A DNA stretch of 64,000 nt from assembly GCA_015062445.1 (NCBI GenBank), contig SUUQ01000006.1, forward strand, positions 1-64,000, written 5' to 3'. This stretch comes from Alphaproteobacteria bacterium (GTDB lineage Bacteria > Pseudomonadota > Alphaproteobacteria > Rs-D84). The notes beneath the pieces are model-generated. The model worked only from the letters and a program-made list of their open reading frames with translations, made no database searches and had not been told where the DNA came from. Both the position numbers and the translations under genes were made by a program. Each line of letters opens with the position of its first letter. Within the stretch, counting starts at the first letter, position 1. Positions 1 to 64,000 of the stretch are shown in pieces.

Positions 1-156
1 AATAGCCGCGTGTGTGCCGGTGGGGGCAAATTCCATCAACTGGGCGGCTGGGTTTTGATATTGCATTGCGTATTCCCACTTTTCCGGCGATGCATATTGG
101 CCCAGCCCCCCAGTTGATGGATTTTTTGACCACCCCACCCCGCGCCCCCCCGGCAT
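1..156 (-). CDS. Partial ORF running off the left edge, function unknown
   Basis: Reading leftward from an ATG at 154-156, 52 codons stay open to the window edge. The start is MPGGRGVGWSKN and the last readable residues are FAPTGTHAAI. No Shine-Dalgarno sequence precedes the ATG and I recognise no domain. The ORF spans a long imperfect inverted repeat (33-52 against 101-120), so the stretch may be a structured non-coding element rather than a gene. Sequence to the left of the window is needed to decide. Confidence 0.35.
   Translation of the reverse strand, partial: MPGGRGVGWSKNPSTGGLGQYASPEKWEYAMQYQNPAAQLMEFAPTGTHAAI
33..120. repeat. Long-loop inverted repeat, 20-bp arms
   Basis: Bases 33-52 (CCATCAACTGGGCGGCTGGG) and 101-120 are reverse complements with one mismatch, separated by 48 bases. 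The arms lie inside the partial ORF at the left edge. Confidence 0.7.
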
Positions 157-206
157 AGAGAGAAACTTTTTGCACTGCTCTTTTTTTGTGGAAAATTAAA
201 AATTTT

Positions 207-229
207 GTCATTCCTGCGCAGGCAGGAAC
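207..229. repeat. Short palindromic repeat, GTCATTCCTGC type
   Basis: GTCAT is followed by TTCCTGC, a short GCA turn and the complementary arm GCAGGAA. It has the same plan as the GTCATACCGGCGCAGGCCGGT elements at 31.5-33.0 kb, but with different, still complementary arms. That suggests one family with arm covariation. Confidence 0.6.
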
Positions 230-258
230 AAAACCCCAGAAAAATTTGATTATGCTAG

Positions 259-289
259 AAAAAAACCGCCAAACCGGCGGATTTTTACC
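259..289 (-). terminator. Intrinsic terminator of the small secreted protein gene
   Basis: The hairpin CCGCC-aaacc-GGCGG (266-280) is followed on the minus strand by a run of T. It lies just after the stop codon of the gene ending at 295. Confidence 0.8.
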
Positions 290-294
290 CTTCC

Positions 295-651
295 CTAGAA
301 ACCGCATTTATTGCATGTCTTCACTGGAACCACACGACGTTGAATCTGCGTCCCCATTGGCTTATACACAGTCACTGGCTGATAAACCTGATAATGATCG
401 ATAACCTCGGTATGTGTTTTGACACGCACTGGCTGTGTCGCCACCTGACGTGCAGCACATGGACGCACAGACGGTTTTTCTACATCACGACTGGATACAA
501 AGCGCTTTTCACAACCATTTCCACATGTTGTGTTAACATTAACACTTTCCCACACGGTCTCGGTTTCTGTTTCGGTATAAACGAAATCAGATGCCTGTGC
601 AGATGCAACGGCCATCAGAACCATAACAGAGGCAAACAAAAACTTTTTCAT
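295..651 (-). CDS. Small secreted protein with two Cys pairs, function unknown
   Basis: The protein has 118 residues. An N-terminal signal peptide is clear (MKKFLFASVMVLMAVASAQA, cleavage likely after AQA). The mature part is rich in Thr, Val and Glu and has CGNGC near residue 43, one Cys near 65 and CNKCGF at the C-terminus. The CxxxC and CxxC pairs suggest disulfides or metal binding in the periplasm or on the surface. The gene is monocistronic: it lies after the rpsK terminator and ends at its own hairpin. I recognise no family; other secreted proteins in this window have similar short N-termini. Confidence 0.75.
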   Translation of the reverse strand: MKKFLFASVMVLMAVASAQASDFVYTETETETVWESVNVNTTCGNGCEKRFVSSRDVEKPSVRPCAARQVATQPVRVKTHTEVIDHYQVYQPVTVYKPMGTQIQRRVVPVKTCNKCGF

Positions 652-755
652 AGTTTATTCCTTATATTATCTACATCCCACACCACTGGCGACACGTATG
701 CTAGCACAAGAAGTAAAAAAATCCAGGTATTTTTTCAATATTTTCGCATTCAAAA

Positions 756-782
756 ATTAAACCCCGTCACTTGACGGGATTT
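756..782 (-). terminator. Intrinsic terminator after rpsK
   Basis: The hairpin CCCGTC-actt-GACGGG (763-778) is followed on the minus strand by GTTTAATTTTTG. It closes the ribosomal cluster directly after rpsK. Confidence 0.75.
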
Positions 783-788
783 TAACTT

Positions 789-1172
789 TTACACACGACG
801 AACTTTCTTTGGTCGGCATCCATTATGTGGGATACGTGTTGTATCTGTAATGGACTGCACAATCAGACCGGCATTTGCCAATCCACGTACAGCAGATTCA
901 CGACCTTGTCCAATACCACGCATCAAGACATCAACTGTCTTCATACCCATTTCAGCGACTTTTTTACCAACAGCATCTGCAACGATTGTTGCGGCATATG
1001 GTGTGGACTTTTTTGCGCCTTTAAAATTATTTGCCCCAGCGGTTGCCCATGTCAGAACGGCCCCAGACTGGTCTGTGATTGTAATACGAGTATTGTTATT
1101 CGTCGCAACAACATGTGCAATACCATGTGATACTTTCTTTACGACTTTTTTCTTAGCTTTTGTAACTGCCAT
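789..1172 (-). CDS. rpsK: 30S ribosomal protein S11
   Basis: S11 sits on the 30S platform and contacts 16S rRNA near the E site and the Shine-Dalgarno helix. The 127-residue length is normal. Diagnostic segments are GIGQGRESAVRGL and the C-terminal PHNGCRPKKVRRV; the Lys-rich N-terminus is typical. It is the last gene of the cluster and an intrinsic terminator follows, so rpoA and rplQ, which commonly follow rpsK, are not here. A copy of the window's hairpin repeat lies between rpsM and this gene and could modulate readthrough. Confidence 0.97.
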   Translation of the reverse strand: MAVTKAKKKVVKKVSHGIAHVVATNNNTRITITDQSGAVLTWATAGANNFKGAKKSTPYAATIVADAVGKKVAEMGMKTVDVLMRGIGQGRESAVRGLANAGLIVQSITDTTRIPHNGCRPKKVRRV

Positions 1173-1229
1173 TTTTATTATTCCTTTTTCGATGTCTTCA
1201 ATTAACTATGGTGTTAATCTCTACCTTAT

Positions 1230-1336
1230 TAAAAAATCAAGAGAACGTTATAGATGCGAAGTTGTTGGCGAACGAAGTGTACAAATGCTACACCAGCAGC
1301 CACCAACAAGCAGATATGACGTTATATTAATTTTTA
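1230..1336. repeat. Dispersed hairpin repeat, copy 1 (between rpsM and rpsK)
   Basis: The core GAAGTGTACAAATGCTAC (1274-1291) is flanked by arms that pair as TTGTTGG with CCAACAA. The outer A/T-rich arms are also roughly complementary. The outer stem sequence differs from all other copies but keeps base pairing. The right end reaches the rpsM stop codon (1334-1336), as other copies touch stop codons. Confidence 0.75.
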
Positions 1337-1711
1337 TTTACCCTTGGTTGCGGAACCTGCGACCACAACACGTTTACCTTTACGTGTACGGGCATTTGTC
1401 TGTGTACGCTGCCCACGCACCGGCAAGCGGTTACGATGGCGAATACCACGATATGTTTTCAAATCCTGCAGACGTTTAATGTTCATTGTAACTTCACGAC
1501 GAACATCACCTTCTACCTTAAAGTTATCTTCGATATAATTAGAAATTTTGATAACATCCTCGTCTGTCAAGTCTTTTGCGCGCAACCCGTCTTTTAACTT
1601 CAATGCTTCACAGATTTGTGCCGATTTTGCTGGCCCAATACCATGAATATATTGCAACGCAATTTCGATACGTTTTTCAGTCGGAATGTTAACACCTGCT
1701 ATACGTGCCAT
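1334..1711 (-). CDS. rpsM: 30S ribosomal protein S13
   Basis: S13 lies in the 30S head and forms bridges to the 50S subunit and contacts the P-site tRNA. The 125 residues contain [18 protein letters not shown] near the N-terminus and the basic tail [14 protein letters not shown]. It follows secY with 157 bases between. That space holds no adk or rpmJ, which often sit here in related bacteria. A hairpin repeat starts at its stop codon. Confidence 0.97.
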
Positions 1712-1868
1712 TTTATATTTTCCTTTTTATTTTACTTAACACAGGTCTCAGTCCACCTAATCCCTGCACCTATTTAAACCCATTTTCATGGGCTATTTTA
1801 TTTTGCCGAATAATTTTATACAAAATCCGACAAAAGTCAAATCTTACTTTACGCAACCGCAGACTACA

Positions 1869-3182
1869 TCAACGGAAACGTCCCTTCTTTTGTGTTTTTT
1901 TAATAACACCGCTGTACTGTTTTGCAACCAGATACGATTGAACCTGATTAACAGTATCCAAAACCACACCTGCCACAATCAATACACTGGTTCCACCGAT
2001 TGCCAAAGGCATCCCCAAATGAGTATTCAAGATAATTGGCAACACACAAACAACAATTAAATACGCAACACCAATTGCTGTTGTGCGTGACACAACATTA
2101 TCCAAAAACTTTATTGTCTGTTCACCTGGACGAACACCTGGGACATAACCACCTGCATTTTTCAAATTATTACTGGTTTCTTCCGAATTAAAGATAACAG
2201 CGGTCTGAAAATATGCAAAGAACGCAATCAGAACTGTGAATAACAAAATATATGACCACGTTCCATATGTAAAGAATCCCAAGATTGTCTGTACTGTTAA
2301 ATTTTCGCTTTGCACGAAACGCTGAACGAATGCAGGCAACATCATAATTGAAGAAGCAAACACTGGCCCCATAACCCCTGACATATTGATTTTGATTGGC
2401 AAATAAGATGCATTTTGATTAACAACACCATTTGCCATAACCTGCCGTGGGTACAAGATTTGGATTCTACGTTGCGCCTGTTCAAAGAACGCAATCAATG
2501 CTACAATACCGACAACAAATGCAATAACCAACGCAATCATCGCAGGCGAAATCTGCCCCACCGACCCCAAGGATACCAACTGTGCAATACCACCTGGAAC
2601 CTCGGCAATAATTCCCGCAAAGATTAACAATGATGCCCCCTGCCCGATACCACGTGCAGTAATCTGTTCCGCTAACCACATAACGAACACCGTACCACCA
2701 ACCAACGCAATAACTGCGGACAATTCGAATGTAAATCCAGGATTCACAACCGCCGCCACACCATTAACAGGCGCCATCATTTCCAAACCACGTACCACTG
2801 CCCATCCCTGAACCACCGCCAGAAACACCGCCAAGTAACGTGTATATTGGTTAATTTTAACACGTCCAGATTCACCCTCTTTACGCAATTCCCCCAGGGA
2901 TTTACTGGTTGCACTCAACAATTGCAATACGATAGATGCCGAGATATATGGAAAGATATTCAATGCCAACACTGACATACGTGACAGCGATCCACCACTG
3001 AACATATCAAACATTCCCATCATTCCATTATCGCCCTGAAACAGGTGCAAAACCGCCGATGCATTAACACCAGGCAGTGGAATAAATGCGCCAATACGAT
3101 AAACAATCAGTGCCCCCAACGTAAACAAAATACGCTTTTGTAAATCTGTCAGGTTTCCAAAAAATCCTTTCAAGAATTTCAT
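1869..3182 (-). CDS. secY: Protein translocase subunit SecY
   Basis: SecY forms the channel of the Sec translocon in the inner membrane, with SecE and SecG. The 437-residue protein has about ten hydrophobic segments. It also has RKEGESGRVKINQYTRY in a cytoplasmic loop, GQGASLLIF near the middle, and NAGGYVPGVRPGEQT before the last helices. The C-terminus is Lys/Arg-rich and cytoplasmic. It follows rplO in the standard spc order. Its product exports the many signal-peptide proteins encoded in this window. Confidence 0.97.
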   Translation of the reverse strand: MKFLKGFFGNLTDLQKRILFTLGALIVYRIGAFIPLPGVNASAVLHLFQGDNGMMGMFDMFSGGSLSRMSVLALNIFPYISASIVLQLLSATSKSLGELRKEGESGRVKINQYTRYLAVFLAVVQGWAVVRGLEMMAPVNGVAAVVNPGFTFELSAVIALVGGTVFVMWLAEQITARGIGQGASLLIFAGIIAEVPGGIAQLVSLGSVGQISPAMIALVIAFVVGIVALIAFFEQAQRRIQILYPRQVMANGVVNQNASYLPIKINMSGVMGPVFASSIMMLPAFVQRFVQSENLTVQTILGFFTYGTWSYILLFTVLIAFFAYFQTAVIFNSEETSNNLKNAGGYVPGVRPGEQTIKFLDNVVSRTTAIGVAYLIVVCVLPIILNTHLGMPLAIGGTSVLIVAGVVLDTVNQVQSYLVAKQYSGVIKKTQKKGRFR

Positions 3183-3259
3183 AACGAATGAACTTTTTTG
3201 TTATCAGTTTTCAGGCACCAGAACATCCAGTCACCTGAAAACTGTGTTATATACATTTC

Positions 3260-3718
3260 TTAGTTATTTTTGATTGTGCCGCCAGCTTTAACAATCGCTT
3301 CTTCTGCTGCCTTGGACCATTTATCCGCAACAACATTAACAGCAGATTTGATTTCGCCTTTTGCCAAAACCTTCAATCCACTCATTTTACGATTGATAAT
3401 CTTTGCTGTCATCAAAGAATCGATTGTAATATCCTTGCTTGCATCAATTTTACCTGCTGCGATGAATTTTTCAATATCGCCCAGGTTAATTGTCACATAT
3501 TCTTTTGCAAACGGGTTATTAAATCCGAACTTTGGAAAGCGACGCAAGATTGGCATCTGTCCGCCCTGGAAAGTTGCCTGTTTCCGTGAACCACTGCGTG
3601 CTTTTTGCCCTTTGTGACCACGACCAGCTGTTTTACCAGAACCAGACCCAATACCACGACCAACACGTGTTGCGTTTTGACGTGCACCAAAATTATCCAT
3701 CAATGCATTTAATTTCAT
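3260..3718 (-). CDS. rplO: 50S ribosomal protein L15
   Basis: L15 is a late-assembling 23S rRNA-binding protein of the large subunit. The 152 residues show the Gly/Arg-rich extension GSGSGKTAGRGHKGQKAR and then FQGGQMPILRRFPKFGF, both diagnostic. The conserved C-terminal globular part ends in AEEAIVKAGGTIKNN. It lies between rpmD and secY, as in standard spc operons. Confidence 0.96.
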   Translation of the reverse strand: MKLNALMDNFGARQNATRVGRGIGSGSGKTAGRGHKGQKARSGSRKQATFQGGQMPILRRFPKFGFNNPFAKEYVTINLGDIEKFIAAGKIDASKDITIDSLMTAKIINRKMSGLKVLAKGEIKSAVNVVADKWSKAAEEAIVKAGGTIKNN

Positions 3719-3805
3719 TTCTTTTTCCTTTTATCCTATAACTACCTATGTAGTTCTTTGTCGCACATAAACAAGTACACTGTTTACATACTCGGTTAAA
3801 TATTT

Positions 3806-3982
3806 TTATTCAGCGATTTCGACCAAATGTGAAACTTTTGCAACCATACCACGTACAGATGCACTATCTTCAACTTCCTTGGTCTTACCGATACGTCCCA
3901 GGCCCAATGCTTTCACAATTTTAACCTGTGATTCTGGACGCCCAATAGTACTTCTAACTTGCTTTACAACTATCTTAGCCAT
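3806..3982 (-). CDS. rpmD: 50S ribosomal protein L30 (short ORF)
   Basis: Reading the minus strand from the ATG at 3980-3982 gives 58 residues that begin MAKIVVKQVRSTIGRPESQV and end KVSHLVEIAE, then TAA at 3806-3808. This is bacterial L30, with the RSTIGRP and LGLGRIGKT motifs. A GAGG-type ribosome-binding site lies just upstream. It sits between rpsE and rplO, its standard place. The gene is easy to miss because it is under 60 codons. Confidence 0.95.
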   Translation of the reverse strand: MAKIVVKQVRSTIGRPESQVKIVKALGLGRIGKTKEVEDSASVRGMVAKVSHLVEIAE

Positions 3983-4012
3983 AATTCAAACTCCTCTTAT
4001 CTTCTGTCCAGA

Positions 4013-4570
4013 TTATTTTGCATCATCTGCTGCTACTTCTAATTTTTTACCATCACGACCTGCGATGATTTCTGCAACAGTCTTACCACGACGTGCTGCC
4101 ACTGTCTTTGGAGAATTCATTTTACTGAATGCCAAGAAAGCTGCACGAATCATGTTGTTTGGATTATTTGACCCTTGTGATTTAACAACAACGTCCTGCA
4201 CACCCAAACATTCAAAAACTGCACGCAACGCACCACCTGCGATAATACCAGTACCTGGAACAGCACTGCGCACAACCAGTTTGCTTGCACCATATTTTGC
4301 TGCACTATCGTGATGCAATGTACGACCTTCCTTCAGTGGAACACGCAACATTTTTGCTTTTGCTGCCTTTGTTGCTTTCTGAACAGCAGCTTGCACTTCC
4401 AATGCTTTACCCTTACCAAATCCGACGCGTCCTGCCTTATCTCCGACCACAACCAGTGCCGAGAAAGACATATTACGACCGCCCTTAACAGTTTTAGACA
4501 CACGATTGATAGATACTAATTTATCTACCAAATTATCCGTCTGTACTTTTTTATCTTCAAAACGTGCCAT
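4013..4570 (-). CDS. rpsE: 30S ribosomal protein S5
   Basis: S5 helps maintain translational fidelity at the 30S A-site side. The 185-residue product starts [10 protein letters not shown] and contains [19 protein letters not shown] of the double-stranded-RNA-binding fold, then [20 protein letters not shown] chose the ATG at 4568-4570 because GGAG lies 8 bases upstream. A longer reading to 4630 would overlap rplR and adds 20 residues unlike S5. The C-terminal tail after [15 protein letters not shown] is short. Confidence 0.95.
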
Positions 4571-4593
4571 TATTATACTCCGTCTTATACAAA

Positions 4594-4950
4594 TTAAATT
4601 CTTACACCACCTGCGCGGATTGCTTCGCACAGTGCCTTTACACGACCATGATAGCGATAACCACCACGATCAAAATAACAATTATCGGCAATACTTGCAG
4701 CGACTACACGTTCTGCAAACACTTTACCAACCAGTTCGGCACCAGCAACATTCCATCCCTTTGCCGCAAATCCTTTTTCCTTAGACGAAGCAGCACAGAT
4801 TGTATGACCTTTGGTATCATCAATCGCCTGGATTTCAATATGACGACCAGAACGGAACACTGACAAACGGATTTTGCCAGGATTTTTTCTTTTCAACGCA
4901 CCCCGATTTTTCAGTGTACGTCTTTCTTCCGAGTTTAAATGTTTTAACAT
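4594..4950 (-). CDS. rplR: 50S ribosomal protein L18
   Basis: L18 binds 5S rRNA and mediates its attachment to the 50S subunit. The 118 residues include [17 protein letters not shown], the family core, and [16 protein letters not shown] followed by REAGV-like IRAGGVRI at the C-terminus. The gene is in the usual order between rplF and rpsE, with only 23 bases to rpsE. Confidence 0.96.
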
Positions 4951-5006
4951 TTTCTTTTTCCCTTTTTTCCGATATCCGTAACAGCGGACATCAAAGTTGT
5001 TAACGA

Positions 5007-5558
5007 TTATTTCTTTTTACCTTCTTTACGGCGGATTTTTTCACCCTTATAGAAGATACCTTTACCCTTATATGGGTCCGCTTTGCGTACTTTATGAATT
5101 TTGTCCGCAAATTGTCCAACCAAACACTTGTCCATCCCCTTGACAGTAAATTCTGTTGGTGTTGCCCCCATTTCAACGGTCAAACCTGCTGGGATATCCA
5201 TGATAACATCATGTGAATAACCTGCAACCAAGACCAACTGAGTACCCTTTACAGATGCCTTATAACCAACACCTTTCATATACATTGGTTTTTCAAAGCC
5301 CTTTGACACCCCCAGCACCGCATTACGGATATTGCGTGCCATTGTCCCCCACATTGTACGAGACTGCTTTTCATCTGCATCTTTTGGGTTAATAACAACC
5401 TGACCATCTTCGATAACGATATCGACCAATCCGGCATTTTTTGTATCCAAGGCCAATTTCAGTTCCCCTTTTGGGCCCTTTACGACCAATGCGTTGTCAG
5501 CAATTGCCACACTAACGCCTTCAGCTAATTTAACTGGATATTTTCCTGCACGTGACAT
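5007..5558 (-). CDS. rplF: 50S ribosomal protein L6
   Basis: L6 lies near the GTPase-associated centre of the 50S subunit. The 183-residue sequence has two similar alpha/beta domains; the C-terminal rRNA-binding motif reads YKGKGIFYKGEKIRRKEG. The N-terminal SRAGKYPVKLAEGVSV is typical. It lies between rpsH and rplR. Confidence 0.97.
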   Translation of the reverse strand: MSRAGKYPVKLAEGVSVAIADNALVVKGPKGELKLALDTKNAGLVDIVIEDGQVVINPKDADEKQSRTMWGTMARNIRNAVLGVSKGFEKPMYMKGVGYKASVKGTQLVLVAGYSHDVIMDIPAGLTVEMGATPTEFTVKGMDKCLVGQFADKIHKVRKADPYKGKGIFYKGEKIRRKEGKKK

Positions 5559-5576
5559 ACTTAAACCTCGCTTATA

Positions 5577-5975
5577 TTATATAACCTTGCACAATACTTC
5601 GCCACCGACATTCATCAAGCGTGCTTTATGATCTGTCATAACGCCATTTGGTGTTGAAACAATTGCGATACCCAAGCCGTTCAGAACCTTTGGCATTTTT
5701 GCACTGCCGGAATAAACACGGCGACCTGGCTTAGACACAACAGAAATTTCCTGAATTGCCCCATTTCCACCGACATACTTCAATTCAATGACCAAATTTG
5801 AACGATGTTCATCAATTTGTTCGATGCGGAAATCTGCAATAAAACCTTCTTCTTTTAATACAGACAAAACTGCCTGACGCAATTTGCTGTTTGGGACGAT
5901 AATGGTTTCTTTACCTGCATTTTGACCATTACGGATGCGGGTAACCATATCTCCGATTGGGTGTGATAATGACAT
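5577..5975 (-). CDS. rpsH: 30S ribosomal protein S8
   Basis: S8 binds helix 21 of 16S rRNA and in many bacteria also represses its own operon by binding spc mRNA. The 132 residues start SLSHPIGDMVTRIRNGQ and contain SKPGRRVYSG and GIAIVSTPNGVMTDHKA, all diagnostic. Autoregulation is known from the family; no specific target can be shown here. The gap to rplF is 18 bases. Confidence 0.97.
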   Translation of the reverse strand: MSLSHPIGDMVTRIRNGQNAGKETIIVPNSKLRQAVLSVLKEEGFIADFRIEQIDEHRSNLVIELKYVGGNGAIQEISVVSKPGRRVYSGSAKMPKVLNGLGIAIVSTPNGVMTDHKARLMNVGGEVLCKVI

Positions 5976-6055
5976 CTTTATACTCCTTATCGTATCAGGG
6001 ACTACCTGAACAGATTATCTACAACTGCATTGTCCACAGTTGGATTTTGATTAAT

Positions 6056-6358
6056 TTACCAGCTGGACTTACGTACACCTGGCAGTTTACCTTCACTGGC
6101 CAATGTACGCAGTTGCTGACGACACAGACCGAACAAACGTGAATAACCACGGGAACGACCTGTTACACTGCAACGATTGCGCAAACGAGTTTTGTTTGCA
6201 TTACGTGGCAATTTTGCCAACTTTTTCATTGCATCAATTCTTTCTTCTGGTGTCGCATTAACAGACATTTTTGCCTTGATTGCATCATGCTTTTTTGCAT
6301 ACTGTGCGACCAGCTTTTCACGTTTATGTTGTTTATTAATTAACGCTAATTTAGCCAT
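6056..6358 (-). CDS. rpsN: 30S ribosomal protein S14
   Basis: This is the 100-residue form of S14 without the zinc-binding Cys pairs. The signature [15 protein letters not shown] and the C-terminal LPGVRKSSW are present. It assembles into the 30S head near S3 and S10. It lies between rplE and rpsH, the normal order. Confidence 0.96.
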
Positions 6359-6378
6359 TTTATTTCAACCTTTTTTAC

Positions 6379-6924
6379 TTATTTCAAAACCAATGGCAAG
6401 CCGATTTTAGTCAGCAATGCACGTGCTTCTTCATCTGTTTTTGCAGTTGTTGCAATAACAACATCCATACCACGAATGGCATCAATTTTATCTACAGAAA
6501 TTTCTGGAAAGATTAAATGTTCTTTGATACCGAACGCATAGTTTCCACGGCCATCAAACTTTGACTTTGACAAGCCACGAAAGTCTTTTACACGTGGCAA
6601 TGCAACTGTAATCATTTTATCCAAGAAATCATACATACGTTTACCACGCAGTGTAACTTTTGTGCCGATTTCCTGACCTTCACGCAAACGATATGTTGCG
6701 ATTGATTTTTTTGCACGTGTTTTAATTGCTTTTTGTGCTGCAATTGCTGTCAAATCTGCAACCGCTGCATCCAGTTTCTTTTTATCAGAAACCGCTTCAC
6801 CAACGCCCATGTTCAAAACAATTTTTGTCAGTTTTGGAACTGCGAACGCATTTTTGTAGCCGAATTCTTTAATTAATTCTGGCACAATTTCTTTTTCATA
6901 TACTTCACGCAATCTGCTTTGCAT
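6379..6924 (-). CDS. rplE: 50S ribosomal protein L5
   Basis: L5 binds 5S rRNA and contacts the P-site tRNA. The sequence has [38 protein letters not shown] and [20 protein letters not shown], all family blocks. Three in-frame ATGs lie close together. The one at 6922-6924 ([11 protein letters not shown]) has AAGGA about 8 bases upstream, the spacing used by its neighbours, so I prefer it (181 residues). An ATG two codons earlier (6930) is the main alternative. The longest reading to 6972 would run into the rplX end. Confidence 0.92.
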
Positions 6925-6978
6925 TTTCATATTCCTTTTGTTGTGTCCCCGTAACAGCGGGCAACAATTCACCTGTTA

Positions 6979-7281
6979 TTAAATTTCCGCACCAGATTTT
7001 TTTGCAACGCGAACCTTTTTACCATTTTCAATTTTGTATCCAACGCGAGATGCCTTCTTTGCCTTTGCATCAAAGATTGCAACATTAGACACATGAATTG
7101 GTGCTTCGCGATCAATAATATGACCTGGCTGTTCCTGTGTTGGTTTGATGTGCCATTTACGGCGATTAACACCTTCTACCACCACACGTTCTTCTGCTGG
7201 GCGTGCTTCCAGTACTTTACCTTTGACGCCTTTGTATTTTCCCGAAATAACTACGACTTCGTCGCCTTTTTTAATTTTCAT
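6979..7281 (-). CDS. rplX: 50S ribosomal protein L24
   Basis: L24 starts 50S assembly by binding the 5' domain of 23S rRNA. The KOW motif [18 protein letters not shown] lies at the N-terminus and [17 protein letters not shown] is also typical. The ATG at 7279-7281 (MKIKKGDE) is chosen because GGAAGG lies about 7 bases upstream; an ATG five codons earlier has no ribosome-binding site. The product has 100 residues. Confidence 0.94.
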
Positions 7282-7305
7282 TTTATGACCTTCCATCTGT
7301 TATTT

Positions 7306-7680
7306 TTAGATTACTTCTGGTGCCAAAGACACGATTTTCTGAACATCGTATTTACGACGAACTTCACGGGCGATTGGCCCAAAGATACGTGTTCCAATTG
7401 GTTCAAAGTTGTTTTTATTAATCAAAACAACTGCATTATCGTCAAAACGGATAATTGATCCATCTGGACGTTTTACTGGGAACTTTGTACGAACGATAAT
7501 TGCACGCTGCACAGTACCTTTTTGAACTTTACCACGTGGAATGGCTTCTTTAATTGCGACAACAATTTTGTCGCCAACTGTTGCATAGCGGCGATGAGAA
7601 CCACCCAACACCTTGATACACATTGCCTTGCGTGCACCACTGTTGTCTGCAACGGTCATAACTGTTTCATTTTGAATCAT
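7306..7680 (-). CDS. rplN: 50S ribosomal protein L14
   Basis: L14 lies at the subunit interface and is the binding site of the silencing factor RsfS in other bacteria. The sequence starts [18 protein letters not shown] and contains [15 protein letters not shown] and [12 protein letters not shown]. The start at 7678-7680 matches the family start and has AAGGA 8 bases upstream. An in-frame extension to 7758 adds 26 residues that L14 proteins lack. The product has 124 residues. Confidence 0.95.
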
Positions 7681-7794
7681 AACTTTAATCCTTTTCCTGC
7701 AGGCAGGGCAATCCCCCACCGCTTTGTTCTTGGGTTCCGACTGTCGCACATATTTCAATCCCGAAATGCAACCTCAAAGACCCCGTTTGATTAT

Positions 7795-8064
7795 TTAGTC
7801 TACTACTTCTACTGCATCGTCTTTAGAAACACCAACGCGCCCCTTAACAACCCAAGACTTTGTCTTAGAGATTGGACGATGTTCTTCAATTGCCACGATT
7901 TCACCAACTTTGAATTCATTGTTTTCATCGTGTGCTTTGTACTTTTTATTCTGCTTAACGAACTTACCATACAGTGGGTGACGGAAACGGCGTTCTACTT
8001 CTACAACGACTGTTTTGTCATTTGCTGTACTTACAACTGTTCCTTGCAGTATACGTCTTGGCAT
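7795..8064 (-). CDS. rpsQ: 30S ribosomal protein S17
   Basis: S17 is a primary 16S rRNA-binding protein. The 89 residues start [12 protein letters not shown] and have the OB-fold core [18 protein letters not shown] and [11 protein letters not shown]. It is separated from the preceding rpmC by about 150 bases, unusually long for this cluster, and that gap contains a good promoter. Confidence 0.96.
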
Positions 8065-8168
8065 AACTTATATCCCTTATGCTTGTTATTTAACCCACGG
8101 AATTTACATCATTTTTGACACAAAAACACATGGATTAAAACCTTGTTCTTACTAATCTGACCCCGTAT

Positions 8169-8196
8169 ATATTATCTAAAAATTTAGAAATATCAA
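8169..8196 (-). promoter_or_regulatory. Sigma-70 type promoter upstream of rpsQ
   Basis: On the minus strand TTGATA (8191-8196) and TAATAT (8169-8174) are separated by 16 bases. The site lies in the 150-base gap between rpmC and rpsQ. It would give a second transcript for the distal ribosomal genes. Confidence 0.55.
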
Positions 8197-8215
8197 CAAA
8201 AATCAGCAATTTTGT

Positions 8216-8407
8216 TTATTTTTTTGCCGCGTTCAGTTTTGTCTTTACACGTGCAATTTCACGACGGGTCTGACGCATAACATGTGTTTTTGGCATCTGA
8301 CCTGCTGCATGTTGAAAACGTTGATTCATTTGTTCTTTTTTCAAATCAGTCAACTTGCTTTCCAATGCTTCAATCGTCAATTCTGTTTCAACTTTTTTTT
8401 CTGCCAT
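8216..8407 (-). CDS. rpmC: 50S ribosomal protein L29
   Basis: L29 sits at the peptide exit tunnel, close to where trigger factor and SRP dock. The 63-residue helical hairpin is recognisable from LESKLTDLKKEQMNQRFQHA and RQTRREIARVKTKL. Its position after rplP is standard. The first few residues (MAEKKVETE) form a short charged extension. Confidence 0.94.
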   Translation of the reverse strand: MAEKKVETELTIEALESKLTDLKKEQMNQRFQHAAGQMPKTHVMRQTRREIARVKTKLNAAKK

Positions 8408-8464
8408 TTTTAGCTACCTTTTTTTGCCCTGCCCCGGGAAAAACTCCCCGGGCATGCATTAATT

Positions 8465-8878
8465 TTAGTTAACCTTACGTTCAACAACTTTTGTTTTCAC
8501 TGGCAATTTTGCAGCTGCCAATGCGAATGCTTCGTATGCAACTTCTGGTTTAACACCATCCAGTTCGAACATAATACGACCTGGCTTTACACGGCAAATC
8601 CAGTATTCAACAGCCCCTTTACCTTTACCCATACGAACTTCGGCTGGTTTCTTGGTAACAGGAACATCTGGGAAAATACGAATCCACAGTTTACCCATAC
8701 GACGCATATGACGTGTGATTGCACGACGTGCAGCTTCGATTTGACGCGCTGTGACACGTTCTGGCGACAATGCCTTCAGTCCGAACGAACCGAATGCTAA
8801 ATCGCTGCCACCTTTCGCAACACCGTGAATACGGCCTTTGTGTTGTTTGCGAAATTTAGTTTTCTTTGGCATTAACAT
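8465..8878 (-). CDS. rplP: 50S ribosomal protein L16
   Basis: L16 contacts the A-site tRNA and is needed for late 50S assembly. The 137-residue sequence begins [19 protein letters not shown] and holds [20 protein letters not shown] and [12 protein letters not shown]. It lies between rpsC and rpmC. The start MLMP agrees with the family start ML-PK. Confidence 0.97.
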
Positions 8879-8915
8879 AATACAAACCTTTTATTTCTAA
8901 TAATTGTGTTAATTA

Positions 8916-9617
8916 TTATTTGTGCTTTCTTTCGCTGGAACCGGCATATTCTGTTGGACGTGCCATTTCAGATGCCAACTTATCCTTGTTCACAACATCA
9001 CCTGTGTAAATCCAAACTTTTACACCGATAACACCATATGTTGTCTTGGCCTGGATTGACGCATAGTCAATATCTGCACGCAAAGTGTGCAGTGGGATAC
9101 GGCCTTCACGGATTTGTTCACTACGTGCGATTTCTGCACCATTCAGACGCCCACTGCACATAACTTTGATACCCTGGGCACCTGCTTTCTGTGCGTTCTG
9201 CACTGCTTTTTTCATTGCACGCTTAAAGGAAACACGACCTTCGATTTGCTGTGCAATATTCTGCGCAACCAATTGCGCATTCAGGTCTGGACGGCGCACT
9301 TCGTAAATATTTACGACAACCTGGTCATTTTTAACCAATTTTTTGATATCGTTACGCAAAGCTTCGATATCAGCACCGTTCTTACCAATAATCATACCAG
9401 GTCTGCTGGTATGAATCGTCACAACCACCTTTTTAGCAAAGCGTTCAATAACAACTTTGGCCAAACCGGCTTTCTTTAACTTTTTTTCGATAAACTTGCG
9501 AATTTTCAAATCTTCTGCCAATTTTGGCGCATATTCTTTTTTATTCGCAATCCAACGTGAATCAGTAATTTTATTAATAAACTCACGCAGTGAAATTGGT
9601 GATACTTTCTGTCCCAT
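8916..9617 (-). CDS. rpsC: 30S ribosomal protein S3
   Basis: S3 forms part of the mRNA entry channel of the 30S subunit. The 233-residue protein has the KH domain [18 protein letters not shown] and the C-terminal domain with [14 protein letters not shown] and [14 protein letters not shown]. It is in the normal place between rplV and rplP. Confidence 0.97.
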
Positions 9618-9711
9618 TTTCTTTTTCCTTAGATTATACGGAGGGGCGTTCTTGAAGTGTTTCCACTTTATTCAGGAATTTTCATTCCATACCGCCCCAC
9701 CATGACATACC

Positions 9712-10116
9712 TTATTTTGTTGTTTCTTTTTTTGCAGTTTTCTTTTTTGATGGTGCTACACCTGATTCCAAAACGATTGTCAAATTCGAGAACGGTTTCA
9801 GAATTGGACGTGCACTGCCACGTGGACCTGCCATGATGCGTTTCATTGTTAATGCTTTGCCGCACCAAATTTCTTTGACGAACAAAGTATCAACAGGCAA
9901 CTTTTTATTATGTTCTGCATTTGCAACTGCAGACAACAAAGTCTTTAACACTTCACCTGCAACACGTTTTTTTGAAAACTTCAAGACATCAACTGCACGA
10001 TCTACTGGCAAACCACGAACCATATCGCATACCAGGTTCAACTTCTGATGGCTAACGCGGATCATTTTGTTGAATGCACGTACTTGATTTTCTTTAATTC
10101 CATATCTTTCTGTCAT
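9712..10116 (-). CDS. rplV: 50S ribosomal protein L22
   Basis: L22 lines the nascent-peptide tunnel; its beta-hairpin carries the macrolide-related region. The family blocks RVSHQKLNLVCDMVRGLPVD, LLSAVANAEHN and KRIMAGPRGSARPI are visible. The 134 residues include a short Lys-rich C-terminal tail (KKKTAKKETTK). Confidence 0.96.
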   Translation of the reverse strand: MTERYGIKENQVRAFNKMIRVSHQKLNLVCDMVRGLPVDRAVDVLKFSKKRVAGEVLKTLLSAVANAEHNKKLPVDTLFVKEIWCGKALTMKRIMAGPRGSARPILKPFSNLTIVLESGVAPSKKKTAKKETTK

Positions 10117-10132
10117 AACTTACCACCCTATA

Positions 10133-10417
10133 TTATTTTTTGCCTGCGGCTGCTTTTTTATTTGCTGCATGACCTTTGAAAGTACGAGTTGGTGCAAATT
10201 CACCCAACTTATGACCAATCATATCTTCTACGATTGACACAGGGATAAACTTATTACCATTGTGTACTTCGAATGTCAGCCCCACCATTGGTGGCACAAT
10301 TGTGCTGCCACGGGACCAGGTTTTAATTGGTTTACGGTCATCTTTTTCAATTGCCGCTGCTGTTTTCTTCAAGACAGACGGATGAACATAAGGACCTTTC
10401 CATACTGAACGAGACAT
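10133..10417 (-). CDS. rpsS: 30S ribosomal protein S19
   Basis: S19 lies in the 30S head with S13 and contacts the A-site tRNA. The sequence begins [18 protein letters not shown] and has [18 protein letters not shown]. Two ATG codons are adjacent; the second (10415-10417) is 6 bases from GGAG and fits the family start, giving 94 residues. The first gives one extra Met. Confidence 0.95.
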
Positions 10418-10439
10418 CATTTACTCCGTTTTTTACTTA

Positions 10440-11273
10440 TTATTTCTTTTTCGCCAAATGTCTGCTGCGGATAATCATCCGTGCAGTACGTTTATTGCTA
10501 CGGGTACGATATCCCTTGGCTGGGATACCAGTACGTGATACCGGTTCGTGGCCCTTAGAATGACCATTACCACCACCCATTGGGTGATCTACTGGGTTCA
10601 TTGCCATACCACGTACAGATGGGCGAATACCCAACCAACGTGCACGACCTGCTTTACCCAGGTTGACATTGCGCTGATCTGGATTAGACACACTGCCAAC
10701 TGTTGCCAAACAATCGGAATGAACTTTACGCAACTCGCCACTGTTCATTTTAATCTGTGCATAAACACCGTCTTTACCCATCAGCTGCGCATAGCAACCT
10801 GCACTGCGTGCCAACTGACCACCTGCGCCTGGTTTTAATTCGACGTTATGAACGATTGTACCGATTGGCATATTTTTCAATGGCATTGCATTACCCGGCT
10901 TAATATCTGCATATTGTGCCGCGATAACAACATCGCCCGCTTTCAAATCACGTGGTGCCAAGATATAAGAACGCACACCATCTGTATATTCGATTAATGC
11001 GATAAATGCTGTACGGTTTGGATCATATTCCAAACGAACAACTGTCGCCGGAACATCCATTTTTTTGCGTTTAAAGTCAATCAAACGATATTTACGTTTA
11101 TGACCACCACCTTGGTGCATGACTGTTACATGACCAAAATTATTACGTCCACCTTTGGACTTCAAACCAACTGTCAATGCCTTTTCTGGGGCACCACGAT
11201 GCAGTTCACTGCGGTCAACCTGTGTCAAACCACGTGTACCTGGTGTTGTTGGCTTATAATGTTTCAATGCCAT
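10440..11273 (-). CDS. rplB: 50S ribosomal protein L2
   Basis: L2 is close to the peptidyl-transferase centre and essential for subunit joining. The 277 residues include the conserved [17 protein letters not shown], whose His is the one implicated in activity, and [12 protein letters not shown] near the N-terminus. It lies between rplW and rpsS. Confidence 0.98.
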
Positions 11274-11346
11274 TTTTTTATCCTTTTTTATACCCTGACA
11301 CTAGCATCCACGTATACTGGGTTCTCTGCCAGGGCCAATTATTATA

Positions 11347-11679
11347 CTATAAATTTGCTGACAAATCCAGTTTTGCATCTGCCGGCAAAGATACATATGC
11401 CTTTTTCACAGTACGTTGTGTACCTGTGCTGCGACCACGGAAAGTTTTCACTTTGCCTTTAACAACCACGATGTTAACTTTTGTTGGTTTAACACCATAG
11501 ATTGCCTGAACGGCACGTGCCACATCTTCTTTTGTCGCATCTGCTGCAACTTCGAACGCAACACCGTTGTTTTCGGACAGTTGTGCAGCTTTTTCCGAGA
11601 TAATCGGACGACGCAGTATATCATAAATACCTGCTGTCGCAACGATTTTTTTCTCTGTATTAACTTTTTTTTCTGCCAT
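11347..11679 (-). CDS. rplW: 50S ribosomal protein L23
   Basis: L23 is at the exit of the peptide tunnel and docks trigger factor and SRP. The sequence has YDILRRPIISEKAAQL and VQAIYGVKPTKVNIVVVKGK. I place the start at 11677-11679 (MAEKKVNTEKK), 8 bases after GAGGT, which gives 110 residues. The longer reading to 11739 would overlap the end of rplD and adds unconserved residues. Confidence 0.94.
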   Translation of the reverse strand: MAEKKVNTEKKIVATAGIYDILRRPIISEKAAQLSENNGVAFEVAADATKEDVARAVQAIYGVKPTKVNIVVVKGKVKTFRGRSTGTQRTVKKAYVSLPADAKLDLSANL

Positions 11680-11704
11680 TTTGCTTACCTCAATTCTTGA
11701 CTGA

Positions 11705-12325
11705 TTATGCCAATCTTGCTTCGATTGCTTTGACTGCATCTGCTGTCAGGACCAATTTTTCATGTTTCAGAACATCTAAAACATTCAATCCCATTGTTGG
11801 CAAAACATCGACATTGGCGATATTTGCTGCAGATTTCTTAAAGTTTTCATCCAATTCAGCTGCCCCAACGAACAAAGCAGATGCAATTTCCAACTTCTTC
11901 AGCTGTTTTGCAAACGCATTTGTTTTTGCAGATTCCAATTTTTCAGAATCGATAACAACCAAACTGCCGTCCTTCACCTTAGAAGACAAAGCCATTTTCA
12001 AGCCCAAGCTGCGAATCTTCTTTGGCAAATCAATGCTGTGGTCACGAACCACTGGTCCATGAACAACACCGCCGCCACGCATATGCACATTATATCTTTC
12101 ACCTTGACGTGCATTACCTGTTTTCTTTTGCTTAAAGGCCTTTTTACCACTGCCCTGTACATCGGACACAGTTTTCACTGCATGTGTACCCGCACGTGAT
12201 TTTGCACGTTGCCATGTAACAACACGATGCAAGATATCTGCACGTGGTTCCAAACCAAAGATGCTTTCCATCAGTTCAACTGAACCGACTTTTTTTCCAT
12301 CGAAATTAATAATATCTAATTGCAT
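11705..12325 (-). CDS. rplD: 50S ribosomal protein L4
   Basis: L4 extends into the peptide tunnel; in some bacteria it also represses the S10 operon. KKTGNARQGERYNVHMRGGG and VVHGPVVRDHSIDLPKKIR are the conserved loop and following block. The start at 12323-12325 (MQLDIINFDGKKVG) has GAGGT at the right distance, giving 206 residues. A reading ten codons longer lacks a ribosome-binding site. Confidence 0.95.
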   Translation of the reverse strand: MQLDIINFDGKKVGSVELMESIFGLEPRADILHRVVTWQRAKSRAGTHAVKTVSDVQGSGKKAFKQKKTGNARQGERYNVHMRGGGVVHGPVVRDHSIDLPKKIRSLGLKMALSSKVKDGSLVVIDSEKLESAKTNAFAKQLKKLEIASALFVGAAELDENFKKSAANIANVDVLPTMGLNVLDVLKHEKLVLTADAVKAIEARLA

Positions 12326-12355
12326 TTTAATTACCTCACTCTTGCTGTTAACCAA

Positions 12356-13081
12356 TTATTCTGCAACAGCTTCTGTTTCGGTTGCTGTTTCAGTTTCAAC
12401 TGTGTCTGCTTTTTTTGCGACTGTTGGAACTGGCAAATCTTTGTGTTCTTTTTTAATTGCATCTGTAACCAGAACAAATGTACCATTTGCACCTGGAACT
12501 GCACCTTCAACGAAGATTAAATTATCTGCTTCGTCTGTACCGAACACTTTCAAGTTCTGAACTGTGACTGTTTCATTACCCATCTGTCCAGCCATTTTTT
12601 TACCTTTCAGAACACGGCCTGGCCATTCACGCATACCAGTACCACCGATGGATCGATGCGCTTTCAAAACACCGTGGGTTGCTTCTTTACCGCCAAAGTT
12701 ATGACGTTTCATAGCCCCCTGAAAGCCCTTACCTTTGCTTGTTGCTTGTACATCAACGAATTGACCGGCAACAAAATGAGATGCCATCAACTGTGTACCC
12801 GCTGGGATAACACAATCATCTGACACACGGAATTCTACAACCTTGCGATATGGTTTTACCCCTGCTTTTTCAGCAGCAACCATCTGAGGTTTTGCCACAT
12901 GTTTTGCTTTGGCTTCACGCAAACCCAAGATATTTGCGACATAACCGTTTTTTTCCTGCGTCCGATTTCCAATAACAGTGCAATCACCCACAGCCAAAAC
13001 TGTGACTGGATGTGCAACACCGCCATCATCATACAGACGTGTCATTCCTATTTTTGTTGTAATTAATCCGCTACGTTTCAT
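12356..13081 (-). CDS. rplC: 50S ribosomal protein L3
   Basis: L3 binds near the peptidyl-transferase centre. Conserved blocks are GLITTKIGMTRLYDDGG, ATSKGKGFQGAMKRHNFGG (with the Gln that is methylated in E. coli) and HGVLKAHRSIGGTGMREWPG. The 241 residues are longer than the usual 205-215 because of an acidic, Thr/Glu-rich C-terminal tail (TVETETATETEAVAE), which is likely flexible. Confidence 0.96.
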   Translation of the reverse strand: MKRSGLITTKIGMTRLYDDGGVAHPVTVLAVGDCTVIGNRTQEKNGYVANILGLREAKAKHVAKPQMVAAEKAGVKPYRKVVEFRVSDDCVIPAGTQLMASHFVAGQFVDVQATSKGKGFQGAMKRHNFGGKEATHGVLKAHRSIGGTGMREWPGRVLKGKKMAGQMGNETVTVQNLKVFGTDEADNLIFVEGAVPGANGTFVLVTDAIKKEHKDLPVPTVAKKADTVETETATETEAVAE

Positions 13082-13161
13082 TTTTTTATGCCTTTTTTTA
13101 TGTCAGTTGGTTGGGATGGTGTACACACTGCCATGCCAACACTAACAGTTAATTTATATTT

Positions 13162-13473
13162 TTACAATTTAATTTTTACATCAACACCTGATGCCAAATC
13201 CAACTTCATCAAGGCATCAACTGTCTGAGGGGTTGGATTAACAATATCTACGACCGCCTTGTGATTGCGGATTTCGAACTGTTCACGTGATTTTTTATCA
13301 ACGTGTGGGGAACGGTTTACTGTAAATTTCTGAATCAATGTTGGCAGGCGAACAGGTCCTACGACATCTGCACCTGTACGTTTTGCTGTTTTCACGATTT
13401 CTTCAACAGATTCCATCAAAACGCGATGGTCAAACGCTGTCAACTTGATACGAATTTTTGATGTTGGTACCAT
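13162..13473 (-). CDS. rpsJ: 30S ribosomal protein S10
   Basis: S10 functions in the 30S head and as NusE in transcription antitermination. [24 protein letters not shown] and [20 protein letters not shown] are diagnostic. The start at 13471-13473 (MVPTSK) is about 8 bases from AAGGA; an ATG two codons earlier is only 2-3 bases from it. The product has about 103 residues. It begins the S10 part of the cluster after tuf. Confidence 0.96.
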
Positions 13474-13553
13474 TACCATTTTCCTTATATTTATCTGGGC
13501 CGGTAATCACTGACGCATTTGATGTTCAGTTACACCGACCCCAGACTGTTTAA

Positions 13554-14741
13554 TTATTTAATAATTTTTGATACAACACCGGCACCAACTGTGCGTCCGC
13601 CTTCACGGATAGCAAAGCGGCGACCTTCGTCCATAGCAATTGGTGCAATCAATTGCACTGTGATACGAACGTTATCACCTGGCAGAACCATTTCTTTGTC
13701 TGCTGGCAATGTGATTGTACCTGTTACGTCAGTTGTGCTAAAGAAGAACTGTGGGCGATAGTTGCTAAAGAATGCAGTATGACGGCCACCTTCTTCTTTT
13801 GTCAAAATATAGACTTCTGCTTCGAAATCTGTATGTGGTGTGATAGAACCTGGTTTGCAGATAATCTGGCCACGTTCCACATCTTCTTTCTTTGTACCAC
13901 GCAACAACAGACCAACGTTATCACCGGCTTCACCCTGATCCAGCAATTTGCGGAACATTTCAACACCTGTAACTGTTGTTTTCTGTGTTGGACGCAGACC
14001 AACGATTTCACATTCGTCACCAACCTTGATAACACCAGCTTCTACACGACCTGTAACCACTGTACCACGACCTGTGATGCTGAATACGTCTTCGATTGGC
14101 ATCAAGAATGGTTTATCAACTGGACGTTCTGGCATTGGGATATATTCGTCACATGCTTTCAACAAAGCATCGATTGATTCTTTACCCAAACCATCATTTT
14201 TATCTTCTACTGCAGAAACAGCTGAACCACGGATGATTGGTGCATTGTCGCCATCAAAGTCATTTGCAGACAACAATTCACGGATTTCCATTTCAACCAA
14301 TTCCAACAATTCTGGATCGTTTGCCAAGTCACATTTGTTCAAGAAAACAACGATTTTTGGAATACCAACCTGACGTGCCAACAAGATGTGTTCACGTGTC
14401 TGTGGCATTGGACCGTCTGTTGCTGCAACAACCAAGATTGCACCGTCCATCTGTGCCGCACCTGTAATCATGTTTTTAACATAGTCAGCGTGCCCTGGGC
14501 AGTCAACGTGTGCATAGTGACGTGATTCTGTTTCATATTCAACGTGTGCAGTGTTAATTGTAATACCACGTTGTTTTTCTTCTGGTGCATTGTCGATTTG
14601 GTCAACACCTTTTTGTGCATCGGCACCAACACCATAGTGGTGAACAATAGCAGCAGTCAATGTTGTTTTACCATGGTCAACGTGACCAATTGTACCAATA
14701 TTGACATGCGGTTTGCTTCTTACATACTTTTCTTTTGCCAT
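13554..14741 (-). CDS. tuf: Elongation factor Tu
   Basis: EF-Tu carries aminoacyl-tRNA to the ribosome in a GTP-dependent way. The 395 residues show the G-domain motifs [18 protein letters not shown] and NKCD, and the C-terminal [13 protein letters not shown]. This single copy sits in the fusA-tuf-rpsJ order common in alphaproteobacteria. Whether a second tuf exists cannot be seen from this window. Confidence 0.98.
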
Positions 14742-14790
14742 TAGTTTTCTCCTTAGGCTGTTTTCGTTAGTTTTACAAACTTCTTGTTAA

Positions 14791-16872
14791 TTATTTCGTC
14801 AGCTTCTTGATTACTTCGTCAGCGACGTTTGTTGGGACTTCGTCATAGTGTGACAATTCCATATATGGATTTGCACGCCCCTGTGACAAAGAACGCAAAG
14901 TTTTTACGTACCCGAACAGGTTTGCCAGTGGAACGAATGCAGAAATCTGCTGATTACCGAACTGTGTTTCGATACCGTTAATCTGACCACGACGACTGTT
15001 CAAGTCCCCAATGATGTCACCGACGTATTCTTCCGGTGTATTAACCGAAAGCTTCATAATCGGTTCCAGCAATTTTGGCGATGCCTTTTTCATTGCTTCA
15101 CGGAAGCAGGCACGTGCCGCAATTTCAAAGCACAATACATTAGAGTCAACTTCATGATACTTACCATCTACCAATGTAGCTTTGAAATCCACTGTTGGAT
15201 AGCCAATCAGAACACCTGTCTGTTGTGCTATCTTCAACCCCTTTTCCACACCTGGGATATATTCTTTTGGAATTGCCCCACCAACAATCTTGTTTTCGAA
15301 TTCATAGCCCTTACCTGGTTCCAACGGTTCGAATTCAATCTTAACCTGGGCATACTGACCTGAACCACCAGACTGTTTTTTATGTGTATATTCTTCTGTA
15401 ACTGGCTTACGGAATGTTTCACGATATGCGATACGTGGTTCACCAACGTTCACATCCACTTTGAATTCACGCAGCAAGCGGTCAACCAAAATTTCCAGAT
15501 GCAATTCACCAACACCCGACAGAATTGTTTGACCTGATTCTTCGTCAACAGAAACACGGAACGAAGGATCTTCTTTGGCCAATGCCTGCAGTCCCAGTGA
15601 CATTTTTTCAATATCAGCTTTTGTTTTTGGTTCAACTGCGATGCTCATAACCGGCTCTGGCACGTGGATAGATTCCAACAAGATTGGATTCGATTCATCA
15701 CACAGTGTATCACCTGTGATTGTTTCCTTCATACCAACCAGTGTGATAATATCACCTGCAGACGCTTCTTTGATTTCTTCACGGTTATTTGAATGCATCA
15801 ACAACATACGTCCAACACGTTCACGTTTATCACGGTTAGAATTATAGATATATGAACCAGATTGCAGTTTACCTGAATAGATACGGATAAACATCAGGTT
15901 TCCAACGAATGGATCATTTGCAACCTTAAATGCCAACGCACTGAATGGTTCCTTTGCATCAGGTTTACGGGAATCAGCTGTTTCACCGTCCATTTTTGTA
16001 CCTGAAATCGCAGGAATATCCAATGGGCTTGGCAAATAGTCTACAATTGCATCTAACAATGGCTGAACACCTTTGTTTTTAAATGCAGTACCACACAAAA
16101 CTGGGTTAAAGTTCTGACCAATTGTACCCTTGCGGATTAATTTTTTAATGGTTGCAACATCTGGAATTGTGCCTTCCATATATGCTTCCATAATTTCATC
16201 ATCCAGTGTAACAACTTCTTCAATCAGTTTTTCATGCAGTTCTTCTGCCTTGGCCTTTAAATCTTCTGGGATATCAATAACATGTGGTTCTTTACCCATA
16301 TCATCTTCCCAGACAATACCACGCATTTCGACAACATCAACAACACCACGGAAATCAGATTCTGCACCGATTGGAAAGTTTACCACCAATGGGTTTGCCC
16401 CCAAACGTTCACGAATCATATCCACACAGCGGAAGAAGTTTCCACCAATACGATCCATTTTATTAATAAAGCAAATACGTGGAACCGCATAACGGTCTGC
16501 CTGACGCCACACAGTTTCTGTCTGTGGTTGCACACCAGATACGGATTCGAAAACCGCAACTGCACCGTCCAACACACGCAGTGAACGTTCTACTTCCATT
16601 GTAAAGTCCACGTGTCCCGGTGTATCAATCAAGTTGATACGATGATCACGCCAGAAACATGTTGTTGCAGCAGATGTAATTGTAATACCACGTTCTTGTT
16701 CCTGGGCCATCCAGTCCATGGTTGCACCACCATCGTGCACTTCACCAATTTTGTATGTCTTACCCGTATAGAACAAAATACGTTCCGAAGTTGTTGTTTT
16801 ACCTGCATCAATATGGGCCATAATGCCAATATTGCGGTACATATGTAAAGGTGCGGTTTTTCCGACTGACAT
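14791..16872 (-). CDS. fusA: Elongation factor G
   Basis: EF-G drives translocation and, with RRF, ribosome recycling. The 693-residue protein has [18 protein letters not shown] and NKMD in the G domain. It also has [16 protein letters not shown] and [20 protein letters not shown] at the C-terminal end. It lies between rpsG and tuf with short gaps, so it is part of the rpsL operon. Confidence 0.98.
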
Positions 16873-16899
16873 ATTGTCTTTCCTTTGCTTTTATATTTA

Positions 16900-17376
16900 T
16901 TACCAGCGGAAGTGAGCAAACGCCTTGTTCGCTTCTGCCATTTTATGTGTGTCAATTTTCTTTTTGAACGCACCGCCCTGACCATTCAAGGCATCACGCA
17001 ATTCACCAAACAGTCTTTCTTCCATGCTGCGTTCACCACGTTTACGTGCAAATCCGACCAACCAACGCAACGCCATTGTTTGCTGACGCGCCGGTCTAAC
17101 TTCGCATGGGACCTGATATGTTGCACCACCTACACGGCGACCTTTTACTTCGACAGATGGCTTTAATGCATCAACCGCTTCCAGGAACATATCCAATTCA
17201 CTTTTACCATCTTTGGCGATTTTCTGCAGTCTGTCCAATGCGCCATACACGATGTTTTCGGCAACTTCTTTTTTACCGTCCCACATCACAACATTAATAC
17301 ACTTTGCAACAACCAGATTATTATATTTGGAATCTGGCAAGATTTCACGTTTTGTTGCAGCTTTACGTCTTGACAT
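16900..17376 (-). CDS. rpsG: 30S ribosomal protein S7
   Basis: S7 organises the 30S head and contacts mRNA at the E site. The 158 residues start [18 protein letters not shown] and include [16 protein letters not shown] and [17 protein letters not shown], with the C-terminus [13 protein letters not shown]. It is between rpsL and fusA, 82 bases after rpsL. Confidence 0.97.
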
Positions 17377-17458
17377 ATTTTATTTCCTTTTATCACTTCA
17401 TCTGGATTTCTTTTTTTTCCAGATTACTCACATACATTACATATGTGTGGTTAGTTTA

Positions 17459-17830
17459 TTATTTCTTTGTTTTGGCACCATACAAAGAACGTCCTTGTTT
17501 ACGTGCATCAACCCCCTTGGTATCCAAGACACCACGGATAATATGATACTTCACACCAGGCAAGTCCTTTACACGACCACCACGAATCATAACAACACTG
17601 TGTTCCTGCAGGTTATGACCTTCGCCAGGAATATATGCTGTTACTTCACGGCCGTTTGCCAGTTTTACACGGGCAACCTTACGCTGCGCCGAGTTAGGTT
17701 TTTTCGGTGTTGTCGTATAAACACGTGTGCAAACACCACGCTTTTGTGGGTTTTCCATCATGTCAGGCGCAGTACTTTTCACTGCTACCTTTTTACGAGG
17801 TTTCCGAATCAGTTGGTTTACTGTTGGCAT
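17459..17830 (-). CDS. rpsL: 30S ribosomal protein S12
   Basis: S12 monitors codon-anticodon pairing at the decoding centre. The 123 residues start [14 protein letters not shown] and contain [17 protein letters not shown] (the Lys linked to streptomycin resistance is the wild-type Lys) and [17 protein letters not shown]. It is the first gene of the translation cluster, with a strong promoter about 150 bases upstream; rpoB/rpoC are not adjacent on this side. Confidence 0.98.
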
Positions 17831-17982
17831 TCAAAATCTCTTTGTTTTTCTACCTATTTTACTCTGCACAAAACCCGCTTATTTCAGACTTATTTCAACG
17901 ACTTACACCGGATTATAAATCTGCATACCAAAGCGGTTTTTATGTATTCTCTGCTTTCCATGTTCCCACAGAAAGCCCACAC

Positions 17983-18011
17983 ACTATAACCATGCCCCCC
18001 CAAATTGTCAA
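17983..18011 (-). promoter_or_regulatory. Strong sigma-70 promoter of the rpsL cluster
   Basis: On the minus strand TTGACA (18006-18011) and TATAGT (17983-17988) are separated by exactly 17 bases. Transcription would start near 17975 and leave a leader of about 145 bases before rpsL. This is one of the best promoter matches in the window. Confidence 0.8.
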
Positions 18012-18116
18012 GAAAAATCTAGGAAAAAAGTATAAGAAAACTGCTAAAAACTTGCGATTTTTTAATAGATTAGCACAATATCATACAAATGACAAAATTC
18101 CGATTTGTGTCACATC

Positions 18117-18142
18117 AAAAAATTCGCCAAATTGGCGAACCT
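18117..18142 (-). terminator. Intrinsic terminator after outer-membrane protein 1
   Basis: The palindrome TTCGCCAAATTGGCGAA (18123-18139) is followed on the minus strand by a T-run (ATTTTTTGA). It begins a few bases after the stop codon at 18146. Confidence 0.8.
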
Positions 18143-18145
18143 TGA

Positions 18146-18895
18146 TTAAAAATCGACACCAAAAACAATTCCGATTGTTGCCGGCGAACTTTGAAAACTG
18201 TGCACCAGATCTTTTGCCACATATCCGCCGACATACTTTGTTTCATCCAGATTATAATTCGCCCCCACCTTCAGACGCAACCGTTCCCCATCATAGTAGT
18301 CGTCAAACAGGTCAAAATCGAACATTAATTCACCAACCCAATTCCACCTGTCATTAACAATATACTGCCCCTGGATACCGACCGTCATCGCCCAGGCATC
18401 AAATGTATCATTCGGCAAATCATCGTTCAAATAGTCAACTTCGACCACCCCAGCGACAGTCCAGTTATCTGCCACACGTCCCACCTGGGCACCAATTGTC
18501 CAGTTATACGCAACTGTTTGCAATTTTTTGCGTGTATCATAGATTTGTTTTACATCACCATAAACTTCGGCCTGCAATTCATTGTCGTGCCACAAATCCC
18601 AATCAAAGCCAAATTCCAAATCATTCCATGACCACTTTCCAAATTCTGGATTATCAGACGAATCGTATGAACCCGATGTTGCCACGTGAATTGCAAAATC
18701 ATCCGACACCCCATACCCAAATTCATCGGCGATAACAAACCGGTCAAATTCTGAATTAACCTCCATCGGTGTTAAAATATTATAGAACCGCCCCTGGGCT
18801 GGATTATAAAACGGATTACCATTGATTATATTAGCGGCCCCCGCCCCACCAGACACAAATACCAGCGCACCCGATAGCACAAATACTTTTTTCAT
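18146..18895 (-). CDS. Outer-membrane beta-barrel protein 1
   Basis: The start at 18893-18895 gives a 249-residue protein with the signal peptide MKKVFVLSGALVFVSGGAGA. An in-frame extension to 18988 is unlikely because GGGAG lies just before this ATG. The mature part alternates polar and aromatic residues (for example FGFDWDLWHDNELQAEVYGD) and ends in Phe (IGIVFGVDF), as expected for a barrel inserted by BamA. It is a paralogue of the gene at 19198-19965: both share ANII-GNP-Y-P--G-FY after the signal, and YNLDETKYVG/IG. The ligand or transport role is unknown. Confidence 0.85.
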   Translation of the reverse strand: MKKVFVLSGALVFVSGGAGAANIINGNPFYNPAQGRFYNILTPMEVNSEFDRFVIADEFGYGVSDDFAIHVATSGSYDSSDNPEFGKWSWNDLEFGFDWDLWHDNELQAEVYGDVKQIYDTRKKLQTVAYNWTIGAQVGRVADNWTVAGVVEVDYLNDDLPNDTFDAWAMTVGIQGQYIVNDRWNWVGELMFDFDLFDDYYDGERLRLKVGANYNLDETKYVGGYVAKDLVHSFQSSPATIGIVFGVDF

Positions 18896-18988
18896 ATATT
18901 CTCCCTTTTCTTTCGCATACAAATCATAGAAAACAGAAACAAATATATAAACAGGAACAAATTCATCCCCCGAATTTCGGAGATGCAT

Positions 18989-19090
18989 AAAAATAAATTA
19001 GAATGATTTAGATGCGGAACGGTCCCGACAACGTAGTGTACAAATGCTACATGAGTTATCGCCCCGCCCGTAGATATGCCACAAGGTGTA
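18989..19090. repeat. Dispersed hairpin repeat, copy 2
   Basis: The core GTAGTGTACAAATGCTAC is at 19033-19050. The left arm has GGTCCCGACAAC and the right arm GTTATCGCCCCG, which pair only partly, so the copy looks like a chimera of two types. It is followed directly by copy 3. Confidence 0.8.
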
Positions 19091-19198
19091 AAAATAAAAG
19101 ATAATGGCCTAGATACGGGATGGGGGTGACAACGTAGTGTACAAACGCTACATGAGTTGTCGCCCCCGCCCGTAGATATGCCATTAGATTTTATTTTT
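19091..19198. repeat. Dispersed hairpin repeat, copy 3 (complete palindrome)
   Basis: The core GTAGTGTACAAACGCTAC (19134-19151) is inside the stem GGGGGTGACAAC with GTTGTCGCCCCC (one G-T pair). The outer arms AAAAATAAAAGATAATGGC and GCCATTAGATTTTATTTTT are also complementary. The element ends at the stop codon of the barrel gene at 19198. Confidence 0.85.
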
Positions 19199-19965
19199 TA
19201 GAAGTCGATGCCAAAGTTCACACCAAACCCAAAACCATCAACCCATTCCCAATCACCGGTGGAATGTTCCATTTCACCCATGAAATATGCGCCAATGTAT
19301 TTGGTTTCGTCTAAATTATAGTTTGCACCGATTTTTCCGGTCCACTTACCTGCATCTTCGAACTGGTCATCCAGCATGCCTGTATATTCAACCCCAGCAA
19401 TCAGATTCCACTGTTCATCAATCAGGTACTGACCATCAACACCAACACTCAAAGAATGCACACCATCGTCACCCCAGTTAAATGATTCACTGTTGGCATA
19501 ATCAAAGTCAACATGACCGGCCAATGTCCAACCATCACCAACATAGCCCGCACGTGCACCCAATGTCCATGTATAATTTGTCACATCTTCATCCAAGAAC
19601 GGCACATGATCACCCCAAACTGGATTCAAACTGTACACACCATATACATCTGCTTTCCAGTTTGCAGCATCCAACACACGATAATTCAGACCAACTGTAA
19701 AATCATTCCAAGACATATAGTCAAAGCCCTCGGCTTCGGACACACCTGTCTTCATAAATATGGCCAAGTCATTTGTTATACCATAGCCAAATTCTTCGCT
19801 GATACCCCAATCTTCGATTGCTTCCGAATGAGATTCTACGGCAAAGTTGCTATAGAAATGACCTTCACCTGGGCGGTATAATGGATTACCATCAATAATA
19901 TTTGCCGCATGTGCACCTGACACAGCCATGAAAGCCAACACAGAAGTTAACACGATATTTTTCAT
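19198..19965 (-). CDS. Outer-membrane beta-barrel protein 2
   Basis: The 255-residue protein has the signal peptide MKNIVLTSVLAFMAVSGAHA and then ANIIDGNPLYRPGEGHFYSN. Alternating strands rich in Trp, Tyr and Gly follow, and it ends FGVNFGIDF with a C-terminal Phe. It is paralogous to the barrel at 18146-18895, so the pair probably arose by tandem duplication. A repeat block (copies 2 and 3) separates them. An AAAGGA site precedes the ATG. Specific substrate is unknown. Confidence 0.85.
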   Translation of the reverse strand: MKNIVLTSVLAFMAVSGAHAANIIDGNPLYRPGEGHFYSNFAVESHSEAIEDWGISEEFGYGITNDLAIFMKTGVSEAEGFDYMSWNDFTVGLNYRVLDAANWKADVYGVYSLNPVWGDHVPFLDEDVTNYTWTLGARAGYVGDGWTLAGHVDFDYANSESFNWGDDGVHSLSVGVDGQYLIDEQWNLIAGVEYTGMLDDQFEDAGKWTGKIGANYNLDETKYIGAYFMGEMEHSTGDWEWVDGFGFGVNFGIDF

Positions 19966-20019
19966 ATTTCATCCTTTCGTTTTTATTAACCAAACCGGAT
20001 TCTCTGTCCAGTTAATACT

Positions 20020-20049
20020 ATTTTATCAGGCAAAAAATCCCATCTGCAA
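20020..20049 (-). promoter_or_regulatory. Possible promoter of outer-membrane protein 2
   Basis: On the minus strand TTGCAG (20044-20049) and TAAAAT (20020-20025) are 18 bases apart, about 55 bases before the start codon at 19965. Confidence 0.45.
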
Positions 20050-20133
20050 CGTCAAAGATTTTTGCAATTTAGTAAAAAATATGATACGTTTGCAATCGCA
20101 GTCGAATCGGAAGCAACTGATTCCATCACATTC

Positions 20134-20165
20134 AAATGCCCGGCACACGGGCATTTTATTTATTT
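20134..20165 (+). terminator. Plus-strand intrinsic terminator without an obvious gene
   Basis: ATGCCCG-gcaca-CGGGCAT (20136-20154) is followed on the plus strand by TTTATTTATTTTG. The flanking genes are both on the minus strand, so this may end a short plus-strand RNA. A second small hairpin (GAATC...GATTC, 20104-20123) precedes it. On the minus strand it has only three T after the stem. Confidence 0.55.
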
Positions 20166-20221
20166 TGTTATAATTTGTTATACTTTTTAATAATTATCAA
20201 TTTTAACATTGTGTCGAAATT

Positions 20222-21241
20222 CTAATTTTTATTTTTAATTTTTTTTATCTTGCGCCAGTCAGCATGATTTTTTTGATGTGTTTCATAGTCTTTTGCGAAC
20301 CTGTGCCCACCCTGCCCATCTGCCACGAAAAACAGATAATTTGTATCTGCGGGCTTCAGCACCGCCCGAATCGCATTTTGACCGACATTTGCGATTGGTG
20401 CCGGCGGCAACCCTTTATTCTTATATGTATTATATGGGCTGTCTATTTTCAGATGCCCCCGCAACAAAGGTCGCCCCTGCATATCGCCCAGTTTATCGGT
20501 TAACGCATAGACCACCGTTGGATCGGCCTGCAAACGCATCCCTTTGTTTAACCGATTCAGATAGACACTGGCAACAATTGGCATTTCCCGCACCTGGGGT
20601 GTCTCTTTTTGCACAATCGATGCCAACGTCAAAACATCGTTCCAGTTTTTTAATGGTTTTGGCAATTTCAGATTTGTTTTTTTCCACGCACTTTCTATGC
20701 CCTGCATTTTTTTTCGTGCCAAATCCAGCAATGCCAACCGATTCGCCCCACGTGCCACAGTATATGTATCTGGGAACACCTGCCCATCGACCAGCGAACA
20801 CACCGGCGCCTTGTTTCCTGGCTGGCATTCGACAGCCCCTGTTAACGCAGATGATTGCAACAACAGATTTTTTATTTGTTTTATTGTCAATCCTTCGGGG
20901 ATAACGATTGTCACAGATGCAACATCACCATCTGCGAACATATCTGCGATTCGCCATGAACTGGCATATTTTGGGATATCATATTGTCCGCTTTGAATTT
21001 TTCCACCGTTCAAGCGCACTGCCATTTTGAACACTTGTTGCGAATCGATTAATTTATTTTTTTCCAGTCTGCCTGCCACCCCCGACACCGTATCCCCCGG
21101 CACCACATTAAAAACCACCGTCTGCTGTACAGTTGAATGAATACAAAACATATATACCAATGCCACCAGTACCAAAATCACAGGCACCACGAACATTTGA
21201 AGAACGATACGTTTTGGAAAAAATCTTTTACGTCTGACCAT
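20222..21241 (-). CDS. mltG: Endolytic murein transglycosylase MltG (YceG-like)
   Basis: MltG cuts nascent glycan strands in the periplasm and helps end peptidoglycan polymerisation. The 339-residue protein has a basic cytoplasmic start (MVRRKRFFPKR), one transmembrane helix (about 12-34), a LysM-like region and the YceG domain. ASIVQKET (near 207-214) carries the catalytic Glu of the family's ...KET motif, but the usual first Glu of EKET is Gln here. NRLNKGMRLQADPTVVYAL, GLPPAPIANVG and NYLFFVADGQGGHRF are also diagnostic. In many bacteria mltG follows fabF; here they are 4 kb apart. Confidence 0.92.
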   Translation of the reverse strand: MVRRKRFFPKRIVLQMFVVPVILVLVALVYMFCIHSTVQQTVVFNVVPGDTVSGVAGRLEKNKLIDSQQVFKMAVRLNGGKIQSGQYDIPKYASSWRIADMFADGDVASVTIVIPEGLTIKQIKNLLLQSSALTGAVECQPGNKAPVCSLVDGQVFPDTYTVARGANRLALLDLARKKMQGIESAWKKTNLKLPKPLKNWNDVLTLASIVQKETPQVREMPIVASVYLNRLNKGMRLQADPTVVYALTDKLGDMQGRPLLRGHLKIDSPYNTYKNKGLPPAPIANVGQNAIRAVLKPADTNYLFFVADGQGGHRFAKDYETHQKNHADWRKIKKIKNKN

Positions 21242-21293
21242 TGCCTAGAAAATTATGACAGATAAAACCACGATTGTAAACACCACAAAAAAA

Positions 21294-22268
21294 CTAATCT
21301 CGCTGCCCCAGGTTTTGCGAAACCAACACGGGCTTATTCACGGTTGTATTATCGTTTTTTGCATCTGTTGCAGCCAACACAAGGAATTTTCTGGCAACTT
21401 CACAGTTATCGTGAATTTTACGTTTTAACCATACACGATCAGCACCATATTGCATTTCCGCCTGCACCCAGCGCAAGAACCGAACCAAATTCATAACATC
21501 AAGATTATAGTTCCATTTCAAATTTGGATTTTTCGCACGTGGTAACTTGTTAATTATATCCCAGATTTTTGATGAACCAACCTGACAGTACAACCCCCAC
21601 AGTTTCGACCGCCACCCCGCCAATTCAAAGTCAATTACATACAACTTTTTATTTTTCATATCAATCATGATATTTTTCTGATGCAAATCATTATGCCCGA
21701 ACACCAGTTCTTGATTTTCTGGCAAATCCCGCAGAAATTCATAAATTTCCACCATTAAAATTTTATCATCATCTGCGACCAAGTCTTTTCCACGACTGTC
21801 CAAGAATTTACGAAATTCCTGTACATTTTTATGCTCTAAAAAACACAGCGATTCGTTTGGTGCCACATATTGCTGAACATGTCGCAATTCAGACATATCA
21901 TTTATAAACTGCGCCACTGCCATTTCAATCCAGTCACGATTTTTCGCCAACCAGTCTTTCGGCACCTGCCCCAGCATAACCCCGTCAACGGCCTCTTCCT
22001 TTACCTTTCCATGACTGATAAATGTTTTTGGCACAGAATATGCCGGGTTGTTTTTTTGTCTGATTTCATCTGATATTTTTTTTGCCCGCACACTTGTATC
22101 GAACCACTTTTCATGATTTCTTGCGTATATGCCATTTGGATTAATTGACTTTTCAACAAAATGCATATCACTGGCCACCCGTGTTCGCACAGACGACCCC
22201 CGACCGGAAACGTTTTCTGTTCCCTGCTGCGGCTGTTTAACAATAACAAAATCAGTTGTATTATTCAT
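21294..22268 (-). CDS. Kinase-fold phosphotransferase (APH/choline-kinase-like)
   Basis: This 324-residue protein carries the Brenner-type motif GHNDLHQKNIMID (near 190-203; catalytic Asp, then Asn) and VIDFELAG (near 210), where the Asp binds metal. These are hallmarks of the aminoglycoside-phosphotransferase/choline-kinase superfamily. The substrate is not evident; a polar head group or a small metabolite is possible. The gene starts three bases after the stop of the acyl-CoA synthetase gene, so the two are almost certainly co-transcribed. The N-terminal 30 residues look disordered. Confidence 0.75.
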   Translation of the reverse strand: MNNTTDFVIVKQPQQGTENVSGRGSSVRTRVASDMHFVEKSINPNGIYARNHEKWFDTSVRAKKISDEIRQKNNPAYSVPKTFISHGKVKEEAVDGVMLGQVPKDWLAKNRDWIEMAVAQFINDMSELRHVQQYVAPNESLCFLEHKNVQEFRKFLDSRGKDLVADDDKILMVEIYEFLRDLPENQELVFGHNDLHQKNIMIDMKNKKLYVIDFELAGWRSKLWGLYCQVGSSKIWDIINKLPRAKNPNLKWNYNLDVMNLVRFLRWVQAEMQYGADRVWLKRKIHDNCEVARKFLVLAATDAKNDNTTVNKPVLVSQNLGQRD

Positions 22269-22271
22269 ACC

Positions 22272-24089
22272 CTACTTCTTTTCTTCATCTTTTCCCAAAC
22301 CAATTGATGTTTTGATTGGTTCGATAATAGATTCTTTGACTGTATCCTTGGCACTATCCAATGTATTAATAATTGGTTCGATAATAGATTCTTTGACTGT
22401 ATCCTTGGCACTATCCAATGTATTAATAATTGGCTCAATAATAGTTTCTTTGACACCATCCCTGGCACTATCCAACGTACGAATCAGTGCCCGTCTGATT
22501 TTACCACTGATTGTCAGTGGCAAACTGTCAACAAATTCGATTACCCGTGGGCATTTATAGTGTGCCGCCCGTGTCCTGGCAAAGTCCTGTAATTGTCGCA
22601 CCAGCACATCTGATGGCACAAAATATTTATTCAACACAATTGTTGCCTTGACCGCCATACCACGTGCTGGGTCTGGCACCCCTGTAACCGCAACTTCCCG
22701 AACGGCGGGATGTTCTGTTAAAACAGATTCTACTTCAAATGGGCTGACACGATATCCACTGGTTTTAATCAAATCATCATTACGTCCAACGAACCAAAAG
22801 TATCCATCCGCATCCCGATATGCCATATCCCCTGTATGATAATATCCATCACGACACACCGCCGCAGTCTGTTTTTCATTTTTATGATACCCCTGGAACA
22901 GCCCCAGCGGCTTTTTATCTTTTACCTGCACACATATTTCACCAACTGTATCTGGTTCCAAGATTTCACGCCCCCGTTCATCAACCAGTTTTATATTCCA
23001 CCCTGCTGCCGGCATTCCCATTGAACCTGGCTTTGGTTCAATCCACTGGTTGTTGAACAGCAGCACACATGTTTCCGTCTGTCCGAACCCCTCGCGCAGC
23101 TTAATTCCTGTATATTCGAAAAACCTTTCATAAACATCTGGATTCAGCGCCTCGCCTGCGACATCCGCCTTGACCAGCGAAGACAAATCGTACCGTGCCA
23201 TATCTGCATGAATCATCATTTTATATGCTGTTGGTGGTGCACAAAAAGATGTAATTTTATTTTCACTGATTGCCGTCAACAAATCATGTGCGGTAAACAC
23301 CCGGCTAAAGTCAAACACGAACACCGTTGCCCCTGCCAACCACTGACCATACATTTTTCCCCACGAACACTTTGCCCACCCCGATTCGGATAAAGTAAAG
23401 TGAATATCACCTGGCACCAGTCTTTGCCAAAACACAGCAGTATTAATATGCCCCAGCGGATATGCAAAATTATGCGCCACCATTTTTGGCATATCTGTTG
23501 TTCCACTGGTAAAGTACACAACCATCGTATCTGAATTTTCATTTGGCACACGTTCGAATGTATTCTGTCCCGATTCGCACGCCTGTGCGACATCGTCTGC
23601 ACTTATAATTTGAATACCCTCATTATCACCGATTGCCAACCGAATTTCATTCAGTACATTACCATCATCAAAAGCAATAACCGTATGAACATCTGCGGCA
23701 TCTAATCTGAACTTAATATCCTTGTTCTTCAATTGATTTGTTGATGGGATTGGAATTGCCCCCATTTTATGCATTGCCATCATCAGCACCCAGTATTCCC
23801 ACCGTCGCCGCATAAACAGCATCACCGTATCTCCCCGCTTTATTCCCCGTTGTGTCAAGAAATTTGCGACTGCATTTGACCACTGTGCCAGCATCTTAAA
23901 CGTGATTAATTTTTTTTCACCTGCATCATTTACCCAAATAATTGCAATCTTATCTGGTGTTTCATTTGCAATAACATCAACAACATCATAGGCAAAATTA
24001 AAATTATCTGGCACAACAGGAGCAGCATTTTGAACATAATCATCATAGCTATCAAACCTATCTTGATTCAAGAACCGCTTTGCGAACAT
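22272..24089 (-). CDS. AMP-forming acyl-CoA synthetase with repeated C-terminal tail
   Basis: The 605-residue protein belongs to the ANL superfamily and should activate a carboxylic (fatty) acid to the acyl-adenylate and then the CoA thioester. Motifs are YFTSGTTDMPKMVAH (Asp replaces the usual Gly), GFGQTETC, YHTGDMAYRDADGYFWFVGR and LPLTISGKIRR with the conserved Lys. The C-terminus carries an extra tail of three 19-residue repeats (TLDSAKDTVKESIIEPIIN) that could form an amphipathic helix. The start at 24087-24089 (MFAKRFLNQ) follows AGGGAA; a longer reading adds an unlikely hydrophobic leader. The medium-chain ACSM type is the closest guess. Confidence 0.88.
   Translation of the reverse strand: MFAKRFLNQDRFDSYDDYVQNAAPVVPDNFNFAYDVVDVIANETPDKIAIIWVNDAGEKKLITFKMLAQWSNAVANFLTQRGIKRGDTVMLFMRRRWEYWVLMMAMHKMGAIPIPSTNQLKNKDIKFRLDAADVHTVIAFDDGNVLNEIRLAIGDNEGIQIISADDVAQACESGQNTFERVPNENSDTMVVYFTSGTTDMPKMVAHNFAYPLGHINTAVFWQRLVPGDIHFTLSESGWAKCSWGKMYGQWLAGATVFVFDFSRVFTAHDLLTAISENKITSFCAPPTAYKMMIHADMARYDLSSLVKADVAGEALNPDVYERFFEYTGIKLREGFGQTETCVLLFNNQWIEPKPGSMGMPAAGWNIKLVDERGREILEPDTVGEICVQVKDKKPLGLFQGYHKNEKQTAAVCRDGYYHTGDMAYRDADGYFWFVGRNDDLIKTSGYRVSPFEVESVLTEHPAVREVAVTGVPDPARGMAVKATIVLNKYFVPSDVLVRQLQDFARTRAAHYKCPRVIEFVDSLPLTISGKIRRALIRTLDSARDGVKETIIEPIINTLDSAKDTVKESIIEPIINTLDSAKDTVKESIIEPIKTSIGLGKDEEKK
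22317..22488. repeat. 57-bp in-frame tandem repeat, three units
   Basis: Three direct repeats of 57 bp near the 3' end of the acyl-CoA synthetase gene encode 19-residue units. Units 1 and 2 are almost identical and unit 3 has diverged, so expansion is recent. Confidence 0.85.
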
Positions 24090-24196
24090 CTTATTCCCTT
24101 TTACTTTATGCACAAAATAAATATGGCACACAATCAGAAAAAAACAAGACCACAGATTATTTTTTTTGACCCCCGAAACAAGAATCAAATAAACGA

Positions 24197-24225
24197 TTGC
24201 ATTTTTCTACAAAAGGTCGCATAAT
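24197..24225 (+). promoter_or_regulatory. Promoter of tRNA-Pro
   Basis: TTGCAT (24197-24202) and CATAAT (24220-24225) are 17 bases apart. Transcription would start a few bases before the mature tRNA 5' end at 24237. Confidence 0.6.
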
Positions 24226-24236
24226 CATCAGCACAT

Positions 24237-24313
24237 CGGAGTATAGCTCAGCCTGGTAGAGTGCTACGTTCGGGACGTAGAGGTCGTGGGTTCGAACCCC
24301 GCTACTCCGACCA
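24237..24313 (+). tRNA. tRNA-Pro (anticodon CGG)
   Basis: The 77-base cloverleaf has acceptor arms CGGAGTA and TACTCCG followed by ACCA, so the CCA end is encoded. The D arm is GCTC-AGCCTGGTA-GAGT, the anticodon arm CTACG-TTCGGGA-CGTAG, and the T arm GTGGG-TTCGAAC-CCCGC. The anticodon CGG reads CCG. The C1-G72 pair is characteristic of bacterial tRNA-Pro. Its last 17 bases plus ATAAA are repeated at 24485-24505. Confidence 0.97.
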
Positions 24314-24320
24314 TAAAATC

Positions 24321-24347
24321 AAAGCCACCGTTTGGTGGTTTTTATTT
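24321..24347 (+). terminator. Intrinsic terminator after tRNA-Pro
   Basis: The hairpin AAGCCACC-gttt-GGTGGTTT is followed by TTTATTTTA, eight bases after the tRNA 3' end. Confidence 0.75.
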
Positions 24348-24348
24348 T

Positions 24349-24505
24349 ATGAATGGGGTACGAGGTCGATACCCCACATTGTGAAACAATGTCGGTTCGA
24401 CAATAAGTAAGCGAGAACGAGCAAATGCGAAGTTCAAGCGCTAACGCATGCCCCACAGCCGGTGTAAAACACCGTGCGAGGGACCCCCGCTACTCCGACC
24501 ATAAA
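24349..24505 (+). other. Structured segment ending in a duplicate tRNA-Pro 3' end
   Basis: Between the tRNA terminator and a second terminator lies a run of small hairpins: GGGGTA...TACCCC (24355-24375), ACATTGT-gaa-ACAATGT (24376-24392), ATGCG...CGCAT (24425-24449) and CGGTGT-aaa-ACACCG (24460-24474). It ends with a 21-base copy (24485-24505) of the tRNA-Pro 3' end at 24297-24317. It could be the scar of an element that integrated at the tRNA end, or a non-coding RNA with a tRNA-like tail. There is no coding ORF in it. Confidence 0.55.
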
Positions 24506-24534
24506 TAAAAAACCGCCATACGGCGGTTTTTTAT
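24505..24534. terminator. Bidirectional intrinsic terminator
   Basis: AACCGCC-ata-CGGCGGTT has A and T runs on both sides. It serves the minus-strand gene that ends at 24531 and any plus-strand RNA from the tRNA side. The stem CCGCCATACGGCGG recurs in terminators at 50.15 and 53.43 kb. Confidence 0.85.
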
Positions 24535-24851
24535 CTATTTTGTGTTTGCTGTTTCAATTTTGCAGGTTGTATAACCGCAAACAAATAGCCCATCTGCCCA
24601 AACAAATCAGAATATTGATGCGTATTCAATTCTAATTTTTTACCATCAACAAATACACCATAATCACTGGACGCAAACTTAATTTTTGGATTATTAGTTT
24701 CTACCCCACGAGCAACTACACGCGGCATACCCAATCCACCAAATTCATATTCCCAAATATCCAAACCAGATACTTGTCCGACTTTCTTTCCATTAATCCA
24801 AACATTTGTATTTGGATTAGTTAATTGATTTTTTATTGTTTCATAATTCAT
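24531..24851 (-). CDS. Small protein of unknown function
   Basis: The 106-residue protein starts MNYETIKNQLTNPNTNVWIN with a perfect GGAGG site just upstream. It has no signal peptide or membrane segment. Blocks such as GKKVGQVSGLDIWEYEFGGL and ASSDYGVFVDGKKLELN suggest a beta-rich fold. It follows fabF by 40 bases on the same strand and ends at a terminator, so it may be the last gene of the fabF transcript. I recognise no family. Confidence 0.75.
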   Translation of the reverse strand: MNYETIKNQLTNPNTNVWINGKKVGQVSGLDIWEYEFGGLGMPRVVARGVETNNPKIKFASSDYGVFVDGKKLELNTHQYSDLFGQMGYLFAVIQPAKLKQQTQNR

Positions 24852-24891
24852 AACAGCCTCCTAAACAATTATTATCACTACACCAGATATC

Positions 24892-26142
24892 TTATTGAAC
24901 CTTTTTCAGCACCAACGATGCATTTGTTCCACCAAACCCGAAAGAATTGCTGATTGCAACATCGACCTTGCGTTTTTTTGCGACATGCGGCACCAGGTCA
25001 AAGTTCCCAACGGCATCTTCTGGGTCATCCAGATTAATTGTTGGTGGCACGACGCCATCACGAATCGCACAAACACAGAATATCGCCTCGACGGCACCAG
25101 CCGCCCCCAGCAAATGTCCTGTCATTGACTTTGTTGAAGACATCGATACATCCATACCATCAAACAATTCTTGCACAGCGGCCAATTCGCCGACATCCCC
25201 CAAACCTGTTGATGTACCATGCGCATTTACATAGTCAACATCTGCCGGATTCAAATCTGCATCTTTCAGTGCCGCAGCCATTGCCCGTTTTCCGCCTTCG
25301 CCATTTGGGGCTGGCGCTGTGATATGATATGCATCCGCCGACAACCCATACCCAGCAACTTCGGCATAGATTTTTGCACCACGTTTAACGGCATGTTCGT
25401 ATTCTTCCAGCACTAAAATACCTGCCCCCTCGGCCATAATAAACCCATCACGATTTTTATCCCATGGACGTGATGCTTTTTCAGGTTCATCATTACGTGT
25501 ACTCAGCGCCTTCATTGCCGAAAATCCTGCCAGCGCAATACGGCTAACTGCACCTTCGGTACCACCGCACACCATAACATCTGCGTCACCATGTTGAATT
25601 AAGCGCACGGCCTCACCAATTGAATGTGCACCTGTTGCGCATGCAGTAACAATTGAAATATTTGGTCCCTGCAGTCCATATTTAATTGAAATATTTCCTG
25701 CCGCCATATTAATAATCCCTTTTGGGATAAAGAACGGACTGACCCGTCTTGGTCCACCGGTATACAATTCAATACAATTATCATAAATTGTATTAAATCC
25801 GCCGATACCACTTCCTACGGACACACCGATACGTGTTTTATCCCCGGTATAATTATCCAGTCCTGCATCCTTCAGTGCTTCATCTGCTGCGACAACGGCA
25901 TAAACGATACACTTATCCATTTTTCTTTGTTCACGTGGTTCAACCACTGCATCTGGATTAAACATTCCAGGTTCTGTTCCCTGCTGTGGGATACCTGCGA
26001 TTTGCGAAGCCAAATCAGACACATCAAAAGAATCAATCTTTTTTACCCCGGATTTACCATCCAACAAACTTTTCCATGCATGCTCTACCCCTGTACCCAC
26101 AGGCGACACAATTCCCATTCCTGTAACAACGACTCTTTTCAT
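24892..26142 (-). CDS. fabF: 3-oxoacyl-[ACP] synthase II
   Basis: FabF condenses malonyl-ACP with acyl-ACP in fatty-acid elongation. The 416-residue thiolase-fold protein has the nucleophile Cys in TACATGAHSIGEA (near 165) and the catalytic His residues in NAHGTSTGLGD and KSMTGHLLGAAG, plus the C-terminal FGFGGTNASLVL. It follows acpP (its carrier substrate) on the same strand, but a terminator-like hairpin lies between them. Confidence 0.97.
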   Translation of the reverse strand: MKRVVVTGMGIVSPVGTGVEHAWKSLLDGKSGVKKIDSFDVSDLASQIAGIPQQGTEPGMFNPDAVVEPREQRKMDKCIVYAVVAADEALKDAGLDNYTGDKTRIGVSVGSGIGGFNTIYDNCIELYTGGPRRVSPFFIPKGIINMAAGNISIKYGLQGPNISIVTACATGAHSIGEAVRLIQHGDADVMVCGGTEGAVSRIALAGFSAMKALSTRNDEPEKASRPWDKNRDGFIMAEGAGILVLEEYEHAVKRGAKIYAEVAGYGLSADAYHITAPAPNGEGGKRAMAAALKDADLNPADVDYVNAHGTSTGLGDVGELAAVQELFDGMDVSMSSTKSMTGHLLGAAGAVEAIFCVCAIRDGVVPPTINLDDPEDAVGNFDLVPHVAKKRKVDVAISNSFGFGGTNASLVLKKVQ

Positions 26143-26202
26143 AATTTATAATCCTTTATACTAAGATACACCCACATGATACCTGTTTTAATACCCAAAA
26201 CA

Positions 26203-26234
26203 CAACAAAAAAATCCGCCCACCAAACGGCGGGC
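26203..26234 (-). terminator. Terminator or attenuator between acpP and fabF
   Basis: CCGCC (26215-26219) pairs with GGCGG (26228-26232) and is followed on the minus strand by ATTTTTTTGTTG. It would end most acpP transcripts, so ACP can be made in excess over FabF, which is biologically sensible. Confidence 0.75.
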
Positions 26235-26268
26235 GAACAAAAGTCATAATTCCAAATCAACCAAGAAC

Positions 26269-26505
26269 TTATTTCTTTTTATTTTCTTCGATGTATTTAA
26301 CTGCATCGCCAACTTTTTCCAACTTTGCTGCTGCATCATCTGGAATAGTGATATCGAATTCTTTTTCCACTTCCATAACGAATTCAACAACGTCCAAAGA
26401 ATCCGCACCCAAATCATTAACGAATGCTGCATCTTCTGTAACTTTTTCTGCTGGCACACCCAGTTTTTCAGCTACGATTTTTTTTACTTGTTCAAAAGTT
26501 GTCAT
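26269..26505 (-). CDS. acpP: Acyl carrier protein
   Basis: The 78-residue acidic protein carries acyl chains on a phosphopantetheine attached to Ser in the motif [13 protein letters not shown] (near 35-37). Length and charge are typical. The upstream region contains several TTGACA-like and TATA-like boxes but no single clear choice. The gene is followed by a hairpin and then fabF. Confidence 0.97.
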
Positions 26506-26635
26506 TTTTTTTCCTTTGTTTTTGTTAAATAGTTTGGTCTATACCATGACCGTCATTGCATATTAAGCTATCATTTTATACCACACGTGTCAAGGAATTA
26601 TAACAAACGATAACAAACACTTGACAAACATAAAA

Positions 26636-27643
26636 TTATATGCTGTTGTCAAAAAGTTCGTCCAACAGATTGTTCATATTCACTCTCAGGTCTTCTTTAT
26701 CTGGGGCCCATACGACCTGTCGCACCAAGAACTTATACACATCATCCATTGTCAGATTCGGAATACCTGCCTGCTTGACGACTTTTTTCCATGTCGTCCG
26801 TGGGTCCATGATATGCATTCCCCCCCGTCCTGGAAAGACCCATTGTCCATCCTGTGGCAAATCCTGCAGCAAAACGATTGCCCTGTCTGACAACGGCCAA
26901 TCATTCCACATATCGTGATTAAAATCGAAATCTTCCCATGCCATTGCCAATACTTTTGATCGTGGCACAAACCCATACACCAGCATCAAAAATGCCGACC
27001 GCAACACCGCATCATCCATATCATTAATGACATTGACCAATCTGTTCAATCCTGCTCGATTAAGTGGTCTAATCCGACGATTTTGTTTTATTTTGGGCAA
27101 TCCCTGTACTGGATTAAATTTCACATACCCCATATCTAATGCATAGTTAAACACACTCTGCAACAATTCCTGCATCCGTGCAGCGATTGCATTTCCCTGG
27201 ATTTTATTAATAACATTTTGCACATCATCGACTGTAATCTCTGCGATTTTTATATCAAACAAATCAGCCAAATGTCGATTAATTGCCCGCACCAGCTTTG
27301 CATGTGAAAACTCTTCACGTCTGACCTTGTTGGCCAGATATAAATCCAAGAACCTTTTGAATGTAATTTTTTTTCTACGAACCGGCGGTTTTTTCTGTGC
27401 GTTTTCCAAGATTCCCGCCACAGCTCCCCGCGCCTCTTCTATATCTGTTTCTGGATATTTACCGATTAAAATACGTTTATCTTTGCCCCGCACCCGTTTC
27501 CGCACAAAGAACGTTTTGACCCCCCGACTGGTGATATACATACGCAGCCGTGGCTCAGACAAATCCTGAACGACATCAAACCCCGCCACTGGTGCCGGCA
27601 GATTATCCAGGATATACGGATTAAAAAAGAACTGGTGTGCCAT
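26636..27643 (-). CDS. Degenerate tyrosine-recombinase (integrase)-like protein
   Basis: The 335-residue protein has the layout of a phage/island integrase. An N-terminal arm-binding domain (SRGVKTFFVRKRVRGKDKR, then LIGKYPETDIEEARG) is followed by a SAM-like core-binding domain (about 90-180) and a C-terminal domain. Box I is recognisable as FLMLVYGFVPRSKVLAMAWEDF and keeps an Arg. The HxLRH block is replaced by TMDDVYKFLVRQVVW, and no nucleophile Tyr is seen in the short C-terminus. Strand transfer is therefore unlikely; it may be a fossil or a repurposed DNA-binding protein. It follows a small Cys-rich gene by 19 bases. Confidence 0.75.
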   Translation of the reverse strand: MAHQFFFNPYILDNLPAPVAGFDVVQDLSEPRLRMYITSRGVKTFFVRKRVRGKDKRILIGKYPETDIEEARGAVAGILENAQKKPPVRRKKITFKRFLDLYLANKVRREEFSHAKLVRAINRHLADLFDIKIAEITVDDVQNVINKIQGNAIAARMQELLQSVFNYALDMGYVKFNPVQGLPKIKQNRRIRPLNRAGLNRLVNVINDMDDAVLRSAFLMLVYGFVPRSKVLAMAWEDFDFNHDMWNDWPLSDRAIVLLQDLPQDGQWVFPGRGGMHIMDPRTTWKKVVKQAGIPNLTMDDVYKFLVRQVVWAPDKEDLRVNMNNLLDELFDNSI

Positions 27644-27662
27644 GGGCCACCCCTTTGGTTAT

Positions 27663-28016
27663 TTATTTTACATTTTGAAATTTATTATGCCAGAACGTAA
27701 AGAACTTCAAACTTGCCTCATCACGCTGTTCAACAAGCTCCCAGTACCGATTATGTATCCAGGCTACCGGACAAGAGCTATCACAGTTATGATTAAAGAA
27801 TTTTTTACAATAATTCGTCATTGGCTGTTTACCTGTCTGCACAGTTTCCAAACAACACCTATCATTATTTGCGTGCCCCTTTGTTTGCACCATATCATAA
27901 TAATAATTCATATCATCCGTACATGAATGCAAATTTTTTTTACATTTTTTATACTCTTTCCAGTCTACCAAAATCTGGGTCACTGGTGTTTTTTTTACAT
28001 AATTCACAAAGCTCAT
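27663..28016 (-). CDS. Small Cys-rich protein, function unknown
   Basis: The 117-residue protein has seven Cys residues (for example KCKKNLHSC, RCCLE and NYCKKFFNHNCDSSC) and many Lys and Asn, without a signal peptide or membrane helix. A zinc-binding or redox role is possible but not shown. It lies 20 bases after lepA and 19 bases before the integrase-like gene, so it may travel with the latter. The ribosome-binding site is weak. Confidence 0.6.
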   Translation of the reverse strand: MSFVNYVKKTPVTQILVDWKEYKKCKKNLHSCTDDMNYYYDMVQTKGHANNDRCCLETVQTGKQPMTNYCKKFFNHNCDSSCPVAWIHNRYWELVEQRDEASLKFFTFWHNKFQNVK

Positions 28017-28036
28017 ATCTTTTTTTATCCTTTATT

Positions 28037-29833
28037 TTAATTTGATACCTTTAACGCATTAATAAATGCAGACTGTGGAATTTCTACATTACCAAAAGAA
28101 CGCATACGCTTTTTACCCTCTTTCTGTTTTTCCAGCAGTTTACGTTTACGTGTTATATCCCCGCCATAGCACTTTGCTGTCACATCTTTTCGATATGCTG
28201 CGATTGTCTCGCGTGCGATAATTTTTCCACCGATTGCGGCCTGCAACGGGATTTTGAATTGATGTCTTGGGATTAAATCCTTTAACTTTTCGACAATCTG
28301 CCGCCCACGTTTTTCTGCAAAAGATCGGTGACACATGAACGACAACGGTTCTACATTTTCTTCATTGACCAGAATATTAACCTTGACCAAATCTGACGGC
28401 TGATACCCATAGACCACATAGTCAAACGATGCATACCCCGACGAAATAGATTTCACCCTGTCATAGAAATCGAACACAATTTCTGCCAATGGCAACTGAT
28501 ACACCAGCACTGCCCGATTCCCGACATAGGAAATATTTTCCTGGACACCGCGTCTTTCTGAACACAGCGACATAATACCGCCCATATATTTATCTGGCAT
28601 CATAATTGTTGCCCGCACCCACGGTTCTTCGATTGCTTCAATTTTTGTGGGCTCTGGCATATCGGCTGGATTTTCCAGATCAATTACTTCGCCATTTCTT
28701 AAATGAATTTTATACAGCACACTTGGCACAGTGTTTATCAGATTCAGATTAAATTCACGTGCCAATCGCTCGCTGATAATTTCCATATGCAGCAAACCCA
28801 GGAAACCACACCGCAACCCGAAACCCAACGCAGACGACTTTTCAACAGTGAACATAAAAGACGCATCATTCAATGCCAACTTTTCTGCACTTTCCCGAAA
28901 CGTTAGATAATCATCTGCCTCGACTGGAAAGAACGAAGAAAACACCACTGGAACAGATGGTTTAAATCCTGGCAACATCTGCGCATTTTCTGCCCGTACA
29001 TCGATAATTGTATCTCCAACTTTACAGTCATGAATTGTCTTCATTCCCGTGATAATAAATCCAATTTCACCGGTATGCAGGACATCAACATTAACCATTT
29101 TTGGTGTAAAGTATCCAATTTTATCCACGACATATTCTGCCCCAGTTGCCATAAATTTAATTTTCTGACCACGATGCAGTTTTCCATCAACCACCCGCAC
29201 CAGGATAACCACCCCCAGATACGAATCATACCACGAATCGACCAACAGTGCCCGTGTTGCTGCATTTTCATCACCATGTGGTGGCGGCAACTTATTTACA
29301 ATTTCTTCCAACAGTTCTGGCACCCCATCGCCTGTTTTACCCGACACCGCCAACGCATCATTTGCATCCAGTCCGATAACATCTGCGATTTGTTCACGTG
29401 TCGCCTGCACATCACTGGACGGCAAATCAATTTTATTCAGCACCGGCAACATTTCCAAATCATTATCCAGCGCCAGATATGCATTTGCCAACGTCTGCGC
29501 CTGCACCCCTTGTGTTGCATCGACCAGCACCAATGCCCCTTCACATGCCGCCAACGACCGTGACACTTCGTACGAGAAGTCCACATGTCCCGGCGTATCC
29601 ATCAGATTCAATTGATACGTTTCACCATTTTTTGCTGTATAATTCAGTCGCACAGTCTGTGCCTTAATCGTGATACCCCGTTCCCGTTCAATATCCATAG
29701 AATCCAGCACTTGTGCCTTCATCTCGCGTGATTGCAGCCCGCCTGTAAACTCGATTAAACGGTCTGACAGAGTTGACTTTCCATGGTCAATATGTGCAAC
29801 GATTGAAAAATTACGGATATTTGCCTGCTTCAT
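28037..29833 (-). CDS. lepA: Elongation factor 4 (LepA)
   Basis: LepA is a ribosome-associated GTPase linked to back-translocation and 30S biogenesis. The 598-residue protein has [32 protein letters not shown] and NKIDLPSSD in the G domain. The LepA-specific C-terminal part [20 protein letters not shown] is also present. An AGGTG ribosome-binding site lies 7 bases before the ATG. It is close to rbfA, another 30S assembly gene. Confidence 0.98.
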
Positions 29834-29875
29834 ACACGAACACCTATTATTTCATGCGGCAATGATATACCAGTA

Positions 29876-30469
29876 TTAACGACTTTTCAAGTTGTAATTC
29901 TGCCAATATTTCAAAAAAGCATCCCTATTTTGCAACTCAACAGGAATATATGCCTGTCGCAAAGCGACAAACATTTTCAGTAATTTCTGTGATCGGCCAA
30001 TACTGCCGGCATCAAAATCCGCCAATTCCAAATAAAAATTATCCTTTTTGCGCCGCACATACAGACAAATATATGGATAAATTTCAAACGGATGACCGCC
30101 ATTATAGGCATATTTATCATACCATTTTTGGAAATCCTTGGGGCAATCCGGCTTTTCAATAGTACCAAAATTATCTATTGCATCCCCCACCCAATTTACA
30201 GTGTATTTATTATATGCCAAAACATCATCCGACAAAAAAATATCAGGGTTTAACTTATACCGTTGCGCCTTGTCCACCATCCACCGTTGCATTTGCTTCA
30301 CATATTTTGCATCAGGTTGCAAAACACTGCTATCAAAGCCAGACAAAGCATATTTTACTGCCTTAAAGTAATAATTACGTGTCATTTCCGCAATCGGCTG
30401 TCCTGGCACATGCAATTCTCTGTGCAAAACTTCCAAATCAGTTTTAGAAAAATCGTGCGATTGACCCAT
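29876..30469 (-). CDS. Conserved-looking protein of unknown function between rbfA and lepA
   Basis: The 197-residue protein has no signal peptide. It is rich in Tyr and Lys (for example WYDKYAYNGGHPFEIYPYIC) and mostly helical by composition. Its ATG directly follows the rbfA stop codon (TAA-ATG), so translation is probably coupled to rbfA. I do not recognise a family. The setting between rbfA and lepA hints at a link to ribosomes, but this is only context. Confidence 0.75.
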   Translation of the reverse strand: MGQSHDFSKTDLEVLHRELHVPGQPIAEMTRNYYFKAVKYALSGFDSSVLQPDAKYVKQMQRWMVDKAQRYKLNPDIFLSDDVLAYNKYTVNWVGDAIDNFGTIEKPDCPKDFQKWYDKYAYNGGHPFEIYPYICLYVRRKKDNFYLELADFDAGSIGRSQKLLKMFVALRQAYIPVELQNRDAFLKYWQNYNLKSR

Positions 30470-30820
30470 TTACAACTTGCTCAACAATTCATCTATTCGC
30501 TCGGCGCGTTCCAAGGTATCATCGTATGCAAATTTAATATCTGGCACATACTTTTGATTCATTCTGTGTGCCAATTCGAACCGCACTGTACGTGTAATCT
30601 CATCCAGTTTTTTTTGCACAGCCGCAACATCTGCATTTCGTGTGTAGAAAAACAACCGCACGAATTGCAATCCACCGTGCGCCACCGCCCCAACCAAGGA
30701 CACCCCCGCAATCAAAGGGTCATCACTATAGTTATCCCGCAGAATTTCTGCGACCAGTGTTTGCACTTTACTGGCGACTCGTTCACCACGATTTGAATTA
30801 CTAAATTGTTTTTTTGGCAT
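30470..30820 (-). CDS. rbfA: Ribosome-binding factor A
   Basis: RbfA binds the 30S subunit for 16S rRNA 5'-end maturation. The 116 residues show the KH-like fold with RVASKVQTLVAEILRDN, DPLIAGVSLVGA and LDEITRTVRFELAHRMNQKY followed by VPDIKFAYDDTLERAERIDE, the typical end. It heads the run rbfA-unknown-lepA. Confidence 0.93.
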   Translation of the reverse strand: MPKKQFSNSNRGERVASKVQTLVAEILRDNYSDDPLIAGVSLVGAVAHGGLQFVRLFFYTRNADVAAVQKKLDEITRTVRFELAHRMNQKYVPDIKFAYDDTLERAERIDELLSKL

Positions 30821-30911
30821 AGTACTCTCTATTGCATGTTAATTTAATTGTAAAATAGTATTTTATAATTTACAATCAAGTAAATTTTTTTAATACGGGG
30901 GAAAACGAACA

Positions 30912-31487
30912 ATGAAATTTTCAGAATACATATTAAAGAAATCAGAATCACGTGGCTATTCATGGATTGTATTTTTATTAACGATATGCGAATCCATATT
31001 TTTGTTTATCCCACCCGAAGTCTTTATGACCCCACCAATTATTGCGAACAAACGTCGTGCCGTACCAATTACAGTTGCAGCATCGCTTGGATCATTGGTT
31101 GGCGGTACCATTGCATATATGATTGGGATGTGGCTGTATGATTCTGTTGGGATATGGCTAATTGAAACATTTTCGAATCCCGCATTGATTGACAGTACGA
31201 TAAAACCGATGTTCAGCAAATATGGCATAATGATAATTGTGCTGACTGCCGTAACCCCGATTCCATACAAACTGTTGGCAATATGGTTGGGTTTTATCGG
31301 CTATCCACTGTGGATATTTTTGGCGGTCTCTGCGGTATTCCGCACAGGTCGCTTTGCGATTGTTGGCACCCTGTTATACCTGTTCCAGGAACGTGCCAAT
31401 TCGATTGTCCAGAAATACTTTTGGCCACTGACATTGGCTGCGATAATTGCGGCTGGACTGGGCATATTTTTAATCAGTCTATTTTAA
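30912..31487 (+). CDS. DedA/YqaA-type inner-membrane protein
   Basis: The 191-residue protein has about four to five hydrophobic segments. The pattern FIPPEVFMTPPIIANKRRAV, then GSLVGGTIAYMIGMWLYDSVG and TPIPYKLLAIWLGFIGY, is that of the DedA/SNARE-associated family (YqaA branch), which includes undecaprenyl-phosphate and phospholipid flippases. It is transcribed divergently from rbfA and is the last ordinary gene before a 1.5-kb repeat region. A GGGGG ribosome-binding site lies 9 bases before the ATG. Confidence 0.85.
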   Translation: MKFSEYILKKSESRGYSWIVFLLTICESIFLFIPPEVFMTPPIIANKRRAVPITVAASLGSLVGGTIAYMIGMWLYDSVGIWLIETFSNPALIDSTIKPMFSKYGIMIIVLTAVTPIPYKLLAIWLGFIGYPLWIFLAVSAVFRTGRFAIVGTLLYLFQERANSIVQKYFWPLTLAAIIAAGLGIFLISLF

Positions 31488-31504
31488 TCCCAGGAACCCC
31501 ATCC

Positions 31505-31870
31505 CCTGTCATTACCGGGCGAAATCGTGGCAATCCAGCCCTCTCCCATCGCTGTCATACCGGCGCAGGCCGGTATCCATTGTGTTTTTTCCCCCACTCA
31601 TGTCATCCCGTAGCAATCCAGTAAATAGAAACCACACAAAAAAATCCCCCACCCTCTCATGTCATCCCGTGGCTGGACCACGGGACCCAGGTATATGCTT
31701 TTTTTTACTTCGTCACCAAACACAAAATAACAAATATAAAAATTTGTCATCCCGTGGCTTGACCACGGGACCCAGGTGTATGCCTTTTTCTTACTTCAAC
31801 ACCAAACACAAAAACAACAAATATAAAAACTTGTCATCCCGTGGCTTGACCACGGGACCCAGGTGTTATC
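31505..31870. repeat. Cluster of palindromic repeats, left block
   Basis: This gene-free stretch holds one GTCATACCGGCGCAGGCCGGT element (31554-31582). It also holds three GTCATCCCGTGGCTTGACC elements (31660-31697, 31745-31782, 31832-31866), each ending CCACGGGACCCAGGT. Degenerate pieces lie at 31507-31540 and 31606-31623. The two types share GTCAT plus a palindrome and resemble the palindromic elements known from Rickettsia and Wolbachia. AT-rich spacers (ACAAATATAAAAA) separate the copies. Confidence 0.85.
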
Positions 31871-32179
31871 TTATAACAAATTATTCAAATCTTCGTACAA
31901 ATCTCGCCATAATGGATTATATTTTTCAATTAAGTCTTTTTTCCAGTTTCTTTTCCAATCCTTCAACCTTTTCTCACGACGAATTGCATCATTCGCATTA
32001 TCATGTCGTTCAAAATAAACCAATTTATCCACATTATATCTATCCGTAAACCCCGGCAACAAATGATTTTTATGCTCGAAAATACGTTGAGGCAAATTAC
32101 TGGTAACCCCAATATACAGTGTCCCGTTTCTAGAACTGGCCATAATATACACATAGTAATATTTTTGTTCAAATCTCAT
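31871..32179 (-). CDS. Single-domain GIY-YIG endonuclease
   Basis: The product (102 residues from the ATG at 32177-32179) is a stand-alone GIY-YIG nuclease of the small YhbQ-like type: YYVYIMASSRNGTLYIGVTS, then LPQRIFEHK (catalytic Arg) and YFERHDNANDAIRREKRLKDW (metal-binding Glu). The gene lies between two inverted copies of the GTCATCCCGTGG palindrome (31832-31866 and 32193-32227), with CCCAGGTG/CACCTGGG facing it at both ends. A few codons upstream of this ATG are encoded by the right palindrome and could be an alternative start (32194). The arrangement looks like a small mobile unit. Confidence 0.9.
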   Translation of the reverse strand: MRFEQKYYYVYIMASSRNGTLYIGVTSNLPQRIFEHKNHLLPGFTDRYNVDKLVYFERHDNANDAIRREKRLKDWKRNWKKDLIEKYNPLWRDLYEDLNNLL

Positions 32180-32192
32180 AAAACAATGGTAC

Positions 32193-32227
32193 ATCACCTG
32201 GGTTCCGTGGTCAAGCCACGGAATGAC
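32193..32227. repeat. Inverted palindrome at the GIY-YIG 5' side
   Basis: CACCTGGGTTCCGTGG-tcaag-CCACGGAATGAC is the reverse of the element at 31832-31866, so the nuclease gene is bracketed by inverted copies. The change CCCGTGG to TTCCGTGG is matched in the other arm (CCACGGAA). Confidence 0.85.
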
Positions 32228-32273
32228 AAAACACTTAACACACTTTATAAAACATAATTATCACCCAGAACTC

Positions 32274-32628
32274 CGTCATACCGGCATCGGGCCACCCACC
32301 CTCGTCATACCGGCGGCGGCCGGTATCCATTGCAACCTGTATATTCAAATTTCAGTGTCTCTATTCCCCTCTGCACAGGGGGTTACCCGCAGGCCGGGGG
32401 CGGCACACAGGGCGGAGGGGTCTCAATCCCACCCTCGTCATACCGGCATCGGGCCACCCACCCTCGTCATACCGGCGGCGGCCGGTATCCATTGCAACCT
32501 GTATATTCAAATTTCAGTGTCCCTATTCCCCTCTGCACATGGGGGTTACCCGCAGGCCGGGGGCGGCACACAGGGCGGAGGGGTCTCAATCCTACCCCCG
32601 TCATACCGGCGCAGGCCGGTATCCATTG
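32274..32628. repeat. 162-bp tandem repeat carrying CCGGC palindromes
   Basis: Two units start at 32274 and 32436, and a third, truncated one at 32599. Each begins CGTCATACCGGCATCGGGCC, then has a complete GTCATACCGGCGGCGGCC palindrome (32303-32332, 32465-32494) and a GC-rich stretch ending GGCGGAGGGGTCTCAATCC. The units differ by only a few bases. No credible gene lies here; open frames on the plus strand are repeat-encoded. Confidence 0.85.
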
Positions 32629-32649
32629 TGTTTTTTTCCCATCCTCTCA

Positions 32650-33000
32650 TGTCATCCCGTGGCTTGCCTTGTCGCACGAAGTTTTAACGAAGTGTGAACC
32701 ACGGGACCCAGGTGTATGCCTTTTTTTACCTCAACCACATAATTGGCAAGGTCTCCCCACCCTCTCATGTCATCCCGTGGCTTAACCACGGAATGACAAA
32801 ACACTTAACACATTTTATAAAACATAATTATCACCCATAACATCGTCATACCGGCATCGGGCCACCCACACATCGTCATACCGGCGCAGGCCGGTATCCA
32901 TTGCGTTCTGAACAATCCATAAAAAACAGAAAAAAAAACTTGTCATCCCGTGGCTTGACCACGGGACCCAGGTGTATGCCTTTTTTCTTACTTCAACACC
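32650..33000. repeat. Cluster of palindromic repeats, right block
   Basis: There are GTCATCCCGTGG elements at 32650-32718 (with 30 extra bases inserted in its loop), 32768-32798 and 32941-32978. GTCATACCGGC elements lie at 32844-32867 (half) and 32874-32903. The segment AAACACTTAACACA...AATTATCACCC beside the GIY-YIG gene (32229-32266) recurs at 32799-32836, so a block of about 90 bp has been duplicated. Confidence 0.8.
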
Positions 33001-33004
33001 AAAC

Positions 33005-33033
33005 TAAAAAAATCCCCCAAACAGGGGGAAATT
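33005..33033 (-). terminator. Intrinsic terminator of the first coiled-coil gene
   Basis: TCCCCC-aaaca-GGGGGA (33013-33029) is followed on the minus strand by a T-run. It lies three bases beyond the stop codon at 33037. Confidence 0.85.
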
Positions 33034-33036
33034 AAA

Positions 33037-34071
33037 CTATTGAACCCAAATACTGGCCAATGTAGTCGACGTTTCAGACCCAGACGGCACCTTGCCGATC
33101 ACACCACTGGTCTTGTCGGCGGTCACCGCACCACCAGCGATGTCTGCTGTTGCAATTGTTCCGTCTGTAATATCCGCAGATGCAACCGCACTCTTGGTTG
33201 CCAAACTGCCCAACGTTGTCCCCTTCGTAACAGTAACCGTGCCATTAGCTGCTGTAACCGCTGTAACAACATTACCTGTTCCATCTGTCACGACATTCGT
33301 TGTTGTCAATGTCGCCTGTTTTCCTGAAATCGTTGTCGCATAACCGTCATATGCAGAAACCTTGTCTGCGTTAATCCCCGAATTGACCGCCGCCAATTGG
33401 GCTGCTGTCAGTGTTGCTTGTTTGCCCTTCAATGCATTATCAATATCCGTCAACGCATCTCCAATTTCACTGGCGGAATCTGAAATCATTGTCTGTGTCA
33501 ATTGAACCGTTGGCACAACACTGTCCTGACCATCAATTGGTGCTTCATTCACAATAACCGCATCATCAACCTTAGCATCTAATGCAGCCGCCAAAACCTT
33601 GTTCTGAACTGGATTAGTACTGCTTGCACTTAACGATGTATCAACGGTTATCTGTGGTACTGTTGCACTGATTGTACCATTATCGATTGTAATATTTGAC
33701 CCTGCTGTCAACTTATCCTGTTTACCCGCCAACGCAGCATTTGCAGCATCAGCAGCCGTCTGTGCATCACCTGCTGCTGCGACAGCAGTGTCTGCTGAAC
33801 TTTTTGCAGAAACTGCATATGCACCCGCTGCTGCAGCATGTGCTTCGGCGGCAATTGCTGCGGTGCCTGCCCTGTTCACTGCACGATTAACATATGTCAC
33901 ACCTGCGATACCTGCACCTGCACCATTTTCATCTGTTGGGGCCAAATCTGTAAATACACTATGTGCACTGCCAATATCGGTATTATCTGACTTTGGTGCA
34001 CTGGCAACTGCTGCACTTGCAGCAAACATAGCACAGAATGATACAGCAAAAACAAATTTTGTCTTACTCAT
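33037..34071 (-). CDS. Secreted Ala-rich coiled-coil protein 1
   Basis: The 344-residue protein has the signal peptide MSKTKFVFAVSFCAMFAASA. A short segment (VFTDLAPTDENGAGAG) is followed by long Ala/Thr/Asp-rich sequence with coiled-coil stretches and phage-fibre-like blocks (LTAGSNITIDNGTISATVPQ, GKQATLTAAQLAAVNSGINA). It ends TLASIWVQ, a short Trp-containing tail shared in type with its neighbours. It probably forms an extended surface or periplasmic fibre; no membrane anchor is seen. The start at 34069-34071 follows GGGGG. Confidence 0.8.
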   Translation of the reverse strand: MSKTKFVFAVSFCAMFAASAAVASAPKSDNTDIGSAHSVFTDLAPTDENGAGAGIAGVTYVNRAVNRAGTAAIAAEAHAAAAGAYAVSAKSSADTAVAAAGDAQTAADAANAALAGKQDKLTAGSNITIDNGTISATVPQITVDTSLSASSTNPVQNKVLAAALDAKVDDAVIVNEAPIDGQDSVVPTVQLTQTMISDSASEIGDALTDIDNALKGKQATLTAAQLAAVNSGINADKVSAYDGYATTISGKQATLTTTNVVTDGTGNVVTAVTAANGTVTVTKGTTLGSLATKSAVASADITDGTIATADIAGGAVTADKTSGVIGKVPSGSETSTTLASIWVQ

Positions 34072-34268
34072 ATTTTCCCCCACGGTGTTTTCTCTATTAT
34101 TCTCTCTCTTTTATGCTTTTACGCATTATACACTATATCGCCCACTTAACACAACAGTTAATATAACACATATTGTAAAAATCCATAAAATTTTTATAAT
34201 ATGGCGTGCTTTGTTTATCCTGGCGGGACAACAAATGCCCCACCAGTTTAAACATACTTACGATTTCA

Positions 34269-35246
34269 TTAATACGAAACCTTTTCCCACTGCATTGTAC
34301 CACTACGGATAACCAATGCACAATCAGATGTACCTTGTGCACATGCGGTTGGGAATGTCGCCAGACTTGTCAAAGTGCCCTGCAAGTCCTGAACCTTGCC
34401 ATCTGCATATGCCTTCAGTGTCGTATCCTGCGATGACTGTGATGCTGCCAATTCATCCGCATCGATATAAATCTCTGCTGCTTCTGCTGCTGCTGCAATC
34501 GCTTCAGATTTTGCAGTTGCAACATTGCCTGTTGTCGCCATATCGGTCGTTGCAGTTGCAATGGCCTGATTCATCTCTGTTGTTGTTGAATAATCTTCCA
34601 ATGCTGTTGCAATCTTGCCATCTGCCGCAGTACCTGCTGCTGTGATTGCATCTGCTTCTGCCTGGTCCGCATATGCTTTGGCATCAGTTAATGCCTGTGC
34701 TGCACTACCCTTAGAATCAGATGCTGCAATCGCTTCTGATTTTGCGGTTGCGGCTACACCGTCTGCATATGTTTTTGCCGCCTGTAAATTATCTGTATCT
34801 GCCTGTGCCAAATCATCCAAACTTTCAGTAATATCAGTCAAGTCATCCGAGATTTCCGACTTCGAATTTGCAATCGCATTTTCCATTCTGAAAATGGATG
34901 GTGCAACTTTATCTAAATCAGCATCTGCGACAGTCGCCCCGTCTGCAGCAATTGCATCCTGCTGCAATGCTGTTGCACCGGCTGCTGCGCCACTGCGGAT
35001 TGTTGCCAGGTCACCAATTGTATCCTGCTTTGTCGCCAAACCTTGTTCCAATGCTGTTTTTGTTGCTGCTGCCTGAACACCTGTATTCAGTTCATTAACA
35101 GCCGCTGTCAAGTTTGATTTTGCTGTTGTTGTCAATGTGCTAATATCACCAGTTTTTCCTTCCAAATATTCAACAGATGCGATTTCTGCATTTGCCGCCG
35201 TTACGGCCATCATCGCAACCAAAGACGCTGTAATAATTTTTTTCAT
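34269..35246 (-). CDS. Secreted Ala-rich coiled-coil protein 2
   Basis: The 325-residue protein has the signal peptide MKKIITASLVAMMAVTAANA and then EIASVEYLEGKTGDIS. The middle is almost all Ala, Asp, Thr and Lys with heptad character (AKSEAIAASDSKGSAAQALT). The C-terminus is CAQGTSDCALVIRSGTMQWE, a Cys pair followed by a Trp strand, as in proteins 3 and 4. An AAAGGA site precedes the ATG. The likely role is a surface-exposed coiled-coil fibre, by inference. Confidence 0.8.
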   Translation of the reverse strand: MKKIITASLVAMMAVTAANAEIASVEYLEGKTGDISTLTTTAKSNLTAAVNELNTGVQAAATKTALEQGLATKQDTIGDLATIRSGAAAGATALQQDAIAADGATVADADLDKVAPSIFRMENAIANSKSEISDDLTDITESLDDLAQADTDNLQAAKTYADGVAATAKSEAIAASDSKGSAAQALTDAKAYADQAEADAITAAGTAADGKIATALEDYSTTTEMNQAIATATTDMATTGNVATAKSEAIAAAAEAAEIYIDADELAASQSSQDTTLKAYADGKVQDLQGTLTSLATFPTACAQGTSDCALVIRSGTMQWEKVSY

Positions 35247-35338
35247 TTTTCTTTCCTTTCTTTCTTAATCTTTCCGTTTGCAGGGAAGATAAATCCCCAC
35301 AAACAGATTATTCTATATTGTTATTTACCTGCTTTTTT

Positions 35339-36640
35339 TTAGAACCCTGTTTCACCAGTTGCACGTTCAATCACTTCCCATGTGTATGCAGAATTATTAA
35401 ATGTCAACACACACTTGTTTGTTGGGTTTGAACATGGACCCTGTGGCTTTGGTATCGCCGCATTTGCTGTTGCCTGGGCCGCTGCCGCATCTGCTACCCC
35501 CTTGTCCGCCTGGGTCTGCGCCGCATCTGCTGCTGACTGGGCTGCTGCTGCATCTGCCAATGCCTGGTTTGCATCTGCCTGTGCTGCATCTGCTGCTGAC
35601 TGGGCTGCATCTGCCGCCGCCTGCGCTGCTTCTGCTGCAGACTGTGCATTTGCTACTGCCGTATCATTTGACGATTTGTATGCATCCAAATCTGCCTGGG
35701 CATCATCACCGGCTTTCTTTGCCGCTGCAACCGCTGCATTATTTGTTGTTTTATAGCTGGCCAAATCATTTGCAACCTGTGTTGCACTGCCACTGGCTGT
35801 TGCAATCTGACCTTCTAAATCTGTTTTCAGGGCCGTATCTTTTTCATCGGCATATGCCTTGGCATCTGCCAATGCCTGATTTGCCTTGTTTGTTGCATCT
35901 GTTGCCGCCGCCGCAATGGCTTCTGATTTTGCAGTTGCTGCACTGCCGGCTGTATCATAGTTTGTTGCCAAACCATCTGCATAGGCCTTGGCATCTGTCA
36001 ATGCCTGATTTGCCTTGGATGTTGCATCTGCTGCCGCCGCCTCAATGGCTTCTGATTTTGCAGTTGCTGCACTGCCGGCTGCATCATAGTTGTCTGCCAA
36101 ACCATCTGCATAGGCCTTGGCATCTGTCAGAACCTGTGTATCTGCTGCCTTGTACGCCGCATCCATAGCAGAAATCGCATCTGCATTATCACCAATCAGC
36201 CCACGAAGCTCGGCATCGTCATATGTCGCACTAGACTGGGCATCTGCAATCATTTGAACAACGGTCTTACCTTCTGCAACTGCACCAATTTTGTCGTTAA
36301 TCGCACTATCAGCAGTTTCAAATGCAGTTTTTTGTGCCGCATCTAAACCATCTGCATAGTCTTTTGCCGCCTGTAAATTTGTTGTATCGGCCTGTGCCAA
36401 TTCTGCAACCTTTGTATCATAAGCTGTCTGTGCAACTTTGGCATTAATTTTGCCTTCTAATTCTGACTTTGCAGTACTTAATGCATTTGCAGCTGTTGCT
36501 TCTGCTGCGGATTGTGCGGCCGATGCCTCGGTTGCTGCCTTGGCATCAACGTATGCCTTGGATGCAACGGCTGCATTTGCTGCATTGACGGAAACCAAAC
36601 CCATCAAAACTGTAAAAATACCTGCTGTTAATTTTTTCAT
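35339..36640 (-). CDS. Secreted Ala-rich coiled-coil protein 3
   Basis: The 433-residue protein has the signal peptide MKKLTAGIFTVLMGLVSVNA and then ASKAYVDAKAATEASAAQSA. It has repeats of about 43 residues starting QALTDAKAYADGL, and the module KAGDDAQADLDAYKSSNDTA, which also occurs in protein 4. It ends CSNPTNKCVLTFNNSAYTWE. I chose the start at 36638-36640 because GGAAGGGAG precedes it; the longer reading lacks a signal peptide at its N-terminus. Confidence 0.8.
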   Translation of the reverse strand: MKKLTAGIFTVLMGLVSVNAANAAVASKAYVDAKAATEASAAQSAAEATAANALSTAKSELEGKINAKVAQTAYDTKVAELAQADTTNLQAAKDYADGLDAAQKTAFETADSAINDKIGAVAEGKTVVQMIADAQSSATYDDAELRGLIGDNADAISAMDAAYKAADTQVLTDAKAYADGLADNYDAAGSAATAKSEAIEAAAADATSKANQALTDAKAYADGLATNYDTAGSAATAKSEAIAAAATDATNKANQALADAKAYADEKDTALKTDLEGQIATASGSATQVANDLASYKTTNNAAVAAAKKAGDDAQADLDAYKSSNDTAVANAQSAAEAAQAAADAAQSAADAAQADANQALADAAAAQSAADAAQTQADKGVADAAAAQATANAAIPKPQGPCSNPTNKCVLTFNNSAYTWEVIERATGETGF

Positions 36641-36676
36641 GTCTCCCTTCCTTTTTTTTAGGTTATCCCATTTTAT

Positions 36677-36710
36677 CATTTTTTGCCTAGGTTGGTAAAG
36701 GCAAAAAATG
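36677..36710. promoter_or_regulatory. Perfect inverted repeat upstream of coiled-coil gene 3
   Basis: CATTTTTTGCC and GGCAAAAAATG (11-bp arms) are 12 bases apart, about 40 bases before the start at 36640. The absence of a T-run on the minus strand argues against a terminator; an operator is possible. A weak TAAAAT -10 box overlaps its downstream edge. Confidence 0.5.
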
Positions 36711-36753
36711 AATATTTTGGGATTTTTTTATTAATTTCATTAATCCAATGTTA

Positions 36754-38217
36754 TTAGTTTAAATAATCATTAACAGGTTCAGTCAATGGCACCCATGAAA
36801 TTGTATTTGTGGCCTTGTTAATTGACAGAACACAGTCCTGTGTTTCGCATGCTGCTGGTGCACTAATCTTTTTTGCCAACTCTGTTTCAATTTCAGATTT
36901 TGCACTCGCCAAAGCAGTGGCCGCTGTTTGTTCTGCCGCCGCCTGTGCTGCATTTGCCTTGGATGTTGCATCTGTTGCCGCTTCAGACTTTGCTGTTGCA
37001 ATCTGACCTTCTAAATCAGATTTCAGTGCTGCATCTTTGCCATCCGCATATGTTTTTGCATCTGTCAATGCCTGGGCTGCCGCTGCCGCTGCTGCATCCG
37101 CTGCATCCTGGGCTGCATCAGCCGCAGATTTTGCCGTGGCTGCGTCTGCTACACCCTGTTCAGCAGTTGTTTTTACACCCGCCAACGCTGTATCATTTGA
37201 CGATTTGTATGCATCCAAATCTGCCTGGGCATCATCACCAGCTTTCTGGGCTGCTGCTACCGCTGCATTATTTGACGTTTTGTATGAATTCAAATCTGCC
37301 TGGGCATCATCACCGGCTTTCTTTGCCGCTGCAATTTCACTTGAATTTGATGTCTTGAACAAATTCATTTCATCTTCCGACACATAATTTGAATCCATCG
37401 CCGCAATCGCTTCGGTATTTGACTTAACCGCACCATTTGCCAATTCATCTGTGTATGCCTTGGCATCTGTCAATGCATCTGCTGCACTGCCGGCTGCATC
37501 ATAGTTGTCTGCCAAACCATCTGCATATGACTTTGCTGCTGCTTCTGCCGCATCCGCTTCACTTTCTGCATATGACTTTGCTGCTGCTTCTGCCGCATCC
37601 GCTTCGCTTTCTGCATATGTCTTAGCTGCTGCTAATGCCGCATCTGCACTGCCGGCTGAATCATAGTTGACTGCCAAACCATCTGCATACGATTTTGCAG
37701 ACTGCAATGTTGTTGCATCCGCTCCTGCAAAATCTGTTCTGATTTGTGCGTCTGCCGCTTCACGTGCATCTTTTTCTGCACTGACCGCTGATGCAATTTG
37801 ATCTGCGACACCTGTTTCACCCGTCAAAGCTTTAACCGCATCAATCTGTGATTGCAAACTGGTATCAGTATTACCCAAAGCGGTCATTTTTTCGTTATAC
37901 ACTGTCAGGTCAACCTTTTTCGCCAATTCTGTATCAACATAATCTTTACCTGCCTTGGTCGCCAATGTTCCAGACACAGTTGTCAATGTACTTGCATTTG
38001 TCGCAATTGACTGTGCATTTGTTGCAATATCTGCTGTGTTTTTGTTTACTTTTGCATCATTTTCTGCTTTATATTCATTCAATGCAGTTGTAACTGAACC
38101 AGATTTTGCATCGACATAGTCCTTGGATGCGACATTAATTGCCGCATCTGCTGCCCCTGTGGCACCCATCAAGATTGCCGCCATAAAGCCAGAAAACATA
38201 ATATTTTTTACTTTCAT
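36754..38217 (-). CDS. Secreted Ala-rich coiled-coil protein 4
   Basis: The 487-residue protein has the signal peptide MKVKNIMFSGFMAAILMGAT (cleavage near ADA), nearly the same as that of protein 5. After SKDYVDAKSGSVTTALNEYK comes Ala/Asp/Lys-rich coiled coil with short repeats such as AAEAAAKSYAESEAD, and two copies of the KAGDDAQADL module. The end is CETQDCVLSINKATNTISWV. A 50-bp stretch (37190-37239) is identical to one in gene 3, which points to recent exchange between the genes. Confidence 0.8.
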   Translation of the reverse strand: MKVKNIMFSGFMAAILMGATGAADAAINVASKDYVDAKSGSVTTALNEYKAENDAKVNKNTADIATNAQSIATNASTLTTVSGTLATKAGKDYVDTELAKKVDLTVYNEKMTALGNTDTSLQSQIDAVKALTGETGVADQIASAVSAEKDAREAADAQIRTDFAGADATTLQSAKSYADGLAVNYDSAGSADAALAAAKTYAESEADAAEAAAKSYAESEADAAEAAAKSYADGLADNYDAAGSAADALTDAKAYTDELANGAVKSNTEAIAAMDSNYVSEDEMNLFKTSNSSEIAAAKKAGDDAQADLNSYKTSNNAAVAAAQKAGDDAQADLDAYKSSNDTALAGVKTTAEQGVADAATAKSAADAAQDAADAAAAAAAQALTDAKTYADGKDAALKSDLEGQIATAKSEAATDATSKANAAQAAAEQTAATALASAKSEIETELAKKISAPAACETQDCVLSINKATNTISWVPLTEPVNDYLN

Positions 38218-38285
38218 TTTTTTTCCTTTCTTTCGTTAATTATGCCTGGCCCATTATGGCGGGTTTTGGCATGGTTAGCTTATTA

Positions 38286-39683
38286 TTATAAACTTTCACC
38301 TGTGATTATATCTGTTGTACCGTCACCGTTAACAACCGCAACCTGATTCAGTGTGATATTCCCGAAACCGTCAGAAATCACCAGATATCCACCCTTGGTT
38401 GTCAGAATGCCTGATGCACTGACAAAGTCCCCATCTTCGATCATTCCCTGCAAGGTTTCATCTGCCTGTTCACGTGCCGTTGCTTCATCTGCAATTGCCT
38501 GGGCATTTGTTGAAATCTTGCCATCCAGGGTTGTGTCTGCTGCTTTATATGCATCTTCTAATGCTTTATCTGCCGCTGCAAATTCACTACGGATTGTTGT
38601 GTCTGCCGCCTGCAGGTCATCAATTTCACCTTCGGCTGTTGCAACACGTGTTGTCAGCGCACCCAAGTTAGTAGAAGTTCCAGACAAAGACTGATTCAAT
38701 TCTGCAATTTCATCGTCTGTGTATTTTTTTGCATCTGTCAAAACCTTGGCATCTGCCTGTTCGCGTGCACTTGCTTCTGCTGTGATTTTGCCATCCAATG
38801 CTGTATCTGCTGCTGCAAAGTCGCTACGAATTGTTGTATCTGCCGCCACCAGGTCTGCAATATCTTCTGCCATTGCTGTGTCTGCATTTTCACGTGCAGT
38901 TGCTTCTGCAGAAATCAAACCACGAACTGCGGTATCATCATATGTTGCCGCCGTCTGTGCATCAGCAATCATATCTACAACCGTCTTACCTTCTGCAACG
39001 GTACCGATTTTATTGCTAATTGCTGTGTCCGCAGCTTCACGTGCACTTGCTTCTGCTGTGATTTTGCCATCTAATGCTGTATCAGCCGCAGCAAAGTCGC
39101 TACGAATTGTTGTATCTGCCGCCACCAGGTCTGCAATATCTTCTGCCATTGCTGTGTCTGCATTTTCACGTGCGGTTGCTTCTGCAGAAATCAAACCACG
39201 AACTGCGGTATCATCATATGTTGCCGCCGTCTGTGCATCAGCAATCATATCTACAACCGTCTTACCATCTGCAACGGTACCGATTTTATTGCTAATTGCT
39301 GTGTCCGCTGCTTCACGTGCACTTGCTTCTGCTGTGATTTTGCCATCTAATGCTGTATCTGCCGCCGCAAAGTCAGTTCTGATTTGTGCATCCGCCTGTG
39401 CACGTGCACTTGCTTCTGCATCAATCTTGCCCTGCAGTGCCTGGTCTGCCGCCTGCATATCTGTGGTTGTTGCAAAAGGCGTCAAATCCAATGTGCTTTT
39501 AACAACATTGTTTGTGATGTCGATACCTGTACCTGCAGACAAGTTATCCTGTTTTTTTGCCAATTCAGTATCAACATACGACTTGCTGGTCAGTTCATAC
39601 TGCACGGCTGCATCGGCTGCACCGCATACACCAGCAAAGATTGCCGCTGCAAATCCTGAAAACATAATGTTTTTCACTTTCAT
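38286..39683 (-). CDS. Secreted coiled-coil protein 5 with 92-residue repeats
   Basis: The 465-residue protein has the signal peptide MKVKNIMFSGFAAAIFAGVC. It carries two and a half near-identical 92-residue repeats (ITAEASAREAADTAISNKIG, then MIADAQTAATYDDTAVRGLI) with strong heptad character, like the stalks of trimeric adhesins or phage fibres. The C-terminus lacks the Cys pair and ends NGDGTTDIITGESL. The start at 39681-39683 follows a GGAAGGAAAA-type site; the longer reading would bury the signal peptide. Confidence 0.8.
   Translation of the reverse strand: MKVKNIMFSGFAAAIFAGVCGAADAAVQYELTSKSYVDTELAKKQDNLSAGTGIDITNNVVKSTLDLTPFATTTDMQAADQALQGKIDAEASARAQADAQIRTDFAAADTALDGKITAEASAREAADTAISNKIGTVADGKTVVDMIADAQTAATYDDTAVRGLISAEATARENADTAMAEDIADLVAADTTIRSDFAAADTALDGKITAEASAREAADTAISNKIGTVAEGKTVVDMIADAQTAATYDDTAVRGLISAEATARENADTAMAEDIADLVAADTTIRSDFAAADTALDGKITAEASAREQADAKVLTDAKKYTDDEIAELNQSLSGTSTNLGALTTRVATAEGEIDDLQAADTTIRSEFAAADKALEDAYKAADTTLDGKISTNAQAIADEATAREQADETLQGMIEDGDFVSASGILTTKGGYLVISDGFGNITLNQVAVVNGDGTTDIITGESL
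38790..39390. repeat. 276-bp in-gene tandem repeat
   Basis: Within coiled-coil gene 5, segments starting near 38798 and 39074 are almost identical over 276 bp, with a further half unit to the right. The period is a multiple of three, so the repeat number can change without shifting the frame. Confidence 0.85.
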
Positions 39684-39732
39684 TTTTTCCTTCCTTTCTT
39701 TCGTTAAATTATCGCGGTTTAACAACCGAATT

Positions 39733-41880
39733 TTATTGACCTTCGACAACACTTACGGTTACCCAAGTCGCCTTATCCCCTTCTGATTTCAACATGGCCA
39801 TTGTACCATCTGGCAGTTGCATATTTATAAAGTCTGCTTCAACCTTATCTTTATATGCCAACGCACCCAAAGTTGCCAATTCTGCATCAATACCACTGAT
39901 TGCTTCGATTACCTGTTGCATTGCTGTATCAGTAGCATAATCTGCTGCAATTTCTTCAACCTTGCTTTGCAGTTCTTTCACAGTCGCATCAGACGCAGTG
40001 CTGCCACTTAATTCAGTAACCACATCTTGCAAATCCTTCAAATCAGCTGCCGCTGCATAATCACCGGCCGCCTGTTTTGTTGCAATCGCCGCATCCAGGG
40101 TTGACTTAACCGAATTTAACTGTTCTGTCGTAACCAAATTTGTCGGCACATCTTCCAAATCATTATAAGAACCAGTTTTTGCAACTTCATGCAACGTCAA
40201 CAATTCTGCCGCATTTTCATTTGCCAAATTCTGGGCCGCATCTGCCACAGACTTTGCCGTCGCCGCATCTGCCACCCCTTTGTCTGCCTGGGCTTGCGCT
40301 GCTGCTGCCGCCGCCGCTGCTGCTGCCGCCGAATTTGCCGCAGTTGCCGCATCCGCTACACCTTTGTCTGCCTGCGCCAAAACTTCTGCAACCTCAGCAT
40401 CATTCAACAACTTATATTCATCCAAGGCACCCGCCACAGTCGCCGCATCCGCCACACCTTTATCCGCCTGGGATTGTGCTGCTGCTGCTGCCGCCGCCGC
40501 TGCTGCAATTGCCTTGCCTGTTGCACCATCTGCACTTAATGCTGTTTCTAATGCAGAAATCTTACCATCTTGTACATCCTGTTCACCTTCAATTGCTGTG
40601 ATTTTCCCCTCAGCCGTATCAACGCGCCCTGTCAACGCAGACAAATCCGCCGTTGCACCACCCAAAGAACCTGTCAAATCTGCAATTTCCGCATCCGTAT
40701 ACTGCTTTGATTCTGCCAATGCCGCCGCCGCAGAACCCGCCGCATCATAATTTCCTGCCAAACCATCTGCATAATCCTTGGCCGACTGCAATGTTGTTGC
40801 ATCTGCCGCCGCAAACCCCGCCTTGATTTCAGCATCTGCTGCTTTATACGCCACATCCATGGCCGCAACTTTATCGTCTAATGCCTTGTCCGCATTTTCA
40901 CGCAGAACAGCTTCGGCCGCAATCAACCCCTCTAATTCATCAATCGAGGCCTGCAAAGCCGTCTGTGCTGCTGTCAATTCGGTTTTTTTCGCATAATCAT
41001 CTTCTATAACCTTTACACGATTAACCAGTGCCGTCAGATCCGCACCTGTTGCCGAACTGCCCTGCAATGCTACAACATCACTCTTCAAAGTTTCCAAATC
41101 AGCCGCCGCCGCATATTCACCAGCCGCCTGTTTGCCTGCAATTTCCTGTTCTAACGCGGTCTTCAAATCATTTAATGCAACTTTGGTCGCAAAATCACCC
41201 AAATCACCAGTCACATCATTCAATGCCGCCTGCAAGGCATCAAATTCTGTCTTGCCCGCAAAATCTTTCGCCAAATCATATGTCTTTGTCACATCATCCT
41301 GAACAACGGTTAAAACCTTGTTTGCATACTCTACACTCGTATGCTCACCACTGACCGCTTCTATATCCGCCGCCAACTTATCAACATTCAACTTCAGATC
41401 TGACGCATCTTTTTCCAACGCATCAACAGACGCATTCAAATCTTCGAACTGTGCCGGAATATTGCTATCAGAATTTTCCTGATACCCCATCCACTGTTCC
41501 AAAACCTCGATACGGGTCTGCAAATTACCACTTGTCGAACTGTTATTAATTACCGTTTTATCTGGCGCACTGGACGTTGCCAAATACTTACCAATCGACA
41601 AACGTGGTGTTGCCGCCACACGTGATGCCGCCGTACGCGTTGCCGCCGCACGCGTTGAACCATCTGACGACGCCCCCAAACGCATTGCCCCCGCACGCAC
41701 CGCATTCGCTGCTGTGGACGTTGTCGTTCCCGACTTTGCTGTCGCCGCACTGGACGTGCCAGAATATGTACCTGCACCACCCAATGAACGTACCGCTGTC
41801 GCACCATTTGCCGGTGCAACAATCGCCGCACACAGCACACACACTATTGATAATGTTGATATTTTCAGTTCGTTTTTCAT
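39733..41880 (-). CDS. Secreted Ala-rich coiled-coil protein 6 (largest)
   Basis: The 715-residue protein has the signal peptide MKNELKISTLSIVCVLCAAI with a probable cut after NGA. A Ser/Thr/Arg/Ala-rich N-terminal region (about 30-100) is followed by long coiled coils, with islands of AAAAAAAAQ and QADKGVADAAT. It ends MAMLKSEGDKATWVTVSVVE, without the Cys pair. It is the first gene of the run 6-5-4-3-2-1 on the minus strand. The low-complexity N-terminal region could lie in or cross the envelope, but no anchor is obvious. Confidence 0.8.
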   Translation of the reverse strand: MKNELKISTLSIVCVLCAAIVAPANGATAVRSLGGAGTYSGTSSAATAKSGTTTSTAANAVRAGAMRLGASSDGSTRAAATRTAASRVAATPRLSIGKYLATSSAPDKTVINNSSTSGNLQTRIEVLEQWMGYQENSDSNIPAQFEDLNASVDALEKDASDLKLNVDKLAADIEAVSGEHTSVEYANKVLTVVQDDVTKTYDLAKDFAGKTEFDALQAALNDVTGDLGDFATKVALNDLKTALEQEIAGKQAAGEYAAAADLETLKSDVVALQGSSATGADLTALVNRVKVIEDDYAKKTELTAAQTALQASIDELEGLIAAEAVLRENADKALDDKVAAMDVAYKAADAEIKAGFAAADATTLQSAKDYADGLAGNYDAAGSAAAALAESKQYTDAEIADLTGSLGGATADLSALTGRVDTAEGKITAIEGEQDVQDGKISALETALSADGATGKAIAAAAAAAAAAQSQADKGVADAATVAGALDEYKLLNDAEVAEVLAQADKGVADAATAANSAAAAAAAAAAAQAQADKGVADAATAKSVADAAQNLANENAAELLTLHEVAKTGSYNDLEDVPTNLVTTEQLNSVKSTLDAAIATKQAAGDYAAAADLKDLQDVVTELSGSTASDATVKELQSKVEEIAADYATDTAMQQVIEAISGIDAELATLGALAYKDKVEADFINMQLPDGTMAMLKSEGDKATWVTVSVVEGQ

Positions 41881-41971
41881 TCAGTTCTCTCTACTGCTTT
41901 CAGTTTATCACATTTTGCGAATCGGGGTCAATACCTTTTTCTGCTTTTTCCTAAAAATCTTGCTACTTTTT

Positions 41972-42688
41972 TTAGAACTCGTACCGCAATCCGATTGAAA
42001 TCGAATTATCCAGGATTAAACCAACCTTGTTTGAAATATCATATTCATCATACGGTGGTTCAACATACTGAAATGAACGATTATGTTCTGGCCCAACCAG
42101 TGCTGACAAGCGATACCGCAAATCCAACCACAGGTTATAATCCAACTTATGTGCATAGCCGAACATCAGCGCCCCCATCGGCGACACACCACGCTCGCTG
42201 TCGTCACCACCGACAAAATCTGCACCATACCACTTCACTGTTGGCAACGCGATACCAGCACCTGCCCCAACATAAAAGCCATTTGCAAAATCATAGTACG
42301 CATTTGCGATTACATATGGGATAGTCAACTTGAACGTTGTACCAACATCATCATGTTCATGTGAACCAATCAGCCCACCTTCAACTTCTGCACGCCAGAA
42401 ATAATCCAAACGATATCCCGCAAACAGACCGCCCCCAAAGACAACCTCTGTATACGATTCATTATCCAACATTTCACTGTTTGGCGCATCAGTATCATAT
42501 TCATTTTCCCAATTCAGCAAACTCAAACTGGCACGTCCACCGATATACCACCCTGACTTTTCTTTTTCATAATAATCATAGTTAACAGTATAACCACCAT
42601 CATTATTACGAACCAAATGACTTGGTGCTGCATTTACTGCTGTGGCTGTTACGGCCGCCAACACTGCCACTGACAAAATTTTTTTCAT
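41972..42688 (-). CDS. Outer-membrane beta-barrel protein 3
   Basis: The 238-residue protein has the signal peptide MKKILSVAVLAAVTATAVNA and a barrel of the OmpA-like/OMP_b-brl type: GWYIGGRASLSLLNWE, YTEVVFGGGLFAGYRLDYFW, NGFYVGAGAGIALP and LWLDLRYRLSALVG, ending SIGLRYEF with the C-terminal Phe. It differs from the two barrels at 18-20 kb. Function could be structural or a porin. A GGAGGG site lies before the ATG and a good promoter is 25 bases further up. Confidence 0.88.
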   Translation of the reverse strand: MKKILSVAVLAAVTATAVNAAPSHLVRNNDGGYTVNYDYYEKEKSGWYIGGRASLSLLNWENEYDTDAPNSEMLDNESYTEVVFGGGLFAGYRLDYFWRAEVEGGLIGSHEHDDVGTTFKLTIPYVIANAYYDFANGFYVGAGAGIALPTVKWYGADFVGGDDSERGVSPMGALMFGYAHKLDYNLWLDLRYRLSALVGPEHNRSFQYVEPPYDEYDISNKVGLILDNSISIGLRYEF

Positions 42689-42712
42689 AATAAACCCTCC
42701 AATTTTTCCTAT

Positions 42713-42741
42713 AGTATACCATAAAATTAATCAGTTTCCAA
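42713..42741 (-). promoter_or_regulatory. Promoter of outer-membrane protein 3
   Basis: On the minus strand TTGGAA (42736-42741) and TATACT (42713-42718) are 17 bases apart, about 25 bases before the start codon at 42688. Confidence 0.65.
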
Positions 42742-42758
42742 AAACAAAAAAACAATTA

Positions 42759-42788
42759 TTGACATCTTTTTGCATTTTTTGCTAAATT
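42759..42788 (+). promoter_or_regulatory. Probable promoter of pal
   Basis: TTGACA (42759-42764) is followed after 18 bases by TAAATT (42783-42788), about 45 bases before the pal ATG. The -10 box is weak. Confidence 0.45.
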
Positions 42789-42833
42789 TCACTTGTAGAA
42801 AACTTTTATTCACATTACAGAAAGGAAGACAAC

Positions 42834-43238
42834 ATGAAAAAAATCATCTTAGCATTGGCAACTCTGGCAATTGCCGCCTGCGCACACGCACCAAAAGAAC
42901 TTGACGGCCAACACGCATTTTTTGAATTCGATTCGGCCGTTATCACACCTGCCGCCCGTGACAGTCTACAGGGCCAGGCATTATACATGAAGAAAAACCC
43001 TGACATCAAAATTACCCTGCAGGGTCGTTGTGACGAACGTGGCTCGACCGATTACAACCTGGCCTTGGGTGCGCTGCGTGCCGGCAATGCTGCCCACGTC
43101 ATGATTCACGAAGGCATCGAACCAGAACGCATCAAAACAATTTCATACGGCAAAGAAAACCCAATCTATCCTGGAACCGGCGAAGAAGTTTGGGCCAAAA
43201 ACCGTAACACAACAACAGTTGTTCGCAAAACAAAGTAA
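42834..43238 (+). CDS. pal: Peptidoglycan-associated lipoprotein Pal
   Basis: Pal anchors the outer membrane to peptidoglycan and works with Tol proteins at the division site. The 134-residue precursor has a lipobox (LAIAAC, Cys near 16) and an OmpA-type peptidoglycan-binding domain. The blocks are HAFFEFDSAVITPAARDSL, LQGRCDERGSTDYNLALGAL, RAGNAAHVMIHEGI and SYGKENPI. tolB is 4 kb away and convergent in orientation; the rest of tolQRA is not in the window. Confidence 0.95.
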   Translation: MKKIILALATLAIAACAHAPKELDGQHAFFEFDSAVITPAARDSLQGQALYMKKNPDIKITLQGRCDERGSTDYNLALGALRAGNAAHVMIHEGIEPERIKTISYGKENPIYPGTGEEVWAKNRNTTTVVRKTK

Positions 43239-43268
43239 AAAAATGCCCCACCGGGGCATTTTTATTTG
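43239..43268 (+). terminator. Intrinsic terminator of pal
   Basis: AATGCCCC-acc-GGGGCATT (43242-43260) is followed by TTTATTTG. The -35 box of the next promoter starts at the end of its T-run. Confidence 0.85.
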
Positions 43269-43294
43269 ACGATAAAATTTTTTTCTATTATATT
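43266..43294 (+). promoter_or_regulatory. Promoter of ftsE, giving a leaderless mRNA
   Basis: TTGACG (43266-43271) and TATATT (43289-43294) are 17 bases apart. The ftsE ATG begins 8 bases after the -10 box, where transcription should start. No Shine-Dalgarno sequence is present. Confidence 0.7.
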
Positions 43295-43301
43295 CCATAC
43301 C

Positions 43302-44090
43302 ATGGAAGAAAAGACAGCAATCTCGTTTGCAAATGTGGCGGCACGTTATGACGATTCGCCAGAAATACTGACTGACGTATCATTTAACATCAGCAACGGT
43401 TCATTTTATTTCTTGTCTGGCGCGTCCGGTGCGGGCAAAACAACCCTGTTACGACTAATTTACCAATTGCATCGCCCATCACGGGGTCAAATAAAGTTAT
43501 TTGGTAAAAACACTGGCGACATGTCACGCAACGAAATCACCAAACTGCGTCAACGCATGGCAATTGTATTCCAGTCATATTCACTGTTATCCCACCTGTC
43601 TGTATTTGACAATATTGCGTTACCACTGCGTGTACGTGGTATATCCGAAAACAAAATCAAAACACTGGTGACCAAGGTACTGGATTGGGTTGGACTGGGC
43701 AAATTTGCAGATGCCGCCCCACTCTCTCTGTCCGGCGGCCAACAGCAACGTGTATCAGTTGCCCGTGCCATTATTATCCAGCCATCTATACTGCTGGCTG
43801 ACGAACCGACTGGAAACCTTGACCCAGAAAACGCATCACGTTTAATGGAATTGTTTGTTCAAATGAACAAAATGTTTGGCACAACAATTATTTTGGCCAC
43901 ACACAGCACCGAATTAATGAAGACATATAATTTTCCTGTGATTCATGTTGAAAATCACCGCGTATCATTTTCTGGCATCACCCCCCAAAAAACACCCGAC
44001 CCCCAGCCCCAAAAAATATGGCGCGGTCCAAAACCACAATCATATTTCACAGAATTATCGAAACAATTTGACGAAATTGGGAACGCATAA
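43302..44090 (+). CDS. ftsE: Cell-division ATP-binding protein FtsE
   Basis: FtsE is the ATPase of the FtsEX complex, which controls periplasmic amidases at the septum. The 262-residue protein has Walker A (GASGAGKTTLL), the signature LSGGQQQRVSVAR and Walker B (ILLADEPTGNLD). The start at 43302 is the only ATG fitting the family start, and a leaderless message is likely. A reading from the TTG at 43266 would lie inside the promoter. It overlaps ftsX by one base. Confidence 0.95.
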   Translation: MEEKTAISFANVAARYDDSPEILTDVSFNISNGSFYFLSGASGAGKTTLLRLIYQLHRPSRGQIKLFGKNTGDMSRNEITKLRQRMAIVFQSYSLLSHLSVFDNIALPLRVRGISENKIKTLVTKVLDWVGLGKFADAAPLSLSGGQQQRVSVARAIIIQPSILLADEPTGNLDPENASRLMELFVQMNKMFGTTIILATHSTELMKTYNFPVIHVENHRVSFSGITPQKTPDPQPQKIWRGPKPQSYFTELSKQFDEIGNA

Positions 44091-44929
44091 TGACAAAAAG
44101 ACCACTTGTATTTTCATTGGTACGTGAACAATCCGTATTTATGACCGCAATCATATCGTTACTGACCTTTTTATCCGTACTGGCATTGGGGGTCGCCTTA
44201 TCCATTGGCACCGGGGTCCTGCGTTGGAATTCCCAGTGGGAATTATTCGCCACTGTCCAGGTCACAACCCCAGACAACGTTGACCAGACCGCACAAATAA
44301 TCAAATCGAACGCAGACAAAATGGAACAGGTCAATAAAATCAGCACAGAACAAATGCACGACTTGATGTCCCCCTGGGTATCCGGTGGCAGTGTTTTAAC
44401 AGATTACCTGCCCCAGATGTGGGAAATCCAGTTTAAAACAAAATCCGACATGGATACAGTCGGCACAGCCCTGTCTAAAAACGCACGTTTTTTACCGCAT
44501 GCCAGCGCACTGCAATCATCAACCACTGCGGGGTGGAAGATGATAATCATGGCCACATTGATACTAGCACTGACATTGGGGACCATTGGTATATGCATAT
44601 CATATATTGCCCGCAACACCGCAATGCTGCACCGCCGCGAACTGGAAATCCTGAACCAGATTGGCGCATCTGACGAATTTATCGCCAAACAGATGCAAAT
44701 AATTGTTGCGAAAATCAGTTTAATTGCATCTGGGTTTGGTTTTGTATGCGCCCTGCCAATATTGCTGCTATTATTATCCACGGCACATTCTGCCCGCATT
44801 GGTTTAATGGCGATGATGGGGTTGTCTGGTGGTGGGTGGCTGACACTGTTAATGTTGCCACTGGCGATTGTTATATTTTCTATATATATAACCCGCCGCA
44901 CAACAATCAAGATTCTTCAGGCGGCATAA
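44090..44929 (+). CDS. ftsX: Cell-division protein FtsX
   Basis: FtsX is the membrane partner of FtsE. The 279-residue protein has a first transmembrane helix (about 18-40), a periplasmic domain of about 100 residues and three C-terminal transmembrane helices, the standard four-helix layout. ATARNTAMLHRRELEILNQI-like sequence (ARNTAMLHRRELEILNQIGA) is the conserved loop before helix 3. Start and stop overlap with ftsE as TAATG, so translation is coupled. Confidence 0.9.
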   Translation: MTKRPLVFSLVREQSVFMTAIISLLTFLSVLALGVALSIGTGVLRWNSQWELFATVQVTTPDNVDQTAQIIKSNADKMEQVNKISTEQMHDLMSPWVSGGSVLTDYLPQMWEIQFKTKSDMDTVGTALSKNARFLPHASALQSSTTAGWKMIIMATLILALTLGTIGICISYIARNTAMLHRRELEILNQIGASDEFIAKQMQIIVAKISLIASGFGFVCALPILLLLLSTAHSARIGLMAMMGLSGGGWLTLLMLPLAIVIFSIYITRRTTIKILQAA

Positions 44930-44930
44930 C

Positions 44931-45449
44931 ATGAACATACGGTGTTTTCTGACCCCATCATTTGTGTTATTCAGTTGCTTTATTCTGGGCGGCATGATAT
45001 TCAAGGCCACCACCCCCATCCAATGCGGTACAATTTTACCGAACGACAGCATATTTGTTTTAACAGGCGATGAACGACGCATACCATTTGCAATGCGCAA
45101 AATGCACGAATTTCCGAACGCAGACCTGTACATTATTGGGGCTGGCGCCCAGGGCAAGATAGATGTTGCCCGCCCTGCGATAATTGAATCTGCATCAAAA
45201 TCGACCTATCAGAACGCACTGGCGATACGTGAAATTGCGACGGCACGCAACCTTGACCGTGTTGTACTGATCACCACCGAAGACCACATAACCCGTGCCA
45301 AATACCTGGTCCAGTCTGAATTACCCAACACAGAAATCATAACCTGTCCTGCAACCTTGACCGGCATGCCACCTGGAAAAAGACTTGAAAGATGGGCCAC
45401 CGAATATATAAAATACATCGTAACAATGCTGGGTATCAAAGAAAGTTAA
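44931..45449 (+). CDS. DUF218 (YdcF/SanA-like) protein
   Basis: The 172-residue protein has an N-terminal membrane helix (about 8-26) and a DUF218 domain: IFVLTGDERRIPFAMRKM, LYIIGAGAQGK, then IIESASKSTYQNALAIREIA and VVLITTEDHITRAKYL. The family may handle envelope precursors, but its reaction is not well defined. In alphaproteobacteria this gene is commonly found between ftsX and plsC, exactly as here. The gap to ftsX is one base. Confidence 0.88.
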   Translation: MNIRCFLTPSFVLFSCFILGGMIFKATTPIQCGTILPNDSIFVLTGDERRIPFAMRKMHEFPNADLYIIGAGAQGKIDVARPAIIESASKSTYQNALAIREIATARNLDRVVLITTEDHITRAKYLVQSELPNTEIITCPATLTGMPPGKRLERWATEYIKYIVTMLGIKES

Positions 45450-45477
45450 AGAAACACTGGAAGCAAAGGAAAAACAC

Positions 45478-46185
45478 ATGATAAGAACAATTCTTTTCAA
45501 AATCGCATTACTGATATACTTTTTATTATGGTCACCACTGCTGTTATTGGGCCTGGTATCCAGTAAATTATCCCGCAAATTGGTTTATACTGATGCGGCT
45601 GGCACATTGGTGTTGGCACGGCTGATTTGTGGCATAAAATACCAGGTACACTACCCTGCCACCGAAGAAAACGGCATCCCAGCAATGCCAGACGGCAACA
45701 AACGTCTGGACGGCAAATCAATAATTGCAGCCAAACACATGTCAATACTGGAAATCGCTGTAATATCCAAGGTTGTCCCCAACACATTTTTCATCCTGAA
45801 ACGCGAGTTACTATGGATACCGATTTACGGCTGGGCATTTTGGCGCTGTGGCATGCTGGGTGTAAATCGTGCCCGTGGCAAGACCAACATGAAAAAACTG
45901 GCCAGTGACGTTGAAAAACGTGTATTAAACGGTTATACACTGGTCATATTCCCCGAAGGCACCCGTGCCAAACCCGGTCAAAAAATAGAATTAAAACGTG
46001 GTCTGCTGTTATTGGCCCACACATTAAAATTGCCAATTTTACCTGTTGGCACAGACGCAGGCCTTTATTGGCCCAAGCATGGCCGCATGCATTCTGGCAC
46101 CGCCAATGTATGGTTTGAACCATTATTGCCATGTAATGCATCTTTGAACGAAATCAGCGAAGCAATCAACCGCCACAGCGCATAA
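45478..46185 (+). CDS. plsC: 1-acyl-sn-glycerol-3-phosphate acyltransferase
   Basis: PlsC makes phosphatidic acid from lysophosphatidic acid at the inner membrane. The 235-residue protein has an N-terminal helix (about 5-25). The motif KHMSILEIAVI is an H-x4-E variant of the usual H-x4-D. FPEGTRAKPGQ is motif III, and LPILPVGTDAGLYWPKHG is typical of the family. An AAGGA site lies 8 bases before the ATG. The stop codon (46183-46185) is the first three bases of the hairpin repeat array. Confidence 0.93.
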   Translation: MIRTILFKIALLIYFLLWSPLLLLGLVSSKLSRKLVYTDAAGTLVLARLICGIKYQVHYPATEENGIPAMPDGNKRLDGKSIIAAKHMSILEIAVISKVVPNTFFILKRELLWIPIYGWAFWRCGMLGVNRARGKTNMKKLASDVEKRVLNGYTLVIFPEGTRAKPGQKIELKRGLLLLAHTLKLPILPVGTDAGLYWPKHGRMHSGTANVWFEPLLPCNASLNEISEAINRHSA

Positions 46186-46283
46186 AATAAATTAGAATGT
46201 TTTAGATATGGGATGGGGGGGCGACAACGTAGTGTACAAACGCTACATAAGATGCCCACACTCGCACACAGCACATCAGATGC
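46183..46283. repeat. Dispersed hairpin repeat, copy 4 (array of three)
   Basis: The core GTAGTGTACAAACGCTAC is at 46229-46246. The left arm is of the GGCGACAAC type but the right arm is of the GATGCCC type (matching copy 5), so this unit looks recombinant. It starts at the plsC stop codon. Confidence 0.85.
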
Positions 46284-46384
46284 GTAAAATAAATTAGAAT
46301 GATTTAGATAAAATCAAATCGGGCATCGCAGTGTACAGAACGTTACATAAGATGCCCGTCTCCACACACAGCCCATCAGATGCG
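46284..46384. repeat. Dispersed hairpin repeat, copy 5
   Basis: The core GCAGTGTACAGAACGTTAC (46328-46346) is inside a perfect stem CGGGCATC (46320-46327) with GATGCCCG (46351-46358). The left flank AAATTAGAATGATTTAGAT is shared by all tandem copies. The period to the next unit is about 101 bases. Confidence 0.88.
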
Positions 46385-46490
46385 TAAAAATAAATTAGAA
46401 TGATTTAGATATGGGATGGGGGCGACAACGTAGTGTACAAAACGCTACATGAGTTGTCGCCCCCGCCCATAGATGAATTATTATAATTTA
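46385..46490. repeat. Dispersed hairpin repeat, copy 6 (full palindrome)
   Basis: The core GTAGTGTACAAAACGCTAC (46430-46448) is enclosed by GGGGGCGACAAC (46418-46429) and GTTGTCGCCCCC (46453-46464), a perfect 12-bp stem. The outer arms AAAATAAATTAGAATGATT and its near complement reach the stop codon of the nuclease gene at 46488. Together, copies 4-6 fill the whole convergent gap between plsC and that gene. Confidence 0.9.
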
Positions 46491-46901
46491 TTTTTCACAC
46501 CAGCCGGCACGTTTACCACCCCTGTACGGACGTCCAACCCCAGAATCTATCAAAATCTGACCGACATCACGTCCATCTGGCATAATGACATTTGCATTAA
46601 TCCGCCCCAGATATTTATCATCTTTGATATTTTGTAAATCAACCACCGTTCCCCGGGGCAGCAATGTCGCCAACAAATCCTTGGCATTTTGTGCCATAAT
46701 CTTTTCCGCCTGACACTTTCCGTTCATTTCTGGTGTATCGATATTTATCAAGCGCACCCGCACAGTAATTTCTATATCATCCGCCAACATAACCTGGCCG
46801 GAAAAGGTATCGCCATCAAAAATATAGTCAACCACTGCCGGCACCGCAAACGCACCTGACGACACACAGACCATCATACAAAACATCAATAACTTTTTCA
46901 T
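46488..46901 (-). CDS. Secreted thermonuclease-like (SNase) protein
   Basis: The 137-residue protein has the signal peptide MKKLLMFCMMVCVSSGAFA and a staphylococcal-nuclease domain. YIFDGDTFSG gives calcium-site Asp residues, VRLINIDTPEMNGKC has the catalytic Arg and Glu, and KYLGRINANVIMPDGRDVG has the second Arg. Its Cys residues (NGKC and GWCEK) could form a disulfide. It probably degrades DNA or RNA in the periplasm or outside. The gene ends against a hairpin repeat instead of an ordinary terminator. Confidence 0.9.
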   Translation of the reverse strand: MKKLLMFCMMVCVSSGAFAVPAVVDYIFDGDTFSGQVMLADDIEITVRVRLINIDTPEMNGKCQAEKIMAQNAKDLLATLLPRGTVVDLQNIKDDKYLGRINANVIMPDGRDVGQILIDSGVGRPYRGGKRAGWCEK

Positions 46902-46920
46902 AATACTTCCCTATTACATG

Positions 46921-46947
46921 ATAAAAAACGCCCAACGGGCGTTTTTT
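46921..46947 (-). terminator. Intrinsic terminator of tolB
   Basis: AAAAAACGCCC-aac-GGGCGTTTTTTT lies one base beyond the tolB stop codon, with T-runs on both strands. Confidence 0.85.
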
Positions 46948-48267
46948 TTACGGCAATCTGGGCGACCAAGTCGGTTCAACACCATTTATACCGTCTGGCA
47001 ATTCGATATCATAAATATTTTGCCCTGTGATATCGACACTGCGAATATGACTGATACGTTCAATATCATCAACATCACGTTCTGTTTCATAATAGACGAT
47101 GCGCCGTGATCCTGGGGCCCATGAAGGGGCCTCCATAAACCAGCCACCGGCCAGTATTTTTTCATTTCTGCCCCGTGGGTCCATAATCCCGACATAGAAT
47201 GTATCATCCGCCATTTTTGTAAATGCGATAAATTGCCCATCTGGCGACCAGGCCGGTGTTGCATACCGCCCATTTCCATATGTCAAACGTTTAACTTCGC
47301 CCGATTCCAGGTCCAGTACATGAATCTGTTGCCGTCCAGATCTGTCGCTGTTAAATGCCATTTTTTTACCGTCTGGCGAATAAGATGGACTGGTATTAAT
47401 TGAATTACCAAAGGTTAATTGACGCAGTTTTTTTGTTTCAATATCATATTCATATATATGTGTCACCCCTTTTTTCACCAGCGAAATGGCAACTTTTTTA
47501 CCATCCGGCGAGAATCGTGGCGAAAAGTTCATTCCCCCAAACATTCCCAACCTGCGCTGTTCACCAGTATCCAGATCTAAACTCCACACCATTGGATCAT
47601 CATCATAGTATGACAAGAACACAATTGATTGCATATTTGGCGAAAAGTGCGGCGACATAACAAACGTATCTTTATCTGACAGATATCGCATCCCATAACC
47701 ATCTTGGTCCATAATTGCCATACGTTTTGTACGATTATAAATTGGTCCTGTTTCTGCAATGAACACGATTTGCGTATCAAAGTACCCGATTTCCCCGGTT
47801 AATCTTTCATATATTGCATCTGCCATGATATGCGCCATACGGCGAACAGACTTGCGCGATGCAACCAGCGATTGTGCCTCTATCTGTTCTTTGCCATCAA
47901 CGTCCCAAACAAAAAACTCTAATCTATATCTATCTTTGGAATCTTTGGTTAACTTTGCCTGAACCAAGACCTGTGTTTTTATTGCCTTCCATGATTGAAA
48001 GTTTGGCATTGCATGCATTTTAACATATTCTGGGAACGCATCATGATTAACGATACGAAACAGCCCAGTACGCTTCAGGTCATTTTCCACCACTTCACGT
48101 ATCATGGTGGCATCCTTGCTGCGTGCACCGTCTGCAGTCTCGAATTTTTGAACAGCGATTGATATTGGCTTTGCAGCCCCTGCAACGATATCCACTTTTA
48201 ATTCTGCCATGGCACCACCGACAGACAACAGAACCATCACCAACATGGTGAATAACTTCTTCAGCAT
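46948..48267 (-). CDS. tolB: Tol-Pal system protein TolB
   Basis: TolB is a periplasmic beta-propeller that binds Pal and TolA. The 439-residue precursor has the signal peptide MLKKLFTMLVMVLLSVGGAM, the N-terminal alpha/beta domain (KVDIVAGAAKPISIAVQKFE) and propeller repeats such as SPRFSPDGKKVAISLV, SPSYSPDGKKMAFNSD and TPAWSPDGQFIAF. It is not next to tolA here. AAGGA lies before the ATG and a promoter 37 bases upstream. Confidence 0.96.
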   Translation of the reverse strand: MLKKLFTMLVMVLLSVGGAMAELKVDIVAGAAKPISIAVQKFETADGARSKDATMIREVVENDLKRTGLFRIVNHDAFPEYVKMHAMPNFQSWKAIKTQVLVQAKLTKDSKDRYRLEFFVWDVDGKEQIEAQSLVASRKSVRRMAHIMADAIYERLTGEIGYFDTQIVFIAETGPIYNRTKRMAIMDQDGYGMRYLSDKDTFVMSPHFSPNMQSIVFLSYYDDDPMVWSLDLDTGEQRRLGMFGGMNFSPRFSPDGKKVAISLVKKGVTHIYEYDIETKKLRQLTFGNSINTSPSYSPDGKKMAFNSDRSGRQQIHVLDLESGEVKRLTYGNGRYATPAWSPDGQFIAFTKMADDTFYVGIMDPRGRNEKILAGGWFMEAPSWAPGSRRIVYYETERDVDDIERISHIRSVDITGQNIYDIELPDGINGVEPTWSPRLP

Positions 48268-48303
48268 AAAAAATCCTTTCCATCTTGTTAAACAGACACA
48301 CCA

Positions 48304-48332
48304 ATTCTATAGACATAAATCAGAAAAATCAA
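48304..48332 (-). promoter_or_regulatory. Promoter of tolB
   Basis: On the minus strand TTGATT (48327-48332) and TAGAAT (48304-48309) are 17 bases apart, giving a leader of about 30 bases to the tolB ATG. Confidence 0.6.
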
Positions 48333-48400
48333 ACCGAATATTATAAAAACTCGCACTACACAAACGCCAACACCGCCGCCATCACAACCGTACTGACACA

Positions 48401-48444
48401 TGTAAATATATTTGTATTGACAAATGTATTTACAATGGTATAGT
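48401..48444 (+). promoter_or_regulatory. Promoter and overlapping operator of the RHH-dinD pair
   Basis: TTGACA (48417-48422) and TATAGT (48439-48444) are 16 bases apart. The inverted repeat TGTAAATATATTTG (48401-48414) and CAAATGTATTTACA (48421-48434), 13 of 14 bases matching, covers the -35 box and most of the spacer. Binding here would block RNA polymerase, as for autoregulated ribbon-helix-helix repressors. Confidence 0.75.
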
Positions 48445-48489
48445 TCCTTGTAAACACGGCAGTATTGCCACATGTATAGGGGATTGTCT

Positions 48490-48714
48490 ATGCCAAACGT
48501 GATGCAACAATTATTTGTAATGAACATGGAAACCTTGCTGCGTGAATATGCCGCATACAAGGCATTTAACAAATCCGACTGCGTCATAAATATGCGAATT
48601 CCGCGTCCAATTTTGGACAAGATAAAAGAACTGGCCGACGCCCAGCACGTACCATATCAATCATTAATATCTTCTGTTTTATTTTCACTGGCAAATATCG
48701 AAGATAAAAAATAA
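48490..48714 (+). CDS. Ribbon-helix-helix (CopG/BrnA-like) DNA-binding protein
   Basis: The 74-residue protein ends in a region matching small RHH regulators: VINMRIPRPILDKIKELADA, then HVPYQSLISSVLFSLA, the beta strand plus two helices. The first 35 residues form a helical extension (MPNVMQQLFVMNMETLLREY). The start at 48490 follows AGGGG at 7 bases; an ATG six codons earlier lacks one. An inverted repeat across its promoter suggests autoregulation. It is followed 25 bases later by a DinD-like gene, so the two form an operon. Confidence 0.78.
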   Translation: MPNVMQQLFVMNMETLLREYAAYKAFNKSDCVINMRIPRPILDKIKELADAQHVPYQSLISSVLFSLANIEDKK

Positions 48715-48739
48715 CAACATAAATATGGGGGAACACAAA

Positions 48740-49666
48740 ATGCCAATACCATCAAAATCTGTTATCTATGAAACATTAAACAACACCCGTCACCTGCCCG
48801 CCCCCACACAATTGTCCCTGTTTTCGAAAAACGATACCGACACAGATAATGAATACTGGTACTATTCAGATTTACACAATCTGTTTGGCGAAGGTTGTTT
48901 CCCCACAACCTGCGGCATGAAAAACTATACATGGACCAAGATAATCATGCCATACGAACAGAAACTGAACACAACCTATACACCCGCCACCCCAGATTTT
49001 TTCGATGGGCACATCATTGAATTTTCGCACAGCTATAATCTGGACGGACATTCATTCAAAAACGCAAACGATTTGCGCATATCACGTTACGGCTGTTGGT
49101 GCCTGTCCCGTGACAATCCATACATGATTTTTGCCCGCACATACTTTCTGTCGCCAATAATTCGCAGCGACATGAATTTTTCCGACATGCAAAATTTATC
49201 ATACCAGTTTGCCCGCCCCTACCTGCGTCACAGATTAACCCAATACGAAAAGCAATTGGCTGGCATCATCAACAAACACAATGGCGACTTTCGCCAAATC
49301 AATCACAGCATGGCACGAACACTGTTCTATGGCTACAGCACTGCGGATATCAAATCGCAATATCACATCCCTGAACGCACCGGCGATCCAATCGCCAACT
49401 ATATGGGTGCCGCATCATTAAATGCCAAGGCCGCCGCCCTGCGTGATACCATCTTCACATTTAACAATGCGCCCCGACAAAACATAAATGTATTATCCGA
49501 AATTCTGCACCACGAATTAACCCGCCAGCGCATCACGATGATTCACGACCTGGACACACGTCCCGAACTGGACATTTTTTGCACCCCCGTATCCCAGGTA
49601 CAAAACCAAATGAAACACACCGAACGCAATTTTATATATACCTATCAAAACAAAAGAATCAGATAA
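48740..49666 (+). CDS. DinD-like (DNA-damage-inducible protein D) protein
   Basis: The 308-residue protein resembles E. coli DinD. An N-terminal Bro-like segment (EYWYYSDLHNLFGEG, then KNYTWTKIIMPYEQKL) is followed by LRISRYGCWCLSRDNPYMIF and ARTYFL, matching the family's LSRYACYLI...A..YFA pattern. Further on are ARTLFYGYSTADIKSQYHIP and GDPIANYMGAASLNAKAAAL. E. coli DinD inhibits RecA. Here the gene follows an RHH regulator instead of a LexA-type box, so control may differ. The start at 48740 has GGGGG 8 bases upstream. Confidence 0.72.
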   Translation: MPIPSKSVIYETLNNTRHLPAPTQLSLFSKNDTDTDNEYWYYSDLHNLFGEGCFPTTCGMKNYTWTKIIMPYEQKLNTTYTPATPDFFDGHIIEFSHSYNLDGHSFKNANDLRISRYGCWCLSRDNPYMIFARTYFLSPIIRSDMNFSDMQNLSYQFARPYLRHRLTQYEKQLAGIINKHNGDFRQINHSMARTLFYGYSTADIKSQYHIPERTGDPIANYMGAASLNAKAAALRDTIFTFNNAPRQNINVLSEILHHELTRQRITMIHDLDTRPELDIFCTPVSQVQNQMKHTERNFIYTYQNKRIR

Positions 49667-49673
49667 TGGGGAA

Positions 49674-49708
49674 ATAAAAATGCGACCAAACGGTCGCATT
49701 TTTTCCCA
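49674..49708. terminator. Bidirectional terminator after the dinD-like gene
   Basis: AAATGCGACC-aaa-CGGTCGCATTTTTT has A and T runs on both sides and lies between convergent genes (49666 on plus, 49723 on minus). Confidence 0.85.
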
Positions 49709-49722
49709 CCGAAAACGAATAA

Positions 49723-50079
49723 TTATTCAAAGAAATTTTGCACACATCCCAACGAACCGCCCTGACCGGCCATTGACATAAACACCGTCAAAATTGTTCC
49801 GATACTGAACAACAGAACAAAACCAACCAACAATCCAACACCCTTTTCAGACACTTCTTTCTGAATATCAACCTTTCCTGCTTTTATATAACCCCATGCC
49901 CAACCAGCAATCGACATACCCGCACCAATAAATGCCAACAGACGCAACATACTGAATATGCCATTAAATTCGGTTGCCAATTTGCACAGAACATTATTAT
50001 AGTTCACCGCCGCCATTGCCGGCACCGATGCCATAATACCAACCATTGCAAAACTTATTTTTTTCATCAGTTTTTTCAT
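49723..50079 (-). CDS. VirB2/TrbC-like small membrane protein
   Basis: The 118-residue protein has a signal peptide (MKKLMKKISFAMVGIMASVP, cut after AMA) and two hydrophobic helices (about 45-65 and 82-105) separated by the charged loop GKVDIQKEVSEKG, the layout of T4SS major pilins. One Cys is at either end of the mature chain (VLCKLATE and GCVQNFFE). No other type IV secretion gene is in the window, so it could be a remote member of that system or an unrelated protein of the same shape. Confidence 0.6.
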   Translation of the reverse strand: MKKLMKKISFAMVGIMASVPAMAAVNYNNVLCKLATEFNGIFSMLRLLAFIGAGMSIAGWAWGYIKAGKVDIQKEVSEKGVGLLVGFVLLFSIGTILTVFMSMAGQGGSLGCVQNFFE

Positions 50080-50147
50080 ATTAAAACCCCTTTACCTTTT
50101 CCAGTATTGTACCACAAATCATGACACAATTCAAACAATATAAATAA

Positions 50148-50173
50148 AAAAATCCGCCATACGGCGGATAAGT
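50148..50173 (-). terminator. Intrinsic terminator of the small lipoprotein gene
   Basis: ATCCGCC-ata-CGGCGGAT (50152-50169) is followed on the minus strand by a T-run. The stem is the same CCGCCATACGGCGG used elsewhere in the window. Confidence 0.85.
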
Positions 50174-50176
50174 TTT

Positions 50177-50512
50177 TTATTTTACAAACACATATTTTTT
50201 TGCACCGCATTTTTGTGCACAGCCACAGTCGGACTTGGCAACTGGTGTCAAAACCTGACGTTCTGTACGTGGTGTCTGCCACATATTATCCTTTTGATAC
50301 AGATCCCGGCACATTGTATTGCGATAGACAATTTTTTTATCTGAATCCAACAAACGAATATCATCAGAATATCTGCGACCACGTTCTGCGGAATAGAACA
50401 CACAATCTTCGCCATCCTGGGTATAACGCACCCCACCTTTGTAATAGTCATAATATCCCCCACAGCCGGACAAAACGACCAAACCAAACAATGCAAATAC
50501 AGTCTTTTTCAT
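50177..50512 (-). CDS. Small Cys-rich lipoprotein
   Basis: The 111-residue protein has a lipoprotein signal (MKKTVFALFGLVVLSGCGGY; lipidated Cys near 17). The mature region has DGEDCVFYSAERGRRYSDDI, CRDLYQ and a C-terminal CGCAQKCGAKKYVFVK with three Cys. The envelope location is clear but the function is unknown. The C-terminal Cys cluster resembles that of the secreted protein at 295-651 (CNKCGF). Confidence 0.78.
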   Translation of the reverse strand: MKKTVFALFGLVVLSGCGGYYDYYKGGVRYTQDGEDCVFYSAERGRRYSDDIRLLDSDKKIVYRNTMCRDLYQKDNMWQTPRTERQVLTPVAKSDCGCAQKCGAKKYVFVK

Positions 50513-50613
50513 TTTTCACACCTTTACAAACGTTTTATCTCTGTCCGCCCCCAGTTTATGTCGTAATTGTTGCACAACCTGGGCCAATGTCAAGAAATCT
50601 GATAAAAAACAAA

Positions 50614-50641
50614 CTGAAAAATCATAAAAAAATGTTATAAT
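50614..50641 (+). promoter_or_regulatory. Promoter of the aldolase gene
   Basis: CTGAAA (50614-50619) and TATAAT (50636-50641) are 16 bases apart. The leader to the ATG at 50669 is about 20 bases and contains AGGGA. Confidence 0.55.
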
Positions 50642-50668
50642 CCATATAAACAGCCAAGGGAACAAACA

Positions 50669-51613
50669 ATGAAATATACAAAACTGGGTCTGACAAACAC
50701 GAAACAAATGTTCCAAGACGCACTGACCGGTCGCTATGCAGTACCTGCATTTAACATATACAACATGGAAACGTTAATGGCGGTTTTATCTGCCGCCCGC
50801 ACGACACACAGTCCGGTCATCCTGGGGGTATCAGAATCCGCACTGAAATACATGGGGGCCGACATGCTGGTTGGGATGATTGGTGGATGTAACATATCAC
50901 CAGATATGCAAATTGCACTGCACCTGGACCATGGCAATTCCGTTGCCGCATGCCAACACGCAATTGAAATCGGATTTTCATCCGTCATGATAGATGCCAG
51001 CAAACTGCCCTTTGATGAAAATGTAAAATTAACAAAACAGGTTGTTGATTTTGCCCACAAACACAATGTTTCTGTCGAATCTGAATTGGGCACACTGTCC
51101 GGCATTGAAGACGAAAATACATTTGGCACACAATCATCGTATACAAACCCATCGGACGTGGAAAGATTTGTTCAGTTAACCGACACAGATTCCCTGGCGA
51201 TTGCCATCGGCACCAGCCACGGCGCATACAAACGCACCGCCCCAACCCAAGAATTACGCTTTGACATATTATCAGAAATTGCCAAACGTCTGCCTGATTT
51301 TCCATTGGTTCTGCATGGTGCATCCAGCATCCCTACAGATTTAGTCAACACAATAAACGAATACGGTGGAAATCTATCTGGTACACTGGGAATCCCCAGC
51401 ACACAACTGCGCCAGGCAACCCAAATGAACATATGCAAAATAAATGTAGACAGTGATTTGCGTCTTGGCTTTACCGCTGCCGTTCGCCAGCACCTGGCAC
51501 AAAATCCCAACAATTTTAATCCACGTGAAATTTTGGGTGCCGCCCGTGAAATGATGACAACCATTTGCATAAATGAAATAAGAAATATAATGGGTTCAGA
51601 AAATAAAAGATAA
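50669..51613 (+). CDS. fba: Class II fructose-bisphosphate aldolase
   Basis: This zinc-dependent aldolase interconverts fructose 1,6-bisphosphate with DHAP and glyceraldehyde 3-phosphate, or acts on a related ketose bisphosphate. The 314-residue protein has HLDHG (zinc ligands, near 91-95), VESELGTLSGIEDE, AIGTSHGAYK and LVLHGASS, and CKINVDSDLRLGFTAAVR. The last codons plus the stop (NKR-stop) overlap the left end of a repeat region. The KbaY/GatY tagatose branch cannot be excluded. Confidence 0.92.
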   Translation: MKYTKLGLTNTKQMFQDALTGRYAVPAFNIYNMETLMAVLSAARTTHSPVILGVSESALKYMGADMLVGMIGGCNISPDMQIALHLDHGNSVAACQHAIEIGFSSVMIDASKLPFDENVKLTKQVVDFAHKHNVSVESELGTLSGIEDENTFGTQSSYTNPSDVERFVQLTDTDSLAIAIGTSHGAYKRTAPTQELRFDILSEIAKRLPDFPLVLHGASSIPTDLVNTINEYGGNLSGTLGIPSTQLRQATQMNICKINVDSDLRLGFTAAVRQHLAQNPNNFNPREILGAAREMMTTICINEIRNIMGSENKR

Positions 51614-51756
51614 TGATATAGATACCAGACGGGGGGGCACTCGGTGCCGGGGTGGGCCCCACCCTTTGTCATTGCGGCACCATACACACACTATCGTCAT
51701 ACCGGCGGCGGCCGGTATCCATTGTGCCCCCCCCCGCACACAGCACATCAGATGCG
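51601..51756. repeat. Degenerate hairpin-repeat arm fused to a CCGGC palindrome
   Basis: AAATAAAAGATAATGATATA resembles the left arm of copy 3 and includes the end of the aldolase gene. Instead of the usual core there follow GC-rich palindromic sequence and a GTCATACCGGCGGCGGCC element (51695-51724) of the 31-33 kb family. The two repeat families meet only here. Confidence 0.65.
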
Positions 51757-51857
51757 TAAAATAAATTAGAATGATTTAGATATGGGACGGGGGCGACAAC
51801 GTAGTGTACAAACGCTACATGAGTTGCCCACACCCGCACACAGCACATCAGGTGCGT
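51757..51857. repeat. Dispersed hairpin repeat, copy 7 (array of four)
   Basis: The core GTAGTGTACAAACGCTAC is at 51801-51818, with left arm GGGGGCGACAAC and right arm GTTGCCCACACCCG; the arms do not pair fully. The unit spacing is 101 bases. Confidence 0.85.
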
Positions 51858-51957
51858 AAAATAAATTAGAATGATTTAGATATGGGACGGGGGCGACAAC
51901 GCAGTGTACAAACACTACATGAGTTGCCCACACCCGCACACAGCCCATCAGATGCGT
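51858..51957. repeat. Dispersed hairpin repeat, copy 8
   Basis: The core GCAGTGTACAAACACTAC is at 51901-51918; here T-A replaces the T-G pair of other copies inside the inner stem. The arms are the same as in copy 7. Confidence 0.85.
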
Positions 51958-52057
51958 AAAATAAATTATAATGATTTAGATAAAACCAAATCGGGCATCG
52001 CAGTGTACATAACGTTACATAAGATGCCCGTCCCCGCACACAGCCCATCAGGTGCGT
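51958..52057. repeat. Dispersed hairpin repeat, copy 9
   Basis: The core GCAGTGTACATAACGTTAC (52000-52018) is in the stem CGGGCATC (51992-51999) with GATGCCCG (52023-52030), the same type as copy 5 of the other array. Confidence 0.88.
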
Positions 52058-52168
52058 AAAAAATTAAATAGAATGATTTAGATGTGAAACGGTTCCGACA
52101 ACGTAGTGTACAAACGCTACATGAGTTGTCGGAACCGTCCACAGATGAATTATTATATTTAATTTTTT
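52058..52168. repeat. Dispersed hairpin repeat, copy 10 (full palindrome)
   Basis: The core GTAGTGTACAAACGCTAC (52103-52120) is enclosed by a perfect 14-bp stem, ACGGTTCCGACAAC (52089-52102) with GTTGTCGGAACCGT (52125-52138). The outer A/T arms end at the efp stop codon (52169-52171). Copies 7-10 fill the convergent gap between the aldolase gene and efp. Confidence 0.9.
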
Positions 52169-52738
52169 TTATTTTGCCCGTTCAACGTATTCCAGGGTTT
52201 CAGTATTTACAACTATCTTTTCACCTTGTTCAATGAACAGTGGCACTTGAACACGTACACCGTTGTCCAAGATGGCCGGTTTACCACCACTGGATGAAAC
52301 AGTTTGCCCCTTTAATGCAGGTTCTGTTTCTTCGACTGTTGCGATTACAGTTTTGGGCAGCGAAATGGACACAGGTTGCCCTTCGACAAAGTTCGCCTTG
52401 ACCACCATTTCCGGTGCCAAGAACTTCATTGATTCACCCAACGAATCAACCGGCATTGTAAACTGTTCATAGTCGGACAGATTCATAAAGAACGCATCTG
52501 TACCATCTGCATACAGATATTGACAATCAAAATCTTCAACCATCAGTTTTTCAACTTTATCTTCTGCACGCCAGCGATCACCGCCTTTGTTCCCCGAATC
52601 AATATCACGCAGGTCGGCCTGAACGAATGCCCCACCCTTGCCCGGTTTTACTTTGGTAATTGATGTCACAGAATAACGTTTACCATTGTGCGAGATAACC
52701 CAACCCACACGCATATCATTTGCAATATAAGATGCCAT
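52169..52738 (-). CDS. efp: Elongation factor P
   Basis: EF-P rescues ribosomes stalled at polyproline. The 189-residue protein has the KOW-like domain 1 with VKPGKGGAFVQADLRDIDSG, where Lys34 is the tip residue that is modified in many bacteria. Domains 2 and 3 follow (KNGE-like GKPAILDNGVRVQVPLFIEQ). It follows ppa by 64 bases on the same strand. No ordinary terminator follows; a hairpin repeat does. Confidence 0.96.
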   Translation of the reverse strand: MASYIANDMRVGWVISHNGKRYSVTSITKVKPGKGGAFVQADLRDIDSGNKGGDRWRAEDKVEKLMVEDFDCQYLYADGTDAFFMNLSDYEQFTMPVDSLGESMKFLAPEMVVKANFVEGQPVSISLPKTVIATVEETEPALKGQTVSSSGGKPAILDNGVRVQVPLFIEQGEKIVVNTETLEYVERAK

Positions 52739-52802
52739 AATTAAAACCCCTTGGTTAATAAAACTGTTTTGATTATAAAAATATCTGATTCAAACGCAAG
52801 TA

Positions 52803-53345
52803 TTATTGCATTTTTCGCTTATTATCCCAGTATCTGTCAATACTGTCCATAATCAGTTTATCAGCGGTCGCCCGGTCTGCCCATCCCAGAACTTTGGACC
52901 ACTTGTTCGGCTGCAGGTCTTTATAGTGCTGAAAAAAGTATTCAATTTTCGAACGCAGAATTTCTGGCAACTGTTCAACAAACTCTATTTTTTCATAGTA
53001 TGGGTCAATTTGTCCCCGTGGCACACAGATAATTTTCTCGTCACCACCGGCCTGATCTTCCATCAGCAATGCCCCAATTGGTCTGACCTCGATTAAAACA
53101 CCGGGACGCAGTGGCGCATTACAAACCACCACACAGTCCAGCGGGTCGCCATCATCCCCCAGTGTCCCCGGGAAATAGCCATAGTTTGCAGGATATGCCA
53201 TTGGCGCATGCAAGATTCTGTCCACTTTTAACAGTCCAGTATCTTTATCAATTTCGTATTTTACATGTCCATTTTCAGGAATTTCGATAATTGCGTTCAT
53301 TTTTTTTGGTGGCATAACACCTGGCGACAGTTTTTCTAGTGTCAT
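52803..53345 (-). CDS. ppa: Inorganic pyrophosphatase, family I
   Basis: This soluble enzyme hydrolyses pyrophosphate and pulls biosynthetic reactions forward. The 180 residues show AIIEIPENGHVKYEIDKDTG, YPANYGYFPGTLGDDGDPLD (metal-binding Asp cluster) and CVVVCNAPLRPG. Length is normal. A GAGGT site precedes the ATG. It probably shares a transcript with efp. Confidence 0.96.
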   Translation of the reverse strand: MTLEKLSPGVMPPKKMNAIIEIPENGHVKYEIDKDTGLLKVDRILHAPMAYPANYGYFPGTLGDDGDPLDCVVVCNAPLRPGVLIEVRPIGALLMEDQAGGDEKIICVPRGQIDPYYEKIEFVEQLPEILRSKIEYFFQHYKDLQPNKWSKVLGWADRATADKLIMDSIDRYWDNKRKMQ

Positions 53346-53415
53346 ATTATTTTTACCTCTTTAAAATTTTCGGCAATCAGATTATCAGAAAAAATCCGAT
53401 TTTCAATTATAAAAC

Positions 53416-53446
53416 ATAAAAAAACCGCCATACGGCGGCTTTTCTT
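53416..53446 (-). terminator. Intrinsic terminator of dnaN
   Basis: AACCGCC-ata-CGGCGGCTT (53423-53441) is followed on the minus strand by a T-run of seven. It lies close to the dnaN stop codon at 53453. Confidence 0.85.
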
Positions 53447-53452
53447 ATTTTC

Positions 53453-54571
53453 TTACATTCTCATCGGCATCAGAACATATAATGCATCTGTATCCTTGTC
53501 GATTGAATTAATTTTTGTTGGCGCCAATGGGTCCTGCATTTCCATTTGGAACTTTTCCCCTTCGACCTGTCCTGCCACATCCAGCAAGAATTTAACATTA
53601 AACACAACAGTAAACGAACTGTCACCATTGTATTCGATATCCAATTCCTGGGTTGCGGTACCGGCATCTGGGCTGGACGCATTGATAACCAGTTTATTCA
53701 TACTGAACGTCAACTGCACCGACTTTGTTTTATCGACACTGGCAACAGAAACCAAATCAACCGCATTAATAAATTGTTTTCTGTCCAGGATTGCGATTTT
53801 ATCGTTCCCCTTTGGAATAACCACACGATAGTTTGGATACTGTGCATCCACCAGTTTGCTGGTCAATGTTGCAGAACCAACTGTGAAACGTGCCTTGGTA
53901 TCAGACAGTTCAACAGTTACATCATCAACGTTTGCATCTTCCAACAACTTGGACAATTCACCAATTACACGGCGTGGCAAAATCACAGCGGGCATTTCAG
54001 CACTGCCGACTGGCGCCACCATTGCGCACAGTGCCAAACGTTGTGCATCTGTTGCAACCGCCGTCAATTTTTTCACATCGCCATCATCTGCGATATGGAA
54101 ATAAATCCCACCCAGGTGATAACGCACATCATCCGTTGGTATTGCAAACTTGGTCTGATTAATCAAGTGTGCCAAATCACCTGTTGTCATCTGGAATTTT
54201 GTTGTCAGATTGCTGCCTGCCATGGCGGGGAAATTTTCTGCTGGCAATGTTGGCAGACGGAACACGGCCCGTCCACTGGACACAACCAGTTGATCACCCG
54301 ACTGTTTAAAAGAAATTTCTGCATCATCTGGCAATTTACGCACAATATCATACAGCATCTGAACTGGCACAGTCGTTTTTCCACCCAATGTAATATCTGC
54401 GGCGACATGTTCAACCAATTCCAAATCCACATTTGTTGCCGACAGAATCAAATCATCTGCGACTTCTAACTTTACATTCATCAAGATTGGCAGTGTTGCA
54501 CGCTTTTCCACGATGGACTGCATATGCCCCAATGCACGTATTAAAACCTGACGAAAAACCGAGAATTCCAT
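53453..54571 (-). CDS. dnaN: DNA polymerase III beta subunit (sliding clamp)
   Basis: The clamp holds Pol III and repair polymerases on DNA. The 372-residue protein begins MEFSVFRQVLIRALGHMQSI and has three repeated clamp domains. It ends VLMPMRM, the typical PMR(L/M) end. VVSSGRAVFRLPTLPAENFP is a conserved block. It is not beside dnaA or recF here. It is preceded by the terminator of the cdaA run. Confidence 0.96.
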   Translation of the reverse strand: MEFSVFRQVLIRALGHMQSIVEKRATLPILMNVKLEVADDLILSATNVDLELVEHVAADITLGGKTTVPVQMLYDIVRKLPDDAEISFKQSGDQLVVSSGRAVFRLPTLPAENFPAMAGSNLTTKFQMTTGDLAHLINQTKFAIPTDDVRYHLGGIYFHIADDGDVKKLTAVATDAQRLALCAMVAPVGSAEMPAVILPRRVIGELSKLLEDANVDDVTVELSDTKARFTVGSATLTSKLVDAQYPNYRVVIPKGNDKIAILDRKQFINAVDLVSVASVDKTKSVQLTFSMNKLVINASSPDAGTATQELDIEYNGDSSFTVVFNVKFLLDVAGQVEGEKFQMEMQDPLAPTKINSIDKDTDALYVLMPMRM

Positions 54572-54637
54572 TCCTATACTCCTGTTTCCTTATCTTCGTA
54601 CATGTGTTTATCCTACACTCTGTTGATACCAGCATAG

Positions 54638-54680
54638 CAAAAAAGACCGATTCGGTGCAAGACCAAATACACCGAACCGA
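54638..54680 (-). terminator. Intrinsic terminator of cdaA
   Basis: On the minus strand CGGTTCGGTG (54670-54679) pairs with CACCGAATCG (54648-54657, one mismatch) and is followed by GTCTTTTTTG. Confidence 0.75.
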
Positions 54681-54698
54681 CAACAAAGAATATTTACA

Positions 54699-55457
54699 TT
54701 ATTTATACAAGACCTTTTCTAACTTTGCCCGCAACTTTTTCATATCATCATACTTTGTGAATTTTCCTTTTTCTGCGATTGATATATCGCCACTTTCTTC
54801 GGACACGACCAAGACAGTTGCCCTGGACACCTCGCTCAGCCCCAGTGCCGCCCGATGTCTGGTTCCATATTTCCAGTTCAGATTATTCTGCGACAGTGGC
54901 AAAATTGCCCCTGCATATGCAATTCGGTCTTTTTCAACAATCACAGCCCCATCATGCAGTGGTGTCTTATCAAAAAATATTGTCAGCAATAATTCAGTTG
55001 AAATACGTGCATCCAAACGCACCCCTTTTTTATCAATTGCACTTTCGTCCAGCATTGCCGGAAACACAATTAATGCGCCCGTATGCTTTTGCGACATATA
55101 TTCTGCAGCTGACACAATTGCATCCAGCGACTGTGTATTTTTTGTTTTTACCCCGCCCCGCTTCAGCATTCTTCGCCACTCATCAACATTTCCCATCAGC
55201 GCCATAAACTTGCGCAATTCTGGTTGAAACACCACAATCAAACTCAACGACAAGAACAATGCGGTATAGTGCAAAAAACTGCCCAGCAAATCCAGTCGCA
55301 ACCACATCAATACGAAACTCAGCATCCATAACCCTGCCAGCCCTAATAACCCACGCACCAACTTTTCAGACTGAGTATTTTGAATAAAGCTGCGGTAAAA
55401 CAGCCACACCATCACAGCGATAATGACAATCTGAACCAATCCCATCCAATTAAACAT
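54699..55457 (-). CDS. cdaA: Diadenylate cyclase CdaA (c-di-AMP synthase)
   Basis: CdaA makes c-di-AMP from two ATP. The 252-residue protein has three N-terminal transmembrane helices (about 5-20, 35-52 and 58-75). A DAC domain follows, with LHDGAVIVEKDRIAYAGAIL (DGA motif) and GTRHRAALGLSEVSRATVLV (RHR motif), so the catalytic residues are present. Layout and length match membrane-bound CdaA. It follows dapD by 26 bases. The enzyme is typical of Gram-positives and uncommon in alphaproteobacteria. No receptor or phosphodiesterase gene is visible in the window. Confidence 0.93.
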   Translation of the reverse strand: MFNWMGLVQIVIIAVMVWLFYRSFIQNTQSEKLVRGLLGLAGLWMLSFVLMWLRLDLLGSFLHYTALFLSLSLIVVFQPELRKFMALMGNVDEWRRMLKRGGVKTKNTQSLDAIVSAAEYMSQKHTGALIVFPAMLDESAIDKKGVRLDARISTELLLTIFFDKTPLHDGAVIVEKDRIAYAGAILPLSQNNLNWKYGTRHRAALGLSEVSRATVLVVSEESGDISIAEKGKFTKYDDMKKLRAKLEKVLYK

Positions 55458-55483
55458 ATACCTTCTCCCTTATTATTAAAAAA

Positions 55484-56308
55484 TTATGACACAGGAAATT
55501 CCCGCAACACATCATTCAATGATGTTTTTTTATCTGTCGATTCTTTACGTCGACCGATAATCAACGCACATCGAACACCATAATCCCCCGCCGGGAATTT
55601 TTTTGTATATGTCCCAGACACTACAACAGACCGTGGCGGAATAAAACCTTTGTATTCAACTGGCTGCTCTCCTGTTACATCAATAATACGACTTGACCCT
55701 GTTATAACAGTATTTGCCCCCAGTACCACTTCACGACAAACATGCACCCCTTCGACCAAAACAGATGCCGCCCCAATAAAACAATCATCTTCAACAATCA
55801 CCGGTGCCGCCTGCACAGGTTCCAATACACCACCAATTACTGCATTTGCACCGACATGCACATTTTTACCAACCTGCGCACAAGAACCAACTGTCGCCCA
55901 CGTATCAATCATTGTTCCTGAATCAACATATGCACCAATATTTATATATGATGGCATTAATATCGCACCTGGTGCGACATACCCCCCATAACGTGCCACC
56001 ACATTTGGCACAGCACGCACCCCCAGATTTTGCCATCCCCGTTTTATATCAATTTTATCGAACCACTCAAAATCCCCCGCATGCATTGTACGCATTGATT
56101 GTATTGCAAAATACAGCAGAACTGCCTTTTTTACCCACTCGATTGTTTGCCATTTGCTGTTTTCCAAATCCACAGGTTCTGCACACCGCAGCACACCTTT
56201 ATCCAGATCATCAACCACCGCACAGATTACCTGACGCACATCATCTGATTCTAACAATTGCCGATTTTCCCATGCGCTTTCAACAAGATTTTTTTTGTCA
56301 TCAAACAT
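55484..56308 (-). CDS. dapD: 2,3,4,5-tetrahydropyridine-2,6-dicarboxylate N-succinyltransferase
   Basis: DapD acts in the succinylase branch of lysine and meso-diaminopimelate synthesis and so supplies peptidoglycan. The 274-residue protein has the left-handed beta-helix: RYGGYVAPGAILMPSYINIG, AYVDSGTMIDTWATVGSCAQ and HVGANAVIGGVLEPVQ, plus the C-terminal GDYGVRCALIIGRR. I place the start at 56306-56308 (MFDDKKNLVESAWENR), which lies just after a GGGGGG site; longer readings overlap the AsmA gene. Confidence 0.94.
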   Translation of the reverse strand: MFDDKKNLVESAWENRQLLESDDVRQVICAVVDDLDKGVLRCAEPVDLENSKWQTIEWVKKAVLLYFAIQSMRTMHAGDFEWFDKIDIKRGWQNLGVRAVPNVVARYGGYVAPGAILMPSYINIGAYVDSGTMIDTWATVGSCAQVGKNVHVGANAVIGGVLEPVQAAPVIVEDDCFIGAASVLVEGVHVCREVVLGANTVITGSSRIIDVTGEQPVEYKGFIPPRSVVVSGTYTKKFPAGDYGVRCALIIGRRKESTDKKTSLNDVLREFPVS

Positions 56309-56324
56309 CCAGCCCCCCAAAAAA

Positions 56325-58397
56325 TTATTCGACATGCAAAAGACTGTTTTGCAGAACATCTATTGGCTCACTAAACCAATCTGGATCATCAGGATAAACC
56401 ATTGCACCACGTTTCATCGCCGTCTTACACGGTGTATCATCCGCCAGCCAATTTTCCAGCAAATCCCCCGCAACCAGCCCAATACCTGTCCCTGCGACCA
56501 AACCAATACCACCTGTAAACGGCGCCAACAGCAATCCCAGTCCTGTCGCAGATGCAACCTTTCCTGCAACTGCGGCACCACTGATTTTCATTTCGGGTTC
56601 TGCCAAACTGCCTGTCAACTCAATAGAATTAACCACATTTCCCGTCAGTGACAATTTTAATCCCCGCACAGGCACTGTTGTCAGCGACATCTTTAATTCT
56701 TCCTGTCCTAAATCCAGCATACCCGCCAATCTGATATTTATTGCATTTGTTTCAATTGCGAAACCGTTTTGTGTTTCGAACACCCCATCACGCAGTTTTG
56801 CATTCAGTGCCAAACACGCAACTTTAATCTGATTGTGTTTTTTTTCAGAACTGAACAAGTCCTCGATACTGTGCCGCAGCGACGTCAAGAAATCTGTTCC
56901 ATACACATATGATACCAGCGCAGAATGTGCATACCCCGGCGCCACCGAATACAACTGCACAGGCCCTGTGATTGTTTGCATAAATTCAGACAAATTTTCA
57001 CCATTTGCCTGCACATAGATATCTGCATTTACTGGCAAATCAGACAACAAATCGTTCTTTTTTATTTGATTTAATATGTCACCAACACTTACATTTTTTG
57101 CATCGGCCGCCACCGTTGCCCACAGCCGTCCATCTACATCTATATCAACATCTGCCGCTGCCACAAAATCACCACCACCCAGATGTGTTTTTAGATCAAT
57201 TCTGGCAAAGTTATCTTTCAGATTCATCTTTAAATCTAAATCCTGGATATTCAGGTTGCGATATACGATAAAGTTTCCAAAATCGATACGCGCATTAACA
57301 TTTTTTTCACGAAACCATTTACCAAACAAAGGCACATCCTTGAACACATTTAATTCACGATTTGGCCGCACCCATTTGTTTGAATACATCCACGGAAACA
57401 AATCAACCAGTTCCACCCGTTCTGACCGCAAATCCAGGTCTATCACTGGCACCTGTTTTCCCCAGTTGTATTCCCCCAGCACTGTAAATTCAGTACGACC
57501 AAACATAACCGCAGACTTTCGCAACACAACCTTATTTCTATCTACCCCACCTGCGACATTCAGCTTTATTTCTGGCACACCATACAAATTCACCCCTAAA
57601 AACAGCCCTAACAGTTCCGGATGCGGAATATCACCCTTTACAATAAAATCGATTGGCAACTTGCTTGTCCCTTCCAGTGCGACATTTGCAATCAGCGCAT
57701 CACCACCTGTTGATATTGCTACACGCACAGGATAAACCTTTCGTTCTGCATTATACGGACTCAGCGAAACAATAAATGGCTGCACCTCTGTCCCCAGTTT
57801 TATCCACCCCGTATATTCACGTGTATCCCGCTTGGGCATTAATCGAACATTAAAGCCAGCCAACGCATATTCCTGGCCCAGCACGTTCGCCTTCAGACCT
57901 TTTATCTCTATCCCGCCCAACCCTGCATCTTTGAACGGATACTTTTCCATTGTTGCATTTTCATTTTTTTGCGCATCATTTTTTACATCTGCAACAGGCG
58001 ACACAGAAAAATCACCATCTGCATTTCTCTCCAGATTAACTTCTGCATCATAAACGATAACATTTTGAATTGTTGGCCTGTTTCGCAGCAATGAAATCAA
58101 GTTCAACCGCACATCTATTTTATCTGCACTAAATGCATTTTTCTTTTTTGCCCAGGACTTATTTGCCACTTTTACCTGATTTAATTCCACCTGTGGCCTC
58201 AGCGACAGTTTCCATGACACTGGCCCTTCTACTTCGATTGGCAACCCTGTTGCGTCTTGTAAAATTGCGACAATATTACCACGCAGCGATTCGAAATTTA
58301 TCTGACTTAATGCAACAACAAATGCCACCCCCAGTCCAACCACACACAGGGAAAAAAATCTGACGATTGAAAAAAACTTATTTTTTTTTCTTTTCAT
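56325..58397 (-). CDS. AsmA-family envelope protein
   Basis: The 690-residue protein has a single N-terminal membrane helix (about 12-32) and then a long periplasmic part. The AsmA pattern is visible at both ends: TGLPIEVEGPVSWKLSLRPQ with VELNQVKVANKSW near the N-terminus, and GVFETQNGFAIETNAINIRL, then GMLDLGQEELKMSLTTVP near the C-terminus. Family members are linked to lipid transport or outer-membrane biogenesis. It overlaps the preceding pseudouridine-synthase gene as ATGA and is 16 bases before dapD. Confidence 0.88.
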   Translation of the reverse strand: MKRKKNKFFSIVRFFSLCVVGLGVAFVVALSQINFESLRGNIVAILQDATGLPIEVEGPVSWKLSLRPQVELNQVKVANKSWAKKKNAFSADKIDVRLNLISLLRNRPTIQNVIVYDAEVNLERNADGDFSVSPVADVKNDAQKNENATMEKYPFKDAGLGGIEIKGLKANVLGQEYALAGFNVRLMPKRDTREYTGWIKLGTEVQPFIVSLSPYNAERKVYPVRVAISTGGDALIANVALEGTSKLPIDFIVKGDIPHPELLGLFLGVNLYGVPEIKLNVAGGVDRNKVVLRKSAVMFGRTEFTVLGEYNWGKQVPVIDLDLRSERVELVDLFPWMYSNKWVRPNRELNVFKDVPLFGKWFREKNVNARIDFGNFIVYRNLNIQDLDLKMNLKDNFARIDLKTHLGGGDFVAAADVDIDVDGRLWATVAADAKNVSVGDILNQIKKNDLLSDLPVNADIYVQANGENLSEFMQTITGPVQLYSVAPGYAHSALVSYVYGTDFLTSLRHSIEDLFSSEKKHNQIKVACLALNAKLRDGVFETQNGFAIETNAINIRLAGMLDLGQEELKMSLTTVPVRGLKLSLTGNVVNSIELTGSLAEPEMKISGAAVAGKVASATGLGLLLAPFTGGIGLVAGTGIGLVAGDLLENWLADDTPCKTAMKRGAMVYPDDPDWFSEPIDVLQNSLLHVE

Positions 58398-59365
58398 GGC
58401 AACTTTAATTCCAAGAACTTTAACACTGGCACCATAAACTCTGGCACCACGGCCCTCAGTGTCATCATCCGTCCTGTTCCTGGGTGTTGAAATGTTAACT
58501 TATACGCAAATAAAAACAAGTTATTTGTTTCCAGTATCACAGACAACGGTCCATCTTTTTTTTGCCGTCCACCATATAAACCATCCCCAACAATTGGTGC
58601 ATTCAGCGAAAACGCACTGTGCAATCTTAACTGATGCGTACGCCCAGTTTTCGGCGAAAATTGCACCCAAGACACACACCCTGCGGCCCGCCCCAGCACT
58701 TTATATTCCGTAACTGCACGTTGTGGCCGCTGCCCACTGCCATTATCCAGTCGCTTTGCACTGTCAAACACCTGCCCTTTGGCAACCCAGTTATCAATCA
58801 CCCCACTGTTGTCTTTGACATCACCATTCAGTAATGCCAAATAATCCTTATGCACGGCCCTGGATTGAAATTGTTCTGCCAGGTTTTGTGCCGCCCGCTG
58901 ATTTTTTGCCACCACCAACAGTCCACTTGTTTCTTTATCTAACCTGTGCACCAGTGAAATTTTATCATACGGAAACAGTGCTGCCGCCATTTTATCAATT
59001 GACTTTCGAATCCCAGTCCCACCCTGAACAGCCAACCCTGCCGGTTTATTAAACACAACAATATCTGCATCATCATGCACGATACATTGACGCAGTTTTT
59101 CTAAATCCGTTAATGAAAATTGATTTCCGCATTCTGTTTTTTGAACACACCCCTGCGCATAGTTTTTCAACGTCGGTGGCACACGTATTGCATCGCCTAT
59201 ACGCAGGATTTCTTGACCTTTTACCCGTTTCGAGTTAACTCGAATTTGTCCACCACGACACAGTTTATAAAATTCTCGTTGTGGCATTGATGGGAATTGT
59301 CGCAAAAACCACCGCTGCAACCGCACCCCATCTTCAACCTTGGAAATATACATTATTTCAGCCAT
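58394..59365 (-). CDS. RluC/RluD-family rRNA pseudouridine synthase
   Basis: The 323-residue protein has an N-terminal S4 RNA-binding domain (FYKLCRGGQIRVNSKRVKGQ) and the pseudouridine-synthase core. The catalytic motif is VHRLDKETSGLLVVAKN (Asp near 142), followed by KTGRTHQLRLHSAF and APIVGDGLYG. RluC is more likely than RluD because of the long linker (KNYAQGCVQKTECGNQ), but the exact target uridines cannot be told. It starts the run that continues to cdaA. Confidence 0.92.
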   Translation of the reverse strand: MAEIMYISKVEDGVRLQRWFLRQFPSMPQREFYKLCRGGQIRVNSKRVKGQEILRIGDAIRVPPTLKNYAQGCVQKTECGNQFSLTDLEKLRQCIVHDDADIVVFNKPAGLAVQGGTGIRKSIDKMAAALFPYDKISLVHRLDKETSGLLVVAKNQRAAQNLAEQFQSRAVHKDYLALLNGDVKDNSGVIDNWVAKGQVFDSAKRLDNGSGQRPQRAVTEYKVLGRAAGCVSWVQFSPKTGRTHQLRLHSAFSLNAPIVGDGLYGGRQKKDGPLSVILETNNLFLFAYKLTFQHPGTGRMMTLRAVVPEFMVPVLKFLELKLP

Positions 59366-59396
59366 ACAAACCCCACCTTGGCACAGAACTTACTAA

Positions 59397-59858
59397 CTAT
59401 TCTGCGAACGTAATCTGGACATAGTTTGTTCCGTTCGTTCCGTTGCACGAACCAACTGCCCCACTTTCTTTTTTATCAGACAATTGATACCCCACAGAAT
59501 CGGTCCATGCCCGTGTTGCCAATGCCTGGCAATCATTTTTCGTCAGCCCATTAATAGTCAACACAAACTGTCTTGCATTGCTGGGATCAACCACGACTTC
59601 ATATGTTCCGCCATATGGATTTTGTTTTTTCCCCATAATCTCCAGCAACACATTCCCATCCATTCCTGAAAAATCATCATATTGACTGTGCTGTGTGCGT
59701 ACCTCGTTAACGATTGCAAAGATCTCTTCTTGGACCTTCATTTGTTTTTGGTTATTAAATGCCAACTTAATCAATTCATATGCCCCCACTGTCAGCATTC
59801 CCATAATTGCCAGTACCCCCAGCATTTCAATCATTGAACGACCCGATTCTTGATTCAT
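59397..59858 (-). CDS. Prepilin-like protein with type IV N-terminal helix
   Basis: The 153-residue protein starts MNQESGRSMIEMLGVLAIMG, a class of pilin leader with a short charged leader, a Ser-Met-Ile-Glu cleavage region with the Glu at position 5 of the mature chain, and a hydrophobic helix. The C-terminal domain has two Cys (NDCQALATRAW and GSCNGT), as in pilin disulfide loops. It may be a minor pilin or pseudopilin; no pilus assembly genes are adjacent. It is divergent from uvrC. Confidence 0.8.
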   Translation of the reverse strand: MNQESGRSMIEMLGVLAIMGMLTVGAYELIKLAFNNQKQMKVQEEIFAIVNEVRTQHSQYDDFSGMDGNVLLEIMGKKQNPYGGTYEVVVDPSNARQFVLTINGLTKNDCQALATRAWTDSVGYQLSDKKESGAVGSCNGTNGTNYVQITFAE

Positions 59859-59873
59859 TGAAAAACCTCTTAT

Positions 59874-59902
59874 TTGCTATTTAATAATTAATATTCTATC
59901 AT
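59874..59902 (+). promoter_or_regulatory. Promoter of uvrC, giving a leaderless mRNA
   Basis: TTGCTA (59874-59879) and TATCAT (59897-59902) are 17 bases apart, and the uvrC ATG at 59910 begins 8 bases after the -10 box. The geometry is the same as at ftsE, and no Shine-Dalgarno sequence is present. Confidence 0.6.
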
Positions 59903-59909
59903 AAAAGTT

Positions 59910-61325
59910 ATGAATATTCAATTTTCTGATTTGATTAAGAATGCACCTGCCGCCCCCGGGGTCTATATGATGTATGACACAGACGGCAACCTGCTCTATG
60001 TTGGCAAGGCAAAAAACCTTAACAACCGCCTGCACCAGTATACTGACATATCCAAACTGGAATTACACAAACAGGTCATGCGCACTTTGGTATCCGACGT
60101 AAAATGGGAAACCGTTGCAACCGAATCGGATGCCCTTGTCCGTGAACAGGAATTAATCAAAACCCAGAAACCAAAATATAACATCATGCTAACCGATGGA
60201 AAAATGTATCCAATGTTGGCACTAACGACCGGCGACTTTCCCCGGCTGTTAAAATTTCGTGGCAAAATTTCACAACGTCGTGATGTCTACGGTCCATATC
60301 CATCTGTATCCGCATTAAATGAAACGATAAAAACGATACAACGTGTGTGTCAAATTCGCACATGCACCGACACCCAAATGCGCAATCGCACACGGCCATG
60401 CCTGCTACATCAAATTGGACGTTGCTGTGCACCATGCTGCTTCCCAAACAAACAAAAATACGCAGAAAACGTGCGTACAGCACGAAAAATTTTAACTGGC
60501 GACAGTGCCCCTATAATATCTGACTTGACCCAGCAAATGCAAACATTTTCTGCCAACATGGACTTTGAATCTGCCGCCGCAACACGCGACAAAATTGCTG
60601 CACTGACACACACTTCAAATCGTGGTATACGACAGAAACATGCGTATACATCAAATATAGACTGGAACAAAAACGTATCTGAATTGGAAAAATGGTTGGG
60701 GCTTAAAATAAACCTGGCGGGTGTATTTGATAATTCACATTTGTTTGGCAAACAGCCCGTTGGTGCCATGATAACGTTTGGTCACAGTGGCTTTGAAAAA
60801 TCAGGATACCGGCATTTCAAATTACAGAACAAATCCAATGCTGGCAACGACATTGGTATGATGTCCGAATTTATAACTCGTGCTGTCAATGACGGTCCAA
60901 AATTGGATTTAATAATTGTTGACGGCGGCATCGCACAATGGAATGCAGCAACACAGAACTCGAACGGCATCCCTGTCATGGGTGTAACCAAAGGAATCGT
61001 ACGCAACGGCGACGAACATTTTATATTGCCCGACGGCACCACATCCCATGATTTGGCCAAAGACTCGCCATTGTTTTTGATGTTGCGAACTGTCCGTGAC
61101 GAAGCCCACCGTTTTGTCATCACATACCACCGCAACGTCCGTGCAAAGCAAATGACCGCATCTGTATTGGACGAAATTGATGGCATTGGTCCAACACGCA
61201 AACGCGCATTATTGCAACACTTTGGTTCCGTACGTGCAATTATGGACGCAGACCTAACTGCACTGTCACACGTCCCTGGATTGGGAAAAAGTGCCGCAAA
61301 AAAAATATATGCTTATTTCCACTAA
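59910..61325 (+). CDS. uvrC: Excinuclease ABC subunit C, short form
   Basis: UvrC makes both incisions in nucleotide excision repair. The 471-residue protein has the GIY-YIG domain (GVYMMYDTDGNLLYVGKAKN), the Cys-rich insert (IGRCCAPCC) and the UVR helical hairpin (MDFESAAATRDKIAAL). The RNase H-like domain has VFDNSHLFGKQPVGAMITFG, LIIVDGGIAQWN and VRDEAHRFVITYHR, and a helix-hairpin-helix end follows. It is about 120-140 residues shorter than usual. The missing part lies between the UVR motif and the RNase H domain, and the catalytic residues remain. Confidence 0.92.
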   Translation: MNIQFSDLIKNAPAAPGVYMMYDTDGNLLYVGKAKNLNNRLHQYTDISKLELHKQVMRTLVSDVKWETVATESDALVREQELIKTQKPKYNIMLTDGKMYPMLALTTGDFPRLLKFRGKISQRRDVYGPYPSVSALNETIKTIQRVCQIRTCTDTQMRNRTRPCLLHQIGRCCAPCCFPNKQKYAENVRTARKILTGDSAPIISDLTQQMQTFSANMDFESAAATRDKIAALTHTSNRGIRQKHAYTSNIDWNKNVSELEKWLGLKINLAGVFDNSHLFGKQPVGAMITFGHSGFEKSGYRHFKLQNKSNAGNDIGMMSEFITRAVNDGPKLDLIIVDGGIAQWNAATQNSNGIPVMGVTKGIVRNGDEHFILPDGTTSHDLAKDSPLFLMLRTVRDEAHRFVITYHRNVRAKQMTASVLDEIDGIGPTRKRALLQHFGSVRAIMDADLTALSHVPGLGKSAAKKIYAYFH

Positions 61326-61398
61326 TCGGTGATATAATACAAACATTCATTTATTATGATGAATAACCCAAAACAAATTAAACAAGGAGAAACAACAC

Positions 61399-62025
61399 AT
61401 GAAATTTTTTGTAAACTTTTTATCTGGCTTTCGCATTGCTGCGGCCTTTGCGATTATACTGACATTGCTGATTGCAATATACAACCCCGCAATATCTGGC
61501 GCAATGTATTGGATAACATTTATATTATTTGCACTGGGGTCAATTTCCGACTGGTTTGATGGCTATCTGGCCCGCAAATACAACGCATGCAGCAAACTGG
61601 GCGGCGTACTGGATCACATTGGGGACAAGTTACTGGTTGTTAACACGCTAATAATGTTATCGATAATGATGCCAATGTGGTACATTGTGGTCCCAGTTAT
61701 AATAATGATTGCCCGTGAATTATACATATCCGGTCTGCGTGAATTCCTGGGCACGCAAAAGATAGAAATGCCCGTCCCCAAGGCACGTTTTTCCATGGGC
61801 AAAATCAAAACCACACTCCAAATGATATCAATCTGTGCATTTTTACTGATACCAACATTAGGCACATTGATTGACCCAGCTGCAATCAGCACAACATTGG
61901 TACGCACATTATTTATCCTGTCATACATCAGTGTTTCCACATTATGGCTATCATTGATTGCATCTGTATGGTCTGCAACCCAATACACAATGACATTTAT
62001 TGGACACTTAAAAAAGATAAAATAA
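61399..62025 (+). CDS. pgsA: CDP-diacylglycerol--glycerol-3-phosphate 3-phosphatidyltransferase
   Basis: PgsA makes phosphatidylglycerophosphate, the first step toward phosphatidylglycerol. The 208-residue membrane protein has the complete CDP-alcohol phosphotransferase motif in WFDGYLARKYNACSKLGGVL and then DHIGDKLLV (DG-AR-G-D-D spacing intact), with four to five further hydrophobic segments. AAGGAG lies 10 bases before the ATG. A TATAAT box lies at 61330-61335, but no matching -35 box is clear. In many alphaproteobacteria uvrC and pgsA are neighbours, as here. Confidence 0.94.
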   Translation: MKFFVNFLSGFRIAAAFAIILTLLIAIYNPAISGAMYWITFILFALGSISDWFDGYLARKYNACSKLGGVLDHIGDKLLVVNTLIMLSIMMPMWYIVVPVIIMIARELYISGLREFLGTQKIEMPVPKARFSMGKIKTTLQMISICAFLLIPTLGTLIDPAAISTTLVRTLFILSYISVSTLWLSLIASVWSATQYTMTFIGHLKKIK

Positions 62026-62051
62026 CAACAAATAAAAACGTTCTATACGCA

Positions 62052-62080
62052 TTAAAACCGCCACATACGGCGGTTTTATT
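62052..62080. terminator. Bidirectional terminator between pgsA and the next gene
   Basis: AAAACCGCC-acata-CGGCGGTTTTA (62054-62078) is flanked by A and T on both sides; the genes are convergent. Confidence 0.8.
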
Positions 62081-63008
62081 CACCAACCCCATACATAAAA
62101 TTACCAGTTCCTTTATTTCCATAAAATTTTTGTTCCACCACATCCCACATACCATTTGATGGCACAACAAAATTTCCAATTTGCAATCCTGCTGGCACAG
62201 GAACAAAATCACGCACAGGCACCGAATACTCAAGCAATTTCACACGATACATCCGTGCATCAGCAAGTTCTGTTTCGCGACCTGCGGCATTAATCCCATA
62301 CAACAAAAAAGAATACTGCATCCGCATATCACGTTCAAAGGTCACATCATAAATAATCGGCCCCAAATCAGTATACGTTGTCACAGTCGTAGATTTTACC
62401 CCATTATAATCATTATTATTCTCCACACGCACCCACCCCCGTTTTCCATACACAAACATAGATTCGCTCGGAATAAAATTATCAGGAACCCGCCACCCCG
62501 GATTATGCCTTCCCACTGCATCATATCCAAAATTCAAACGCGCATAATTCCCCCCCAGCCCTGCCGAAAAAGCCCCCGCCTGCCAATCATTATAAGCCCC
62601 CGCCACACTATACAATTCTTCTTTATCATAGATAATCAGATCAAAATAAAAACCAAAACTATGTGCCCACGGTTTATATCCGGTATCAATATACTGGGTT
62701 CCTGTTGACTCTAACCACACATCTGAATCAGCATCAACCAGACAATTACCAACGAACCAATAATGCCCAACATGCTGTTTTTCCCCCTTACACACAGTAT
62801 ATTCTATCCCCTCATCTTCTATATGCAATGTATTCATTCCACTTTGTGTTGTTAACGGGGCATATACTATCTCATTATCAACTCGCACATGCAAAGACGG
62901 AATTGTTACTCGTTCCTTATGCAGTGGAATTTGTATATTACCCACATACAATGTACGCCCAAAACATTCAATCGACACCATCAACAACACAAATACAAGA
63001 CATCTCAT
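62076..63008 (-). CDS. Secreted protein with STGTQYIDTG motif (lectin-like domain)
   Basis: The 310-residue protein has the signal peptide MRCLVFVLLMVSIECFG. The stretch DVWLESTGTQYIDTGYKPWA starts a beta-sandwich-like domain seen in many proteins from gut alphaproteobacteria and phages (LamG/concanavalin-like by fold; carbohydrate binding is inferred). The end FYGNKGTGNFMYGVGE is the usual companion motif. The start at 63006-63008 follows GGGGGG; a longer reading would lie in the terminator region. The gene sits behind a structured leader with a terminator. Confidence 0.78.
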   Translation of the reverse strand: MRCLVFVLLMVSIECFGRTLYVGNIQIPLHKERVTIPSLHVRVDNEIVYAPLTTQSGMNTLHIEDEGIEYTVCKGEKQHVGHYWFVGNCLVDADSDVWLESTGTQYIDTGYKPWAHSFGFYFDLIIYDKEELYSVAGAYNDWQAGAFSAGLGGNYARLNFGYDAVGRHNPGWRVPDNFIPSESMFVYGKRGWVRVENNNDYNGVKSTTVTTYTDLGPIIYDVTFERDMRMQYSFLLYGINAAGRETELADARMYRVKLLEYSVPVRDFVPVPAGLQIGNFVVPSNGMWDVVEQKFYGNKGTGNFMYGVGE

Positions 63009-63028
63009 TTCTCTACCCCCCTTGCGAC

Positions 63029-63059
63029 AAAAAAAATCCGTCAACCTGCGGATTGACGG
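63029..63059 (-). terminator. Terminator in the leader of the STGTQYIDTG gene
   Basis: On the minus strand CCGTCAA-tccgcagg-TTGACGG is followed by ATTTTTTTT. It lies only 21 bases before the start codon at 63008, so it acts upstream of that gene as an attenuator, or ends a separate small RNA. Confidence 0.8.
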
Positions 63060-63200
63060 TCGGGGTGTTCGAAAATCACCAAACTAATGACTCCCATAAT
63101 CTTTTGTTATACATTACGGGCACCCCGACCTTTATGTCGGGGAGATTTTAACGACACAAATACGCACCCCACCGATTGGGTGATATACATCATTTGTACC
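63058..63200 (-). ncRNA. Structured leader RNA, candidate riboswitch or small RNA
   Basis: On the minus strand GGTCGGGGTG (63121-63130) pairs with CACCCCGACC (63058-63067), ten bp. Inside it CCCGTAAT/ATTATGGG (63113-63120 with 63093-63100) forms a second helix and the remaining bases a weak third, so a three-way junction is possible. GTCGGGG can instead pair with CCCCGAC just upstream (63123-63129 with 63136-63142). The last two bases of the long helix are also the first two of the terminator stem. I recognise no known riboswitch class, tmRNA, SRP or RNase P signature. Confidence 0.5.
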
Positions 63201-63283
63201 GAGTTTGGCGGGCTTTCGACAGCCCCGAACCTGCATCTCTACAGATTCACACAAATAATAAACTATTTACCTATTATTACGCC

Positions 63284-63320
63284 AGCAAAAAATCCCGCTC
63301 ACTGCGGGATTTTTTGTATT
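63284..63320. terminator. Terminator of dnaJ
   Basis: AAAAAATCCCGC-tcact-GCGGGATTTTTT is a perfect bidirectional hairpin, six bases beyond the dnaJ stop codon at 63326. Confidence 0.85.
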
Positions 63321-63325
63321 TTTTT

Positions 63326-64000
63326 TCAGAACCAACTTTTTTTACCAGATTTTGTTTCTGCAAATTCCGTTAAAATCTTTTTTTGTTTTTCTGTTAATTT
63401 CGTTGGAATTTTTATTGCCACATCTATATACAAATCTCCAAAGGTTCCCGCCCGTCTGACCGATGGCATACCATGCCCACGCACACGCAGTTTTTCACCA
63501 ACCTGTGTTCCCGAAGGGACTTTTACAGCCAGCTCTTTTCCATCTATGGTTTCAACTTCGATTTCGCCGCCCATGGCCAGTGTTGTAAATGGCACGTCTA
63601 CACGCATAATCAAGTCATTACCACGTCTTTCGAATTTTTTATCCTGTCTGATATGAATATCCAGATAGAAATCCCCTGCCGGCCCACCATTTATACCTGC
63701 TTCGCCCTGTCCTGCCAAACGCAGTCGTGCTCCATCCTCGATACCTGCGGGAATTTTTACTTCCAACGTACGTTGTTTATGTTCTGTACCTGTACCATTA
63801 CACTGACTGCATTTTTTATCAATCTTGCGCCCCAGTCCATTACAATCTGGGCATGGTTGTTCCATTGCAAAGAAACCTTGACGTGTTTGTACGAAACCAC
63901 TGCCCCCACATCGTGGGCATGCTGGGGCCGCCTTACCATCTGCCGTACCATGACCATGACATTTTTCACATTCTACATTACTGGAAAATTTAACAGTATG
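63326..64000 (-). CDS. dnaJ: Chaperone protein DnaJ (C-terminal part, cut by window edge)
   Basis: DnaJ delivers substrates to DnaK and stimulates its ATPase. The readable 224 residues begin inside the zinc-finger domain with four repeats: CEKCHGHG, CPRCGGSG, CPDCNGLG and CSQCNGTG. The peptide-binding C-terminal domains follow (LEVKIPAGIEDGARLRLAGQ, GTFGDLYIDVAIKIP). The J domain and Gly/Phe region lie beyond 64,000, so the gene is partial. There is no internal start; a Met at 63865 is in the middle of the zinc finger. Confidence 0.97.
   Translation of the reverse strand, partial: HTVKFSSNVECEKCHGHGTADGKAAPACPRCGGSGFVQTRQGFFAMEQPCPDCNGLGRKIDKKCSQCNGTGTEHKQRTLEVKIPAGIEDGARLRLAGQGEAGINGGPAGDFYLDIHIRQDKKFERRGNDLIMRVDVPFTTLAMGGEIEVETIDGKELAVKVPSGTQVGEKLRVRGHGMPSVRRAGTFGDLYIDVAIKIPTKLTEKQKKILTEFAETKSGKKSWF

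What the first reader, a model, noticed from the sequence alone, without database searches (positions are those of the whole stretch)
33037..41880. Six-gene array of secreted Ala-rich coiled-coil proteins
Six consecutive genes encode signal-peptide proteins of 325-715 residues dominated by Ala, Asp, Lys and Thr heptads. Three end in Cys-x4-6-Cys followed by a Trp strand (CAQGTSDC, CSNPTNKC, CETQDC) and others in a Trp tail. None has a membrane anchor. They could form a surface layer or fibre system with no described counterpart that I can name.
Basis: partly seen in the sequence, partly recalled or inferred. Interest (0 to 1): 0.72.

Follow-up and report, generated by a model that had tools for sequence, protein, structure and literature searches.

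The report
Gut bacterium's operon of fibre proteins
A tiny-genome gut bacterium devotes one operon to a small outer-membrane barrel plus six long exported proteins with conserved ends and fast-changing shafts; they look like rod-shaped, probably trimeric fibres and are found only in its own bacterial family, which suggests an undescribed way of touching partner cells or the host.

Summary
Six consecutive minus-strand genes (33037-41880) encode signal-peptide proteins of 325-715 aa with no other membrane segment, lipobox or LPXTG motif. Corrections: protein A is not heptad-patterned, E has no Trp, and A, C and E start slightly later. The genome belongs to Candidatus Enterousia (order Rs-D84, ~1 Mb genomes). 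The genes follow a 238-aa outer-membrane barrel gene, probably as one operon. The order barrel-F-(E)-D-C-(B)-A recurs at one syntenic site across the genus with 3-6 fibre genes. Signal peptides, N-termini ('ASKxYVD') and C-terminal hairpins (C-x4-7-C-[AV]-L...W) are conserved; the shafts are nearly saturated and vary about two-fold in length. In held loci all 40 barrel genes precede an F-type N-terminus. F relatives carry collagen-like tracts, which implies trimers. AlphaFold gives a confident helix plus beta-hairpin for the C-terminal cap. The window's six proteins match no Pfam or NCBIfam family above cut-off, only weak PHROG hits, and nothing in the PDB; YadA anchors are absent from this genome. 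Best reading: outer-membrane-linked trimeric fibres for contact. A surface layer is unsupported. Surface location, F-barrel binding and end-to-end joining are inferred.

The parts
41972..42688 (-). Outer-membrane beta-barrel gene (238 aa), first gene of the probable operon and partner of F
   Evidence: PF13505 OMP_b-brl 38.4 bits, cut-off 28.7; followed by an F-type N-terminus in 40 of 40 held loci
39733..41880 (-). F: 715-aa rod protein; signal peptide, conserved N-terminus VRSLGG.GTY ... RLSIGKYL, coiled-coil shaft, C-terminal hairpin ending WVTVSVVEGQ
38286..39683 (-). E: 465 aa; signal peptide, SKSYVD N-terminus, near-identical 276-nt tandem repeat in the shaft, hairpin GGYLVISDGFGNITLNQVAVV without Cys or Trp
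   Evidence: (family D14)
36754..38217 (-). D: 487 aa; signal peptide, ASKDYVD, coiled-coil shaft, cap CETQDCVLS..W
35339..36640 (-). C: 433 aa; signal peptide, ASKAYVD, coiled-coil shaft, cap CSNPTNKCVLTFNNSAYTWEVI
34269..35246 (-). B: 325 aa; signal peptide, coiled-coil shaft, cap CAQGTSDCALVIRSGTMQWEKV
33037..34071 (-). A: 344 aa, last gene; not heptad-patterned; C-terminus GKVPSGSETSTTLASIWVQ conserved in relatives
33011..33033 (-). Terminator-like hairpin directly after A
   Evidence: consensus match only
42713..42741 (-). Promoter-like site before the barrel gene
   Evidence: consensus match only, 9 of 12 with TG before the second hexamer

Best explanation
The operon builds an envelope fibre system. 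Each protein is exported by Sec, folds as a long rod (mostly parallel trimeric coiled coil, in relatives also collagen triple helix) and is closed at its C-terminus by a small beta-hairpin cap, disulfide-pinned in B, C and D. F is the base subunit: its conserved N-terminus works with the co-encoded outer-membrane barrel, which holds the fibre at the outer membrane. The variable shafts and the last protein (A) reach away from the cell and touch a partner cell, a host surface or mucus. Shown: genes, gene order and synteny, conserved ends, variable shafts, barrel-F pairing in the genome, lineage restriction, and a predicted helix-plus-hairpin cap. Inferred: single transcript, trimers in the window's own proteins, surface location, F-barrel binding, adhesion.
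For: Heptad pattern in B-F; AF2 cap of C helix plus hairpin, cap blocks pLDDT 87-89, full-length C almost all helix then hairpin though low confidence; collagen-like tracts in 10 of 27 F orthologs, Pfam Collagen 56.8 bits (cut-off 27.2) and Alanine_zipper 33.7 bits (cut-off 23.1) in the G174 F protein; PHROG tail-fibre matches in F relatives and crAss-type phage head-fibre matches in an A relative; exactly two Cys in the mature part of 84 of 84 capped proteins longer than 200 aa; ends conserved and shafts near shuffled identity; 40 of 40 barrels followed by F and 40 of 43 non-edge F preceded by a barrel; duplicate barrel+F loci and a minimal barrel+F/A locus; syntenic locus; partner-dependent lifestyle proposed for the order (PMC12306168).
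Against: No experiment. Only inner-membrane export is predicted; no route across the outer membrane is tied to the array. The window's own F has no collagen tract and A is not coiled coil. Full-length AF2 of C has pLDDT 49, and no oligomer was predicted. No structural match. Many genomes of the order have no detected F. Collagen-like repeats match many families by composition.
Confidence: 0.5

Rival explanations
1. Each protein is an independent homotrimeric stalk; together they form a fuzzy coat or surface layer, with no shared fibre and no special role for the barrel.
For: Each protein has its own signal peptide and its own cap; gene number varies 3-6 between species; shaft lengths vary.
Against: F is specifically tied to the barrel gene; gene order is fixed with F first and A last; no lattice-forming or cell-wall-binding domain was found.
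Confidence: 0.22
2. They are periplasmic spacers or tethers between outer membrane and peptidoglycan, like very long relatives of alanine-zipper lipoproteins.
For: Sec signals without a demonstrated outer-membrane route; Alanine_zipper match in one ortholog; Pal-like and FtsEX-like genes next door.
Against: No lipobox and no peptidoglycan-binding domain; a helix of about 390 residues would be near 58 nm at 0.15 nm per residue, longer than a typical periplasm (general knowledge); shaft length varies about two-fold and sequence is near saturation, unlike a fixed-width spacer.
Confidence: 0.17
3. Remnant of a phage tail-fibre locus.
For: Stretches shared with phage fibre proteins in relatives.
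Against: Signal peptides on all six; fixed syntenic site between housekeeping genes; intact ORFs; no relatives in viral contigs.
Confidence: 0.04

Closest known systems
Trimeric autotransporter adhesins (YadA type, T5c)
   Same: Exported, rod-like coiled-coil shafts; YadA-anchored proteins of the same genus share shaft-like sequence (L017, L019)
   Different: No YadA anchor on any array protein and none in this genome; several short proteins plus a separate 238-aa barrel instead of one chain with its own anchor
Phage long tail fibres (T4 gp34-gp37) and other collagen-like or coiled-coil phage fibres
   Same: Trimeric rods encoded by neighbouring genes, proximal to distal (PMC3004832, PMC5537660); short matching modules in relatives of F and A
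   Different: Signal peptides, chromosomal syntenic locus, no phage genes, no homologue in viral contigs
Foldon-type C-terminal trimerisation hairpin (fibritin, Pfam Fibritin_C)
   Same: Coiled-coil helix followed by a Pro-containing linker and a Trp-bearing beta-hairpin; resemblance from memory, a lead only
   Different: No sequence or fold match found; extra C-x4-7-C loop
Alanine-zipper lipoproteins (Lpp/OprI type)
   Same: Ala-rich helix that trimerises; PF11839 above cut-off in one ortholog
   Different: No lipobox, far longer, hypervariable

Membership tests
Trimeric autotransporter adhesin (T5c) | C-terminal YadA anchor (PF03895) | tested here: not met
   absent from G000 although present in 15 of 34 same-genus genomes; no hit in the six proteins
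Trimeric autotransporter adhesin (T5c) | Trimeric coiled-coil stalk | tested here: inconclusive
   heptads in B-F; oligomer state not predicted or measured
Phage tail fibre | Phage structural gene neighbourhood | tested here: not met
   flanks are PlsC, YdcF, FtsX, FtsE, Pal, VTT, RbfA, LepA
Phage tail fibre | Sequence homology to tail-fibre families | tested here: inconclusive
   weak or marginal for window proteins; clear over short or repetitive stretches in relatives
Fibritin foldon (Fibritin_C) | Detectable sequence or fold similarity | tested here: not met
   no Pfam, PDB-sequence or Foldseek match; the domain is so short that these searches are weak
Lpp/alanine-zipper lipoprotein | Lipobox Cys at the signal peptide | tested here: not met
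   no lipobox in the six window proteins nor in 103 C, D, E, F family members
Surface-layer protein | SLH or other wall-binding domain, lattice formation | not testable with these tools
   no wall-binding domain found; lattice needs microscopy

The most novel reading that the evidence does not exclude
The array encodes one segmented fibre: F at the base on the outer-membrane barrel, E-D-C-B as trimeric segments joined cap to conserved N-terminus, and A as the tip, in gene order. Hints: F is first and A last in the loci where both are recognised. Neighbours fuse in order: F+E in G006, F+D in G147 and F+A as the only fibre gene in G064. Deletion between tandem genes would give such fusions anyway, so they do not prove it.
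Probability: 0.2. Interest if true: 0.82.

Novelty: new variant of a known kind. Interest (0 to 1): 0.62.

Why it matters
Enterousia and its order have ~1 Mb genomes, lack many biosynthetic pathways and are thought to live off other cells by unknown means; the published analysis mentions only unnamed hypothetical membrane proteins for contact (PMC12306168). This operon takes roughly 1% of such a genome, its base protein is found in most sampled genomes of the order's main family, and it evolves fast in its shafts while keeping its ends. It is a concrete, testable candidate for how these bacteria contact partners or hosts, and an outer-membrane fibre type without an autotransporter anchor.

Tried and rejected
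S-layer reading: no support found. YadA-type autotransporter: anchor tested and absent. Foldon membership: no sequence or fold match; kept as a lead only. Prophage origin of the locus: rejected by synteny, signal peptides and empty viral scans (one search gave only a marginal E=8e-3 match). Fusion order as proof of end-to-end assembly: considered but not counted, because deletions between tandem genes give the same pattern. A proximal-to-distal gradient of divergence was seen in one close pair (F 0.78, E 0.67, D 0.63, C 0.47), but over 29 pairs it is not a clean gradient, so it is not claimed. Intra-array exchange of shaft repeats: window shaft tiles match the nearest relative's array better than own paralogs in most tiles, so strong concerted evolution is not supported. 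Full-length AF2 of C gave only generic coiled-coil matches. Literature searches on anchorless trimeric fibres gave nothing relevant.

Full report
Observation. The six genes exist at the stated place. After choosing likely starts they are A 33037-34071 (344 aa), B 34269-35246 (325), C 35339-36640 (433), D 36754-38217 (487), E 38286-39683 (465) and F 39733-41880 (715). All carry Sec-type signal peptides, none has a second hydrophobic segment, a lipobox or LPXTG, and Ala+Asp+Lys+Thr make 47-57% of residues. Hydrophobic periodicity near 3.5 residues is far above shuffles for B-F (z 5.2-10.1, 0 of 200 shuffles) but not for A (z 1.0). E lacks Trp.

Organism. The window lies in a 1.05 Mb genome. A same-genus genome (G060, one contig, ~1.0 Mb) matches OX097180.1, Candidatus Enterousia intestinigallinarum, in length and in the coordinates of its hits, so the window is from Candidatus Enterousia, order Rs-D84. 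Relatives are gut metagenome genomes, many from ruminants. Published work describes the order as reduced-genome, probably partner-dependent bacteria and does not mention this operon in its main text (PMC12306168).

Locus. Immediately upstream of F (gap 91 nt) and on the same strand is a 238-aa outer-membrane beta-barrel gene (PF13505). A terminator-like hairpin follows A directly and a promoter-like site precedes the barrel gene; both are consensus matches only, so a single transcript is inferred. The order PlsC-YdcF-FtsX-FtsE-Pal <- | -> barrel-F-(E)-D-C-(B)-A | <- VTT, then RbfA and LepA, recurs in held loci from related genomes. In 20 complete, non-duplicate loci the array has 3-6 recognised genes, all on one strand between barrel and VTT; some divergent F genes are missed by the motif used there, so the lower counts are minimal.

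Conserved ends, variable shafts. Mean pairwise identity is 0.58-0.70 in the signal peptide and N-terminal region of C, D and F, 0.35-0.55 in their C-terminal region (0.60 in A), but 0.31-0.35 in their shafts, against 0.27-0.28 for shuffled shafts and 0.56-0.79 for flanking proteins. Lengths range from 276 to 552 aa in C and 372 to 917 in F. Between the window and its nearest held relative (barrel 87% identical) the ends of D and C are 87-97% identical and their shafts 63% and 47%. Ala-richness itself is partly a species trait: most relatives' array proteins have about 10-24% Ala.

C-terminal cap. In 25 aligned caps of B, C and D the two Cys and the Trp are invariant (the set was chosen by that motif, so the invariance describes the family and is not an independent test). 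Of 86 such proteins found, spacing is C-x6-C in 71 and C-x4-C in 12; all 84 longer than 200 aa have exactly two Cys in the mature part, so a single disulfide loop is likely. Some C relatives lack the Cys pair but keep the hairpin ('YVLTA...YKWELIER'), so the disulfide is not essential. E and F end in a similar hairpin without Cys. AF2 on the last 60 residues of C with 23 sequences gives a helix (2-21), a short turn and a hairpin (36-42, 45-52), with cap blocks at pLDDT 87-89. AF2 on full-length C is low confidence (pLDDT 49) but shows near-continuous helix then the same hairpin. Foldseek finds nothing significant for either model.

Trimer evidence. Ten of 27 F orthologs carry collagen-like tracts such as GPQGPQGEKGEPGE; the F protein of G174 exceeds the Pfam cut-off for Collagen and for Alanine_zipper. 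Collagen helices are trimers by established knowledge. The window's own F has no such tract, so trimers here are inferred by homology. Relatives' F and A proteins also match phage tail- and head-fibre proteins over short or repetitive stretches; window E has only a marginal phage match.

Barrel and F. The N-terminus of F (VRSLGGxGTY ... RLSIGKYL) is a family of its own: 136 of 201 genomes of the order, all in one family, and in a sample of 349 genomes of the phylum only the window genome and one same-genus genome. All 40 barrel genes in held loci are followed by it and 40 of 43 non-edge F genes follow a barrel. Two genomes have a second barrel plus short F pair elsewhere, and one (G064) has only the barrel plus a 198-aa protein with F's N-terminus and A's C-terminus. 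This argues that the two act together; physical binding is inferred.

Cap distribution. The Cys-Cys-Trp cap occurs in 94 of 201 genomes of the order, all in the same family; three weak, short hits appear among 289 genomes of the class.

Comparison. No Pfam or NCBIfam family passes its curated cut-off on the window's six proteins, PHROG matches are weak, and no PDB sequence matches significantly. YadA anchors exist in 15 of 34 same-genus genomes but not in this genome. TolC-type channels, one secretin beside a TcpQ gene, and autotransporters are present, so export routes exist but none is tied to the array.

Verdict. Most likely an outer-membrane-linked trimeric fibre system for contact (0.5). 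Rivals: independent stalks or coat (0.22), periplasmic spacers (0.17), phage remnant (0.04). The segmented single-fibre reading, a special case of the first, is open (0.2).

Noticed in passing
window 31666-32966: Six copies (up to 3 mismatches) of the palindrome CCCGTGGCTTGACCACGGGA, all in the 1.5 kb gap between the VTT gene and the array terminator; none expected by chance in the whole window.
   Followed up: partly
window 31871-32197: A 108-aa ORF that by eye resembles a GIY-YIG nuclease domain (YVYIMASSRNGTLYIGVT) sits among those palindromes; not tested against a library.
   Followed up: no
L125 and L126 (G134, G147): Second barrel plus short F-like protein (199-266 aa) ending ...VPTQPLP, next to a protein with repeats like CSGLTSIPADLFAGISGAPA.
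   Followed up: partly
L017, L019, L042, L043: Same-genus genomes encode proteins with a YadA-type C-terminal anchor that share shaft-like sequence with the array; absent from the window genome.
   Followed up: partly
L124 5404-8028 (G000:C9): A TcpQ-domain gene followed by a secretin gene, the only secretin found in this genome.
   Followed up: partly
L131 6971-7833 (G174): A second F-type gene inside the array, after C, with a long collagen-like tract running to the contig end.
   Followed up: partly
window 42834-43238: A short (134 aa) Pal-like OmpA-domain protein scoring just below the Pal cut-off (112 vs 125 bits), divergent from the array and followed by FtsE/FtsX-like genes.
   Followed up: no

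What the first reader, a model, noticed from the sequence alone, without database searches (positions are those of the whole stretch)
63029..63200. Riboswitch-like leader with mutually exclusive helices and a terminator
A 10-bp helix closing a likely three-way junction competes with an upstream hairpin for the same GTCGGGG, and its base overlaps the terminator stem just before the start of a secreted-protein gene. This is the usual design of a transcriptional attenuator, but no known class fits.
Basis: partly seen in the sequence, partly recalled or inferred. Interest (0 to 1): 0.65.

Follow-up and report, generated by a model that had tools for sequence, protein, structure and literature searches.

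The report
Self-complementary antisense-type gene leader with terminator
In front of a secreted-protein gene of a gut bacterium lies a folded RNA that looks able to choose between stopping and continuing transcription; the same kind of RNA occurs about 18 times in this small genome and across related bacteria, and it is related to small antisense RNAs that sit in front of phage regulator and toxin genes.

Summary
On the minus strand, a leader of about 220 nt (63248 to 63029) starts just after a -10 box and ends in an intrinsic terminator 20 nt before the start codon of a secreted-protein gene. The 10-bp helix closing a three-way junction, its competitor hairpin and its overlap with the terminator are real. 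It is a family: at least 18 copies in this 1.05-Mb genome, 140 of 156 genomes of the genus, and scattered over Alphaproteobacteria, rhizobial plasmids and Acidobacteria. Compensatory changes support the structure. No Rfam family reaches its cut-off. The relative is sRNA-Xcc1 (RF02221), whose loci turn out to have the same 5' partner and, in 12 of 22, both target blocks repeated at the start of the next gene (phage antirepressors, SymE): the logic of phage P1 c4 antisense RNA. The gut leaders lack that second target and carry a terminator instead. Best reading: a c4-type antisense module turned into a cis transcription attenuator; default termination, antitermination when the 3' domain is freed. 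The trigger is unknown. A metabolite riboswitch is less likely but not excluded.

The parts
63255..63260 (-). -10 box TATTAT; the start of transcription is expected at about 63248
   Evidence: TATAAT-like hexamer 40-25 nt before the core in 28 of 36 gut leaders against 0.23 in shuffles; no promoter with a -35 match
63227..63248 (-). P0 hairpin GAATC..GGTTC, probable 5' end of the RNA
   Evidence: seen in most printed copies; sequence itself
63210..63225 (-). P1a hairpin GGGCT/AGCCC; its loop holds the first address block (TCGAA, 63219-63215)
   Evidence: (pairs 8-12 with 19-23), helix 1
63202..63209 (-). second address block GCCAAACT, hypervariable between copies; pairs with 63085-63078 (pk2)
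   Evidence: cognate pairing tests; unique in own genome
63152..63203 (-). P2 hairpin domain, variable in size
   Evidence: fold; helix 2
63123..63142 (-). P3 hairpin CCCCGAC/GTCGGGG, competes with the closing helix
   Evidence: (79% paired, no informative covariation)
63121..63130 (-). 5' strand of the closing helix P_B (GGTCGGGGTG)
63091..63120 (-). P4 hairpin with conserved internal loop
   Evidence: helix 4 (8 of 8 pairs with changes on both sides)
63076..63090 (-). P5 hairpin; its loop AGTTTGG (63085-63079) is complementary to 63209-63202
   Evidence: helix 5
63069..63073 (-). TTCGA, partner of the P1a loop (pk1)
   Evidence: 92% paired, 14 cells with changes on both sides
63058..63067 (-). 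3' strand of P_B (CACCCCGACC); its last 4 nt are also the foot of the terminator
63029..63061 (-). intrinsic terminator, stem plus U run
62076..63008 (-). downstream gene, 310 aa, signal peptide-like start, no Pfam family

Best explanation
This is the 5' leader of the secreted-protein mRNA: a transcription attenuator built from a c4/sRNA-Xcc1-type antisense module. Shown by sequence: a promoter-like -10 box, a 5' address (P1a loop plus the next 7-8 nt), a three-way-junction 3' domain (P_B, P4, P5) that carries the complement of that address, and a terminator whose foot overlaps P_B. Inferred: when the address pairs with the 3' domain of the same RNA, P_B cannot form, P3 forms and the terminator stops transcription (default off). 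When the 3' domain is freed, because the address is occupied, cleaved off or out-competed, P_B forms, takes GACC away from the terminator and the gene is transcribed. The trigger (a trans copy of the RNA, a protein such as an RNA chaperone, RNase P or RNase E cleavage, or elongation rate) is not identified. In the sRNA-Xcc1 loci the same 3' domain has a second target at the ribosome-binding site, so there it most likely blocks translation as c4 does.
For: Family with covariation: (95.4% of cells paired, 442 cells changed on both sides against 128.9 in shuffles). Leader position: an ORF on the RNA's strand right after the RNA in 18 of 18 own copies (re-picked the starts), dominant downstream ORF on the RNA strand in 17 of 18 gut and 65 of 76 other loci. 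-10 box in 28 of 36. Terminator in 13 of 16 own and 19 of 20 other gut leaders (shuffled 0.04 and 0.02), overlap with P_B 1-6 nt, mostly 4. Address specific to each copy: exact 7-mer to own partner in 14 of 16 own copies, to other copies 0.10; duplex -19.9 against -9.8 kcal/mol. Switch: in 36 gut leaders P_B never forms in the free full transcript and the terminator foot is paired in 34; with the address blocked at the moment P_B is complete it forms in 23 of 36. Relation to sRNA-Xcc1: cross hits both ways at the same place, same 5' partner (20 of 22), target repeated near the start codon.
Against: No expression data. At equilibrium with the terminator present, blocking the address gives P_B in only 4 of 36 leaders (the window's copy is one of the 4), so the switch would have to be kinetic in most. 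The folding model has no pseudoknots; if pk1 and pk2 coexist with P_B the logic could be reversed. P3 has no informative covariation because GTCGGGG is invariant. A 5' address with a 3' complement would also be seen in a pseudoknotted riboswitch. Only 20 of 78 loci outside the gut group have a terminator-like site, so the platform differs there. Homologues of the window's gene in relatives carry the leader nearby in only 8 of 29 loci.
Confidence: 0.55

Rival explanations
1. A new metabolite- or second-messenger-sensing riboswitch class with a transcriptional platform; the long-range pairings are pseudoknots of the aptamer.
For: Complex conserved fold, terminator overlap, many copies in front of diverse genes as for c-di-GMP switches (the comparison with c-di-GMP is recalled). 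The P4 internal loop is conserved.
Against: No metabolic theme: secreted proteins, EcoRI-type methylase, FtsK, Stealth, PLD, HTH, antirepressors. The relatives use the same loops for target sites at start codons.
Confidence: 0.2
2. An independent trans-acting small RNA with its own promoter and terminator; the gene downstream is only a neighbour.
For: sRNA-Xcc1 was found as an 88-nt RNA by Northern blot and end mapping (PMC2996969, passages). Own -10 box and own terminator.
Against: Start codon on the same strand just after the terminator in 18 of 18 own copies. The window's address occurs nowhere else in its genome.
Confidence: 0.15
3. A mobile repeat (MITE-like or integron attC-like) that happens to fold.
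For: Many copies per genome; presence on conjugative plasmids; sRNA-Xcc1 lies in integron cassettes (PMC12444791, passages).
Against: Copies share structure and spacing to promoter and start codon, not sequence: only 17 of 59 genomes were found by blastn but 140 of 156 of the genus by the covariance model. Target-site duplications were not tested for.
Confidence: 0.04
4. Ordinary terminator between genes plus chance folding.
For: The dnaJ gene upstream has its own terminator-like site at 63312-63285 (seen).
Against: Folding z -6.7, covariation, family-wide recurrence.
Confidence: 0.01

Closest known systems
sRNA-Xcc1 (Rfam RF02221)
   Same: Three-way junction P_B/P4/P5 with the same order and similar strand sequences; upstream P1a-type hairpin and the same two long-range pairings (exact 7-mer complement upstream in 20 of 22 loci).
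   Different: Window copy scores 28.2 bits against a cut-off of 53. The gut leaders have a terminator (0 of 22 in RF02221 loci) and no second target at the start codon.
c4 antisense RNA of phages P1 and P7 (Rfam RF01695), with c4-a1b1
   Same: Logic: RNA in the leader of a downstream gene, two short complementary blocks a and b, upstream copies a1/b1 (recalled for P1); the closing helix starts at GGU, like the GGW RNase P site described for c4 (PMC5320573, passages).
   Different: RF01695 finds nothing in the six genomes of this genus that were searched; no a2/b2 near the start codon; terminator present; gene not an antirepressor.
Antisense-RNA transcription attenuation of plasmid copy-control systems (pT181, pIP501; recalled, no call)
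   Same: An RNA-RNA contact near the 5' end decides whether a terminator forms.
   Different: There the antisense is made from the opposite strand; here the complement lies in the same transcript.

Membership tests
sRNA-Xcc1 (RF02221) | Score at or above Rfam cut-off 53 bits | tested here: not met
   28.2 bits at 63129-63051; best of own genome 36.5 bits
sRNA-Xcc1 (RF02221) | Three-way junction closed by a G-rich 9-10 bp helix, with two hairpins | tested here: met
   alignment
sRNA-Xcc1 (RF02221) | Upstream hairpin and segment complementary to the P5 loop and the following strand (found in this work, not in the Rfam model) | tested here: met
sRNA-Xcc1 (RF02221) | Second copy of the target blocks at the start codon of the next gene (found in this work) | tested here: not met
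   one exact 7-mer: own 3 of 16 (background 0.125), gut 7 of 20 (0.234), RF02221 14 of 22 (0.165)
c4 antisense RNA (RF01695) | Match to the Rfam model | tested here: not met
   0 matches at E<=1 in G000, G014, G073, G084, G164, G171
c4 antisense RNA (RF01695) | Processing by RNase P at GGW at the foot of the stem | not testable with these tools
   GGU is present at 63130; no transcript data
c4 antisense RNA (RF01695) | a2/b2 target over the ribosome-binding site of the next gene | tested here: not met
Riboswitch | Direct binding of a small molecule | not testable with these tools
   none
Intrinsic-terminator attenuator | Terminator before the start codon, mutually exclusive with an upstream helix | tested here: met
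   (sequence and model only)
Intrinsic-terminator attenuator | Regulated change of read-through | not testable with these tools
   no expression data

The most novel reading that the evidence does not exclude
A genome-wide set of mutually insulated, self-addressed RNA switches: each leader's 3' domain, released by cleavage or termination, acts in trans on the 5' address of new transcripts of its own locus only and lets them read through the terminator. This would be RNA autoactivation of about 18 separate, mostly surface-protein, genes in a 1-Mb genome, derived from a phage-type antisense immunity module.
Probability: 0.2. Interest if true: 0.88.

Novelty: new variant of a known kind. Interest (0 to 1): 0.68.

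Why it matters
It joins an orphan small RNA (sRNA-Xcc1, RF02221) to a cis arrangement with a predicted target at the next gene's start codon, including SymE and phage antirepressors. It shows a terminator-coupled branch in gut Alphaproteobacteria, with relatives over the class and on rhizobial plasmids, absent from Rfam 15 at cut-off. The address and the target are short, explicit and different in each copy, so the mechanism can be tested by exchange of a few bases in laboratory strains.

Tried and rejected
Rfam: no gathering hit other than a tRNA in the window; in 18 loci of the wider family only tRNAs, 6S and ar14, none on the RNA. sRNA-Xcc1 as plain membership: rejected at the cut-off, kept as relative. 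C4 as membership: rejected. Search for a second target of the window's address in its genome: only itself. Second target downstream in gut and other alphaproteobacterial leaders: no clear signal (class 12 of 78 against 0.089 is a slight excess). Phage origin of the window copy: no match in phage records, 8 stretches in 2.9 million viral contigs with a strict pattern. P3 by covariation: uninformative. Static energies of P_B against P3: mixed sign, my pair picking was crude, replaced. Papers: searches gave (listings and abstracts) no description of this gut or rhizobial family; most subscription papers are not in that library, so this is weak evidence of absence. PMC3256417 was not held; PMC10469942 was not read (one search failed on a term).

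Bias to know: 80 of the loci behind A2 were chosen by an exact pattern on the two P_B strands, so P_B invariance is partly selected, and A2 was fitted to the structure; the set not chosen by that pattern is A1, itself found by blastn from the window copy. Rows dropped: from then on, 2 of 101 matches (L088 and L096, same loci as L134 and L117); one more for lack of downstream sequence; 2 of 18 own copies (L035, L036, not found by R1); 2 long copies (L004, L019) and L016 from A1; 8 of 30 RF02221 loci (cut by contig ends). Searches over more than 40 genomes score only 8-17 candidates per genome, so copy counts there are lower bounds.

Full report
What is there. The minus strand between dnaJ (3' end at 63326) and a 310-aa secreted-protein gene (start 63008) holds a transcription unit of about 220 nt: -10 box 63260-63255, P0 hairpin from 63248, P1a hairpin, P2, P3, P4, P5, closing helix P_B and an intrinsic terminator ending at 63029. 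Folding of 63270-63028 has z -6.7.

Homologues. blastn from the window copy found related DNA in 17 of 59 genomes, all in the window's genus. 23 aligned copies gave a consensus with P1a, P2, P_B, P4 and P5, 18 of 33 pairs having changes on both sides. The covariance model R1 finds the RNA in 140 of 156 genomes of the genus and in 176 of 201 of the order. In the own genome it finds 16 copies at E<=0.01, and two more divergent ones (L035, L036) came from the RF02221 search. In a sample of the class 29 of 289 genomes match, two of them from the window's genus; in a sample of the phylum 10 of 299, two of them outside the class and one from the window's genus. 276 plasmid records match a rhizobial copy. 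Contigs of equal length tie same-genus genomes to uncultured gut Alphaproteobacteria (G016:C16 and JAFXGD010000024.1, 7709 bases; G010:C1 and CANBCI010000001.1, 327652 bases).

Leader arrangement. In 18 of 18 own copies an ORF starts on the same strand after the RNA; with starts re-picked by ribosome-binding site they lie 11-105 nt after P_B (for L035 and L036 after the RF02221 match), mostly 40-54. A TATAAT-like box sits 40-25 nt before the core in 28 of 36 gut leaders, usually at -29 or -30, shuffles 0.23. Terminators: own 13 of 16, gut 19 of 20, other loci 20 of 78, RF02221 loci 0 of 22; in the gut and own sets the stem overlaps P_B in all that have one, mostly by 4 nt; in the other loci in 14 of 20. 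Own genes: TRL-like lipoprotein, EcoRI methylase, FtsK, Stealth, two PLD-like, one HTH just below cut-off, two weak sub-cut-off matches and nine without any family.

The address. The P1a loop pairs with the strand between P5 and P_B (pk1; 92% paired, 14 cells with changes on both sides) and the next 7-8 nt pair with the P5 loop (pk2). Because pk2 changes completely between copies I tested it by cognate against non-cognate pairing. Own copies: cognate duplex -19.9, non-cognate -9.8 kcal/mol, cognate best in 13 of 16; other gut leaders 20 of 20; other loci 42 of 78; RF02221 12 of 22. Exact 7-mers: 14 of 16, 20 of 20, 72 of 78, 20 of 22 against backgrounds of 0.10, 0.04, 0.11, 0.17. In its genome the window's address is unique.

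Relation to sRNA-Xcc1 and c4. RF02221 is the only Rfam family that appears on this RNA in several loci: six sub-cut-off hits in the own genome, all on members of this family, and four of eleven class loci. R1 finds RF02221 loci in turn: 13 matches at E<=1 in a set of 37 loci (30 RF02221 loci and 7 C4 loci), best 1.2e-8; 12 of the 13 lie on RF02221 elements, one (L274, weak) beside a C4 element. G659:C40 near 314.8 kb is hit by both models. The upstream parts of RF02221 loci show the same P1a and address. Downstream, 14 of 22 have an exact 7-mer copy of the target, background 0.165, and by my reading both blocks in order in 12 of 22 (L237, L240, L242, L248, L249, L250, L251, L252, L254, L256, L263, L264), usually 10-30 nt before an ATG. 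Ten of the genes were scanned: Bro-N three times, Phage_pRha twice, KilA-N, P22_AR_N, SymE, AlpA, one without family. This is the a1/b1, a'/b', a2/b2 scheme of phage c4 RNA (A. baumannii paper PMC5320573, passages; c4 and c4-a1b1 in the table of PMC2864571, passages; P1 details otherwise recalled). In print sRNA-Xcc1 is a small RNA upstream of symE in Xanthomonas integron cassettes (PMC12444791, passages) and occurs in several copies in Xylella (PMC12189769, passages).

Mechanism. In 36 gut leaders modelled without pseudoknots the free full transcript never has P_B and pairs the terminator foot in 34. If the address is made unavailable, P_B forms in 23 of 36 when transcription has just passed it, but in only 4 of 36 once the terminator exists. 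The 3' domain alone with the terminator has P_B in 33 and the terminator foot paired in 17. The window copy is the clearest case: P_B 0.98 and terminator foot 0.09 with the address blocked. I therefore favour default termination with a kinetic escape when the 3' domain is freed. What frees it is unknown.

Limits. No expression data. E-values of R1 are rough. Genome samples are partial and copy counts are lower bounds. A2 was partly selected on P_B. The leader accompanies only some homologues of the window's gene (8 of 29 loci; the gene itself in 33 of 147 genomes).

Noticed in passing
L254 (G659:C40, about 304.7 kb): An sRNA-Xcc1 RNA upstream of a SymE toxin gene has both target blocks repeated just before the symE start codon, so it may be the antitoxin-like regulator of symE.
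   Followed up: partly
L108-L110, L088, L097 (class loci): After the RNA many alphaproteobacterial loci have a conserved hairpin like GCGGGGGCGCACCGC before the start codon instead of a terminator; its role is unknown.
   Followed up: no
L193, L162, L160, L146, L131 and others: A recurrent small gene with a RovC-type DNA-binding domain (formerly DUF2285, recalled) follows the RNA in many Rhizobiales and Paracoccus, perhaps on integrative elements.
   Followed up: partly
P4 of the copies, window about 63115-63100: A conserved internal loop (UAUA or AAUACAA-like, then GAAAG) that pairing does not explain; possible protein or tertiary contact.
   Followed up: no
L161 (pTiCG78) and 276 plasmid records: Copies lie on Ti and other conjugative rhizobial plasmids.
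   Followed up: partly
L133, L135, L138, L165, L182: Copies in Acidobacteria, outside Proteobacteria, which suggests horizontal transfer.
   Followed up: no
L014 (G020:C5): Two leaders in tandem about 1.4 kb apart, each followed by a gene.
   Followed up: no
window 59397-59858: A short gene beginning MNQESGRSMIEMLGVLAIMGML, pilin-like; two other copies of the RNA (L094, L098) precede pilin-like genes.
   Followed up: no
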